Shown one piece after another: positions 1-36,846 of a stretch of 36,846 bases of DNA. Every line of letters starts with the position of its first letter. Position 1 is the stretch's first letter. The DNA is from a virus. The translations under genes and the position numbers were made by a program. Location: positions 1 to 36,846 of IMG/VR virus record IMGVR_UViG_3300021471_000015; one strand, written 5' to 3'. The notes beneath the pieces are model-generated. The model had not been told where the DNA came from and made no database searches. It was given only the letters and a program-made list of their open reading frames with translations.

Positions 1-139
1 ATATTGCCAAAGAATCTTACCCTCGTCCTCTGTATCCTTTTCACCCCATCGGACCCAGTTCTTCATGTGCCCGATAACCACGGCTGTAAACGCCGGACCG
101 AGGCCGTAGTCGCCATTGCGAACGTAGAAGTCGCCTACT
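1..139. repeat. Terminal direct repeat, left copy (contig circularisation)
   Basis: This segment recurs at 36708-36846. The last 126 bases are identical, and the only difference is at position 13 (A here, G at 36720). The overlap shows that the contig closes into a circle of about 36,707 bp, either because the DNA is circularly permuted or terminally redundant, or because of assembler overlap. The difference is synonymous (Ile ATT versus ATC) in the gene that spans the junction, so a real strain variant is at least as likely as an error. Confidence 0.95.
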
Positions 140-312
140 TGGCAGATTCCCTCACGCGCTACTTCTGGCGAGAGTGCTTGACATAGATGGATGTAAGGTT
201 TGGAAGATACTTCAATATCTCCCGCTGCACCCTTGGCCGCTTCCCTCATTTTGTCGGACGGTCCTGCATCGCCGTCATCAAATACTGCCATCTCATTCTT
301 CTTCTTAGCCAT
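1..312 (-). CDS. SSB-like phage protein, N-terminal part (continues at 36846-36084)
   Basis: The gene starts at the ATG at 310-312 and runs off the left edge. Its remainder lies at 36084-36846 because the contig is circular, and the joined product is 311 residues. The N-terminal part is a lysine-rich start, an acidic linker, then a segment with PYIHLCQALSPEV and GDFYVRN, which resembles a recurrent phage family I cannot name. The spacer between the upstream gene (ending at 378) and this start carries the 18-bp repeat at 347-364. The function is discussed under the C-terminal part. Start choice is moderate: the preceding GGAAAG is a plausible ribosome site. Confidence 0.85.
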   Translation of the reverse strand, partial: MAKKKNEMAVFDDGDAGPSDKMREAAKGAAGDIEVSSKPYIHLCQALSPEVAREGICQVGDFYVRNGDYGLGPAFTAVVIGHMKNWVRWGEKDTEDEGKILWQY

Positions 313-346
313 AATACTTTCCAATCGTTTCAAACGTTTCTAAACA

Positions 347-364
347 GTTCCAGACAATCCAGAA
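347..364. repeat. 18-bp intercistronic repeat, copy 1
   Basis: An 18-bp sequence, TTCTGGATTGTCTGGAAC on the minus strand, is present here and at 651-668. It contains TCTGGA twice, separated by TTG. Both copies lie just upstream of a leftward gene start (312 and 635). Spacing and placement suggest a protein-binding or RNA regulatory site. Confidence 0.7.
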
Positions 365-377
365 CATCTTTTATTTC

Positions 378-635
378 TTAGCCCATTTCGTGATCGCTGA
401 TTACTATCCCCGCAACCTTCGGGGTCTTGAGTTCTTTGCATGTTGAGTACTCCGCGTTGGTCCAAACTTCTGGACCCTGATCGCCGCCGTCCTCACTTGC
501 CAAACGACGTGCCTGCTTTGGTGAGTAGGCGTACACAACGTGTGCTAGGCTGTTATCGTATCCACGCCGCATCAGGTTGTCAGCAGCGTCGGTGCGCTTT
601 GGTTTCAAGATGTAGAGTTTTAGCTTCTTGTGCAT
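378..635 (-). CDS. Small conserved phage protein, unknown function
   Basis: An 85-residue protein. I chose the second ATG (635) because AGGGGA lies eight bases ahead of it, while the first ATG (641) touches that site. The sequence has a basic start (HKKLKLYILKPKR), a middle that reads like an embedded 'SPKQARRLASEDGGDQGPEVW' motif, and ends near VAGIVISDHEMG. Small bacterial and phage proteins with an 'EAR-LA...GDEG-EVW...C..L' pattern are common, and this fits them from memory only. It belongs to the leftward early operon. No catalytic residues are evident. Confidence 0.75.
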   Translation of the reverse strand: MHKKLKLYILKPKRTDAADNLMRRGYDNSLAHVVYAYSPKQARRLASEDGGDQGPEVWTNAEYSTCKELKTPKVAGIVISDHEMG

Positions 636-650
636 AATCATTCCCCTTTC

Positions 651-668
651 GTTCCAGACAATCCAGAA
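651..668. repeat. 18-bp intercistronic repeat, copy 2
   Basis: This copy is identical to 347-364. It lies between the stop of the gene ending at 671 and the start at 635, directly before the ribosome site of the 635 gene. Confidence 0.7.
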
Positions 669-670
669 TC

Positions 671-949
671 TTAGCTGCCTTCACAGTCTTCGACCTTCTC
701 ATACGTCATTTCAAAGATGTCAGGCTTGCACGGATAGAACTCACCCTTCACGCCTTTGATAATGTAGTCACCCTTGCTCGCTCTGTGTCCGCCTTCGAGA
801 GTGTCCACGAACAAATGGGCTATCTTACGACCATCCCAAATTATGCTTATATCGTCACAGTCCATAGTGGTGATAATGTCTTGGAAGGATTTCTTTGAAC
901 CATCCCATTGCATCGCCTCAATAACTACTGGTTTCTTTCGATACCTCAT
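671..949 (-). CDS. Small conserved phage protein (GVKGEFYPCKPDIF type)
   Basis: A 92-residue protein with a basic N-terminus (RYRKKPVVIEAMQW), a middle LFVDTLEGGHRASKGDYI and the motif KGVKGEFYPCKPDIFEMTY near the C-terminus. This combination is very widespread in phages of many hosts, but to my knowledge has no assigned function. The ATG at 949 is used rather than the GTG at 952 because AGGAGA is better spaced. The start overlaps the TGA of the upstream gene, so the two are probably translationally coupled. Confidence 0.85.
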   Translation of the reverse strand: MRYRKKPVVIEAMQWDGSKKSFQDIITTMDCDDISIIWDGRKIAHLFVDTLEGGHRASKGDYIIKGVKGEFYPCKPDIFEMTYEKVEDCEGS

Positions 950-1209
950 CACTCTCCTTCATAAGCAGCTTCGTACTCGCAGGCCCACAAGGCCCGCACA
1001 GTGTTCAGCTTGGTTTCAAATTCCATCGCGACCTTAGCGTACTTCATCGCCCGCATATCCTTCGCGATTTCAAACTTCAATTGCCGGTGCCAGTGGTCGC
1101 ACACAATCTCGCGTATCAGGCCGCAATCAGTCTCGAAATCCCATGCAACCTTGCTGCGCTGATCGTGCCGCCAGTTGAGGACCTCTTGGATTCTTTCATC
1201 TAGGGTCAT
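949..1209 (-). CDS. Hypothetical early protein
   Basis: An 86-residue protein starting MTLDERIQEVLNW, rich in charged and aromatic residues and probably helical. The ATG at 1209 is chosen because GGAGG lies just upstream and because it forms an ATGA overlap with the stop of the previous gene (1206). I do not recognise the family. It lies in a run of tightly overlapping small early genes. Confidence 0.75.
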   Translation of the reverse strand: MTLDERIQEVLNWRHDQRSKVAWDFETDCGLIREIVCDHWHRQLKFEIAKDMRAMKYAKVAMEFETKLNTVRALWACEYEAAYEGE

Positions 1210-1574
1210 GCGCCTTCCTCCAAAGCCATAAATCCCCGAACAATCTCTTGTTCCTCGCAATGTTTATCGTAGCTATCAGTGTTGAACCTTCCCGCCATGC
1301 GAGCCTTCACGTAAGCATGGGTCGCCTGACGCTCCATCTTCGCTTGTAACGCTATCGCTGCATGGTTGACGGGTTCTGGCTCTGCTATCTCGCGGAATGC
1401 CCTCTCGTCGCCATCCTGCAACCATTGCGTTATTTGTTGGTTGTGACGCTGGACCCAACGCTTGCTATGCTCCCAGTCTGCCAGTTTGATAGCGTTCTTC
1501 TTGCGATGGTCTATCCACGATCTTGCGTACATGCTTGGCTCGGGTGGCATCAGTTTGTAATCGCTTACTCGCAT
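1206..1574 (-). CDS. Hypothetical early protein
   Basis: A 122-residue protein starting MRVSDYKLMPPEPSMYARSW. It is strongly charged and helical, with DWEHSKRWVQRHNQQITQWLQDG in the middle. GGAGAA lies eight bases upstream of the ATG at 1574. The start overlaps the end of the upstream gene by ten bases and the end overlaps the next start by four. No known family is recognised and no membrane segment is visible. Confidence 0.75.
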   Translation of the reverse strand: MRVSDYKLMPPEPSMYARSWIDHRKKNAIKLADWEHSKRWVQRHNQQITQWLQDGDERAFREIAEPEPVNHAAIALQAKMERQATHAYVKARMAGRFNTDSYDKHCEEQEIVRGFMALEEGA

Positions 1575-1918
1575 GATAGTTTCTCCGCTAGTTCGTCGGC
1601 TTTGGCTAGGGCATCCGGCACATACGTTTCTATCACTCCGCGCCAACCCTCAATGTCGGTCCCATGCCAATCTTCTTCACACGTCTTCTTTGCAGCGTCA
1701 GATTCAAGCTCCGCCTTCATCCAATCCAACGCCTTACGCTGCACGGCTATGATGTCCAACAATACCTTCATCTCACGTTGCGCCTCTGCCAGTAGCAGCA
1801 CCTCGGCAACGCCTGTCGATGCAAGCTGGCTCATTAGGTCTTGGTCGAATGGGCCAAGGATGTCTAGTGCCGATTGGCAGCTTTCCCGCAACGCCGCTAG
1901 GTTCTTATGCTCGCTCAT
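1565..1918 (-). CDS. Hypothetical coiled-coil early protein
   Basis: A 117-residue protein starting MSEHKNLAALRESCQ. It is largely helical with alternating charges, and the segment LLLAEAQREMKVLLDIIAVQRKAL is typical of small accessory phage proteins. The phrase LDIIAVQ-RAL recurs in the product of 34508-34777 (LLDIIAVQARALMK), so the two are probably paralogues. The ATG at 1918 follows GGGGAG and overlaps the previous stop (ATGA). Confidence 0.75.
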   Translation of the reverse strand: MSEHKNLAALRESCQSALDILGPFDQDLMSQLASTGVAEVLLLAEAQREMKVLLDIIAVQRKALDWMKAELESDAAKKTCEEDWHGTDIEGWRGVIETYVPDALAKADELAEKLSCE

Positions 1919-2451
1919 TGCTTGACTCCCCATGAAATCTCCCATGCTGTGCGCTTGGCTACATCGTTGATCGACACCACGAAGCCACAGCTTATCAATG
2001 CTTCCTCACCCTCAATGCTCAAGCGCCGCCAGTTGAGGTTGCTACTTCCACACATCGTGCGTTGCTGGTCGTGAGCGTCGCCGATAATCCTGAACACCTC
2101 GGACGCTGTAACGTCAAGGTTCTCAGGCTGCAAGGATTTAGCGTGCGGGAAATTCTCGCCCACTCGCACAGTGTCCCAGCCTTCTAGGACTGTTGGCTCT
2201 TTTAGTTCGTCGGTCATTGGGTTGCCTTTCTGATGACAGCGTTGACCATATCCCAATTCACCGCCTGTTACTTCTTCGTCTTCACTATCAACCAACATCT
2301 GCAACGCTTCAAGCATGTCAGTCGCTGCGGCTATTAGGCGGGCGTTGGCTTCCGGTGTTCCGAAGCCTGAGTCCTCGGATGTTCCGACGTAATAATTAGG
2401 CACAGTATCCCAGCCTTCTAGGACTGTTGGCTCTTTTAGTTCGTCGGTCAT
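1915..2451 (-). CDS. Early protein with in-frame tandem duplication
   Basis: A 178-residue reading frame in which the 17-residue start MTDELKEPTVLEGWDTV occurs twice, at residues 1-17 and 79-95. Both copies have their own ATG and purine-rich leader. The first half holds PEANARLIAAATDMLEAL, the NARLIAAA motif shared with the next gene upstream. The second half (GENFPHAKSLQPENLDVTAS onward) is unrelated. The frame stays open across the junction, so it may be read as one fused protein, as an internally started second protein of 100 residues, or both. Confidence 0.75.
   Translation of the reverse strand: MTDELKEPTVLEGWDTVPNYYVGTSEDSGFGTPEANARLIAAATDMLEALQMLVDSEDEEVTGGELGYGQRCHQKGNPMTDELKEPTVLEGWDTVRVGENFPHAKSLQPENLDVTASEVFRIIGDAHDQQRTMCGSSNLNWRRLSIEGEEALISCGFVVSINDVAKRTAWEISWGVKQ
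2167..2225. repeat. 59-bp direct repeat, copy 1 (internal gene start)
   Basis: This segment matches 2401-2459 at 58 of 59 positions. It carries a ribosome site, ATG and the first 17 codons. The copies are 234 bp apart, exactly 78 codons, so the reading frame is preserved. Confidence 0.9.
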
Positions 2452-2459
2452 TGGGTTGC
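2401..2459. repeat. 59-bp direct repeat, copy 2 (gene start)
   Basis: The partner of 2167-2225. It covers the ATG at 2451 and the end of the upstream gene. Confidence 0.9.
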
Positions 2460-2756
2460 TCCTGCTATTACAGCGTCAAGCCGGTCTGATAGTAACGGGT
2501 CGCCCAAGCCATGCTCATCACGAATAGCCACAAGCATCTCAATCATCGTTGGCGCTGCAGCTATTAGGCGGGCGTTGGCATCACGTATCTCTCTGTCACC
2601 CTCTAGATATTCATGCTTGCCGTCCTCAAGGTTCATCTTGCAAGGGAAAACACTGGCTACTAGCGTACTGTCCTTATCAGCGCCAGCAGGCACGTTCGCA
2701 CGAACAGTACCAATGTCCATGCTCGCTTCCCACGGTCCCTCTGTATGCTTCGTCAT
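2448..2756 (-). CDS. Phage protein with H-T-GPW and NARLIAAAP motifs
   Basis: A 102-residue protein starting MTKHTEGPWEASMD and containing DREIRDANARLIAAAPTMIEML. This pairing of an N-terminal HTxGPW and a C-terminal NAxLIAAAP motif is very common in phages and prophages, and I know of no firm function. The ATG at 2756 follows GGAGAG. It is the first gene of the leftward early operon, 83 bp downstream of the promoter at 2839-2866. A short GC-rich hairpin with a TTCG loop (around 2766-2787) lies in its leader. Confidence 0.85.
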   Translation of the reverse strand: MTKHTEGPWEASMDIGTVRANVPAGADKDSTLVASVFPCKMNLEDGKHEYLEGDREIRDANARLIAAAPTMIEMLVAIRDEHGLGDPLLSDRLDAVIAGATQ

Positions 2757-2838
2757 AATCTCTCCGGTTAGTTGGGGCCAGCCGAAGCCAGCCCCGTTTA
2801 CAGATGCCCGATGCAACGACCGAGCTAACACTGGAAGG

Positions 2839-2866
2839 AGTGTAGCCGCTAGGTTCGACATTGCAA
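2839..2866 (-). promoter_or_regulatory. Leftward early promoter
   Basis: TTGCAA (2866-2861) and TACACT (2844-2839) are separated by 16 bases on the minus strand, upstream of the first leftward early gene. It diverges from the rightward promoter at 2897-2924, with the two -35 boxes about 30 bp apart. This layout is expected of a regulatory switch. Confidence 0.55.
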
Positions 2867-2896
2867 GCACTTTCTATAAGTTTTCTAGCAATTTAC

Positions 2897-2924
2897 TTTA
2901 CAGACCCGCATCAGCGTGTATATT
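2897..2924 (+). promoter_or_regulatory. Rightward promoter for the 2943-4355 cluster
   Basis: TTTACA (2897-2902) and TATATT (2919-2924) are separated by 16 bases, 18 bases before the ATG of the ribbon-helix-helix gene. AAGG at 2931-2934 is the likely ribosome site. Confidence 0.6.
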
Positions 2925-2942
2925 CATAGCAAGGAAAAACAC

Positions 2943-3074
2943 ATGCAATTGAACGTAAAGGACGTTGACGACAAAATGGTAGCCAAGGCACGCAAGAAAG
3001 CCAAGGCTAGAGGGTGGTCGCTAAGCGAGCTTGTTAGGCGCTTGCTGGCTGAGTTTGTGAAGGGGAAGAAATGA
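2943..3074 (+). CDS. Ribbon-helix-helix DNA-binding protein
   Basis: A 43-residue protein. The pattern is a short beta strand (MQLNVKDV), a basic helix (DKMVAKARKKAKARG) and a second helix beginning WSLSELVRRLLAEF. This is the Arc/MetJ/CopG fold, in which dimers insert a paired strand into the major groove. It is first in the only rightward operon and lies beside the divergent early promoters, so a role as repressor or switch protein is the natural inference. Its TGA overlaps the next ATG. An antitoxin role is possible, but no toxin is recognised next to it. Confidence 0.8.
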   Translation: MQLNVKDVDDKMVAKARKKAKARGWSLSELVRRLLAEFVKGKK

Positions 3075-3334
3075 GCCAACTAACGAACAAAGAGATGCTG
3101 CAATTCATCCACGACCGCATGATTCATGTACACGGCGACAATGAGAACGCGGACTTTATGCACGGTCTCAGGCGGGTTATGAAGGCTATGGAAGCCGCAG
3201 AGGCACGGGTTGCTGAGTTGGAGGGATTCGCCGATGACATACTGGCCATCAACAACGGCACAGTTACGGGCGCTGAGGGGATGGCTGGCATTGCCCGCAA
3301 AGCATTGAACACGGGAGAGAAAGATGGCGAGTAA
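3071..3334 (+). CDS. Hypothetical protein of the rightward cluster
   Basis: An 87-residue acidic, helical protein starting MSQLTNKEMLQFIHDRMIHVHGD. The central EAAEARVAELEGFADDILAI looks like a short coiled coil. It starts in an ATGA overlap with the ribbon-helix-helix gene, with GGGGAAG immediately upstream, so it is co-translated. I do not recognise the family. The position directly after a small DNA-binding protein would suit a partner protein, but nothing in the sequence proves it. Confidence 0.7.
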   Translation: MSQLTNKEMLQFIHDRMIHVHGDNENADFMHGLRRVMKAMEAAEARVAELEGFADDILAINNGTVTGAEGMAGIARKALNTGEKDGE

Positions 3335-3611
3335 GATTGACGAAGCAATGGCAGCACTGGAGGGCATGGTTGAGATACCCAACCTTATCACCATCGTAGG
3401 CAATGAGTTTTTGCGTAAGCGCGGCAAGCTAATCCTAGCAGTGTTACAGTATCTGCAAATCACTATGGTCGAAGATGGCGGATGGGATGATATCGGCGCG
3501 CCGCATCACGCAGGGCACGGTCATAGGGTTCGCGGTCATTGGGACAATGATGGTTCGGAATGCGAACGATGCAAGGCTTGGAATACGCTACAGGAGATTA
3601 TTGATGACTAA
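3324..3611 (+). CDS. Hypothetical protein with C-terminal Cys/His cluster
   Basis: A 95-residue protein starting MASKIDEAMAALEGMVEIP. The second half has HHAGHGH, then GSECERCKAW, so four or more histidines precede a CxxC pair and could bind a metal. GGGAGAGAAAG precedes the ATG at 3324. It overlaps the previous gene by 11 bases and the next by eight. No family is recognised. Confidence 0.65.
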   Translation: MASKIDEAMAALEGMVEIPNLITIVGNEFLRKRGKLILAVLQYLQITMVEDGGWDDIGAPHHAGHGHRVRGHWDNDGSECERCKAWNTLQEIIDD

Positions 3612-3948
3612 CGCGAGAATGGTCGAGATGCGGGAATCAGGCTGCAAACTTAGAGAAATCGCCGCTGAGTTTGGTTGCTCGATCACTACGGTGCATCAGC
3701 GCCTCAAGAAATCTGAGATAGATGCAATAGAGGTGGCAGACGAGCCTAAATCTACTAAGCGCCCGCTTGTTGAAACAATAGCTTGGGTCAATGAACGTTG
3801 TGATTTATACGTAGCTGAGGCTGCAAGCGAGTATGCTGAGGCGACTAAGCGATTTGAGGCTAGGACCACCGAGATAGTGGCGATGCGAGCTTGGGCGGTA
3901 AGACTAGCGGAAGACATGCACGCGGAGCAGAAGGGAGCGAACCAATGA
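3604..3948 (+). CDS. Helix-turn-helix DNA-binding protein
   Basis: A 114-residue protein. Residues 1-37 (MVEMRESGCKLREIAAEFGCSITTVHQRLKKS within them) form a clear helix-turn-helix of the homeodomain-like/resolvase type: 'G.s.reIA..fg.s..TV...L'. The rest is helical and charged. I chose the ATG at 3604, inside the end of the upstream gene, because it puts the helix-turn-helix at the N-terminus and repeats the overlap pattern of this operon. It could be a regulator. A terminase-small-like role is less likely because another candidate lies next to the large terminase. Confidence 0.75.
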   Translation: MTNARMVEMRESGCKLREIAAEFGCSITTVHQRLKKSEIDAIEVADEPKSTKRPLVETIAWVNERCDLYVAEAASEYAEATKRFEARTTEIVAMRAWAVRLAEDMHAEQKGANQ

Positions 3949-4355
3949 CTAACCTATTCTACATCGCAGCAGGCATAGGAATCGGGCTGCTTGGCGTTGC
4001 TGCGTTCAATTGGTGGAGGGGTGGCAGGGAGCGTCGGAGGCTGCTTGCTGGGGGTGAGTGGGGCAAGGAGCCTAGCCTTGCAGACGCGATTATCCAGAGC
4101 CTCACAGATGACCCAGACCTATGGAAGTTTGACCACTACCACGCACGTCATGAGACTATGGGAGGACTTTGGATTGCAAATGGGTATCTATCATTAGGCA
4201 AAGCAGCCCACGGGAAGTCTATAAACCCGATCCCGTTCTGGGACAAAGGCAGAGTCTACAGGGCCATCATGGCTGCTAGAGAAGCTAGAGATGTTGCTCA
4301 ATTCAAAAACCCTCAGATGATTGAGGGGCGTGATTCCTTGGCCGAGACTGGTTGA
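3945..4355 (+). CDS. Small membrane-anchored protein
   Basis: A 136-residue protein with an N-terminal transmembrane segment (LFYIAAGIGIGLLGVAAFNWW, residues about 4-24), followed by a basic stop-transfer run (RGGRERRR) and a cytoplasmic soluble domain. The topology is therefore likely N-out, C-in. Its ATG overlaps the upstream TGA (ATGA), with AAGGGAG as ribosome site. It is last in the rightward cluster. No enzyme motif is seen. A superinfection-exclusion or host-membrane role is possible, but this is inference from topology and location only. Confidence 0.7.
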   Translation: MTNLFYIAAGIGIGLLGVAAFNWWRGGRERRRLLAGGEWGKEPSLADAIIQSLTDDPDLWKFDHYHARHETMGGLWIANGYLSLGKAAHGKSINPIPFWDKGRVYRAIMAAREARDVAQFKNPQMIEGRDSLAETG

Positions 4356-4527
4356 GTCCCGCACTATGATTATCATCCAGCCAGTCTTACGGCGCTGACC
4401 ATGCCCGCGCTTATGCGCCTTGTGCTTGTGTAGGCTCTGTTGCTGTGAGGTCGGGCTATCATATCCAATGAGCCATCGTCATACTCCCACAGCCGCGCTA
4501 CATAGCGGTGTATCGTACATGCTGGAT
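4356..4527. other. Convergent intergenic region
   Basis: The rightward cluster and the late leftward operon converge here. I see no clear terminator hairpin. On the minus strand one frame reads VARLWEYDDGSLDMIARPHSN without a usable start before an internal ATG at about 4463, so it could be a decayed gene end or a 29-residue peptide. Confidence 0.4.
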
Positions 4528-4866
4528 TTATCCAAACACCTTCACCGCTTCACCAAGCAGCGTGGTCAATGATTTCAAACTGTCGCTCAAGATTGTACTG
4601 AACGTGGTTCTTGCTTTCTCGTTCGCTATCCCTGCCAACCTGCTTGCTAATCCAAGCTGCCCAGTGTGCATCAACTCATGGGCTTCCTTGGGATAGTTAG
4701 CGTACGTGGTGATTACAGGCTCAATGATTGCGTGATACTCACGGATAGCTTGCTCCGCTTCCTCGCCTGCTTCTTCGCCCATGCCTAGCAACGTATGCGA
4801 CGCATCAGCGCCGATGTCTTTCAGGCCGTCCTTTACAACGTCGAATATGGTCGATAGGTTACTCAT
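4528..4866 (-). CDS. Hypothetical protein at the end of the late operon
   Basis: A 112-residue mostly helical protein starting MSNLSTIFDVVKDGLKDIGADASH. The ATG at 4866 is chosen because it forms an ATGA overlap with the upstream stop and follows AAAGGT. The sequence has amphipathic helices and small-residue runs (EEAGEEAEQAIREY) but no clear transmembrane segment. As the last leftward gene, next to the lysis-type cassette, it could belong to late lysis or virion accessory functions. No family is recognised. Confidence 0.7.
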   Translation of the reverse strand: MSNLSTIFDVVKDGLKDIGADASHTLLGMGEEAGEEAEQAIREYHAIIEPVITTYANYPKEAHELMHTGQLGLASRLAGIANEKARTTFSTILSDSLKSLTTLLGEAVKVFG

Positions 4867-5348
4867 GGCATTACCTTTCTTTTGTACACTAGCTCGCCGC
4901 CTTGTAGCCAACGGGCTGTATTCTCAAAGACGGCTTTCATCTCATCACCATAACCAAAGCGGTTCTGATTTATTTCAATTGATTTCATTAGGTCGCCGTC
5001 GTCATGGCGTTGTGTTGCAGCAAGCCAATCGCATAGCATTTCAATCAAGTCTACTAGGTTCATGTCCTTGATTCCGCCATCGAAAAATTCAGGGTGGTGT
5101 CGGTTCGTTGCATAGTGGTGGTCGAGCGCGGGCTTCATCGCTTTAAGAAAGCCTTTGTACTCGTCACTCCCATAAGTGCTGTCTTTGAGTTTTGGCGTGA
5201 ACTTATCGAAGATATCCTTTTCTTCTGGTTGTAACTTGCCAGCGTCATGGATTTCGTCACGGTGCAATAGCTCGCAGATAACCTTGCTAAGAATAACCGA
5301 AACCAGCCGCATGTGTTCGAGCGTCGCGGTTTTTGAATCGTTACTCAT
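4863..5348 (-). CDS. DUF5662-like protein
   Basis: A 161-residue protein starting MSNDSKTATLEHMRLVSVIL. The conserved block YATNRHHPEFFDGGIKDMNL, followed by VDLIEMLCDWLAATQRHDDGD, matches the DUF5662 family as I remember it. The His-His-Pro and Asp-Trp positions recall HD-type metal centres, but a reaction is not established. AGGGGAAGAAAG precedes the ATG at 5348. The start lies inside the lipoprotein gene end. DUF5662 proteins occur in phages and bacteria, and no role in lysis is proven. Confidence 0.8.
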   Translation of the reverse strand: MSNDSKTATLEHMRLVSVILSKVICELLHRDEIHDAGKLQPEEKDIFDKFTPKLKDSTYGSDEYKGFLKAMKPALDHHYATNRHHPEFFDGGIKDMNLVDLIEMLCDWLAATQRHDDGDLMKSIEINQNRFGYGDEMKAVFENTARWLQGGELVYKRKVMP

Positions 5349-5601
5349 CTTTCTTCCCCTTGCTGGATTCATAGAATATCGCGTTGAAGAAGAAGTATTC
5401 CCGCAGCTTGTGCTTGCTCGTCGGCATGTGGAGCTTCTTATCCTCGTCGCTCATCGCCAGCCAAGCCTCGTCGCTGACCGTGGGAACCTTGTCAGCGTAC
5501 CAGATTGACTCCGCTTCTTCCAAGTTGGCTTGGGTCAGCGGGTCCGTTGATTGACAAGATGCCGTGAGCATCAGGATTGTAAGTATCGCTAGATATTTCA
5601 T
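5341..5601 (-). CDS. Small lipoprotein, possible outer-membrane spanin
   Basis: An 86-residue protein. MKYLAILTILMLTASC is a typical lipoprotein signal peptide, with the lipobox LTAS ending at Cys16. The mature part is acidic and not proline-rich, so it is unlike classic Rz1. It follows three small membrane proteins in a row, which is the usual setting for spanins, and that supports a role in late envelope disruption. The start overlaps the TGA of the 30-residue membrane peptide. A lipoprotein signal implies a host with lipoprotein processing. A Gram-negative host is suggested, not proven. Confidence 0.75.
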   Translation of the reverse strand: MKYLAILTILMLTASCQSTDPLTQANLEEAESIWYADKVPTVSDEAWLAMSDEDKKLHMPTSKHKLREYFFFNAIFYESSKGKKDE

Positions 5602-5690
5602 TTTCTACCTTGTAAGATTCCCCAGACTGCGAGGCCCGTAAAAAAGGCTACCGTGAATGCGAAGCCTATCCAATCTCTGACGCTATCCAT
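5598..5690 (-). CDS. 30-residue single-pass membrane peptide
   Basis: A very short gene of 30 codons plus stop. MDSVRDWIGFAFTVAFFTGL starts it, then a further hydrophobic stretch to WGILQGRK. It forms one transmembrane segment of about 20 residues with a basic C-terminal end. Its ATG overlaps the TAG of the upstream holin-like gene and its TGA overlaps the ATG of the lipoprotein gene, so it is in tight translational coupling. The arrangement fits a pinholin or antiholin, though it is too short to assign by family. Confidence 0.65.
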   Translation of the reverse strand: MDSVRDWIGFAFTVAFFTGLAVWGILQGRK

Positions 5691-5856
5691 CAGACTTGTC
5701 TACGTAGCTCATACCTATCACATAAGCCGCTGACAGGCCCGCTAAGGCCATTATTGCTTCTTCGCTTAGGTTGAGGCCCGCTTTCTTGTTGAAGGCCACT
5801 AGAACGCCTGTAATGATTGTGACCCATAGCTTCCGGCTGTATAGCTTGCTTAACAT
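5683..5856 (-). CDS. Holin-like small membrane protein
   Basis: A 57-residue protein with two hydrophobic segments (KLWVTIITGVLVAF at about 9-22 and AIMALAGLSAAYVIGMSYV at about 35-53), separated by NKKAGLNLSEE. The residues before AYVIG resemble the small 'GLNLSEEAIMALAGLSAAYVIG' type proteins seen near phage lysis genes. The start overlaps the TAA of the upstream gene. Two short helices joined by a polar turn suit a class II holin. Confidence 0.7.
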   Translation of the reverse strand: MLSKLYSRKLWVTIITGVLVAFNKKAGLNLSEEAIMALAGLSAAYVIGMSYVDKSDG

Positions 5857-6173
5857 TAGGTTGCCTTCCCTTCGAGCACTGCAATCTTGCCTGCCTGCAC
5901 GTCTAGCTTCTCTGAGTGCCGGTTCTGGCGGGCCTTGACTTCCCTGAATTCACCCTTGCCATGTTTCAGGTCTTGCTCCATGAGCGCGCAGGTTGTGCTG
6001 ATTGTTGATATTGCGCCCGTTAGGTCTTCAAGGGTCTTATGCGTCTTGTGATGCGCATCGTCGCTAGACTTCTTGTACGCCTTGAACATGTAGAACAGAA
6101 TAGCAAACGATGTAAAGCCTCCGCCGCCTACCAATGCTGTGTCCGAGAACAATGCTTCAATCAGACTTTCCAT
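5856..6173 (-). CDS. Membrane protein with coiled coil (spanin or holin accessory)
   Basis: A 105-residue protein starting MESLIEALFSDTALVGGGGF. A hydrophobic segment (FTSFAILFYMFKAYKK, about residues 20-35) is followed by a charged helical region that reads as a coiled coil to the end. The ATG at 6173 follows GAAGG. An N-terminal membrane anchor with a long coiled coil is the layout of inner-membrane spanins (Rz), but it also occurs in holin-associated proteins. Its end touches the holin-like gene. Confidence 0.7.
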   Translation of the reverse strand: MESLIEALFSDTALVGGGGFTSFAILFYMFKAYKKSSDDAHHKTHKTLEDLTGAISTISTTCALMEQDLKHGKGEFREVKARQNRHSEKLDVQAGKIAVLEGKAT

Positions 6174-6369
6174 CAACCTTCTCCCTGAGTTCCCGAACCG
6201 TCGCTGAGTTCGCCTTCGTTGTTTTGAGCGTCTTCAATTCTGCTTCCAAAGCATCCAAGCGAGTTTGCAGCGCGGAGGACCGTAAGGGCATTATCACGCT
6301 TGACGTAAATACAATCAAGCATGTAATCGCCGCCAACCATGCAGGTATTGTAACTGGTCTGTCCATCAT
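6157..6369 (-). CDS. Membrane protein with C-terminal coiled coil
   Basis: A 70-residue protein. MMDRPVTIPAWLAAITCLIV begins it, with one transmembrane segment to about residue 28, then LQTRLDALEAELKTLK, a good heptad pattern. The architecture resembles an i-spanin or holin and repeats that of the next gene. The ribosome site is weak, and an alternative frame (6173-6394) overlaps it almost completely. I prefer this frame because membrane segment plus heptads suits the cassette. Confidence 0.6.
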   Translation of the reverse strand: MMDRPVTIPAWLAAITCLIVFTSSVIMPLRSSALQTRLDALEAELKTLKTTKANSATVRELREKVDGKSD

Positions 6370-6409
6370 AGTTTACACGATACATTATTTCCATGTTGCT
6401 ACAATCCGA

Positions 6410-7120
6410 TTACAAACCCATGCCCATGCCAAGCTGCATTCCGCCTACGCGGGGTGGTGGTGGGGTGCTTCCGCCGCCTGCTACTTGAACTATCGCCAAA
6501 TCATAAACCCAAGTGTAGTTTTGCCGCCCTGAATTCCACTGAGCGAGGATAAGTGATGGCGTTGCGGCTATGTTGGCTACCTGTAAACCAGTCGATGCAA
6601 TGTCTACCGAGTATGTCTCTGCATCCACTGTGACCGTGACCGTGACCCCTGTAGCAGTGTCCACCACGTATGCCTCGTAAAGTACATTCGAGGTGCCGAT
6701 GTTTGAGAAGCTGGTCATATTAGCGTTGTGGACTTGGGAGCCGCCTGCTGTTGCAGTGACCTTCGGAGTTGAACCAACTGTAAAATCAACGATAATACGG
6801 TTGCTCGCATCAACCCAGCGAGGGTGTAACCGGAACCATGAACTCCCCGCCCACAATTCAGTGTTCGCACGGATACCTACACCGTCGCCATCGCTAGGTG
6901 CGTCGGCGTAATCGAAGCTGTTGGCAATGATCGCATCGTGGGCGCTCGTATTATCCACACGACTAGAAATCGAATACTCGCCTTTGATCTGACTAGACAA
7001 ACCCGTGTGCGTAATGCCTGCAAGCGAACCACCGCCCACGTTGTCCCATGTCCGACCGTTGATACTAGTCGGGTACGTTACGCCGTCGAATGAGTCTCTT
7101 ACTAGAATGTCAATTGTCAT
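6410..7120 (-). CDS. Tail fibre or accessory virion protein, lectin-like
   Basis: A 236-residue beta-rich protein starting MTIDILVRDSFDGVTYPTSI. The N-terminal DSFDG and later SNRIIVDFTVGSTPKVTATAG, ANIAATPSLILAQW pattern resemble concanavalin-like (LamG) jelly-roll domains in phage structural proteins. The C-terminus is a proline run (PPPP) followed by glycine- and methionine-rich GGMQLGMGMGL. It is the last structural gene before the membrane cassette, so adsorption to surface glycans is plausible. A Shine-Dalgarno (GGAGTAGG) precedes the ATG. Confidence 0.65.
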   Translation of the reverse strand: MTIDILVRDSFDGVTYPTSINGRTWDNVGGGSLAGITHTGLSSQIKGEYSISSRVDNTSAHDAIIANSFDYADAPSDGDGVGIRANTELWAGSSWFRLHPRWVDASNRIIVDFTVGSTPKVTATAGGSQVHNANMTSFSNIGTSNVLYEAYVVDTATGVTVTVTVDAETYSVDIASTGLQVANIAATPSLILAQWNSGRQNYTWVYDLAIVQVAGGGSTPPPPRVGGMQLGMGMGL

Positions 7121-7130
7121 TACCTACTCC

Positions 7131-7958
7131 CTATGCCGCCATCCATCGCAAGACCACTTGGCAGCTTGCAACGTCTGTGTTGATAGTATACGTACCGTCC
7201 GAGTCCTCAACAATCGTCAAGACCTCAATATAGTCATTCGCCGCTAGCCGTAGCTCCACGTCTAGCTGTGGTGCTAAGTCGCCATAGCTAGAACCACGCG
7301 AATAGCTGCTACCCAATCCCGTAAGCACCGCCGCACCGCCATTGATGCGGTAAACGCATTGCAAGGTAGTCCTAGCACCGCCGCCTTGGGTAGCCCCGAT
7401 TGTCGCTTTGAGATTGTACCAGCCCGCTTCGGCTACTGTGATGCGCTCAGGGTTGGTGCCTGAATCGTGGCTGAAATAGTCCGAGTCTAGTTCGCTCTGA
7501 GTCTGCCATGTGATAGCGGTTGTTGTTCCGTTGGCCCCGCCTACGTTCTGGCTACTTGTCTTGAGCAATGACACGAACGGGAGCCGAGCCTTCGTTAGCC
7601 CGCTGATGGTTGTAAGTATGCCTGAACGCCCGATAGCAACCGATGCTGCGTCTGTGGCGGCTATTGTGATACCACCGTTAGCCACAGTGCCAGCGCCCGC
7701 GTCGATGTCTACATCATTGCCAGTACCAACAGTTGTGAAGCCTGATTTGTTAGGGTTGATTTCAATGTCACTCACGCCGCCTGCATGGAGCCTTGCATCG
7801 CTGCCCGCAACGTCCTCGACATATAGCCCTGAATCCTGCACGCCTTTTGCGCCGCCATCGCCACGAACGATTGAATCATTCGTTATGGTTGCGGCTGCTG
7901 ATACGTCGCCTGAACCACCACCGCCTGAACCGCCGCCTGATACTCTTGAGTTACTCAT
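7131..7958 (-). CDS. Tail fibre protein with C1q/TNF-like end
   Basis: A 275-residue protein. A Gly/Ser-rich linker (GGGSGGGGSGD) precedes NDSIVRGDGGAKGVQDSGLY, a motif common in phage tail fibres. The C-terminal 130 residues (from about 140) contain AGWYNLKATIGATQGG and end in a beta pattern typical of C1q/TNF-type jelly rolls. The glycine linker would let the receptor-binding part move. The start lies inside the end of the upstream fibre gene. Confidence 0.75.
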   Translation of the reverse strand: MSNSRVSGGGSGGGGSGDVSAAATITNDSIVRGDGGAKGVQDSGLYVEDVAGSDARLHAGGVSDIEINPNKSGFTTVGTGNDVDIDAGAGTVANGGITIAATDAASVAIGRSGILTTISGLTKARLPFVSLLKTSSQNVGGANGTTTAITWQTQSELDSDYFSHDSGTNPERITVAEAGWYNLKATIGATQGGGARTTLQCVYRINGGAAVLTGLGSSYSRGSSYGDLAPQLDVELRLAANDYIEVLTIVEDSDGTYTINTDVASCQVVLRWMAA

Positions 7959-8964
7959 TGTCTTTTATCCTGAGCCTGAAACCAGCCGACATTTTCACGT
8001 TGTTGTCCGACGTGTAAACGCATCGGATTTCGATGTCAGTCTCATGCTCGAATTTTATGCCCCCCTCACCTAAATCATGCCTGTCGGAAGATGTGCCGCT
8101 GATAGACAAAGCCATTACTTGACCCAACCTGCTGCCAGAAGCACCACTTATAGCGTGCGGTGTCACCCATAATTCAATGTCAACCATAGCGCCAGCCGTC
8201 GAGCCTTTACGGTTTAGGCTACCCCACCAGTTTTCTAACCATGCCGTTTTGCCCGCAGGGACCGTGTAGAAGGCTTGCGCCGTCTGACCCTCACCAGCGC
8301 CAATGATCGCTGTCACTGTGCCGTCAGTCTGCGCCGTGGCTGTAATGTCACCTACGTTTGATGCGGCGGCACTTGCCGCACCCTCGATATGCACGCGGGG
8401 TATTCTGAGGTATTCGTTCAGTGTCGGGACATTGGTTGTCCCGTTCGTTATTACAAACTCTTCTAATGGTTCCAAAGCCCCATCAAGACCCTGCTTTATA
8501 TGGACTACGCTTGCACCTGTGCCTGCTGGGCTTACAACCCGATAGGTGTCTCCACTGTCTGTCAGGTTGTCCCCGTGCCTCGTGTTCTCGGTAGTAATCT
8601 GCGTTTCAGAATCGACGGTCACAACGACACTGTGCTCCATCGTTGTGTCATTGATAACCGTATCGCCCGCTGCAACGTGGTCACTTAAGAACGTAGCGCC
8701 TGTGTCGATAATGGTTGTCTTGCTGCCGCCTGTTGCGGTGCCTGTTGAAACTAACGTGCCTACATCCTGTGCGCTGGTGGATGCGAAATCATGTATCCTC
8801 GCAGCCGTTGGGTATACGACTTGATCACTATTATCCCAAATAGTTTCCGGCACACTGCCTGAGTCAATATCAGGGTTGTGACCGAACTTCTCAACATAAG
8901 AATAGCCTGCGACTTCACCCTCCGCGATGCTCATAACAAAAGGCTTATTAGGAATAAAAGTCAT
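7951..8964 (-). CDS. Virion structural protein, tail-associated
   Basis: A 337-residue product if it starts at the ATG at 8964, which shares ATGA with the stop of the upstream gene. The alternative ATG at 9006 adds 14 residues and makes a 46-base overlap. The protein has YVEKFGHNPDID near the start and a YTVPAGKTAWLENWW region near the middle. These motifs recur in virion proteins of short-tailed and siphophage-like genomes as I recall them. It is beta-rich. The location between fibres suggests a fibre, decoration or adaptor protein. Confidence 0.7.
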   Translation of the reverse strand: MTFIPNKPFVMSIAEGEVAGYSYVEKFGHNPDIDSGSVPETIWDNSDQVVYPTAARIHDFASTSAQDVGTLVSTGTATGGSKTTIIDTGATFLSDHVAAGDTVINDTTMEHSVVVTVDSETQITTENTRHGDNLTDSGDTYRVVSPAGTGASVVHIKQGLDGALEPLEEFVITNGTTNVPTLNEYLRIPRVHIEGAASAAASNVGDITATAQTDGTVTAIIGAGEGQTAQAFYTVPAGKTAWLENWWGSLNRKGSTAGAMVDIELWVTPHAISGASGSRLGQVMALSISGTSSDRHDLGEGGIKFEHETDIEIRCVYTSDNNVKMSAGFRLRIKDNE

Positions 8965-11552
8965 ACCAGCACCCATACGCTTGTAGTCATAGCTCTCATA
9001 TGCCATGACTGGCCATTTAGAATTGTCCCTGTTGCGCTGCCCTCAATCGTGTCGCTGCCGTCAGGGTCAACGGTCTGTGATGCGCCTGAACGGTTCACTA
9101 GCTCGCATGTTCTGCCGATGTCGCTGCTTGTGATGTTCGGCAAGCTTATCGTCAGCCCCGTGCCGCTTGTAATGTAACCAGACTCTTGGAATGTAATTGA
9201 TGCGTCTGTTGTGATTGTCGTAACCGTCAACGCGAACGGGTCAGCGCTCTCAGGCTTCAACGGGTTGAATAGCATCTTGGTATCGTCGCCATCGTCATTG
9301 AACGCTGTGCCGAGGTATTGCTTGAATCCGGTAGTAGGTTCAGTCGTGGTCCACTTGCCAGCCGTGCCGTCGCCTGATTCGGATAGCCAATAGTTCTGAC
9401 CTATCACAGGAGCCGCGCCCGATTCAAGCACCGCTGCCCACTCAACATCGGTGAGCTTCAAAACGCCTGTATGAATCATACGGATAGTACCGGAGTCAAC
9501 GATCTCAAGGACCGCCGCAACAGTGTCTAACGTGTCGTCAGCGCCATCAGCCGTAACCCACAACTTCGTGGTGGGGTCGATAGCCATTGCAAAGCCGGGT
9601 TCAAGCCCGCTTGAATCATCTACCGTTGCATAGAATCCGTTCATCACATCTATAGGAATGCCATTGAAGTAAAGCTGACCGTCTGTATCGTTAGCAGCGT
9701 TTTCGTCCTTCGTCCAGATATGAGCGTCAGGTGTAGTGCTGCCACCAACGCCGTCATAGGCTAGGCTTAGTTCAACACCGCTTGCAACGAAGGCTGATTC
9801 ATGCGCTCTAACGCCGATGCCGAGCCTACTGTCAAGTATCTGACTGTCAGCATTCTTGCCTGCCGCAACTATCAGTCCAAAGTCATCTTGCGTGCTATGC
9901 CACTTGCGCCCGAATATCTCAGGGCCTTTGATTGCTGCGGGTGCGAAGATTTCAGAGCCGGGGCCTATGCCCGGTATGCGAGCAATCACGCGGCCATTAG
10001 AATCAAACGTCAATTCCTCAAGGCTGGATTTCTCGGTATCCCAGCGACGGTCTAAGCTGTTAGCGCCCTCATCAGGCACGCTTGTTGTGTAGACAGGGAT
10101 TGATATCTGATGGCTGACACGCGGAGTCCTGAGCCATTCTTCCTCGCTGAAGCCGTAACGGTTCCGCCAGAACTGTGCGGTCTGACTTCGCACTGAAAAG
10201 TCTTGGCCTTCTTCGCTTGCGTCAGCGGGGCCTGTCTCGTCGCCTATGCCCGGAAGCTCTGCGCCGTTCGGGAATTCACGCGGCGAGCCTTCGTCAGGAA
10301 GTCCCGGCGCTGGCTGGCCGTGCTTCGATGGAGACTCAACTTCGTCAGGTGTGGTGGTTGCTGCACCGCCCGCTTCGTTTTCATCGGGTCCGGGGTCGTC
10401 TTCACCTTCACCTTCACCTTCGCCGCCATCGGGAGGCCCCGGAGGGCCGCCACCGCCGGGTGGACCGAAGCCCGGAGGTCCGGGAGGCCCCGGAGGGCCG
10501 GGTGGTCCAACGCCTGATTCCGGCGGGACTTCTTCAGGATAATTATTCCAGAATGAGTAGTGTTGATCGCGCCAAAAGGAAGTGTTACCGCCTGCCCTGT
10601 TATCGAACACACGGTCTACACGTTTGACGAATGGGCCTTTAGTGTCAGCAGCTTCGTAGAATAACCTAGTGAAGAAGTGAGGCGCGGTCGCGTTATCAAG
10701 CCCATTGCCGTAATGTGCTAGCAGGTCAATAGCAGCGCTGCGCACTCCATCCTCTGCTGTGTCAGCTATCCACTGCTTGGGAGCGCCCTGCCGCAATGGT
10801 CCGTTGAAGTGGGCAGACAATAGTCCAATCCCACCAGCACCTCGGGGGTTGATAGTGCCGGGCGCTGCGTCTTTTTCAGGCCCAAAATACGCAGCGCCAT
10901 AGCCTGTGTTATCAGCAGAATGCCAGAAGTTTAGAGCGACCGTCATTGGTTCTTCAGGCTCACCTACAACAGACTGCCCTTGGCTGTGCGCGTCGAACCA
11001 CGGACGAACCCAGAACACTGAATGAAGCCCGCCATCCCAATCATCGTCGCTGCCGTTGTCATGCACACGGCTTGAGTTCTTTGGGGCTTCGGTGCCTTTG
11101 TTGTGCGCTACAAGTACCCCACCCGGTGAGAATGCAACGTGGGCTTTCTCGAAGTCCTCACCAACATCTGAGCCTCGGATGATTATAACCTCGTTGGGCA
11201 AGGCTTTACGGATGTTCTCGTCATCACCCTCAAGATTGAATGGGCTTAGTCCGGGCGTATCGCCACCAAGCGCATCAACTGGAATGAATGTTTTATTGTC
11301 GGTATCTTCGCGAGCAAGCATTGCATCAGTCGCAAGTGCATCAACGCCGCCCCATGCAAGCGAGCCATCAGTGCGGGCGAACACACGGCCTGTAGGCAAC
11401 GCTAGGCCCACGTCCCGGGCACGGTTGCCTGATAGGGTTCTGCCGCTTGTGATCTTCTCAGGGGATAGGCTGAACGCCGCCTTGCTGCGGTCGTCAGTGT
11501 TCAACCACGCTAGGCGTGCTGAGTCTACCAGTCTTTGGTCGCGGCCTGCCAT
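8961..11552 (-). CDS. Large tail protein with collagen-like segment
   Basis: An 863-residue protein, the largest in the genome. It begins MAGRDQRLVDSARLAWLNTD. Residues about 345-375 form a collagen-like PPG run (GPPGPPGPPGPPGFGPPGG and more), followed by GEGEGEGEDDPGPDENE. The C-terminal part is beta-rich and ends with the NITSSDIGRTCELVNRSGAS type repeat seen in fibres and tail-tip proteins. Its place between the hub-like gene and the fibres suggests a tail tip or central fibre. The collagen segment would form a trimeric rod. A C-terminal SNRSG-type fold resembles head-fibre domains. Confidence 0.7.
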   Translation of the reverse strand: MAGRDQRLVDSARLAWLNTDDRSKAAFSLSPEKITSGRTLSGNRARDVGLALPTGRVFARTDGSLAWGGVDALATDAMLAREDTDNKTFIPVDALGGDTPGLSPFNLEGDDENIRKALPNEVIIIRGSDVGEDFEKAHVAFSPGGVLVAHNKGTEAPKNSSRVHDNGSDDDWDGGLHSVFWVRPWFDAHSQGQSVVGEPEEPMTVALNFWHSADNTGYGAAYFGPEKDAAPGTINPRGAGGIGLLSAHFNGPLRQGAPKQWIADTAEDGVRSAAIDLLAHYGNGLDNATAPHFFTRLFYEAADTKGPFVKRVDRVFDNRAGGNTSFWRDQHYSFWNNYPEEVPPESGVGPPGPPGPPGPPGFGPPGGGGPPGPPDGGEGEGEGEDDPGPDENEAGGAATTTPDEVESPSKHGQPAPGLPDEGSPREFPNGAELPGIGDETGPADASEEGQDFSVRSQTAQFWRNRYGFSEEEWLRTPRVSHQISIPVYTTSVPDEGANSLDRRWDTEKSSLEELTFDSNGRVIARIPGIGPGSEIFAPAAIKGPEIFGRKWHSTQDDFGLIVAAGKNADSQILDSRLGIGVRAHESAFVASGVELSLAYDGVGGSTTPDAHIWTKDENAANDTDGQLYFNGIPIDVMNGFYATVDDSSGLEPGFAMAIDPTTKLWVTADGADDTLDTVAAVLEIVDSGTIRMIHTGVLKLTDVEWAAVLESGAAPVIGQNYWLSESGDGTAGKWTTTEPTTGFKQYLGTAFNDDGDDTKMLFNPLKPESADPFALTVTTITTDASITFQESGYITSGTGLTISLPNITSSDIGRTCELVNRSGASQTVDPDGSDTIEGSATGTILNGQSWHMRAMTTSVWVLV
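10398..10530. repeat. Collagen-like GPP repeat region inside the tail protein gene
   Basis: The G/C-rich run around 10431-10515 encodes about ten GPP or PPG-type triplets, with an acidic EGEGEGE run beside it (10398-10425). The DNA is much richer in GC than its surroundings because of proline and glycine codons. Confidence 0.8.
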
Positions 11553-13418
11553 CTAGGCTATCTCCTTGCCTGATACTCTAACTTTACGCTGCTGATCTCT
11601 GCGGCGTTTGCGGGCATAGCGGGCCTGTGGGTTGTCAAGATTGCCTACGCTTATCTCTGATAGCACTACAAGGCCATCTGTGCGCAGGGTCATCTCTCTG
11701 ATTGCGCCGTCTACTTTACCCAAGTCTTTTACAAGTTCCATGCCCAATGCGGTTGCTGAGCCATCCAATGCGGCTTCGAGCTTGTTGATGTACCGTGTGG
11801 CTCTGCGGTACGCATCGGCTAAGAGCTTTGTCGAGTTCTGCGGTGCGCTGAAGTCTTTCAGGTGTAGGCTGTAAAGTTCGTCTGCAACCTCTAAATCTAC
11901 GCTGTCGATATCGCCGCCAGTGAAGCCGGGGATCTCAATCTTGGTCCATCGGTCACGGTTGTTTGGTAGCCGCCTTGTGCCAACCATCTTGATCTTCATC
12001 AGCATTTCTTTGTGGAACTTGAGGTCTTCCATCTGAGGTATGAATACGCCCGCCTTGGTTGCCGTGCTGTTGCCATCGTCATCCTCGCCCCAGCCGACGT
12101 ATATCTGCAAACCTATTAGCTCGCTGATTCGCCCCAGCCATGCGGTCTGCACGTTGTCAATCGTGCCATTGAAGCTCAAGCGTATGATGTCATCTGGCTC
12201 AGATTCCCATGCAGCGCTGAAAGGCGCGTCGGGCAGCACGCCGTTGTCTATCTCATGAACCGCGCCAACCTTCGCGCCGTCAAGCGTATTGCCCTCTGCC
12301 ATGTTGAACCATGTGACGAACTCAGCCTCTACAGGCGTTGCAGCTATGTCGTTCTGTAGTTCACCGTTGACTAGCGATAGTTCACCGAATCGCAGGTCAG
12401 ACCAACCGCCACGCTTGCCATCGGCTGACGGATAGTTGACCTTGTAGAGTTTACGCCAATCGCGCTTGATGATTGCTATCAGTTGTGCGCCGGGGTTGCT
12501 ACCGTCACGCTCTGCGCCGGTGCCATCGAAGTTGTTTGTATTGATTACGCGGGCTATCTGTTCCTCTGTGATGCTGCCACCAAGCGCATCAAGCAAGTCC
12601 TCAAGGCTCAGGTACTCACCGTTGTATCCGTAGCGCTGTACTAATTCGACACTTAGCTCATCATCGGTCACGCTTATGGCTGCTTCTGGCTCAAGTTCGA
12701 TGTTGTGGCGTTGCTGGTAATATACGTTGATAACCCTCGGCAAACCCTTGCGGCTTCGGGAGGTTGTGTTCCATGTTGGCTCTAGCCCGAACGCCCAGTT
12801 GTAAGCGTTGGTGGCGATGTTGATAGTTGAGCCTGTGGCACGGGTCGCGAAGTACAGCAAACCGTCAGTGCCTACAGTGTAGTCATAGCCAACGCTCTCG
12901 CAGATTCTATCCAAGCCAGCGAGCATCATGCTACCTGCTGTCAACGTGCCGTCCTCTATTCGCTCATTGCTGTTGATTAGGTACGGCGCGATGTTGGCTG
13001 CTAGGATTGGAGACAGTGGCACGATGTAATCAATCACCTCATGCAGGTAGGGCCACTCGGTTCCATTCAGGTAGCCGTCACGCCATAGGATGTTGATGTC
13101 TGCTGGGAATAGCTCACGGGCGATGTCTGCACGGCAGTCGGCAAGGTGTAGCTCACAGACTTCCTCTGATAGCTTCCTGACCTCAAGCAGCCTTACGCCG
13201 CTAACTGTGATTGTGTCGTGTGCAGGGTCAGCCCTGCCGTCTTCGCTTGCGACGGTCCATGATAGGTCATTGATGTACGGCAGCGCCTCGAACTCAGCAG
13301 CACGGTCGCCGCCTTGTTGAACAACGACTGTGCGCAACTGGCTACCACGATACAGAGGCCATTGCACATCTGCATCGTCGAATACCACGCCACCAAGATC
13401 AATGATTGTTCCGGTCAT
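11553..13418 (-). CDS. Tail hub or baseplate-like protein
   Basis: A 621-residue protein starting MTGTIIDLGGVVFDDADVQW. A mixed alpha/beta first half (LFPADINILWRDGYLNGTEW, then a long middle) and a basic C-terminus (KRRRDQQRKVRVSGKEIA) are visible. It lies directly downstream of the distal-tail-like gene and upstream of the large fibre gene, and it overlaps the upstream gene by ATGA. The position matches the tail hub (Tal/gp27-like) of siphophages. I see no peptidase or lysozyme motif. Family assignment is by context. Confidence 0.6.
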   Translation of the reverse strand: MTGTIIDLGGVVFDDADVQWPLYRGSQLRTVVVQQGGDRAAEFEALPYINDLSWTVASEDGRADPAHDTITVSGVRLLEVRKLSEEVCELHLADCRADIARELFPADINILWRDGYLNGTEWPYLHEVIDYIVPLSPILAANIAPYLINSNERIEDGTLTAGSMMLAGLDRICESVGYDYTVGTDGLLYFATRATGSTINIATNAYNWAFGLEPTWNTTSRSRKGLPRVINVYYQQRHNIELEPEAAISVTDDELSVELVQRYGYNGEYLSLEDLLDALGGSITEEQIARVINTNNFDGTGAERDGSNPGAQLIAIIKRDWRKLYKVNYPSADGKRGGWSDLRFGELSLVNGELQNDIAATPVEAEFVTWFNMAEGNTLDGAKVGAVHEIDNGVLPDAPFSAAWESEPDDIIRLSFNGTIDNVQTAWLGRISELIGLQIYVGWGEDDDGNSTATKAGVFIPQMEDLKFHKEMLMKIKMVGTRRLPNNRDRWTKIEIPGFTGGDIDSVDLEVADELYSLHLKDFSAPQNSTKLLADAYRRATRYINKLEAALDGSATALGMELVKDLGKVDGAIREMTLRTDGLVVLSEISVGNLDNPQARYARKRRRDQQRKVRVSGKEIA

Positions 13419-14797
13419 ACTGCACCTGCATAATCATAAGCCGTCGATGCTACTGAGCCATCATTGACTTTCTCCCATGAACCGTTGAACGATTGCATGT
13501 AAGCGTTCCCGAGGTCGCCCATGCCTTTGACCTCGATAGGCTTGCCCGGTGTGAAGGCTAGCTCCTGCCATTGACCACTAGTGACTGCGGCAGGCGGGGT
13601 TGGGCTGATCAAGCTGAATGACTCCACAACCAGCGACCATGATATCTGGACGCTTGGACCGTGGCGGTGCTTGAACAGCCTGTCACCTTTGGAGCCTGAG
13701 AGCTTCCGGTCGCGGGTGGTTCGTGTCAAGCTGACACTTTCAACCCATCGAATGATATTGCCGAAGTTCGCACGCCCTAAGTATCGGAATGCGACCTCAC
13801 CGTTATTGGATTGTGTCAGGATAAGGTCAGCGGCTTTCGTCCAAGTCTCGCCTGTGCGGGTTTCCGCATCGCTTATGATTACGTCGATGGCTGCCTCTGC
13901 CGCGCTCTTGAGTGCTGCTAAGGCTGTTACGCTGGTATCGCCTGAATCCCACGTCGTGTCTTTCTCGGTCTTGAATTGGAGCGTGCCTGAGATTGTAACG
14001 TCGCTACCTGCTTGGTCACCGCTTGCGATGTCCAACGGTTCGCGCTCTGTTATCGCCACGTCATAGTTAGCGGCGTAGATATTGTCGAATGCTGAGTCTG
14101 ATGCAAGGCTTGAAGGCAAGCGGGTCATCATGAACTGACAGTTTACAGGGTTGTAACTTGAATCCACCACGGGGCTTGGTTGGTCGCCGGGTAGCGTTAG
14201 ATCGTCACGCCATGACATCAGCTTGAAGTCGTCATGTAGCCATGTAGGCAATGCACCTGCCGAGCCTGCGCGCACGCCCACAACCCACGCCACCGCGCTT
14301 GAACGGTCTTTGAATACAGCGGTTGCGCTCATGTTGGTGATGCCATTGATGTCTTGGCTGAAGTCGAATGACATATCCCCGATGGTGCCAGCAATGTCAC
14401 CTGCGCCATCGTTCAGCGGTGCGATGCGTTCAGCGTTGAACGTCATCAGGATAAGCGCCTCAACGTCGCGAACGTCTGTTTCAACGCTGCCAACGATGCG
14501 GCTGAACTCTCCTGTTGATACTTTCCATGACTCCATCTCGGAGCCTGCATCGTGTTGAAACTCAAGGTCGTAATTGGTTGCGCCTGTGATGGCTGCTGTC
14601 ACTGCCTTGACGGCTACTGACAACGCATCAGAGTCAGCGGCTACAACTTCACAGCCGAATACCATCTGAGCGTTAGTGCGGTCCTCGCTCCATTGGAAGT
14701 GAGTACCATCAGGCAGATATAGCTTGACCCCTGACGTGGTGCTTGCTGTCGGGTCGTGGCTTATTTCGTAGCTGCCTACTTTGAGTTTCATCTGCAT
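13415..14797 (-). CDS. Distal tail protein-like
   Basis: A 460-residue protein starting MQMKLKVGSYEISHDPTAS. It reads as beta-rich domains with repeated SxTR/LTRTTRDRKLSG-like loops near 370-390. It follows the tape-measure-like gene, which is the place of the Dit protein in siphophages. It is longer than usual Dit (about 250-300), so extra carbohydrate-binding insertions may be present. The ATG at 14797 is the only start with room after the upstream stop at 14801. The ribosome site is weak. Confidence 0.55.
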   Translation of the reverse strand: MQMKLKVGSYEISHDPTASTTSGVKLYLPDGTHFQWSEDRTNAQMVFGCEVVAADSDALSVAVKAVTAAITGATNYDLEFQHDAGSEMESWKVSTGEFSRIVGSVETDVRDVEALILMTFNAERIAPLNDGAGDIAGTIGDMSFDFSQDINGITNMSATAVFKDRSSAVAWVVGVRAGSAGALPTWLHDDFKLMSWRDDLTLPGDQPSPVVDSSYNPVNCQFMMTRLPSSLASDSAFDNIYAANYDVAITEREPLDIASGDQAGSDVTISGTLQFKTEKDTTWDSGDTSVTALAALKSAAEAAIDVIISDAETRTGETWTKAADLILTQSNNGEVAFRYLGRANFGNIIRWVESVSLTRTTRDRKLSGSKGDRLFKHRHGPSVQISWSLVVESFSLISPTPPAAVTSGQWQELAFTPGKPIEVKGMGDLGNAYMQSFNGSWEKVNDGSVASTAYDYAGAV

Positions 14798-14800
14798 GGG

Positions 14801-15700
14801 TTACCAGCCTTCCATCTCTTGCAGCATCTCTCTTGCTGGCTGTGTGCGTTTATCGTTCATCTCTTTCAATCGTTCCTGATCGTGGTCACGCATGATCGTT
14901 TGAAAGTCTTGGTTAGCTTGCCGGTTCAGCGATGTCCCCTTGATGCCGTGTATCTTTGTCTTCAGACCCTTAGCTACCTTGGCATATTCAGCATCTTGGG
15001 TTTCTAGCTGCTTGCGGAGTGCGTCCTTCTTAGCTTCTTCGGCCTTGATACTTGCAGCGGCAAGCGCACGGATGGCGGCTAACTCTGTGCCATCGGCGGC
15101 TTGCTTTTGTACGGCTGTCAAGCCAGTGCTGAATGCATCGGCGTATGCAGCCTCGAACACTTCAGGGTTGCCGCCTGCGAGCCTATGCCCGCCTTTGAGT
15201 ATGGATTTAGCGCCGACTGTCTCATACAGAGCGCTAGAGGCATCTAAGGCTACATCGGTTGAAGCGTCTTTGATTTCTTCCCAGCTTGGGCGTTTCTTCA
15301 GGAAGTCCACGGCATCGGCAGCGGCGTTCAATGATGCGCCGATTGCTTGCCCTGCCACGGTCGCAACGAATGCGCCACGAAGCAACGGACCCGCACGGCC
15401 TGCGGTCTGACCCTTGCGGAATTCCTCTGGTACAGCGAAGCCACCGCGAGTCAATGCCAACGGTCCCCACTCAAGTGATTCCTCTTTCAGGATGCCGCGC
15501 TTCTTAGCGCCTGCCTTGAGTGCCAACCAGCGGGAGCCTAGACCGCCCTTGGCTTTAGCGTCTGTGGCCGATACGGCTGACGAGGCTGCAACGGCTGACC
15601 GCTTCACCTCGTCCATCTTCTTGTCTAGCTTGTCGAGCTTCTTGCCTGCCTTCTTATCGCCTGCAAGCTCAACCTTGACTTGAGTGACTTCGATACCCAT
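14801..15700 (-). CDS. Short tape-measure-like protein
   Basis: A 299-residue protein starting MGIEVTQVKVELAGDKKAGK. It has a first coiled-coil region (to about residue 40), an internal hydrophobic stretch (LLRGAFVATVAGQAIGASLN, about 105-125) and a second coiled coil to the end. Position upstream of the tail tip genes and downstream of tail-tube genes fits a tape measure, but 299 residues would set a tail of only about 45 nm at 1.5 angstrom per residue. GGGAGG precedes the ATG at 15700, which overlaps the TAA of the upstream gene. Confidence 0.6.
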   Translation of the reverse strand: MGIEVTQVKVELAGDKKAGKKLDKLDKKMDEVKRSAVAASSAVSATDAKAKGGLGSRWLALKAGAKKRGILKEESLEWGPLALTRGGFAVPEEFRKGQTAGRAGPLLRGAFVATVAGQAIGASLNAAADAVDFLKKRPSWEEIKDASTDVALDASSALYETVGAKSILKGGHRLAGGNPEVFEAAYADAFSTGLTAVQKQAADGTELAAIRALAAASIKAEEAKKDALRKQLETQDAEYAKVAKGLKTKIHGIKGTSLNRQANQDFQTIMRDHDQERLKEMNDKRTQPAREMLQEMEGW

Positions 15701-16377
15701 TAGACCCACCTCCCTACATCAATCACCAGCTTATTGACCGCTTGCCTTGATAGCGATGCGGCTTGCTTGGTAACGTTGGCTAGGTGTTTCTCGGCTGCTG
15801 TCTTTGCTGCCTTGTCGATGGCTCTGCCGTCTGCGTCGGTGATACTGCCGAGGCCCGGCGCTTTCTGATCGCTGAATGCGTCAATGTAAGCGTTGACCCT
15901 GAATGACTTGCGGGTGGTCTTTTGGAACTTGACCTGATGGCCTACCACTTCTTTGTCAGTGATGATGGCCTTGCCAGCAATAGCACGCAGCTTTGCGGCT
16001 CCGGTGGTCTTGCCTGTAACTGTCAGGTTCGGGGCCTTGATGTTGATGATAAAGCCAGTTTGATTCTTCTTGAATGACTTAGGGCTGCGCATGTGTTTGC
16101 TTACACCTTTGCGCATGTGTCCGGGCCTTGGGTCTAAGCCTAGCTCTTGCTTGACAAGGTTGTGGGCTTTGCTGGCTTTGCGAACGCGGGACAGTTTGCC
16201 TTGCTTGTTAGCGTACAGGGCTTTCTCGTAACGCTTGTGCATCATCTTGAAGCGTCTGCGCCCTGTCTTCTGCACAGCCTGTACCATCTTCTTCTTGATG
16301 GCTTTGAAAGCCTTCTTGAAGTCTTTTAGCTTCTTGGTTGCGCCTGATTGAGCGCGGCGTATAGATGCTATGCTCAT
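15700..16377 (-). CDS. Basic tail assembly protein
   Basis: A 225-residue, very basic and helical protein: many lysines in the first 60 residues (KKLKDFKKAFKAIKKK). The last third is KAPGLGSITDADGRAIDKAAKTA. In siphophages, tape-measure chaperones or tail-completion proteins occupy this place, between the tail-tube and tape-measure genes. I do not recognise the family. The start lies three bases after the upstream stop and lacks a strong ribosome site, so coupling is likely. Confidence 0.55.
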   Translation of the reverse strand: MSIASIRRAQSGATKKLKDFKKAFKAIKKKMVQAVQKTGRRRFKMMHKRYEKALYANKQGKLSRVRKASKAHNLVKQELGLDPRPGHMRKGVSKHMRSPKSFKKNQTGFIINIKAPNLTVTGKTTGAAKLRAIAGKAIITDKEVVGHQVKFQKTTRKSFRVNAYIDAFSDQKAPGLGSITDADGRAIDKAAKTAAEKHLANVTKQAASLSRQAVNKLVIDVGRWV

Positions 16378-16379
16378 GG

Positions 16380-16901
16380 CTACAGTCCATAGTAAGTGTC
16401 AATTGCTGATGCGGTATCCAGCATGGTTGCGCGCTTGGTGCCGTCAGTGCTGCGTTGCGGTATCAGGATGACCTCTGTATCCTCATAGGCGCTCATGTCA
16501 CGCGCCCATTGAAGTATTGCAACGCTATCGGGATGCAGCTTCCAGCGCGGCCCGTACAGGATGTTGTCGCTGCCATCAGGACGCACAGCCAACGTAAACT
16601 CAGCAGGCGTGTCGTTCTTGTCTGAATGCAGCTTAGACGTTCCCGCAGTCGTGAAGCCGAATAGCAGGTCTATCGTCTGGGCGCTTACGTCGCGCAGGCT
16701 AAAGGATAGGCTGGGTGGTGAGTTCTCAAAGTCCTCAACTGTGTCCCATGCGTCAGGCTCAAGCCCGCCACCTACTGCTTTAGTCTTGCGGCCATCTTCC
16801 CATTGCACCGTATCGTCTTGGATGTTCAGCACTACAGTACCAGTCGTGGCCGCTTTGGTTGGCCCGATGTAAACTCTAGCTGGTATTGAGCGTGCTGTCA
16901 T
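16380..16901 (-). CDS. Tail structural protein, tube-like
   Basis: A 173-residue beta-rich protein starting MTARSIPARVYIGPTKAATTG. The middle (DTVEDFENSPPSLSFSLRDVSAQ) and late (PRWKLHPDSVAILQWARDM) segments have a tail-tube flavour. It follows the 434-residue gene without spacing. Tail tube proteins of siphophages are normally about 170-250 residues, so this is my best candidate for the main tube subunit. Identification is by size, beta pattern and position only. Confidence 0.55.
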   Translation of the reverse strand: MTARSIPARVYIGPTKAATTGTVVLNIQDDTVQWEDGRKTKAVGGGLEPDAWDTVEDFENSPPSLSFSLRDVSAQTIDLLFGFTTAGTSKLHSDKNDTPAEFTLAVRPDGSDNILYGPRWKLHPDSVAILQWARDMSAYEDTEVILIPQRSTDGTKRATMLDTASAIDTYYGL

Positions 16902-18206
16902 TTAGGTGTAATCCGCAATGGTTGGTGAACCTGTGGCCCGCAAGTACGCGTCAGGGTCGTAATTGTAAGCAAGTAGTATCGCCGTCTGATTCAAGCCTGC
17001 TGATGTTGCTGAATCAGCAATCGTCTTCACAACGCCAAGAGCGCTTGTGCCGTTCTGGCTCCAGTGGAAGTGGAAGACACCGTTCCACTTGGCTGCTACT
17101 GTGCCGAGGATGCAGCCGACATTCACATAGTTACTCGAATCGCCGGTGGTGCATTCAACTGTCACAACGAACGTGGCTGCGGCTTCGTCGAAGTTATCAG
17201 GGTAGATGTCTGAATCGTTGTCAGGGGTCAGGTAGTTCCATCCTGCTGACAGACTTGCAACCGTCCAGACCTGAGACTTGCTGCCCCACGCGATTGTAAT
17301 GTTGCCTGTTGGCGTGCCTGTCTTGTACACGGGTACGAAAAGCTTCTGAGGGTTGTAACGGAACTGTGGGCCATTGAGCTTCATAGTCTGAGTGAATACC
17401 CGCGTTGCGCCGCCTGTGCCTACAATCTTGTGACTGAGCGTATTGTCGCGGAATAGGATTGATGTATCCACCGTATGCGTTGCCGAGCCTGAGAGCGCCC
17501 ATTTTGAGAGCGTAGTGACCACTGCGGTGTCAGCACGGCTAGTGAGTCCGCTTATTAGGTTCGGGTTGGATATGATGGACTGCTTGTTGTTGCTTGGGTT
17601 CGTGGCTTCAATTGTCAGGTTGGTTGCGGGTGCGTTGTTATCGAATACATCCTTACCCTGATCGCGGCCCGAGATTGTGGCAGTGCTTTGCCACGGTCCT
17701 AAGCCGGTTGCCCGCGTGCCTGTCACTTCAACATCAAGCGTGCCCGCGTGAATGCCGCCTTCGATCTTCTCACCGTTCGGGTCAACCGTTACACGTTCAA
17801 TGATTCCGTCATCATCAGCGGTTGGGTCGGCTGCGTAGGTGATAGCCTTGGTTTCGATGCTGCGGCTGTTGGTTTCCATGTCGGCATTGATGTCACGCAT
17901 CAGGCCTGCGAAGTTGAGGATTGAGCCGCCTTGAACGTACTTGCTTGGCGTACCAAGCTGAGTGCCGCCGTATGCTAGGCAGGCATTCATTGATGTACGC
18001 CAATTAGCGGTCATCGTGTTGAGACTACTACGCTCTGCTTTGATAGCAGCGGACACATCCTCGTTACCGTCGATGCCTGCAAACGCTGTCTTTAGAGCCT
18101 CACCAGTGCCGATGATGTTGACTGCATTCTGAGACGCTGACTTGTGCGACTCGTTGACGTGCTTGCACGTAGCCTTTAGCAAGGTTTCAAACGCTGACCA
18201 ACTCAT
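16902..18206 (-). CDS. Tail-associated structural protein, unknown family
   Basis: A 434-residue protein starting MSWSAFETLLKATCKHVNES. The first 120 residues are helical, then beta-rich with many Thr/Asn and a repeated ITIAWGSKSQ/VFHFHWSQNGTSA type pattern. It is located between the head-completion genes and the tail tube candidate, so it could be a tail tube, sheath-like or head-tail adapter protein. No sheath-specific motif is visible. The ATG overlaps the TGA of the small upstream gene. Confidence 0.55.
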   Translation of the reverse strand: MSWSAFETLLKATCKHVNESHKSASQNAVNIIGTGEALKTAFAGIDGNEDVSAAIKAERSSLNTMTANWRTSMNACLAYGGTQLGTPSKYVQGGSILNFAGLMRDINADMETNSRSIETKAITYAADPTADDDGIIERVTVDPNGEKIEGGIHAGTLDVEVTGTRATGLGPWQSTATISGRDQGKDVFDNNAPATNLTIEATNPSNNKQSIISNPNLISGLTSRADTAVVTTLSKWALSGSATHTVDTSILFRDNTLSHKIVGTGGATRVFTQTMKLNGPQFRYNPQKLFVPVYKTGTPTGNITIAWGSKSQVWTVASLSAGWNYLTPDNDSDIYPDNFDEAAATFVVTVECTTGDSSNYVNVGCILGTVAAKWNGVFHFHWSQNGTSALGVVKTIADSATSAGLNQTAILLAYNYDPDAYLRATGSPTIADYT

Positions 18207-18379
18207 TTCTTATCCTTCGTTTTGGGCGCTTTGGGTAGCGGTGGCTCATAAGCAAGCAGCGCATCCCTAGCAGATAACACTTTCAATTGCGCTTGTGGGT
18301 TCAGGCTGGCGAATCCGCCTGCCATTGAGGCCATATCTATAGCCTGCGCAATCGTTTGTTTTATTTCGTTCAGTTCCAT
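18203..18379 (-). CDS. 58-residue hypothetical protein
   Basis: A 58-residue gene reading MELNEIKQTIAQAIDMASMA then a GGFASLNPQAQLKVLSARDA stretch and a Pro/Lys-rich tail. AAGGGGGC precedes the ATG at 18379, and the stop overlaps the next start (ATGA). It is helical with no membrane segment. It is probably real because it fills the gap between two packed late genes and has a strong ribosome site. Confidence 0.65.
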   Translation of the reverse strand: MELNEIKQTIAQAIDMASMAGGFASLNPQAQLKVLSARDALLAYEPPLPKAPKTKDKK

Positions 18380-18389
18380 CGTTGCCCCC

Positions 18390-18878
18390 TTATGTGGTCA
18401 ATGGCATTGCGTGCCAGAGCTTCACGGCAATTGACGCTAACACTATGGGCATATCCCTATCTGTTAGTGTGTCCAGTGGGTCAGCGTCTATTGAAATTGT
18501 AATTGTTCCGCCTCCTATACTATCAACATGGCTAAGTGTATCAAGTACACTCTTGCCCTTATTGACGAACACTGAACGGGTCGCCGTAGCGCAGAGGCCC
18601 AAGTCCGTACCTGCGCCCGCCACGTCCTGCAATGTCACTGCAAATGCGTAAAGGAATGTTGATTGCCCTGAGTCCTCATAGTCTGATTCAATTGGCGGCT
18701 CTACTCGCTCGAAGCGTAGGAAGCCAGCGCCCCCATAGTTAGGGCTGATCGCGCTCGGTTGGTCGGCGTACTCAATGTTTGTCACAGAGTCAGTCTGCCC
18801 AAGGATAGCGATGAACGTAGCGTTCGCCCGCAGTGAATCACGGATAGCCTCGCCTAGTTCCTGAATCAATGTTGCCAT
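18390..18878 (-). CDS. Tail terminator or neck-like protein
   Basis: A 162-residue protein starting MATLIQELGEAIRDSLRANA. A helical N-terminus, then a beta section (LRFERVEPPIESD, then the mid-protein run TFLYAFAVTLQD), resembles tail-terminator/neck proteins, which pair a short helix with a beta sheet. It starts at the last base of the upstream gene. Size and place (after the gp10-like gene, before the tail genes) fit that role, but it is not proven by family. Confidence 0.55.
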   Translation of the reverse strand: MATLIQELGEAIRDSLRANATFIAILGQTDSVTNIEYADQPSAISPNYGGAGFLRFERVEPPIESDYEDSGQSTFLYAFAVTLQDVAGAGTDLGLCATATRSVFVNKGKSVLDTLSHVDSIGGGTITISIDADPLDTLTDRDMPIVLASIAVKLWHAMPLTT

Positions 18879-19450
18879 TAGAGCCTCCTCAAGAATCGCA
18901 CAACCGCGTCTAGTATCTTGTTGCCTGCCCGCCGCGTTGCTTCCCTGCGGCTTCTGGTTGATCGTCTGCCTGTGCGCTCGATACCTTGCGCGTATTCCTT
19001 CGCTCTAGCGGTCAGGTATTTCTCAGCCATGCGTGCGTCACGTTGCAGGACAACTAGGATTCTGTGGCCTGCCACCTTCGTGCGGGCGTAGTACAGGGCG
19101 TGAGGGACGATGTTGTATAGTTTGTTTTGGTCGAACTTGATGATAGCACGGGTCTTGGATTGGCTGATTGTGTCATAGCCGCCTCGGTCTAGCCCGTCCT
19201 GTAGGTCGCCGAACATGTGGCCACGCCGCAGGTCAGCGCCTTCTGTGGCTTTCGCCTGAGTAGTAGATGAGAGGTTTCGGCCTAGGGCCTTCCCTGCGGC
19301 GCTTTCGTTCTCGAAGGCTTTAGCAATGCGCTCATGGATAAGCTCGGCCACATCTTCTAGCCATACTTTCCATTGCTTCTGAGGGATGACGGAATCAAGC
19401 CCGTTGATGGTTAGGGTCTCTGCGTTGGTCACTGATGCACGAATCGGCAT
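18878..19450 (-). CDS. Tail completion/HK97 gp10-like protein
   Basis: A 190-residue protein starting MPIRASVTNAETLTINGLDS. The order LIHERIAKAFENESAAGKALG, then LRRGHMFGDLQDGL, then a central beta region and a basic C-terminus (RRSTRSRREATRR) matches neck/tail completion proteins (phage virion morphogenesis family) from memory. It probably acts at the head-tail joint. Overlap with the upstream gene is one base. Confidence is moderate because the pattern is loose. Confidence 0.6.
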   Translation of the reverse strand: MPIRASVTNAETLTINGLDSVIPQKQWKVWLEDVAELIHERIAKAFENESAAGKALGRNLSSTTQAKATEGADLRRGHMFGDLQDGLDRGGYDTISQSKTRAIIKFDQNKLYNIVPHALYYARTKVAGHRILVVLQRDARMAEKYLTARAKEYAQGIERTGRRSTRSRREATRRAGNKILDAVVRFLRRL

Positions 19451-19656
19451 TAGTAGCCTCTCCGCACAGCCTCAGCAACGAACTCCTCAGCGAATGTGAA
19501 TGCTTGTTCTGGTGATATGCTTGGAGGCCCGCCATTGTCAGGGCAGCTATATTGGAACAACTCGTTAGCAAGTTCTAATACATAGAATCTACGCTGGTTC
19601 TTTGGAACCTCGCAAACAGGCTTGAAACTATCGTCTTCATATTCTGCTTCTGACAT
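19450..19656 (-). CDS. Small acidic protein of the head-completion block
   Basis: A 68-residue protein starting MSEAEYEDDSFKPVCEVPKN. It is acidic at the start and end and helical between (LELANELFQYSCPDNG). It contains two cysteines in addition to PVCEV, so metal binding or disulfide is possible. It starts next to the end of the upstream gene, and no strong function is evident. Confidence 0.6.
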   Translation of the reverse strand: MSEAEYEDDSFKPVCEVPKNQRRFYVLELANELFQYSCPDNGGPPSISPEQAFTFAEEFVAEAVRRGY

Positions 19657-19657
19657 A

Positions 19658-20449
19658 TCAAGACCTCACAATCCTAACCACGCCCGCCCGTGTTGCATCG
19701 TCGGGGCTTAGGTCGCGCTCGTTGTCGAACACTAGGCTGATGTCACGGAACTCATTCTTAGCCAGCGCAAGGAAGTTGTTTGCTTGGTCCATGCGGTCAG
19801 GGTCAACGCCTGCACGGTTCAGGGTCGCTATGTGCAGGGCGACTAGTGCCTGCGTGCGTCTTAGGTCATACTGATTGACAATGTGTGCTAGAGCCAAGCG
19901 GCTCCATGTATCCTTGCACAACTTGCCTAGCTGCTCTTTGATAATCCAACGGTCAACGATTATCTTTGCCTCGTTCAGCAAGCGTTCAAAGCGGTTGCCT
20001 TGTGCCTGCCAGTCTGAGGTTGTGGAGTCAAGAAGCTGTGCCACTTGAGCCTGAATGCTTCGTAGATCGTACTCGCTTGCATAGCTGATGATGATATCCA
20101 TCGTTACGTCTGCGGTTGGCAGCGTGCCGGGTGTTCCGTTGTCAACTTCGCATGTGCCACTGATGCCGCTTGAGTTATCCTCAACCAACACGGCAAGCCC
20201 GTCAGCTGCCGCTGTGGACGTGTAGGCCACTCGGTCACCACTTAGCATTGTAGAACGTCTAAACATCTCAAGCGTTGCTGTGGCTGTCGTATACTTGACC
20301 CATAGCCGCCCATGATCGCTGAACGTTTCAAGCGTTGGTGGTGTGGCTGCATCGCCCCATCCGGTCAAGGCGATACGGGCTAGGCGCATACTCCCCGTGC
20401 GTGGCGTGGATATGCTTACAGTCTCACGGATGTTTGCGCCTGTTGTCAT
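19658..20449 (-). CDS. Head-tail connector-like protein
   Basis: A 263-residue protein. The N-terminal 130 residues are beta-rich (TLEMFRRSTMLSGD, AVLVEDNSSG), while the C-terminal half is helical (LLNEAKIIVDRWIIKEQLGK, then RTQALVALHIATLNRAG), like head-tail adaptor helices. The location after the capsid and two accessory genes fits a connector or adaptor. It abuts both neighbours. Family assignment is uncertain, but the helical half with paired Arg-Thr-Gln is the most informative part. Confidence 0.55.
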   Translation of the reverse strand: MTTGANIRETVSISTPRTGSMRLARIALTGWGDAATPPTLETFSDHGRLWVKYTTATATLEMFRRSTMLSGDRVAYTSTAAADGLAVLVEDNSSGISGTCEVDNGTPGTLPTADVTMDIIISYASEYDLRSIQAQVAQLLDSTTSDWQAQGNRFERLLNEAKIIVDRWIIKEQLGKLCKDTWSRLALAHIVNQYDLRRTQALVALHIATLNRAGVDPDRMDQANNFLALAKNEFRDISLVFDNERDLSPDDATRAGVVRIVRS

Positions 20450-20835
20450 TATCGACCTTTGCCCATTGTGAAGATACAGACCGCCGTGCCGGTCGCCGCG
20501 TCGGCAAGGTCACCGGTTGCAACGCTGCCCGCGATGGTTGTATGCCCTGAGCATCCGAAGATGGCAGCACCTAAAGCGGTCGGCCACAATGCGGTGTCAG
20601 GCGTGTCTTGAATGTCATCAATCGTGAATGGCAGAAGTGCGTTGCTTGAGTCAAGCACGTATAGCTTGACCTCCATCGCGCCCGCTGGAACCGTGATGGC
20701 GAACGTATCGCCTGCGCCACTTGCACCTGTCAGCGCCTCATCCTCAACTTGGATATGGTGGCCTACGTTTACAGCGCTTTGGTTCTTGTCTCTTGGCAGG
20801 TCGCTATTGACCAAGCCGTCAGTTTCGTCAGCCAT
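20449..20835 (-). CDS. Head-associated beta protein
   Basis: A 128-residue protein starting MADETDGLVNSDLPRDKNQS. The beta-rich middle (FAITVPAGAMEVKLYVLDSS) looks like a small capsid decoration or head-closure domain. It starts on the last base of the upstream gene and ends on the first of the next, so it lies in a continuously coupled chain. No family is recognised. Confidence 0.55.
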   Translation of the reverse strand: MADETDGLVNSDLPRDKNQSAVNVGHHIQVEDEALTGASGAGDTFAITVPAGAMEVKLYVLDSSNALLPFTIDDIQDTPDTALWPTALGAAIFGCSGHTTIAGSVATGDLADAATGTAVCIFTMGKGR

Positions 20836-21263
20836 TATGCCACCTTCGCTTTCGCGCGTGCTTCACGGGCCTTGCGGTTCTTGCGCTCTGCGGCTGTCTC
20901 GTTGTCAACAGGCTCGCTTGCAACGCTTACCGTCTCAACTGGCTCGGCAGGCGCTTCAGGCATAGTGACCGTTGCCACTGGTGCTGGCTTGATCTTGTCG
21001 GATTCAAGCAGCGCCTCAATCTGTAGCTCACGATTCAGCAATGTGTAGCCTTTGATCTCTTTGGCTATGCACAACTTCCGCAGGTCATCAGCGCTCATCT
21101 TGTCATACTGCCGCATCGGGTTGGCTTTGGCAGGCATAGCCTCACCGGGCCTTGTCAGGCTGTAGCCTGCAATGGTGCAGGCGTGGTGTTGGTCGATGGC
21201 CGTCTTATAGCCGTACTCCTCACCCGCAGCGTCATACGCCTTGAATGGTTTCTTGTCTTGCAT
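20835..21263 (-). CDS. Head accessory protein with SAP-like segment
   Basis: A 142-residue protein starting MQDKKPFKAYDAAGEEYGYK. Residues about 55-85 (MSADDLRKLCIAKEIKGYTL and onward) resemble the SAP/Rho-N helix-turn-helix used to bind nucleic acid. The C-terminus is a Pro/Ala/Lys-rich tail (APAEPVETVSVASEPVDN then AERKNRKAREARAKAKVA) with a strongly basic end. A head protein with a basic tail could contact packaged DNA. AGGAGAATG precedes the start region. Confidence 0.6.
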   Translation of the reverse strand: MQDKKPFKAYDAAGEEYGYKTAIDQHHACTIAGYSLTRPGEAMPAKANPMRQYDKMSADDLRKLCIAKEIKGYTLLNRELQIEALLESDKIKPAPVATVTMPEAPAEPVETVSVASEPVDNETAAERKNRKAREARAKAKVA

Positions 21264-21326
21264 ATCATTCTCCTAAGAACAGACGGTCAAGGGCTTAGTG
21301 TTAGCCAAGCCCTGTCCCGTGCGTGC

Positions 21327-21773
21327 TTACGCCTTGATGTCTAACGGAACCATGCGGGCACTGTAGTTGATACCAGTGGCGATAGTGCCAGCAACAACGG
21401 TATACAGTCGAACGTAACGTAGTGGTGTGCCTGCTTCGTTGAGGTTCTCAACGATCACAGAGCGACGGCCTGCTACATCGTCACGATCTGAGTCAGTGCG
21501 CTTGGTTGCTGCATCGCCGAGGCTGATTGCACCAAGTTCAACGATGTTTGCAGCGGTGCCGAATGCTGCATCCGGCGAACCCTGCACAACGATGTCATAG
21601 ATCTCGTCGCCTGAAGCGATTTCAATTGCCGTGACTTCAGCCATTACTTTGAATACGCGATGTCCGACACCCGGCCCGAGGTCGAGGATTGTTGCAACGG
21701 CTGCACTTGCAGCAATGAGGCCAGCGGCTTTCATCACTGCGGTTGCGTCGAAGGTATGTGTTTGAACAGTCAT
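21327..21773 (-). CDS. Capsid decoration-like protein
   Basis: A 148-residue beta-rich protein starting MTVQTHTFDATAVMKAAGLI. It lies directly downstream of the major capsid gene, where siphophages carry a decoration or stabilising protein. The run ETRVVQGSPDAAFG-like middle (DIVVQGSPDAAFGTAANIVE) and repeated small loops suit a beta-tulip fold. The start follows a purine-rich stretch (AGATAATGAAATG). No family is recognised with certainty. Confidence 0.6.
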   Translation of the reverse strand: MTVQTHTFDATAVMKAAGLIAASAAVATILDLGPGVGHRVFKVMAEVTAIEIASGDEIYDIVVQGSPDAAFGTAANIVELGAISLGDAATKRTDSDRDDVAGRRSVIVENLNEAGTPLRYVRLYTVVAGTIATGINYSARMVPLDIKA

Positions 21774-21807
21774 TTCATTATCTTTCTGAGGCTCATAGCC
21801 TCGGTTG

Positions 21808-22782
21808 TTATGCGATCACCGCAGCGTCAGAGATACCGTAGTGACGGACGGCTGAAGTTGCACGCTTGATAGCCAAGCCCGGTTGGAAAGTCACGCGGCT
21901 AACGTCGCCCGGTTCGCTGGATGACTTGACATCGCCACCCCACATGTCGCCACTCCGAAGACCATGAACGTCACTGTTGCCGAGGCACAGAACGTAAAGG
22001 CTTGTAGCGGTTGTGCCACCACCTGCCCCTGCTTCGCTGAAGTCGAGGATGGTATCACCACCTGAGAAGTCAGCTACAGGGATGATTGGAACGCCGTCAA
22101 ACGTCTGAGCCTTCATGCCCCATGCGGTCTGTTCTGAACGGATTGCAGCGCCTACGCCTGCAAGTCCAACGGCTGCATCCAAGCGGCGGGCTAGGCCCTT
22201 ACCGCATACAATGACTTTAGGGCCGTCGCCATAGCAACGGTCGATAGAGTCACGCAGGTTTGAAATCTGCAACGGGTCACCGCCAGAGGTTGAGCCTTCG
22301 CTTACAAGCTGATCGCCAGTGATGCGAGCTTGAAGGCCCGTCAACTGGTTGGCGCTTGAGCTTTCGTCGCCCTTGAAGATGTGGTTCTGGATGGTCTGCA
22401 ACACAGCCTTAGCTGCCATGCTCGCCTGAGTTGCACGGGCTGCTGCGCCTGCTGAAGTACGAAGCAGAACCTCGTCAACGATGAACTCATGCGAGTAAAT
22501 CTTGAGTGCTTCCTTGACTTGCTCGGTGCTGCCTACTGAGCGTGTGATGGTTTCATTCAGCGCACGCGGGGTTACGGTTGGGAGGCCCAGTTCGCGGGTG
22601 TACTGATAGCTCAGCACGCCTGCCATGTCGAGCCACGGGAACACGTTGAAGAAGTTCGCCATCTGATCTGGGCGTTGTGTCTTAGACGGCAAGAAGGTTT
22701 CAATCAGTGCAGCGTCAACTTGTGAAAGCTCGCCTGCCCGATTCGCCTCTTGCAGCGTCAATGGGGTTGTAAAGGTTGCCAT
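21808..22782 (-). CDS. Major capsid protein, HK97 fold
   Basis: A 324-residue protein starting MATFTTPLTLQEANRAGELS. It has the features of capsid proteins of this type: an N-terminal helix (E-loop region), a long run EALKIYSHEFIVDEVLLRTS, then ATQASMAAKAVLQTIQNHIF, a conserved late part GLRSGDMWGGDVKSS, and finally RVTFQPGLAIKRATSAVRHY. The product is a little shorter than the usual 330-400 residues. It follows the scaffold gene with a Shine-Dalgarno (GAAAGTAAG) before the ATG. Assembly is probably around the scaffold as in lambdoid or T7-like heads. Confidence 0.85.
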   Translation of the reverse strand: MATFTTPLTLQEANRAGELSQVDAALIETFLPSKTQRPDQMANFFNVFPWLDMAGVLSYQYTRELGLPTVTPRALNETITRSVGSTEQVKEALKIYSHEFIVDEVLLRTSAGAAARATQASMAAKAVLQTIQNHIFKGDESSSANQLTGLQARITGDQLVSEGSTSGGDPLQISNLRDSIDRCYGDGPKVIVCGKGLARRLDAAVGLAGVGAAIRSEQTAWGMKAQTFDGVPIIPVADFSGGDTILDFSEAGAGGGTTATSLYVLCLGNSDVHGLRSGDMWGGDVKSSSEPGDVSRVTFQPGLAIKRATSAVRHYGISDAAVIA

Positions 22783-22799
22783 GTCTTACTTTCTGGCGC

Positions 22800-23573
22800 T
22801 TAGCGCCCTAATATGTTCGATAGATCGTTCAATGCTTGCCCTTCACTTTCGCCCCTTGATAGCTGAGCGTTAGTGTTCGGGTTGGTGCTTGGCAGTTGGG
22901 TCGGGTTGCCTGTCCCGCTTGCAGGGTTGCCTTGGATTAGCGGCAGGTATTCAGGAAGCTTTGCCTGTTCAGCAATGTAATCCTCAATACTCACTGCCTT
23001 GATGTCACCGTTCGCCTGTACGCTGGTTCGTTGCTCGCCTTGGTTGTTTACGACTATCGCTGTAAACACGCCGTCCTTCTCTTGCAGCTTCACGCTGTCA
23101 CGAAAGAGCTTTGGTGCCAGTGTAGGCGAAACAAAGTTCGCTTTCGTGGCGGCATCAATCAGCGCTTGCTTGACAGTGGCGGCTTCAAGGCTTGCCATTG
23201 TGATTCCGAACCGTACATTGAGCGCATCAATCTCAGCCTGCTTAGAAGATGCTACTTCTTTCGTCTTGGCTTCAATCTGTTCAGCGACTCGTTCCTCTGG
23301 GGTCCAGTCCTTCATAGACTCAACTTTGGTCAGCGCTTCCTGCGCTTCTGCGGGTGTCTTGTCTATAGCGTCCCAAGCCTTGTTCAGCTTGTTCGCTTCG
23401 TCTAACTGCCCTCTGAGGTTCGTCACCGTAGACTTCAAGCCTGTCACGTTCTCAAGCACGAAGCCGTCTACAGGCTGCACGTCAAGCACGAAGCGCTCGC
23501 CGTCTGCCTTGTATAGCTTTGCGGTTGTCTCATCGAGGCCATCCAGTGTGGCTACTGCTGCAAGTAAACTCAT
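22800..23573 (-). CDS. Capsid scaffold-like protein
   Basis: A 257-residue protein starting MSLLAAVATLDGLDETTAKL. Residues about 40-120 are a helical, acidic and lysine-rich coiled coil (TNLRGQLDEANKLNKAWDAI). The C-terminal 60 residues are Asn/Gly/Pro-rich and disordered, with a helical end (EGQALNDLSNILGR) that would dock on the capsid. Position between portal and capsid supports scaffold. No protease is fused. The start makes an ATGA overlap with the portal stop. Confidence 0.75.
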   Translation of the reverse strand: MSLLAAVATLDGLDETTAKLYKADGERFVLDVQPVDGFVLENVTGLKSTVTNLRGQLDEANKLNKAWDAIDKTPAEAQEALTKVESMKDWTPEERVAEQIEAKTKEVASSKQAEIDALNVRFGITMASLEAATVKQALIDAATKANFVSPTLAPKLFRDSVKLQEKDGVFTAIVVNNQGEQRTSVQANGDIKAVSIEDYIAEQAKLPEYLPLIQGNPASGTGNPTQLPSTNPNTNAQLSRGESEGQALNDLSNILGR

Positions 23574-25126
23574 TCTTGACCCTCCCGGTCATCGGGCATC
23601 CCACCCGGATTGTTGTCATCGTCTGAATCATCTATCCCAGAATCATCAGGCTTTGACGGTGCGAATTGTGCGCGGGCTGCTTGCGCCCGTTGTTCTTTGC
23701 CTTCTAATACCTTGGCTACCAACTCATCAATATCAACGCCATCGCCAAACAGGCCGCGTCGCTTGATCTCACGGAAGCCTACCTCAATCATCGCGTCAGG
23801 GTACTTATCCATGAGCGATACAATCATGTTCATGTCAGCGCCATCGGATAGCCCGATTGCAAAGTCATTGAAGATGGATGCTGTGAAGTCTTCAGGTACT
23901 TCAGTGTTCAACCATTCGGCTGATAGTTCAAAGGCTTGCATCAGTGCAGCATTGCCCGCTGTTAGCCAAGCCTGAATGTCTGTATTGCTTCGGTTCTCGC
24001 CTACCGCAATCCCTGTGGCTGTGATGTCGCCGGTACGCTCTTGATGCGGTCGCACGCCTAGCTGGACCATGCGTTCTTCAAGGTTCTCGAGGTCATCCAT
24101 CCCAAGGCCCATCGCTGAGCCTGAGTGTTCGATATATTGGATGCGCGAGTCAACGCCTGCTCTGATTGCGGTGCCTGAGCCTATCGTTACTGTTGAATCG
24201 TCGCTTGCGTCCATGCCGAACATTGCTAGCACTGGTACGCGGGTAACGTGCATTAGGTTGCGTTGGTCGCTTGCGGATTGCCAGTGTGTTAGATTGGTCT
24301 CTGCGAGGTCAAGCATTGCAGGGGTGCCGAGCATGTAGCCCCGACGCTTCGTATACAATGTGACAAGCGGAACGCCTGTGAACGATTGGGCTGCTGTGAT
24401 GCTGCCACTGTTGACGGGCTTCCAGTTCTCGTTGCGGTTGTCTTGGTAGCGGTAGTAGTCGCTGTCTGAATTGTCGGCACGGTACACGGGCGGTTTGTAA
24501 GCTTCGTTCTCATGTATCTGCCATTCTGTCGGCGTGACAATCTTCAAGAACTCTTTGCCATCCTTGTAGAATAGATAGCGTATCTCTGTCAGCACAGCCT
24601 CGCCGGTTGCTGAGACTGCTGACTTCCAGCTTATTAGGTCTGTTGCTTCTATGGTTCGCCAAACAGGTCTAGCGCCAGTCGCTCTCTCGCTGGCTGCGGT
24701 GACATCACCTGTGACCTGCGTGTAATCTACGAAGCAATGAGCCAACCCATGCTTGATAGCAGAGCGCATCCATTGCCTTGAGAATTGGGTAACGTCTGAG
24801 CCTTGCCCGTCAATGTTCTTGACCCAATCCTCCCACTCAGGCGGAAGGTTATCAAGCTGTACCGATTGGCTGAATGGCTTGGTTACTGCATTATCGAGCG
24901 CAGAACGAAGACCCGGAAACAGTTCAGACCTTGCAACCCTGCGCCCATAAGCGCGAGATTCCTCACCTTCTTCCTTTGGTAGCCATGTTTGGTCAAGGTC
25001 TGCACGCCATCGCATCCGGCGCACTCCACCGTCCAAGTCATCCACACGCATGAAGTCACGCGCCATCGTCAGGTAAGCTTCCGAGGGCGTTGCGACTGTG
25101 TTGCCTTGTGGATTGAAAACGGTCAT
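23570..25126 (-). CDS. Portal protein, DUF4055 type
   Basis: A 518-residue protein starting MTVFNPQGNTVATPSEAYLT. The central block FTGVPLVTLYTKRRGYMLGT, then AETNLTHWQSASDQRNLMHV, then TRVPVLAMFG matches the DUF4055 portal family as I remember it. It forms the dodecameric ring through which DNA enters. The C-terminus is acidic (DDSGIDDSDDDNNPGGMPDD). I see no Shine-Dalgarno before the ATG, and a promoter at 25134-25162 would start the RNA near the ATG (see that entry). Confidence 0.85.
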   Translation of the reverse strand: MTVFNPQGNTVATPSEAYLTMARDFMRVDDLDGGVRRMRWRADLDQTWLPKEEGEESRAYGRRVARSELFPGLRSALDNAVTKPFSQSVQLDNLPPEWEDWVKNIDGQGSDVTQFSRQWMRSAIKHGLAHCFVDYTQVTGDVTAASERATGARPVWRTIEATDLISWKSAVSATGEAVLTEIRYLFYKDGKEFLKIVTPTEWQIHENEAYKPPVYRADNSDSDYYRYQDNRNENWKPVNSGSITAAQSFTGVPLVTLYTKRRGYMLGTPAMLDLAETNLTHWQSASDQRNLMHVTRVPVLAMFGMDASDDSTVTIGSGTAIRAGVDSRIQYIEHSGSAMGLGMDDLENLEERMVQLGVRPHQERTGDITATGIAVGENRSNTDIQAWLTAGNAALMQAFELSAEWLNTEVPEDFTASIFNDFAIGLSDGADMNMIVSLMDKYPDAMIEVGFREIKRRGLFGDGVDIDELVAKVLEGKEQRAQAARAQFAPSKPDDSGIDDSDDDNNPGGMPDDREGQE

Positions 25127-25133
25127 GGTGCCA

Positions 25134-25162
25134 TTAGTACACTAAGTGTTCGTGTACGTCAA
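25134..25162 (-). promoter_or_regulatory. Possible late promoter at the portal start, with inverted repeat
   Basis: TTGACG (25162-25157) and TACTAA (25139-25134) are separated by 17 bases on the minus strand. The spacer carries GTACAC nine bases from GTGTAC, an inverted repeat. Transcription from it would begin about 25127-25128, so the portal message would be nearly leaderless. The promoter match is moderate. Confidence 0.4.
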
Positions 25163-25206
25163 GCACTAAGGGTTGATGCGGCTATAAAATAAAGATTGCT
25201 TTGTAA

Positions 25207-26616
25207 TCACATCAGCGCTGATTGCGTCATTGTATTGCGTGCCATGTCCATGTGCACCCTGACACCATAAGCCAGCGTATCAACCTGATCGTCGTGCTTG
25301 CCTGCTGGGAATTGCAGCAACTCATCAACTAGATCGACCTGCCACGGTGCGCCCTGAACGAAGTGTAGCTTGCCACTTGCCATCAATGCAGCAGCCGGTG
25401 CGGCCCTTGTGACCTTATCCTTGTCAGGGTTCAATGGTCGCATTGGTAGCCCCTTACGCAACCCATCCTGAAGCAGCGCTGTTTGGAATCCGATACGCTC
25501 CACCCATACTGTGCCCGCACGGTGTTTGTTCATCGCCAGCGCTATCTGTGGCAGAATGTCAGGGCCTTCTAATCGAACCCGCACTGTGTCAAGCAACACC
25601 AACTGGCCTTCAAAGGATGCCCATGCCATTATCACTGTGTAGTCAGCCCTTGTGCTTGTGGATGCCGCGAGGTCAACGGTGAGGTAACGTTTGCTTGTGT
25701 TGATGTCGTACCACCTACCGTCAATCAACACCATGTCGTTACGTCGCTCACAGTCACGCACCCAATGACGCTTGAAGTCACCGCCACCTTCCGCAACCGG
25801 ACGCTGCTGATACAACGCGCTGAATGCGTATTGGTCTAGTGCTTTCTCTTCAAGTAGCATCTCTTGGCTGTACCATGACGGCCACAATGGCTCATTGAGA
25901 TCACGGTATGGGTCGTTTGCCTCAGCCAGCGCTGGGAGGTTGATTATCTTCCACTTACCCGGCTCTGCCTTGAGTATCCGGCCTGCAAGATCGTCACCAT
26001 GCCAACGCGTTGTTGTGAGTAGCATCCGAGCGCCTGAGCCTTTACGACGTGACCTGAACTCACGCACGTACCACTGCCATGCTTTCTCGCGATACACCGA
26101 ACTGAATGCAGCCTCGACACCTTTGATTGGGTCATCAATGATGCCAAAGTCAAAGTGCTTGCCTGTTATCGGTCCACCTGTGCCTGCGCACTTGTACGAT
26201 GACCCGTTGGCTATCTTGAATGATTCAGTTGATACACCACGCTTCGGTATCTGGACACCGTACAATTGCTGGTACTCAGGCTTGTTCATGATGTGCTGCA
26301 CGTCACGGCTCATATCGTTAGCGAGCAACGCTGTATGCGAACATGCGATGATCTGGCTGTTTGGCTGCCTGCCCATAATCCAAGCAGGCAAACAGCGCGA
26401 CACAAGCTCGCTCTTACCGTGTGCGGGGGGCATGCACAGTATGATACGTTCAGGTCCCACACCGTTTGCCCAATCTGTCAGGGCCTCGGCAATCAAGTCA
26501 TGGTGCCAGTTTGCTTGGTATTGATCGTTGGTGAATTTGGCGAAGTCAATCAAACAAAGCCGCGCAAGGTCTCTCTTGGCGGCTTGTCTTACTTGCTCAC
26601 GTCCTTCGCTATTCAT
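25207..26616 (-). CDS. Terminase large subunit
   Basis: A 469-residue protein. Walker A is CMPPAHGKSELVSRC (residues about 60-75), in the PPxHGKS form common in terminases. Walker B is FDFGIIDDPI around residue 155. The nuclease half has TVDLAAS with Asp near 314 and ends in AGKHDDQVDTLAYG, which supplies the third acidic site. It packages DNA by ATP hydrolysis at the portal. It overlaps the small terminase gene by eight bases. The 25127-25206 region after it has no gene. Confidence 0.95.
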   Translation of the reverse strand: MNSEGREQVRQAAKRDLARLCLIDFAKFTNDQYQANWHHDLIAEALTDWANGVGPERIILCMPPAHGKSELVSRCLPAWIMGRQPNSQIIACSHTALLANDMSRDVQHIMNKPEYQQLYGVQIPKRGVSTESFKIANGSSYKCAGTGGPITGKHFDFGIIDDPIKGVEAAFSSVYREKAWQWYVREFRSRRKGSGARMLLTTTRWHGDDLAGRILKAEPGKWKIINLPALAEANDPYRDLNEPLWPSWYSQEMLLEEKALDQYAFSALYQQRPVAEGGGDFKRHWVRDCERRNDMVLIDGRWYDINTSKRYLTVDLAASTSTRADYTVIMAWASFEGQLVLLDTVRVRLEGPDILPQIALAMNKHRAGTVWVERIGFQTALLQDGLRKGLPMRPLNPDKDKVTRAAPAAALMASGKLHFVQGAPWQVDLVDELLQFPAGKHDDQVDTLAYGVRVHMDMARNTMTQSALM

Positions 26617-26914
26617 CGGTCAGCTTACGTAGCTCTGCGATGGTGAGGCCCTGCGGTAGCTCACGGCTTGCAACGTCCACAAGCGATTCGCCCAACGCCT
26701 GCTGCATCTCAACCTTGGCCTTGTCGATGTCATTCTTTTCAAGGCTGCCTAATGCTTTGGTAGCTGATGTGACATCGCGTGGCGTTGATTCTTCGTCGCT
26801 GATGATGTCTAGCAACTTGCGTACAATCTTAGTACGGGCTTTGTCATCTAGCGAAGTAAGCCAGCCTTTATGCCGAAGCAAGCCGGATAGCATTGTCGCT
26901 TCTCTTACGCTCAT
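26609..26914 (-). CDS. Probable terminase small subunit
   Basis: A 101-residue helical protein starting MSVREATMLSGLLRHKGWLT. It lies directly upstream of the large terminase gene and overlaps it by eight bases, the usual place for TerS. The helical run LDDKARTKIVRKLLDIISDE supports a DNA-binding oligomer, although I see no clear helix-turn-helix. The start shares the last base of the upstream TAA. Assignment is mostly from context. Confidence 0.6.
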   Translation of the reverse strand: MSVREATMLSGLLRHKGWLTSLDDKARTKIVRKLLDIISDEESTPRDVTSATKALGSLEKNDIDKAKVEMQQALGESLVDVASRELPQGLTIAELRKLTDE

Positions 26915-27183
26915 TATTCTCCCCCAACCCCCTGCTGTTTGGAAGCCTTGTTGATCTCGAACCGAATCATTGCGCGCAACTTGCTTTGAGCAGCATCAAA
27001 CTCGGCCTTAGTACATAGTGTCTTATCGACACGCACAAGCACACTGTACATTGCAACGGGGCAACATACAAGCGAGCCGATTAGCACCAGTAATATGTCG
27101 CTGGTTGATTGGTAGCCTTTCTTGTACGCGCCACCTACGTTGAGTGCGGTCATAATGATGATTAGAATGATTGCGATTGACAT
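26914..27183 (-). CDS. Small two-segment membrane protein
   Basis: An 89-residue protein. MSIAIILIIIMTALNVGGAY is one hydrophobic segment, and SDILLVLIGSLVCCPVAMYS is a second, followed by a basic helical tail (RAMIRFEINKASKQQGVGGE). AAAGGAGAT precedes the ATG by a good distance. It sits between the 27250 gene and the terminase. Its role is unknown; it could be a holin, but the better lysis cassette lies at 4.5-6.4 kb. Confidence 0.7.
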   Translation of the reverse strand: MSIAIILIIIMTALNVGGAYKKGYQSTSDILLVLIGSLVCCPVAMYSVLVRVDKTLCTKAEFDAAQSKLRAMIRFEINKASKQQGVGGE

Positions 27184-27249
27184 TACTTATCTCCTTTGAA
27201 TGAAGCACCAATGTACCGCATGGGCGTGTGGATGGCTGCTATAAAGGGT

Positions 27250-27513
27250 TCATTGGTTTGTAAGCGAGTCAACGAATGCCATGAACGCTGTGTGGAACTC
27301 ATCGAATGTTAGGGTCGCGTTGGCCGTCTGGAAGTTGTGGCGGTAGCTCAGGTAGACCTTATCGCCGTCGTCGGCGCGAACTTGGGCCTCGTTACAGGTT
27401 CCATCATCTTCAACGCTTGTATCCTGTGTCGCCCAATAACGGTCGAACGTCTTAGGCACGAGTACGGTGATTTCGTTGCCAGTTTGGTCAGTCTTTGGTT
27501 TCGTCTCGCGCAT
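27250..27513 (-). CDS. Hypothetical protein, first gene after the structured leader
   Basis: An 87-residue protein starting MRETKPKTDQTGNEITVLVP. It reads as beta/alpha with FDRYWATQDTSV and ends LTFDEFHTAFMAFVDSLTNQ. It is the first coding sequence downstream of the 551-bp noncoding region. The ribosome site is weak (AAGAAAG), so I give it moderate confidence. The N-terminal lysine run and position suggest a late leader protein, but no family is recognised. Confidence 0.55.
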   Translation of the reverse strand: MRETKPKTDQTGNEITVLVPKTFDRYWATQDTSVEDDGTCNEAQVRADDGDKVYLSYRHNFQTANATLTFDEFHTAFMAFVDSLTNQ

Positions 27514-27595
27514 GCTTGCGTACTTTCTTAGTAAGTTAACAATCCTAAAATAAATCCTGATAGCCAGAGTGAGGGAGTGAGCAAAGCCTCGTTCC

Positions 27596-27632
27596 TGACC
27601 GCAAGGTAAGCACTACTAAATGCTTGCGGTCA
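27596..27632. repeat. Ten-base-pair hairpin
   Basis: TGACCGCAAG (27596-27605) is complementary to CTTGCGGTCA (27623-27632), with a 17-base loop. No T tract follows on either strand, so this is not a typical terminator. Confidence 0.8.
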
Positions 27633-27656
27633 TTCACTCAGTTATGAAGGAATAGC

Positions 27657-27782
27657 GTGTCTATCGTGGGTACAACAAGGCAATAAACCCTGACATCCGT
27701 CGTTCAGTCGGTCGCAAAGCCTCCGCAAGTCCCAAGCACAGTCAGCAGGTCACTAGGTCACTGTTGGGTGGTGGATAGACAC
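27657..27782. repeat. Long-range inverted repeat closing a 126-base segment
   Basis: GTGTCTATC (27657-27665) pairs perfectly with GATAGACAC (27774-27782). The enclosed segment includes a nested stem, CCCA plus ACAGT against ACTGT plus TGGG, and a direct repeat (AGGTCACT twice). This is the layout of a structured RNA or an extruding DNA cruciform. Confidence 0.7.
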
Positions 27783-27931
27783 CATTTATCCCAAGGCTTG
27801 AGGTTCATTCGTGGCAGTATGCCTCCCACACTTCACAGCATCAAACTTGCGGGTTGATGGTCTGCTTGTAGTGGTGGTAACGGCTCGTCTTCTTTTAGAT
27901 TTAGCCACACGCTATTCTGTTGTCAAAGGTA

Positions 27932-28058
27932 CAAAAGAAAACCGCCAATCAAGGCTTTCTTTGTCGAAGAGAAGCAGTGTGATTGACGGTTAGAATCGTG
28001 AATCTAGTTGTACTTCTCTTCGACAAGAGGACAATACACTATCCCCTAATCTTGTCAA
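27932..28058 (-). ncRNA. Pseudoknot leader L1 with promoter (late unit)
   Basis: Promoter: TTGACA (28058-28053), 16-base spacer, TATTGT (28036-28031). Four bases later the first arm B (28026-28013, TTGTCGAAGAGAAG) begins. Then come A (27991-27980), B' (27974-27961, perfect 14-bp match to B), A' (27951-27940, 12 bp with one G-U on the minus RNA), and a T-rich tract at 27939-27932. B' lies in the loop of the A hairpin, and A lies in the loop of the B hairpin. Spacers are 21, 5 and 9 bases. Confidence 0.7.
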
Positions 28059-28064
28059 GTGGCT

Positions 28065-28295
28065 TTACTTATCCTCCGAATCCCAAACAGGCCCATCACC
28101 CACAACCTTGCCCACAATGTCATATTCCATGACAATCACGCGGCTATATATATTTTCCTCGACCCGACACTCAGCAACGCCTATGGCTGTCTCTTTGGCG
28201 CGTTCATGGCCTGCCTTGGTCGATGGGCCGCTTATGCTGGTGAATGTCTGGGGGCTTTTAGTTCCGATGCTTACTTGTACTTGGTAGTGTCTCAT
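28065..28295 (-). CDS. Hypothetical early protein
   Basis: A 76-residue protein starting MRHYQVQVSIGTKSPQTFTS. It looks like a beta-start, helical-middle protein and has no recognisable motif. AAAGGAGATAAGCA precedes the ATG. The start region (28264-28308) is duplicated at 28483-28527 with one difference. It ends seven bases before the L1 -35 box. It is the last gene of the unit begun at L4. Confidence 0.7.
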   Translation of the reverse strand: MRHYQVQVSIGTKSPQTFTSISGPSTKAGHERAKETAIGVAECRVEENIYSRVIVMEYDIVGKVVGDGPVWDSEDK

Positions 28296-28308
28296 TGCTT
28301 ATCTCCTT
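28264..28308. repeat. 45-bp direct repeat, copy 1
   Basis: This segment matches 28483-28527 at 44 of 45 bases. It covers the ribosome site and first 11 codons of the 28065-28295 gene. Confidence 0.9.
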
Positions 28309-28433
28309 TGGTGGGGATGGCAGCAGGTTTCGAGCCTGCATCTCGGGGCATCCTCTAGTCCGGTCCCGTGGCCTTTGTTCTCGGCACGACAAGAGTTTGC
28401 TACGCGCATTTACCAGTATGCTATGCCATCCCC
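28309..28433 (-). tRNA. tRNA-like cloverleaf with oversized centre
   Basis: On the minus strand, GGGGATGGCA at the 5' end pairs perfectly with TGCCATCCCC, followed by A and an encoded CCA. A D-arm (GCAT, loop ACTGGTAA, ATGC) and a T-arm (GCAGG, loop CTCGAAA, CCTGC) are present. The 65-base stretch between D and T arms holds no normal anticodon arm, so the anticodon cannot be assigned. The acceptor helix is 10 bp rather than seven. It may be a decayed tRNA with an insertion, or another structured RNA. Confidence 0.5.
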
Positions 28434-28439
28434 ATTATC

Positions 28440-28514
28440 TTATTCTTCAACTTGATAACCCATGCTTTTTGCAAGTTCCTTGCCGATGCTTACTTGTACT
28501 TGGTAGTGTCTCAT
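28440..28514 (-). pseudogene. Short duplicated start, 24-residue peptide
   Basis: The frame reads MRHYQVQVSIGKELAKSMGY then QVEE and stop. The first 11 residues equal those of the 28065-28295 product, and the rest differ. GGAGA precedes the ATG, which overlaps the TGA of the upstream gene (ATGA). It looks like a truncated duplicate created when the segment with the tRNA-like structure entered, or a small peptide of its own. Confidence 0.55.
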
Positions 28515-28527
28515 TGCTTGTCTCCTT
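28483..28527. repeat. 45-bp direct repeat, copy 2
   Basis: The partner of 28264-28308, 219 bp away. The intervening part contains the tRNA-like structure and the end of the short peptide gene. Confidence 0.9.
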
Positions 28528-28747
28528 CTTTCAGGGCGTTGATAATATCAATCCCACACCCGTCTTTGTGTACTACATGGTCAAGATGGCCCCAAACATC
28601 TTCAGGGTCGCAATCAGAGCCGCCGCACAACTTGCAACATTGGTCGCCCTGCCCATCCATGCTGCGATGATATTCAATAGGATTGCGCATCGTGTGGGCG
28701 ATCAGGCCCATAGCTTTAACTAATTCTTCGTTACTAAAGTATTTCAT
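28511..28747 (-). CDS. Small Cys/His-rich early protein
   Basis: A 78-residue protein starting MKYFSNEELVKAMGLIAHTM. It contains CCKLCGGSDCD, then WGHLDHVVHKDGCG: five cysteines and three histidines that could bind zinc. AAGGAGAATGAG precedes the ATG. A hairpin closing with CCCCA and TGGGG lies just upstream of the ribosome site (about 28761-28787) and could limit translation. It could be a nucleic-acid or protein binder, but no family is known to me. Confidence 0.7.
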   Translation of the reverse strand: MKYFSNEELVKAMGLIAHTMRNPIEYHRSMDGQGDQCCKLCGGSDCDPEDVWGHLDHVVHKDGCGIDIINALKEGDKQ

Positions 28748-28841
28748 AACTCATTCTCCTTACCCCAACTATCGTCCATCCGGCGACGTGGGGCCATTAC
28801 ATTCCTCGGGTTCGTTTGGAATCCTCAACATGTCGCATCAG

Positions 28842-29246
28842 TTAGGTATTAGCAGAATTGACCGCTTGGGCCATAGCGATGTAGGCTTCTAGCTTTGTTG
28901 GGAAGCCCTTCTTGTCCACACCCTTGGTTGGTTCAGGCGGGCAGAAACCCTCTAACACAGGCTTGAACATAATCACGTAGCGCCAATGCACATTATCGTT
29001 CACATCCTTGTAAGGTCGCACATAGCAATCGCTCATGAACTCGTTAGCGTTCAACACATCTAGGCAGAATCGCTCCAACGCCGCGCAGATTAGGTCGGTT
29101 GCGTCGGTGTCATCGAGCGACGGTCCATCAGTCTCATAGTAGCGCAGGAACTCATAGCGCCCACACTTTGACGGGACGATGCGCACGTTGTTCATCCCGC
29201 CCACTATCTCGCAGGCTTGCTTGTATTGCTTGATTAGATCGGTCAT
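28842..29246 (-). CDS. Hypothetical early protein
   Basis: A 134-residue protein starting MTDLIKQYKQACEIVGGMNN. The run VNDNVHWRYVIMFKPVLEGF with aromatic beta strands and TKLEAYIAMAQAVNSANT at the end suits small alpha/beta phage proteins. It overlaps the upstream DnaA-like gene by ATGA, and AAGGAGG precedes the start. I do not recognise the function. Confidence 0.7.
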   Translation of the reverse strand: MTDLIKQYKQACEIVGGMNNVRIVPSKCGRYEFLRYYETDGPSLDDTDATDLICAALERFCLDVLNANEFMSDCYVRPYKDVNDNVHWRYVIMFKPVLEGFCPPEPTKGVDKKGFPTKLEAYIAMAQAVNSANT

Positions 29247-29764
29247 ACCGTGGCCTCCTTTGGTTCACACAAACTATAAAGCTCAGACGCTTCACGCATC
29301 ATGGTCTCCACGATATCATTGAACTTGAGATCTTCGGAGCGCTTGACTTGTGCGCGTGTCTCGATATCCATGACGCTAGTGTGTGAGGTTATGCCCCACC
29401 ACCGCGCTATTTCCTTCCATGAGAGCGGCAAAATGGCCCTCTGGACGCACACAGCCGCCATCCTTGCCTTCACAGTCGGTCTGTGCCGTCGCTTGCTTAC
29501 AATCTGCGTAAACGTGACATCGAAGCGCCACTCAGCACTCTTGACAATCCGGCGCATCAGGTCGTGGTGTGGTCCTGAGAACGCTTCCTTGGACTTCGGC
29601 AACGCACACAACGACACGATGCTTCTATCCAGCTTCCCTAGCTTGGCTTGAACGTCGGCAAGGATTTCATCGTACCCGCGCTGGCCTTGCGTTTCTGTGT
29701 CAACCCATGCGATGATATTGTTGATGCGCTGCTTGATTTGCTGCTTGCTTATACCTTGGCTCAT
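29243..29764 (-). CDS. DnaA domain IV-like DNA-binding protein
   Basis: A 173-residue protein. Residues about 95-135 (ARMAAVCVQRAILPLSWKEI, then ARWWGITSHTSVMDIETRAQ) follow the DnaA C-terminal pattern: a helix, then 'S..EI...FG..DHTTV...', where HTSV replaces HTTV. In DnaA this domain reads DnaA boxes at the origin. No AAA+ domain is present. It lies between RusA and small early genes in the replication unit, so a role in origin recognition or in competing with host DnaA is plausible. Start follows GGAGTGTAGG. Confidence 0.75.
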   Translation of the reverse strand: MSQGISKQQIKQRINNIIAWVDTETQGQRGYDEILADVQAKLGKLDRSIVSLCALPKSKEAFSGPHHDLMRRIVKSAEWRFDVTFTQIVSKRRHRPTVKARMAAVCVQRAILPLSWKEIARWWGITSHTSVMDIETRAQVKRSEDLKFNDIVETMMREASELYSLCEPKEATV

Positions 29765-29765
29765 C

Positions 29766-30224
29766 CTACACTCCTAAATCGACCGCCGTAAATGTAATTT
29801 CAATGTAATCGACCTTTGGCTTCGATTGGTCGTAAGCGTACGTGCTTGAGTCGGCGATGTGATGCTTCCAGTCATCTTCCTCGATCACGCCATGCCCGTA
29901 ATGCGCTATCTGTAAGGCGTCCAAGCAACTTTTCTGCGCCCAGCCCAATAAATTGCTCGGGTCCGTTCGGGTGCTTGAGACGAAATGGAAGTGTACTTCG
30001 TAGGGGCCTTTTATGCGCGGATAGCCAGCTTCCTGCCACGCCAGAAGTATCCGCGCAGCCTCCTGCTTCTTCTTCGGGGCAAGGTGGCGTGTGTGCGTTC
30101 GCAACACCTCATTCATGGTCATCAGCTTACCCTCGACTGTGATCATACAGGAGTCAACGTACGTGGGCTTGTAATCGCCCATAATCGCATCCATCTGTGC
30201 TCTGAATTCTGCGCTAGTTGCCAT
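29766..30224 (-). CDS. rusA: RusA-like Holliday junction resolvase
   Basis: A 152-residue protein. I start at the ATG at 30224, which lies in the end of the upstream gene; a longer frame exists but lacks a good site. The sequence has KKKQEAARILLAWQ, then GPYEVHFHFVSSTRTDPSNL and GHGVIEEDDWKHHI, followed by KVDYIEITFTAVDL. RusA family members have conserved Asp residues in the 'DxDN...D' region that coordinate Mg2+; here TDPSNLL and EEDDW supply these. It would cut branched DNA to give packageable duplex. Confidence 0.75.
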   Translation of the reverse strand: MATSAEFRAQMDAIMGDYKPTYVDSCMITVEGKLMTMNEVLRTHTRHLAPKKKQEAARILLAWQEAGYPRIKGPYEVHFHFVSSTRTDPSNLLGWAQKSCLDALQIAHYGHGVIEEDDWKHHIADSSTYAYDQSKPKVDYIEITFTAVDLGV

Positions 30225-30435
30225 CCATAGCCCCCAAAACAACCCGCATCGCCTGCAATAGGTCTGCGCGGGTTTGCTTGTGTGCGGCTTGCTCGGCATT
30301 GCGCTCACGCTCTAAATCCTCGGCAATGTTGAACCAAGCAGTATGAGCGGCGTTGGCTTCGGCTAGCGAGTCCTCAAGCCTAGCGTTTTCGGTATTCAGC
30401 TTGGCAACCAGTGCCTCTAAGTCACGTTTATACAT
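30214..30435 (-). CDS. Small coiled-coil early protein
   Basis: A 73-residue protein starting MYKRDLEALVAKLNTENARL. It is almost entirely a coiled coil with heptad leucines (LVAKLNTENARLEDSLAEAN) and ends QAMRVVLGAMDGN. AAAGGACTACCAG precedes the ATG, and overlaps with both neighbours are eight and eleven bases. It may oligomerise or act as an adaptor in the replication block. Confidence 0.7.
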   Translation of the reverse strand: MYKRDLEALVAKLNTENARLEDSLAEANAAHTAWFNIAEDLERERNAEQAAHKQTRADLLQAMRVVLGAMDGN

Positions 30436-30679
30436 CTGGTAGTCCTTTCTTGTTGCGGTGCCACTCGATCAACTCTGCTTGCGTCATTCCCCACAGCCTA
30501 GTGTATGCGCTTGCGATGCTTGCTAGCACCATTCTGTCAGACTCCGACACTGAGCCATCGCCAAACAGGCCTGCGTATCTAGTCCGCCATTCCAAATCGG
30601 TATGCGGGTTAGGCCATGTGGTGTTATTCCACAGTAAGATGTAAGACTCACCTATCTTGTCTCCTGGCTTAGTTGTCAT
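30428..30679 (-). CDS. Hypothetical early protein
   Basis: An 83-residue protein starting MTTKPGDKIGESYILLWNNT. It contains WPNPHTDLEWRTRYAGLFGD and a helical C-terminus with EWHRNKK. The ATG at 30679 is chosen over the GTG three bases before because GGAGG is better placed. It overlaps the next gene by eight bases. No known family. Confidence 0.65.
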   Translation of the reverse strand: MTTKPGDKIGESYILLWNNTTWPNPHTDLEWRTRYAGLFGDGSVSESDRMVLASIASAYTRLWGMTQAELIEWHRNKKGLPDV

Positions 30680-30879
30680 CACTCATCCTCCTTGCATTGC
30701 TGGTATCCGTGGCAAATGGGGTCGCGAAGGGCTAGGGCTGTCATAATCTCAAAGCGTACCGAGAACGGTAGCTCTGCAAAGTTGGAATACCGTTTGATGT
30801 CGTGGAGCGCCTTGTAAGCTGTTTCAATCCCGCATTGCCCGCCGTGCTTGCAGCTCTGGCATTCTTGGTTAGTTTCCAT
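30679..30879 (-). CDS. Small Cys-rich early protein
   Basis: A 66-residue protein starting METNQECQSCKHGGQCGIET. It has CxxC, then C further on, plus CHGYQQC near the end (five cysteines and one histidine), so zinc binding is likely. GGAGTGATAGCA precedes the ATG at 30879. It is in the replication unit and overlaps the upstream gene by eleven bases. Function not known. Confidence 0.65.
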   Translation of the reverse strand: METNQECQSCKHGGQCGIETAYKALHDIKRYSNFAELPFSVRFEIMTALALRDPICHGYQQCKEDE

Positions 30880-31207
30880 TGCTATCACTCCCTGCGCGTC
30901 GCTGAAATCTCCGCATCCTTGATCGTTTTATAACATCCAGATGCACCCAGTAAGTCACCCACGCCTTGCCCTCTGGCGTGTCTTCTAACGTGTCTCGCAT
31001 CTCCCACGGACCGTTCGGATACATATCGACTCTATCAGGCTCACGGACGTTGCCATGCGCGTCTGTGGTGTATGCTGGTATCGGTCTTGGCAGCGGCTTA
31101 TAATAGGCTTCCTTCTGCGCGTCGGTCAGATCGTTCACGTAGCGTGGGCTGCCTGAGAAGATTTTCTCCCACATCGGGAGCCATTGCTCGGCCATTTCAT
31201 TGCTCAT
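30869..31207 (-). CDS. Hypothetical early protein
   Basis: A 112-residue protein starting MSNEMAEQWLPMWEKIFSGS. It is rich in aromatic and proline residues (KPLPRPIPAYTTDAHGN), ending in a basic run (KRSRMRRFQRRAG). It starts in an ATGA overlap with the DnaC-like gene, with which it is probably co-translated. A helicase-loading partner role would suit the position, but there is no sequence proof. Confidence 0.65.
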   Translation of the reverse strand: MSNEMAEQWLPMWEKIFSGSPRYVNDLTDAQKEAYYKPLPRPIPAYTTDAHGNVREPDRVDMYPNGPWEMRDTLEDTPEGKAWVTYWVHLDVIKRSRMRRFQRRAGSDSNGN

Positions 31208-31713
31208 TGCATTCTCCGGTCTTTACCGTCCATGACAATCTCATCGAAACTGGCAAGCCTTGAAGCTAGGCGCGGCTCCAGTTCGTGGATTTCTTGCAGT
31301 GTCAAGTTCGTGGTGATTGTGGTGGCCTTCAGGTAAGACACCCGATGGTCAACCAATGCTAGTATCTCAGCCAACCCGAACTCGCCAACCTTCTCCGCGC
31401 CGATGTCGTCAATCACTAGCCTGTCGACTTCCGCGTAACGCTCAAACACGTCCATATCAGACTCGGTTGAGTGCTTGCCGAACGTTGACCTGATTTCACG
31501 CAGATAGTTATTGGCCGTCACAAAGCCGATTGAACTCTGATAAGTCATGTAGCAATGAATCAGCACAGCGCACGCTTGGTACGTCTTACCCGTGCCGTTA
31601 TCGCCACGTAGCAGCATGTTTGGTGCAAGCTCTACCGTCAATTCCGACTCGTGGTACATCGGCGGTATGCCTCGCTTAGTATAAAATCGTGCGTATCCTT
31701 CACCGATTGCCAT
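31204..31713 (-). CDS. dnaC-like: DnaC-like AAA+ ATPase (helicase loader)
   Basis: A 169-residue ATPase without the usual N-terminal domain. Walker A is LRGDNGTGKTYQACA (residues about 34-48), Walker B is DRLVIDDIGAEKVGE (about 95-109), and a sensor/arginine region ends it (TTNLTLQEIHELEPRLASRL). DnaC and IstB relatives load the replicative helicase onto DNA. The product is shorter than DnaC (about 245 residues). GGGGAGCAAAAGT precedes the ATG. The start overlaps the end of the replisome organizer gene by 14 bases, so they are coupled. Confidence 0.8.
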   Translation of the reverse strand: MAIGEGYARFYTKRGIPPMYHESELTVELAPNMLLRGDNGTGKTYQACAVLIHCYMTYQSSIGFVTANNYLREIRSTFGKHSTESDMDVFERYAEVDRLVIDDIGAEKVGEFGLAEILALVDHRVSYLKATTITTNLTLQEIHELEPRLASRLASFDEIVMDGKDRRMQ

Positions 31714-32485
31714 ACTTTTGCTCCCCTGTTAGCTTTGAAAAACTATTAGTCTTGGCCGTCTGCCCGCCCTTAGGCGCAAACAATCCCGCGTACCCGTTAG
31801 CTATCGAATTATCAACTGCGGCTTGTACGTTTGGGCCTAGTTCTTTGAACTTGCCGACTAGCTTAGTGAGCGTTGCCTTGTGTTTGATCTTCTTGTAGCT
31901 AACCCATTCGTCCCAAGCGGTTTTGTACTTGGCTAGTTCTTGAGGGCAACTTGTGTCCAAAGCTGTAGTTGTCTTTTTACTCTTCTCTTCTTTACTCTTC
32001 TCTTCTCTTATGTCCGTAACGCGTTGTAACGGTTCGTCACGCTTTTTTCTATCGCGATATGCCTTCTGGCGCTCGGCAGAGGTCTTGGCTGTTCGCATAG
32101 CATCAGGCGTGTTGTGTTCGCTAAAATTAGGGAATCTAAGTCCGTTGCCCTCGACTTCCTCAACCCAACCAACCGCTAATAACGCTAGCCCAAAGTCTGG
32201 TAAACCAGTAATATCATCAAGATCAATCAGCGACATATAAGGCACTACTTCATCGTCCTTGATGACACCATTCGTAACGCCCCATAACTCTAGTAACGCA
32301 CACGTCACGCAACGCGTTACGTTACCAAACGTCACTAACTCTGTAACGTTCTCTTTGGCTGTCATGCGTTGCGGGTCGCCCCACCAATTCATAAACGCTC
32401 TGCTCTCAGATAGGTGCCTTGAGATAGCAATAACCCTCGGATGCTTCCGAAGTGTTACGCGCATCTTGATCCATTCACTTGCCAT
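31700..32485 (-). CDS. Phage replisome organizer-like protein
   Basis: A 261-residue protein starting MASEWIKMRVTLRKHPRVIA. Residues 1-120 resemble the winged-helix N-terminal domain of phage replisome organizers. A basic linker (RQKAYRDRKKRDE, KSKEEKSKK) follows. The C-terminus has YKTAWDEWVSYKKIKHKATL and NSIANGYAGLFAPKGG, the 'SI..Gy.GLF.PK' end seen in initiators that recruit DnaB via DnaC. The ATG at 32485 has GGAG at good spacing. It is the first gene after leader L4 and directly precedes the DnaC-like gene. Confidence 0.8.
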   Translation of the reverse strand: MASEWIKMRVTLRKHPRVIAISRHLSESRAFMNWWGDPQRMTAKENVTELVTFGNVTRCVTCALLELWGVTNGVIKDDEVVPYMSLIDLDDITGLPDFGLALLAVGWVEEVEGNGLRFPNFSEHNTPDAMRTAKTSAERQKAYRDRKKRDEPLQRVTDIREEKSKEEKSKKTTTALDTSCPQELAKYKTAWDEWVSYKKIKHKATLTKLVGKFKELGPNVQAAVDNSIANGYAGLFAPKGGQTAKTNSFSKLTGEQKYGNR

Positions 32486-32490
32486 CATCA

Positions 32491-32635
32491 CTCCAAAACA
32501 AAGCCTGCCCCAATTCCGTGACGGGAAGATATAGGGCAGGCTCGTTGTGGGCTTTGAGGCCCAGCCTTGAAAGATTGTATAGATAGCCCCGTCACAGAAC
32601 TACCGAGATAATACACTCCAGCAAACCAGTGTCAA
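32491..32635 (-). ncRNA. Pseudoknot leader L4 with promoter (replication unit)
   Basis: Promoter: TTGACA (32635-32630), 16-base spacer, TATTAT (32613-32608). Then come B (32595-32588, GTGACGGG), A (32542-32534), B' (32525-32518, perfect 8-bp match to B), A' (32510-32502, perfect 9-bp match to A), and TTTGTTTTGGAG (32502-32491). The 45-base spacer between B and A contains a small GGGC/GCCC hairpin. The T tract leads into the ribosome site of the replisome organizer gene. Confidence 0.7.
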
Positions 32636-32637
32636 AT

Positions 32638-33093
32638 TTATTTCTTGGATTTATCCACGCCGGATTGCTTGGTTGCTCGGACTGCTGCTAGGGCGGCTTT
32701 GCAGATGGCTAGTGGCGCGGGCTTCAAGCGTTCATGCGCAAACACTCGCAAAGCCATATGTGTGAAAGTAGCGTAGCAAACAGACGCATCGGTAGGCCCA
32801 TAATCCAACTCAAAGCCGAATCCATCAGCCCGCATCTTCTCTACAACGAGCCAAGCTGCCGCAATGTCGCTTTCGTAGGCGGGCGGGCCTTCTGTGTGCA
32901 TTCGAGGGTATGGCGCTACTTGGTCTTGACAATCAAAAAACTTACGCGCCTCTTTCTCGTCGTAGAATTGTTTATGGGTGGTGATTGCGCCACTATCGAA
33001 GTGTAGGCCTACATAGCTTTCCACGACCCACCGTTGCTTCCACCCCACGACCTCAACAGCCACAGCTTTCCTAATCTCCAAGTCTTCCATCAT
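32638..33093 (-). CDS. Phage ABA sandwich-like protein
   Basis: A 151-residue protein starting MMEDLEIRKAVAVEVVGWKQ. The segment YESDIAAAWLVVEKMRADGF followed by a strand pattern is typical of the small phage ABA-sandwich (Phage_ABA_S) family as I recall it, which has no firm role. Either of the first two ATGs (33093, 33090) could be used; CAGGAGATGG is just upstream. It ends three bases before the -35 box of L4 and is last in the L3 unit. Confidence 0.75.
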   Translation of the reverse strand: MMEDLEIRKAVAVEVVGWKQRWVVESYVGLHFDSGAITTHKQFYDEKEARKFFDCQDQVAPYPRMHTEGPPAYESDIAAAWLVVEKMRADGFGFELDYGPTDASVCYATFTHMALRVFAHERLKPAPLAICKAALAAVRATKQSGVDKSKK

Positions 33094-33126
33094 CCATCTC
33101 CTGTTCCGCTACTTTTCGGGGTTGGG

Positions 33127-33142
33127 GTTGTTTAGGTGGTTG
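33127..33142. repeat. 16-bp direct repeat, copy 1 (at a gene end)
   Basis: GTTGTTTAGGTGGTTG is present here and at 33645-33660. Both copies span the stop codon of a leftward gene, which are the methyltransferase and the small zinc-finger gene. Confidence 0.85.
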
Positions 33143-33602
33143 GTACGTTCAAGAATGTAATCCAATGCGTCTTGGAAGCCTTGCCGCTACGGTGCCCAAA
33201 CAATGGCTTTACAGGCGTGAGCGCAAGTATCTTGGACACTGGTACTTGAATCTCATTCCACTTGAATACTAGCGTCCCGTAGGGTTTCAGCACACGGAAG
33301 CATTCAGCGAAGCCAGCGGCTAACTCGGTCTGCCATTCGCCCTCTAGCTTGCCGTACTTTAGGAACTGCCAGCCCTTTTCGCCCACTCGTTCAAGGTGTG
33401 GCGGGTCGAACACAACCAAATGGAACGAGTCGTCAGCAAATGGTAGGCTTGTGAAGTCGGCCACCACGTCAGGCTTGACTTCCAACGCCCGTCCATCGCA
33501 AAGCGTGTGTGATTCTGAACGCTTATCTACGAACATGACTTGCTGGTTATTCTTGTCAAACCAGAACATCCGGCTTCCACAACATGCGTCTAAGACTTCC
33601 AT
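33132..33602 (-). CDS. SAM-dependent methyltransferase (DPPH type)
   Basis: A 156-residue protein starting MEVLDACCGSRMFWFDKNNQ. Motif I is LDACCGSRMFW, followed by DKRSES and then VVFDPPHLE (DPPH, a variant of the DPPY/NPPY catalytic motif of N6-adenine and related DNA methyltransferases). The C-terminus is YGTLVFKWNEIQVPVSKILA. It is small enough to be a compact phage enzyme, possibly for anti-restriction. GAGGGAGATGGAACG precedes the ATG at 33602. A longer upstream frame lacks a good start. Confidence 0.8.
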   Translation of the reverse strand: MEVLDACCGSRMFWFDKNNQQVMFVDKRSESHTLCDGRALEVKPDVVADFTSLPFADDSFHLVVFDPPHLERVGEKGWQFLKYGKLEGEWQTELAAGFAECFRVLKPYGTLVFKWNEIQVPVSKILALTPVKPLFGHRSGKASKTHWITFLNVPTT

Positions 33603-33644
33603 CGTTCCATCTCCCTCGCTAGCCTTGAATTGCTGGCGGCTAAA

Positions 33645-33660
33645 GTTGTTTAGGTGGTTG
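33645..33660. repeat. 16-bp direct repeat, copy 2 (at a gene end)
   Basis: The partner of 33127-33142. It spans the end of the 33650-33874 gene. Confidence 0.85.
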
Positions 33661-33874
33661 TCTCTCGGAATCCATTCTCTTTCAACTCCGCATCTGTAGC
33701 TTCGCCCAATGTTGGCTCTGTGGCGCGTGATGTAGATGGCTTCCTGTGATGTTCGCGCTTGTACTCTTTGTAGCAATCCTTGCAAAGAACAGGGTATCCG
33801 TGAGCCTTCACAAAATACGTCCCGCACTCTTGGCAAGTTTGGCCCGTGTAAATGTCTTCTGCATATTCACCCAT
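33650..33874 (-). CDS. Small zinc-ribbon protein
   Basis: A 74-residue protein starting MGEYAEDIYTGQTCQECGTY. CQECGTYFVKAHGYPVLCKDC gives two CxxC pairs separated by about 13 residues, a zinc ribbon or finger, followed by a basic stretch (KREHHRKP). It probably binds nucleic acid or protein. It is the first gene after L3; GGAGTAGG lies just upstream, on the T-rich end of L3. Small zinc proteins of this type often precede early phage operons. Confidence 0.75.
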   Translation of the reverse strand: MGEYAEDIYTGQTCQECGTYFVKAHGYPVLCKDCYKEYKREHHRKPSTSRATEPTLGEATDAELKENGFRETTT

Positions 33875-33883
33875 AATCCTACT

Positions 33884-34000
33884 CCAATCAAAATGCCCAC
33901 CCACACAAGCTGTCGAAGGCTGTTGGAAGTGCAGGCGGGCAAGTTTATATTGGTTGACCTTCGACTGGGTTACTGTACTGCATGGATGCTGGCTTGGCAA
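33884..34000 (-). ncRNA. Pseudoknot leader L3 with promoter
   Basis: Promoter: TTGCCA (34000-33995), 17-base spacer, TACAGT (33977-33972). Then come B (33965-33958, GTCGAAGG), A (33941-33934), B' (33919-33912, perfect 8-bp match to B), A' (33901-33894, 8 bp with one G-U), and TTTTGATTGG (33893-33884). Spacers are 16, 14 and 10 bases. The T tract runs into the ribosome site of the zinc-ribbon gene. The start of transcription (about 33965) coincides with the first base of B. Confidence 0.7.
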
Positions 34001-34029
34001 ATAAAAAAGCAGCCTCCGAAGAAGCTGCT
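33999..34029 (-). terminator. Rho-independent terminator after the tRNA-like gene
   Basis: AGCAGC (34029-34024) and GCTGCT (34013-34008) pair on the minus strand with a 10-base loop, and the last arm is followed by a run of T with one A (34008-33999). It would end transcripts that include the tRNA-like structure at 34045-34122. It directly touches the -35 box of L3, so it insulates the next unit. Confidence 0.75.
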
Positions 34030-34044
34030 CTACCTCACTGCTTT

Positions 34045-34122
34045 CCAAAGCTCATGGTGGTTTCCGAGGCCACATCTCCCGCTTAGGAGGCGGTTGCTCT
34101 GCTTTGAGCTACAGAACTTTGG
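34045..34122 (-). tRNA. tRNA-Arg(CCU)-like cloverleaf
   Basis: On the minus strand CCAAAGTTC pairs with GAGCTTTGG. A D-arm (GCTC, six-base loop, GAGC), an anticodon arm (CCGC, loop CTCCTAA, GCGG) and a T-arm (GTGG with nine-base loop, CCAC) complete a cloverleaf. Anticodon CCT would read AGG, a rare arginine codon in many hosts. Weak points are the long acceptor helix with a bulged base, a mismatch at the top of the anticodon stem and a T-loop lacking the standard A58. A terminator follows at 33999-34029, so an independent RNA gene is plausible. Confidence 0.55.
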
Positions 34123-34188
34123 AGTGCGGGCTTTGCCTTGGTTGGAAGCCAAGCGCATCGCTGTTACTGGTTGAACCATACCACGCGA

Positions 34189-34229
34189 GCGTATCAGGGC
34201 AAATGGAATTACCCTGATACGCCGTTTTT
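34189..34229 (+). terminator. Hairpin with T tract on the plus strand
   Basis: GCGTATCAGGG (34189-34199) pairs perfectly with CCCTGATACGC (34212-34222), followed on the plus strand by TTTTT (34225-34229). On the minus strand no T tract follows. No plus-strand gene is near, so it could block antisense transcription or mark a structured RNA end. It overlaps the end of the 34228-34482 gene. Confidence 0.6.
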
Positions 34230-34482
34230 AGTTTGCCAACATGTGGGCGATTAGACTGATAGCGCAGAAGTCAGCAAGCGGCATCTCGTCCTCCACCTCT
34301 TGATCGGTGACAGTCTCAAGCTCTCTACATTCGTTGAAAGCGATGCATTGACGGGTGAAGCGCTTGCGCTGAGTCTCGTCCCAATCATCTGGATAGTCCC
34401 AATCGTTGCAGCCAGCGTTGCCACGCACGTCAGAGTATTCCTCTAAGAATTGCGCTGCTAGCTTTGTATATCTCTTATGCAT
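34228..34482 (-). CDS. Hypothetical early protein
   Basis: An 84-residue protein starting MHKRYTKLAAQFLEEYSDVR. It is acidic, with DYPDDWDETQRKRFTRQCIA, and ends in a helical IALIAHMLAN-like stretch. GGAGAATGAA precedes the ATG. It is the last gene of the L2 unit. No family is recognised. Confidence 0.7.
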   Translation of the reverse strand: MHKRYTKLAAQFLEEYSDVRGNAGCNDWDYPDDWDETQRKRFTRQCIAFNECRELETVTDQEVEDEMPLADFCAISLIAHMLAN

Positions 34483-34507
34483 TTCATTCTCCTAGTTTGG
34501 TTGCTAG

Positions 34508-34777
34508 TTAGCTTGTTGTTAAGCTCGCTGCTAGTTCGTCTACCTCAGCTTGAATCTCTTGTATGTATTCCTCGTACCCATTGGTGTCTATCTTCATCAA
34601 CGCTCGCGCTTGCACGGCTATGATGTCCAACAATGTGAGGTTCCGAACGTAAGTTTCTGCAACAGAAGCTAACTCAACCTCCGCCTCAGTGATCCCGCTT
34701 GCAATAATGCTAGCTGTGATTTCCATGTCGTGAACGGTATCCGCCCTCAACGTTACTAGCTTTGGATGTCCACCCAT
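34508..34777 (-). CDS. Hypothetical early protein, paralogue of the 1565-1918 product
   Basis: An 89-residue protein starting MGGHPKLVTLRADTVHDMEI. It contains LDIIAVQARALMKIDTNG, which shares LDIIAVQ.-AL with the gene at 1565-1918, so these two may be duplicates. It ends in a helical EYIQEIQAEVDELAASLTTS. The ATG at 34777 follows GGAGG, on the T-rich end of L2. It is the first gene of its unit. Confidence 0.7.
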   Translation of the reverse strand: MGGHPKLVTLRADTVHDMEITASIIASGITEAEVELASVAETYVRNLTLLDIIAVQARALMKIDTNGYEEYIQEIQAEVDELAASLTTS

Positions 34778-34789
34778 CTCAATACCTCC

Positions 34790-34920
34790 AAATAGAAAGA
34801 ACCCGCTTATCATTTAGGTGACGAAACCGTAGCGCGATAAGCGGGTCAAAAAGATTGTCGAATATTGGATGCTGCGGTTTCGTCTAGGCAGACTGTACCG
34901 CATCCCCGCATCCCCGTCAA
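34790..34920 (-). ncRNA. Pseudoknot leader L2 with promoter
   Basis: Promoter: TTGACG (34920-34915), 17-base spacer, TACAGT (34897-34892). Then come B (34884-34875, GACGAAACCG), A (34846-34836), B' (34829-34820, perfect 10-bp match to B), A' (34811-34801, perfect 11-bp match to A) and TCTTTCTATTT (34800-34790), then GGAGG of the first gene. Spacers are 28, 6 and 8 bases. The sequence differs from the other copies but the order of arms is the same. Confidence 0.7.
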
Positions 34921-34930
34921 GCACGGAACG

Positions 34931-34958
34931 CAAGAAAGCCCTACTCAAAGCAGGGCTT
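34931..34958 (-). terminator. Terminator-like hairpin before L2
   Basis: AAGCCCT (34958-34952) and AGGGCTT (34942-34936) pair on the minus strand with a nine-base loop, followed by TCTTG, so the T tract is weak (TTTCTT including the end of the stem). It lies 16 bp before the L2 -35 box and after the 35057 gene end, a sensible place to end the previous unit. Confidence 0.5.
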
Positions 34959-35056
34959 GTCAGTGTCGGGGATACAATCCGGTGGGACTGTTATCATTGG
35001 CTAGCTCGGCTCTGGCTGCCTGCGCCCACGCCTACACTATCTTACTGCTTCCCCGA
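34959..35056. other. Noncoding spacer
   Basis: No gene is seen. TCGGGGA (34966-34972) and TCCCCGA (35050-35056) form a 7-bp inverted repeat that closes the region directly after the stop codon of the 35057 gene. I could not fit a full tRNA to it. Confidence 0.5.
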
Positions 35057-35284
35057 TTACTGTGATGGCAGTATAGCAACTATCCGGAATTTCCGGAAGG
35101 TTCGAATAGCAAAAGCACCAAGGTCGCAATGAGCGATATGAATTACGCCTTCTGGATGCGCACCGTCTTGAGGCATATCGGTATAGACACGGTGATATAC
35201 GCCATCAACGTCCTGCTGCCAATCGCCATCAGTCGCCAGCTTCCCCGCTTCGCAGAGTCGCTTGAGTGTGTCTAGGTTAGTCAT
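35057..35284 (-). CDS. Small protein with AGKLATDGDW motif
   Basis: A 75-residue protein starting MTNLDTLKRLCEAGKLATDG. DGDWQQDVDGVYHRVYTDM and GVIHIAHCDLGAF fit a small alpha/beta fold. The end TFRKFRIV is encoded by a perfect palindrome (TCCGGAA, T, TTCCGGA at 35082-35096). The start overlaps the end of the upstream gene by eight bases. It shows a general likeness to small phage accessory proteins with an 'AxLxxLxxaatpGpW' motif, but this is from memory. Confidence 0.65.
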   Translation of the reverse strand: MTNLDTLKRLCEAGKLATDGDWQQDVDGVYHRVYTDMPQDGAHPEGVIHIAHCDLGAFAIRTFRKFRIVAILPSQ

Positions 35285-35897
35285 TGGGTTCCTTTGGTCG
35301 ATGGAGCGTTACGCCGCAGCCGCCGCCGCTAGCAGAGCATTCTATTTCATTCATCTGTGGGGATGTGATGTCTACGCATTGTTCATGGCTGCAATTTGGG
35401 CAGTGCCAATACTCCGCTATCACTATTATCCTAGCCTCTACACGCTCCGGCTCCGCTGGTTTGCTTGGGAAGTAGAAGCACCACGGCCTCTTGATGGAGT
35501 CATTTGTTGGGGTGAACGGAAAGGCCCAACTGCCGCTAGGGTTCAACCACCTCAAACTATTGCCATCTAAAGATAACCTTTGCCCCTTGCTCGTTTCGTA
35601 CTGGCGCACCTCACACCCACGCACCACAGCTTTCATAGCATCCCCGAAATCCATCGGCTTGAGCAATCTTGCGTGGAAGTGGTCTTGGGCTGCTTGCTTG
35701 GCTTCGTCATCTGTGCGGCACGTTACCATGTTACGTGTGATAGGGCCGGATGCATGAAACTTAGGAGAGAAAACTGGCTTGCTCCATGTGTCATCTTCTA
35801 CTTCATACTTGGCACCCGCCCCAAACCACTGACTAACATCAGCCTCGCCATCAACAAATTCCAACTCAGGCAGCAAGCGTTCTTGCGTTTTAGTCAT
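35277..35897 (-). CDS. Hypothetical early protein with zinc-ribbon
   Basis: A 206-residue protein starting MTKTQERLLPELEFVDGEAD. A DDEAKQAAQDHFHARL helical run precedes a C-terminal zinc-ribbon: YWHCPNCSHEQCVDI, then IECSASGGGCGVTL. It is probably nucleic-acid or protein binding. GGAAGGAATGAG precedes the ATG. It follows the tRNA-like structure at 35991-36066. No enzyme motif is seen. Confidence 0.7.
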   Translation of the reverse strand: MTKTQERLLPELEFVDGEADVSQWFGAGAKYEVEDDTWSKPVFSPKFHASGPITRNMVTCRTDDEAKQAAQDHFHARLLKPMDFGDAMKAVVRGCEVRQYETSKGQRLSLDGNSLRWLNPSGSWAFPFTPTNDSIKRPWCFYFPSKPAEPERVEARIIVIAEYWHCPNCSHEQCVDITSPQMNEIECSASGGGCGVTLHRPKEPND

Positions 35898-35990
35898 CTC
35901 ATTCCTTCCTTGCGCCCCAGCATTGCTGGGCTGTTTGGTTGTTTATTTCTAGAGATTCTCGCCCCCGATTGCTGCTAACTTAGCAGGACG

Positions 35991-36066
35991 TGGCAGCCAG
36001 CGGCAGGATTTGCAACCTGCGTCTCGAGCATTCAAAGCCAGCGTCCTACTATTAGACTACGCTGAC
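35991..36066 (-). tRNA. tRNA-like cloverleaf, extended acceptor helix
   Basis: On the minus strand the acceptor GTCAGCG pairs with CGCTGGC; TA and a D-arm follow (GTCT, AATAGTA, GGAC). The anticodon arm is CTGGC, loop TTTGAAT, GCTCG (three of five pairs). The T-arm is GCAGG, eight-base loop TTGCAAAT, CCTGC. The pairing continues seven more bases outside the seven-base acceptor (14 bp in all). The anticodon position reads TGA but is doubtful. GCCA follows, so a CCA end could be encoded if an 8-bp acceptor is used. Confidence 0.5.
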
Positions 36067-36083
36067 TACCACGCCCATATTGC

Positions 36084-36846
36084 TTAGAAAGGCATCGTAG
36101 GGTCGCTCTCGCCCTCATCGCTCCCTGACGGCTCTTGATTCCCATCATCGAATTGATTCCGCACAGAATCGTTCCCTGCGCCGTATGAACCCTTATCTAC
36201 CTGTGATTCATTGCCGAAGAACTTCTGGACGTTCTCAGAGGCGTTTTCGGACACTGGGGGCAATGATTCAACGTGTGCTTGGCATTCCTCACGCGCTGCT
36301 TGCTGTGCTGCCTTCACTTGTAGCTTAGCGATGTCGTAAGACTCAATGAGCTTATCTTGCAGTTCTTCATTGCTGACTTGACCTGCACGTTTAGCGGCCC
36401 ATGATTGGTACACATAGTCAGGGGTAACAGTTTTCTCGTTGCTGAACTCAAGCACGATACAAGACGGGTGCCACCCTTCCTTGAACGCCGCGTCCAAGAC
36501 CTTGAACACTTGTTGCTCTACAACCTTCACAGCACCACGGGAAAGATTCGCTGTGATCGGGCCACGTTCATCAACACCGTTCTTATCAATCGGTAGCAAC
36601 ATGAGGACGTATGTTTCCTCAGCTAGTGGCGGCTTGTCATTGGTGCCTTTGGGCATCCTGCGCCACACGCATTCAGGTTGCTTATCTTCTGGCACGCACC
36701 CATCAGGATATTGCCAAAGGATCTTACCCTCGTCCTCTGTATCCTTTTCACCCCATCGGACCCAGTTCTTCATGTGCCCGATAACCACGGCTGTAAACGC
36801 CGGACCGAGGCCGTAGTCGCCATTGCGAACGTAGAAGTCGCCTACT
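36084..36846 (-). CDS. SSB-like phage protein, C-terminal part (starts at 312)
   Basis: Together with 1-312 this gives a 311-residue protein. After MVIGHMKNWVRWGEKDTEDE the fold is beta-rich with WQYPDGCVPEDKQPECVW and a helical centre, then a Ser/Asn-rich acidic tail ending DEGESDPTMPF. This end, acidic residues then MPF, resembles the C-terminal tip (D-D-I-P-F) of bacterial SSB, which binds partner proteins. A single-stranded-DNA-binding role in replication or recombination is inferred. I cannot see an OB-fold with certainty. The position after the early genes and before the DnaC-like block is consistent. Confidence 0.7.
   Translation of the reverse strand, partial: VGDFYVRNGDYGLGPAFTAVVIGHMKNWVRWGEKDTEDEGKILWQYPDGCVPEDKQPECVWRRMPKGTNDKPPLAEETYVLMLLPIDKNGVDERGPITANLSRGAVKVVEQQVFKVLDAAFKEGWHPSCIVLEFSNEKTVTPDYVYQSWAAKRAGQVSNEELQDKLIESYDIAKLQVKAAQQAAREECQAHVESLPPVSENASENVQKFFGNESQVDKGSYGAGNDSVRNQFDDGNQEPSGSDEGESDPTMPF
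36708..36846. repeat. Terminal direct repeat, right copy
   Basis: The partner of 1-139, with one difference at 36720. See the left copy. Confidence 0.95.

Follow-up and report, generated by a model that had tools for sequence, protein, structure and literature searches.

On the minus strand of an uncharacterised tailed phage, four predicted promoters are each followed by an RNA leader in which two inverted repeats interleave in the order B-A-B'-A', with a T tract directly behind them. This structure is, beyond reasonable doubt, real as a sequence pattern. We propose, with a probability of about 0.45, that each of the four units opens with a start-anchored pseudoknot attenuator and that the genes behind it are expressed by read-through.

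The stretch of DNA analysed (hereafter referred to as the window) is the whole phage contig of 36,846 bases, listed as a virus record. The early genes on the minus strand include those for a replication initiator, a DnaC-like loader and RusA, and are followed by the terminase, portal and major head protein genes. The nearest terminase, encoded on another metagenomic contig (L003), was 44% identical, and the portal shared about 31% identity with the portals of Pseudomonas phage AAT-1 and related phages. None of 50,697 phage records matched the 27-36 kb part at the DNA level. The ORF at 36084-36845, which has an acidic tail (...DPTMPF), had no match among Pfam and PHROG families. The structures modelled for two phage proteins, one of them the product of this ORF, were of too poor a quality for use.

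Promoter-like sites were scored across the window on both strands, and 83 of them reached a score of at least 8. The promoters upstream of the leaders (Table 1) were the sole minus-strand sites with scores of at least 10 between 27.4 and 36.8 kb. For sigma70 promoters, +1 is taken as the seventh base past the -10 hexamer. The base at this expected position is a purine in all four leaders (A, G, A and G), and stem B begins 4-7 nt past the -10 hexamer, at most two bases from the expected +1, in every case. The proposal of the earlier note that the first stem ties the loop of the A hairpin to the 5' end of the RNA is borne out by this placement.

The succession of promoter, interleaved stems and T tract, originally noticed in the earlier note, was found again by an unbiased scan of both strands. 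An interleaved stem pair starting within 14 nt of a promoter-like site (score of at least 8) was present at 7 of the 83 sites, and the leaders held ranks 1 to 4 by summed stacking energy (P32635, -47.5; P28058, -45.1; P34920, -40.9; P34000, -32.6 kcal/mol). The fifth-ranked site (-27.1 kcal/mol) lies inside genes of the other strand. Comparison with shuffled controls, a check that had been suggested for the pattern, came out in its favour: in 1000 windows shuffled in 500-nt blocks with dinucleotides kept, 41 sites reached -32.6 kcal/mol. A single site in these 1000 windows had B starting 4-7 nt past the -10 hexamer and at least six T in the 12 nt after A', against four in the phage. When the leaders were shuffled individually, 4000 times each, the observed value was reached once for leader 2 and never for leaders 1, 3 and 4. 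In a scan of the window that took no account of promoters, interleaved stems followed by a T run were confined to these leaders; leader 3 alone was missing, for the sole reason that its two stems almost meet when fully extended. Short stems near promoters do arise in shuffles and any scan has a best site, but the presence of four sites where shuffled windows average 0.041, and only about 0.001 when the +1 placement and the T tract are required, refutes chance or an artefact of composition at the level of the structure, leaving this explanation a practically negligible probability.

Table 1. Predicted promoters, candidate leader structures and neighbouring features on the minus strand of the window.
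Feature	Coordinates	Strand	Details
Promoter 1	34892..34920	(-)	TTGACG-17-TACAGT; expected +1 ~34885; score 10.75
Leader 1 pseudoknot (candidate)	34801..34884	(-)	B 34884-34875 GACGAAACCG; A 34846-34836 ACCCGCTTATC; B' 34829-34820; A' 34811-34801; loops 28/6/8
Leader 1 T tract	34789..34800	(-)	TCTTTCTATTTG, into SD GGAGG and ATG 34777
ORF behind leader 1	34508-34777	(-)	ATG 34777, preceded by SD GGAGG
Ordinary terminator	34031-34006	(-)	just upstream of promoter 2
Promoter 2	33972..34000	(-)	TTGCCA-17-TACAGT; expected +1 ~33965; score 10.42
Leader 2 pseudoknot (candidate)	33894..33965	(-)	B 33965-33958 GTCGAAGG; A 33941-33934 TGCCCGCC (to 33929 with G-U); B' 33919-33912; A' 33901-33894; loops 16/14/10
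Leader 2 T tract	33886..33893	(-)	TTTTGATT, then SD GGAG and ATG 33874
Gene behind leader 2	ATG 33874	(-)	SD GGAG before ATG
Promoter 3	32608..32635	(-)	TTGACA-16-TATTAT; expected +1 ~32601; score 14.44, strongest of the window
Leader 3	32502..32601	(-)	B 32601-32588 (core GTGACGGG 32595-32588); A 32542-32534 AGCCTGCCC; B' 32525-32512 (core 32525-32518); A' 32510-32502; loop 3 of 1 nt with full B, 7 nt with core
Leader 3 T tract	32495..32501	(-)	TTGTTTT, then SD GGAG and replication-initiation gene
Replication-initiation gene	31700-32491	(-)	behind leader 3; SD GGAG
Promoter 4	28031..28058	(-)	TTGACA-16-TATTGT; expected +1 ~28024; score 11.98
Leader 4 pseudoknot (candidate)	27940..28026	(-)	B 28026-28011 TTGTCGAAGAGAAG(TA); A 27991-27980 AACCGTCAATCA; B' 27976-27961; A' 27951-27940; loops 19/3/9
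Leader 4 T tract	27932..27939	(-)	TTTCTTTT; no SD
First late ORF	27250-27513	(-)	terminase region next

The stems lie where they had been placed in the earlier note, but two of the lengths given there required correction. The first stem of leader 3 is not 8 but 14 bp long (AGTTCTGTGACGGG/CCCGTCACGGAATT, with two G-U pairs), of which only about 8 bp are compatible with stem A, and the second stem of leader 2, also given as 8 bp, lengthens to 13 bp with G-U pairs. The 14-bp first stem of leader 4 is perfect, and extends to 16 bp with one G-U pair. The four leaders have almost no sequence in common and their arms are unlike, as expected if only shape matters. A 9-mer, ACAATCTTT, is common to leaders 1 and 3 (p 0.026 uncorrected, for one of six pairs). 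Pairing across leaders was weaker than pairing inside each leader; a B match of leaders 2 and 4 was the one notable case.

The second stem and the T tract have the layout of an intrinsic terminator, as had been suggested: of the six strong terminator-like hairpins that the window contains, four are A stems. In every leader, 0-2 nt separate A' from a run of at least six T in eight positions, and such 8-mers occupy 0.46% of early-region positions. Stems of -15 kcal/mol or below followed by a run of this kind numbered five in the window, against 0.86 per shuffled window, and comprised leaders 1, 2 and 4, the ordinary terminator near promoter 2 and a plus-strand hairpin at 34189-34222. Leader 3 qualifies with its A stem trimmed to 9 bp, and was passed over only because two T are taken up into the extended helix. 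For a terminator, the A/A' hairpins have large loops (19-32 nt), and the T tract of leader 2 is weak. Direct reading of the DNA confirms that the T tracts of leaders 1-3 run straight into the Shine-Dalgarno (SD) sequence of the first gene. Because the T tract of leader 4 is not accompanied by a ribosome-binding site, a terminator is favoured over a purely translational role, and attenuation provides the best fit.

In the attenuator that we infer, the four promoters would be used from about the expected +1 positions, and the first transcribed bases (B) would pair with B', inside the loop of the terminator-type hairpin A/A'. A share of the transcripts would then end in the T tract, between about +90 and +110, as RNAs of 90-110 nt whose two ends are both held in stems, and the genes would be expressed from transcripts in which RNA polymerase reads through. 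Termination would probably be lowered by something, either a phage antiterminator or a modified polymerase. Attenuation is favoured by the fourfold occurrence of +1-placed interleaved stems with a T tract, by the rarity in the window of strong stems with T runs, by a loop 3 of sufficient length (see below), and by the place of leader 4 ahead of the late genes, comparable to that of lambda pR'/tR' and of a promoter with a plain terminator in Vibrio phage XM1. The large A/A' loops, the weak T tract of leader 2 and competing nested folds argue against it, and the T tracts of leaders 1-3 could instead be U-rich ribosome-binding regions. It also counts against attenuation that Pfam and PHROGs revealed no known antiterminator family, that of Q included, in those early proteins that were tested, a search that distant homologues would escape.

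Unlikely, but of more than slight probability, is an mRNA-stabilising and translation-promoting leader, in which the 5' end would be sealed from +1 against 5'-end-dependent decay and the U-rich stretch would keep the SD open, with no termination involved. Such a role explains well the anchoring of B at the expected +1 in all four leaders, which attenuation does not require; shape without sequence would suffice for it, and in leaders 1-3 the U-rich stretch directly adjoins the SD. However, a plain 5' hairpin would be enough, making a second interleaved stem that ends exactly at the T tract superfluous, and leader 4 has the same T tract with no SD and, behind it, about 420 nt of non-coding RNA, lacking a clear gene, before the first late ORF. 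Protection of the 5' end may act jointly with attenuation. The four terminated RNAs might alternatively act in trans, as small regulatory or decoy RNAs, with gene expression an incidental product of read-through. Both of their ends would be in stems and no gene directly follows leader 4, but three of the four leaders continue straight into a ribosome-binding site and a gene, and no loop sequence is common to them other than the 9-mer of leaders 1 and 3; we regard this explanation as quite improbable.

The order B-A-B'-A' with sufficient loops, as in an H-type pseudoknot, is found in all four leaders, for leader 3 only with stem B cut to about 8 bp, since the full 14-bp B leaves a 1-base loop and cannot coexist with stem A. 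Loop 3, from B' to A', is 7-10 nt long (with the 8-bp core for leader 3), and a simple A-form helix calculation gave a minimum of 6-8 nt for crossing a stem of 8-16 bp. Loop 3 is therefore at or just above the geometric minimum, so the two stems can coexist as a pseudoknot. Nested folds were about equal to the estimated pseudoknot energy for leader 1, somewhat better for leader 4 and clearly better for leaders 2 and 3. They thus compete in energy, and the leaders may either form a pseudoknot or alternate between folds. The folds also suggested a third helix, joining loop 1 to the SD, as an SD-hiding switch, but this was rejected because it did not exceed chance.

No relative sharing the early region was found among viral contigs (searched by single proteins and by terminase and portal alignments), genome contigs or phage records (tblastn), and a DNA search with the four leaders returned only a 33-nt match at chance level. 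A scan for the layout in about 1.83 Mb, comprising loci of distant relatives and other phage genomes, gave one suggestive site, on contig L083 (12482-12580, plus strand), with a strong promoter, an 8-bp B near +1, an 8-bp A, a loop 3 of 7 nt and CTTTTTT. Scores at this level arise at about 0.45 per Mb in shuffles (promoter score of at least 10), or about once in the sequence scanned, and the site is a lead only, a weak further candidate. The rest of this contig contained no convincing second site.

In phages, whole units are usually gated by an antiterminator protein or by one RNA element whose sequence is conserved. In the phage described here, a single RNA architecture recurs behind every strong promoter of the early half, with the sequence free to vary. 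If the leaders are attenuators, they offer a compact system for testing whether a terminator hairpin is helped or blocked by a knot that is tied to the 5' end of the RNA, and show why sequence-based RNA searches would miss such elements. A broader view, which we find somewhat doubtful, would place them in a leader class new to phages. The pseudoknot, independent of sequence, would be set on the first transcribed base, its second stem would be the terminator and its first would set the efficiency of that terminator, and the whole would form a common gate for the early and late units of one phage.

Lambda pR', with the 6S RNA and tR', is a Q-dependent attenuator in which a strong promoter, a short leader and an intrinsic terminator precede the late genes. 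Leader 4 is similar by position and layout only (promoter and terminator ahead of late genes), and Vibrio phage XM1 has a comparable promoter and plain terminator upstream of its terminase region. The lambda late leader is without a pseudoknot, whereas the layout described here recurs at four units. The protein in the position equivalent to that of lambda Q gave a DnaA domain IV match.

The likeness to HK022 put RNA raised in the earlier note holds for position, at the start of early transcripts, but not for form: put RNA consists of two side-by-side stem-loops with sequence shared among copies (PMC9378689). The sequence of putL and putR is conserved and no terminator is attached, whereas the leaders are interleaved, unlike in sequence and followed by a T tract. 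A put-like action, in which the folded leader would stay on RNA polymerase and cause later terminators to be ignored, is consistent with the position at unit starts, as for HK022 putL (PMC9378689), and with early units without a protein recognisable as N or Q. It is nonetheless improbable, as the four leaders have neither such a fold nor appreciable common sequence, a terminator-type T tract directly after the element is not part of put, and the window contains few other strong terminators to overcome.

A translational operator resembling that of T4 gene 32, to which a single-strand-binding protein of the phage would attach, would begin with a 5' pseudoknot and continue with a U-rich, less structured region up to the SD. 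This succession is that of T4 and RB69 (PMC535899), and the acidic-tailed ORF could be cited in support of such an operator. However, this ORF had no Pfam or PHROG match, and the T4/RB69 operator spans about 28 nt, serves one gene and needs UUAAA/UAAA repeats, whereas the leaders span 72-100 nt at four units, one of them without an SD. They also lack TTAAA, which occurs only twice in the window, neither time between pseudoknot and start codon. We consider this explanation very improbable.

No family among the Rfam covariance models matched the leaders, only two tRNAs reaching the threshold in the window. A type III toxin-antitoxin system (a ToxI-like RNA of tandem-repeat pseudoknots before a ToxN-type gene) was also rejected: the leaders are single copies with no tandem array in the region, the genes beside leaders 1, 2 and 4 had no PADLOC match, and that of leader 3 is the replication initiator. 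Ordinary terminators and attenuators share with the leaders a G+C-containing stem with a T run directly behind it, but in the leaders, unlike in ordinary terminators, the hairpin loop of 19-32 nt holds the strand that pairs with the 5' end of the RNA.

The tRNA-like RNA on the minus strand has a T arm and an encoded CCA and folded better than shuffled sequences (z -3.2), and was reported by neither ARAGORN nor Rfam. The two copies of the 45-nt repeat on either side of it are 98% identical. Each contains a Shine-Dalgarno sequence and the opening codons, start codon included, of a small gene, the same in both copies, and this pair looks like a duplication or an insertion. Neither of the two tRNA genes identified by Rfam was reported by ARAGORN.

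Features in the window and, for the candidate fifth leader, in another contig
Feature	Positions	Strand	Details
tRNA-like RNA, ~121 nt	28311-28435	-	GGGGAUGGCA...UGCCAUCCCCACCA
45-nt repeat, two copies	28264-28308; 28483-28527		flank the tRNA-like RNA
tRNA gene (Rfam)	34048-34118	-	just upstream of the terminator and of promoter 2
tRNA gene (Rfam)	35995-36066	-
Shared 9-mer	within 34874-34847; within 32587-32543	-	ACAATCTTT
Interleaved stem pair	27596-27642	-	ACTGAGTG / TGACCGCAAG
Strong hairpin with T run	34189-34222	+ only
Candidate fifth leader	12482-12580 (contig L083)	+
Protein with DnaA domain IV match	29243-29764	-	PF08299, E 4e-8

Leaders 1 and 3 have a 9-mer in common (uncorrected p 0.026) within loop 1, the stretch between arms B and A of the interleaved-stem leaders; this 9-mer might be a protein-binding box. 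The non-coding stretch downstream of leader 4 contains a further interleaved stem pair, lacking both a T tract and a strong promoter, and the hairpin with a T run is oriented against the nearby genes. Outside the window, the candidate in L083 is possibly a fifth leader of the same type.

Restriction-type sites are strongly avoided throughout the window. With both strands included, GATC occurs 122 times (360 expected), TTAA 12 times (116 expected) and CCAGG once (55 expected), and CCATGG and GGCGCC are absent.

The gene for the protein with the DnaA domain IV match lies downstream of RusA, and a search with this protein yielded no match among the phage records searched. In lambdoid phages, this place is occupied by the Q gene; the protein encoded here is possibly a late regulator.
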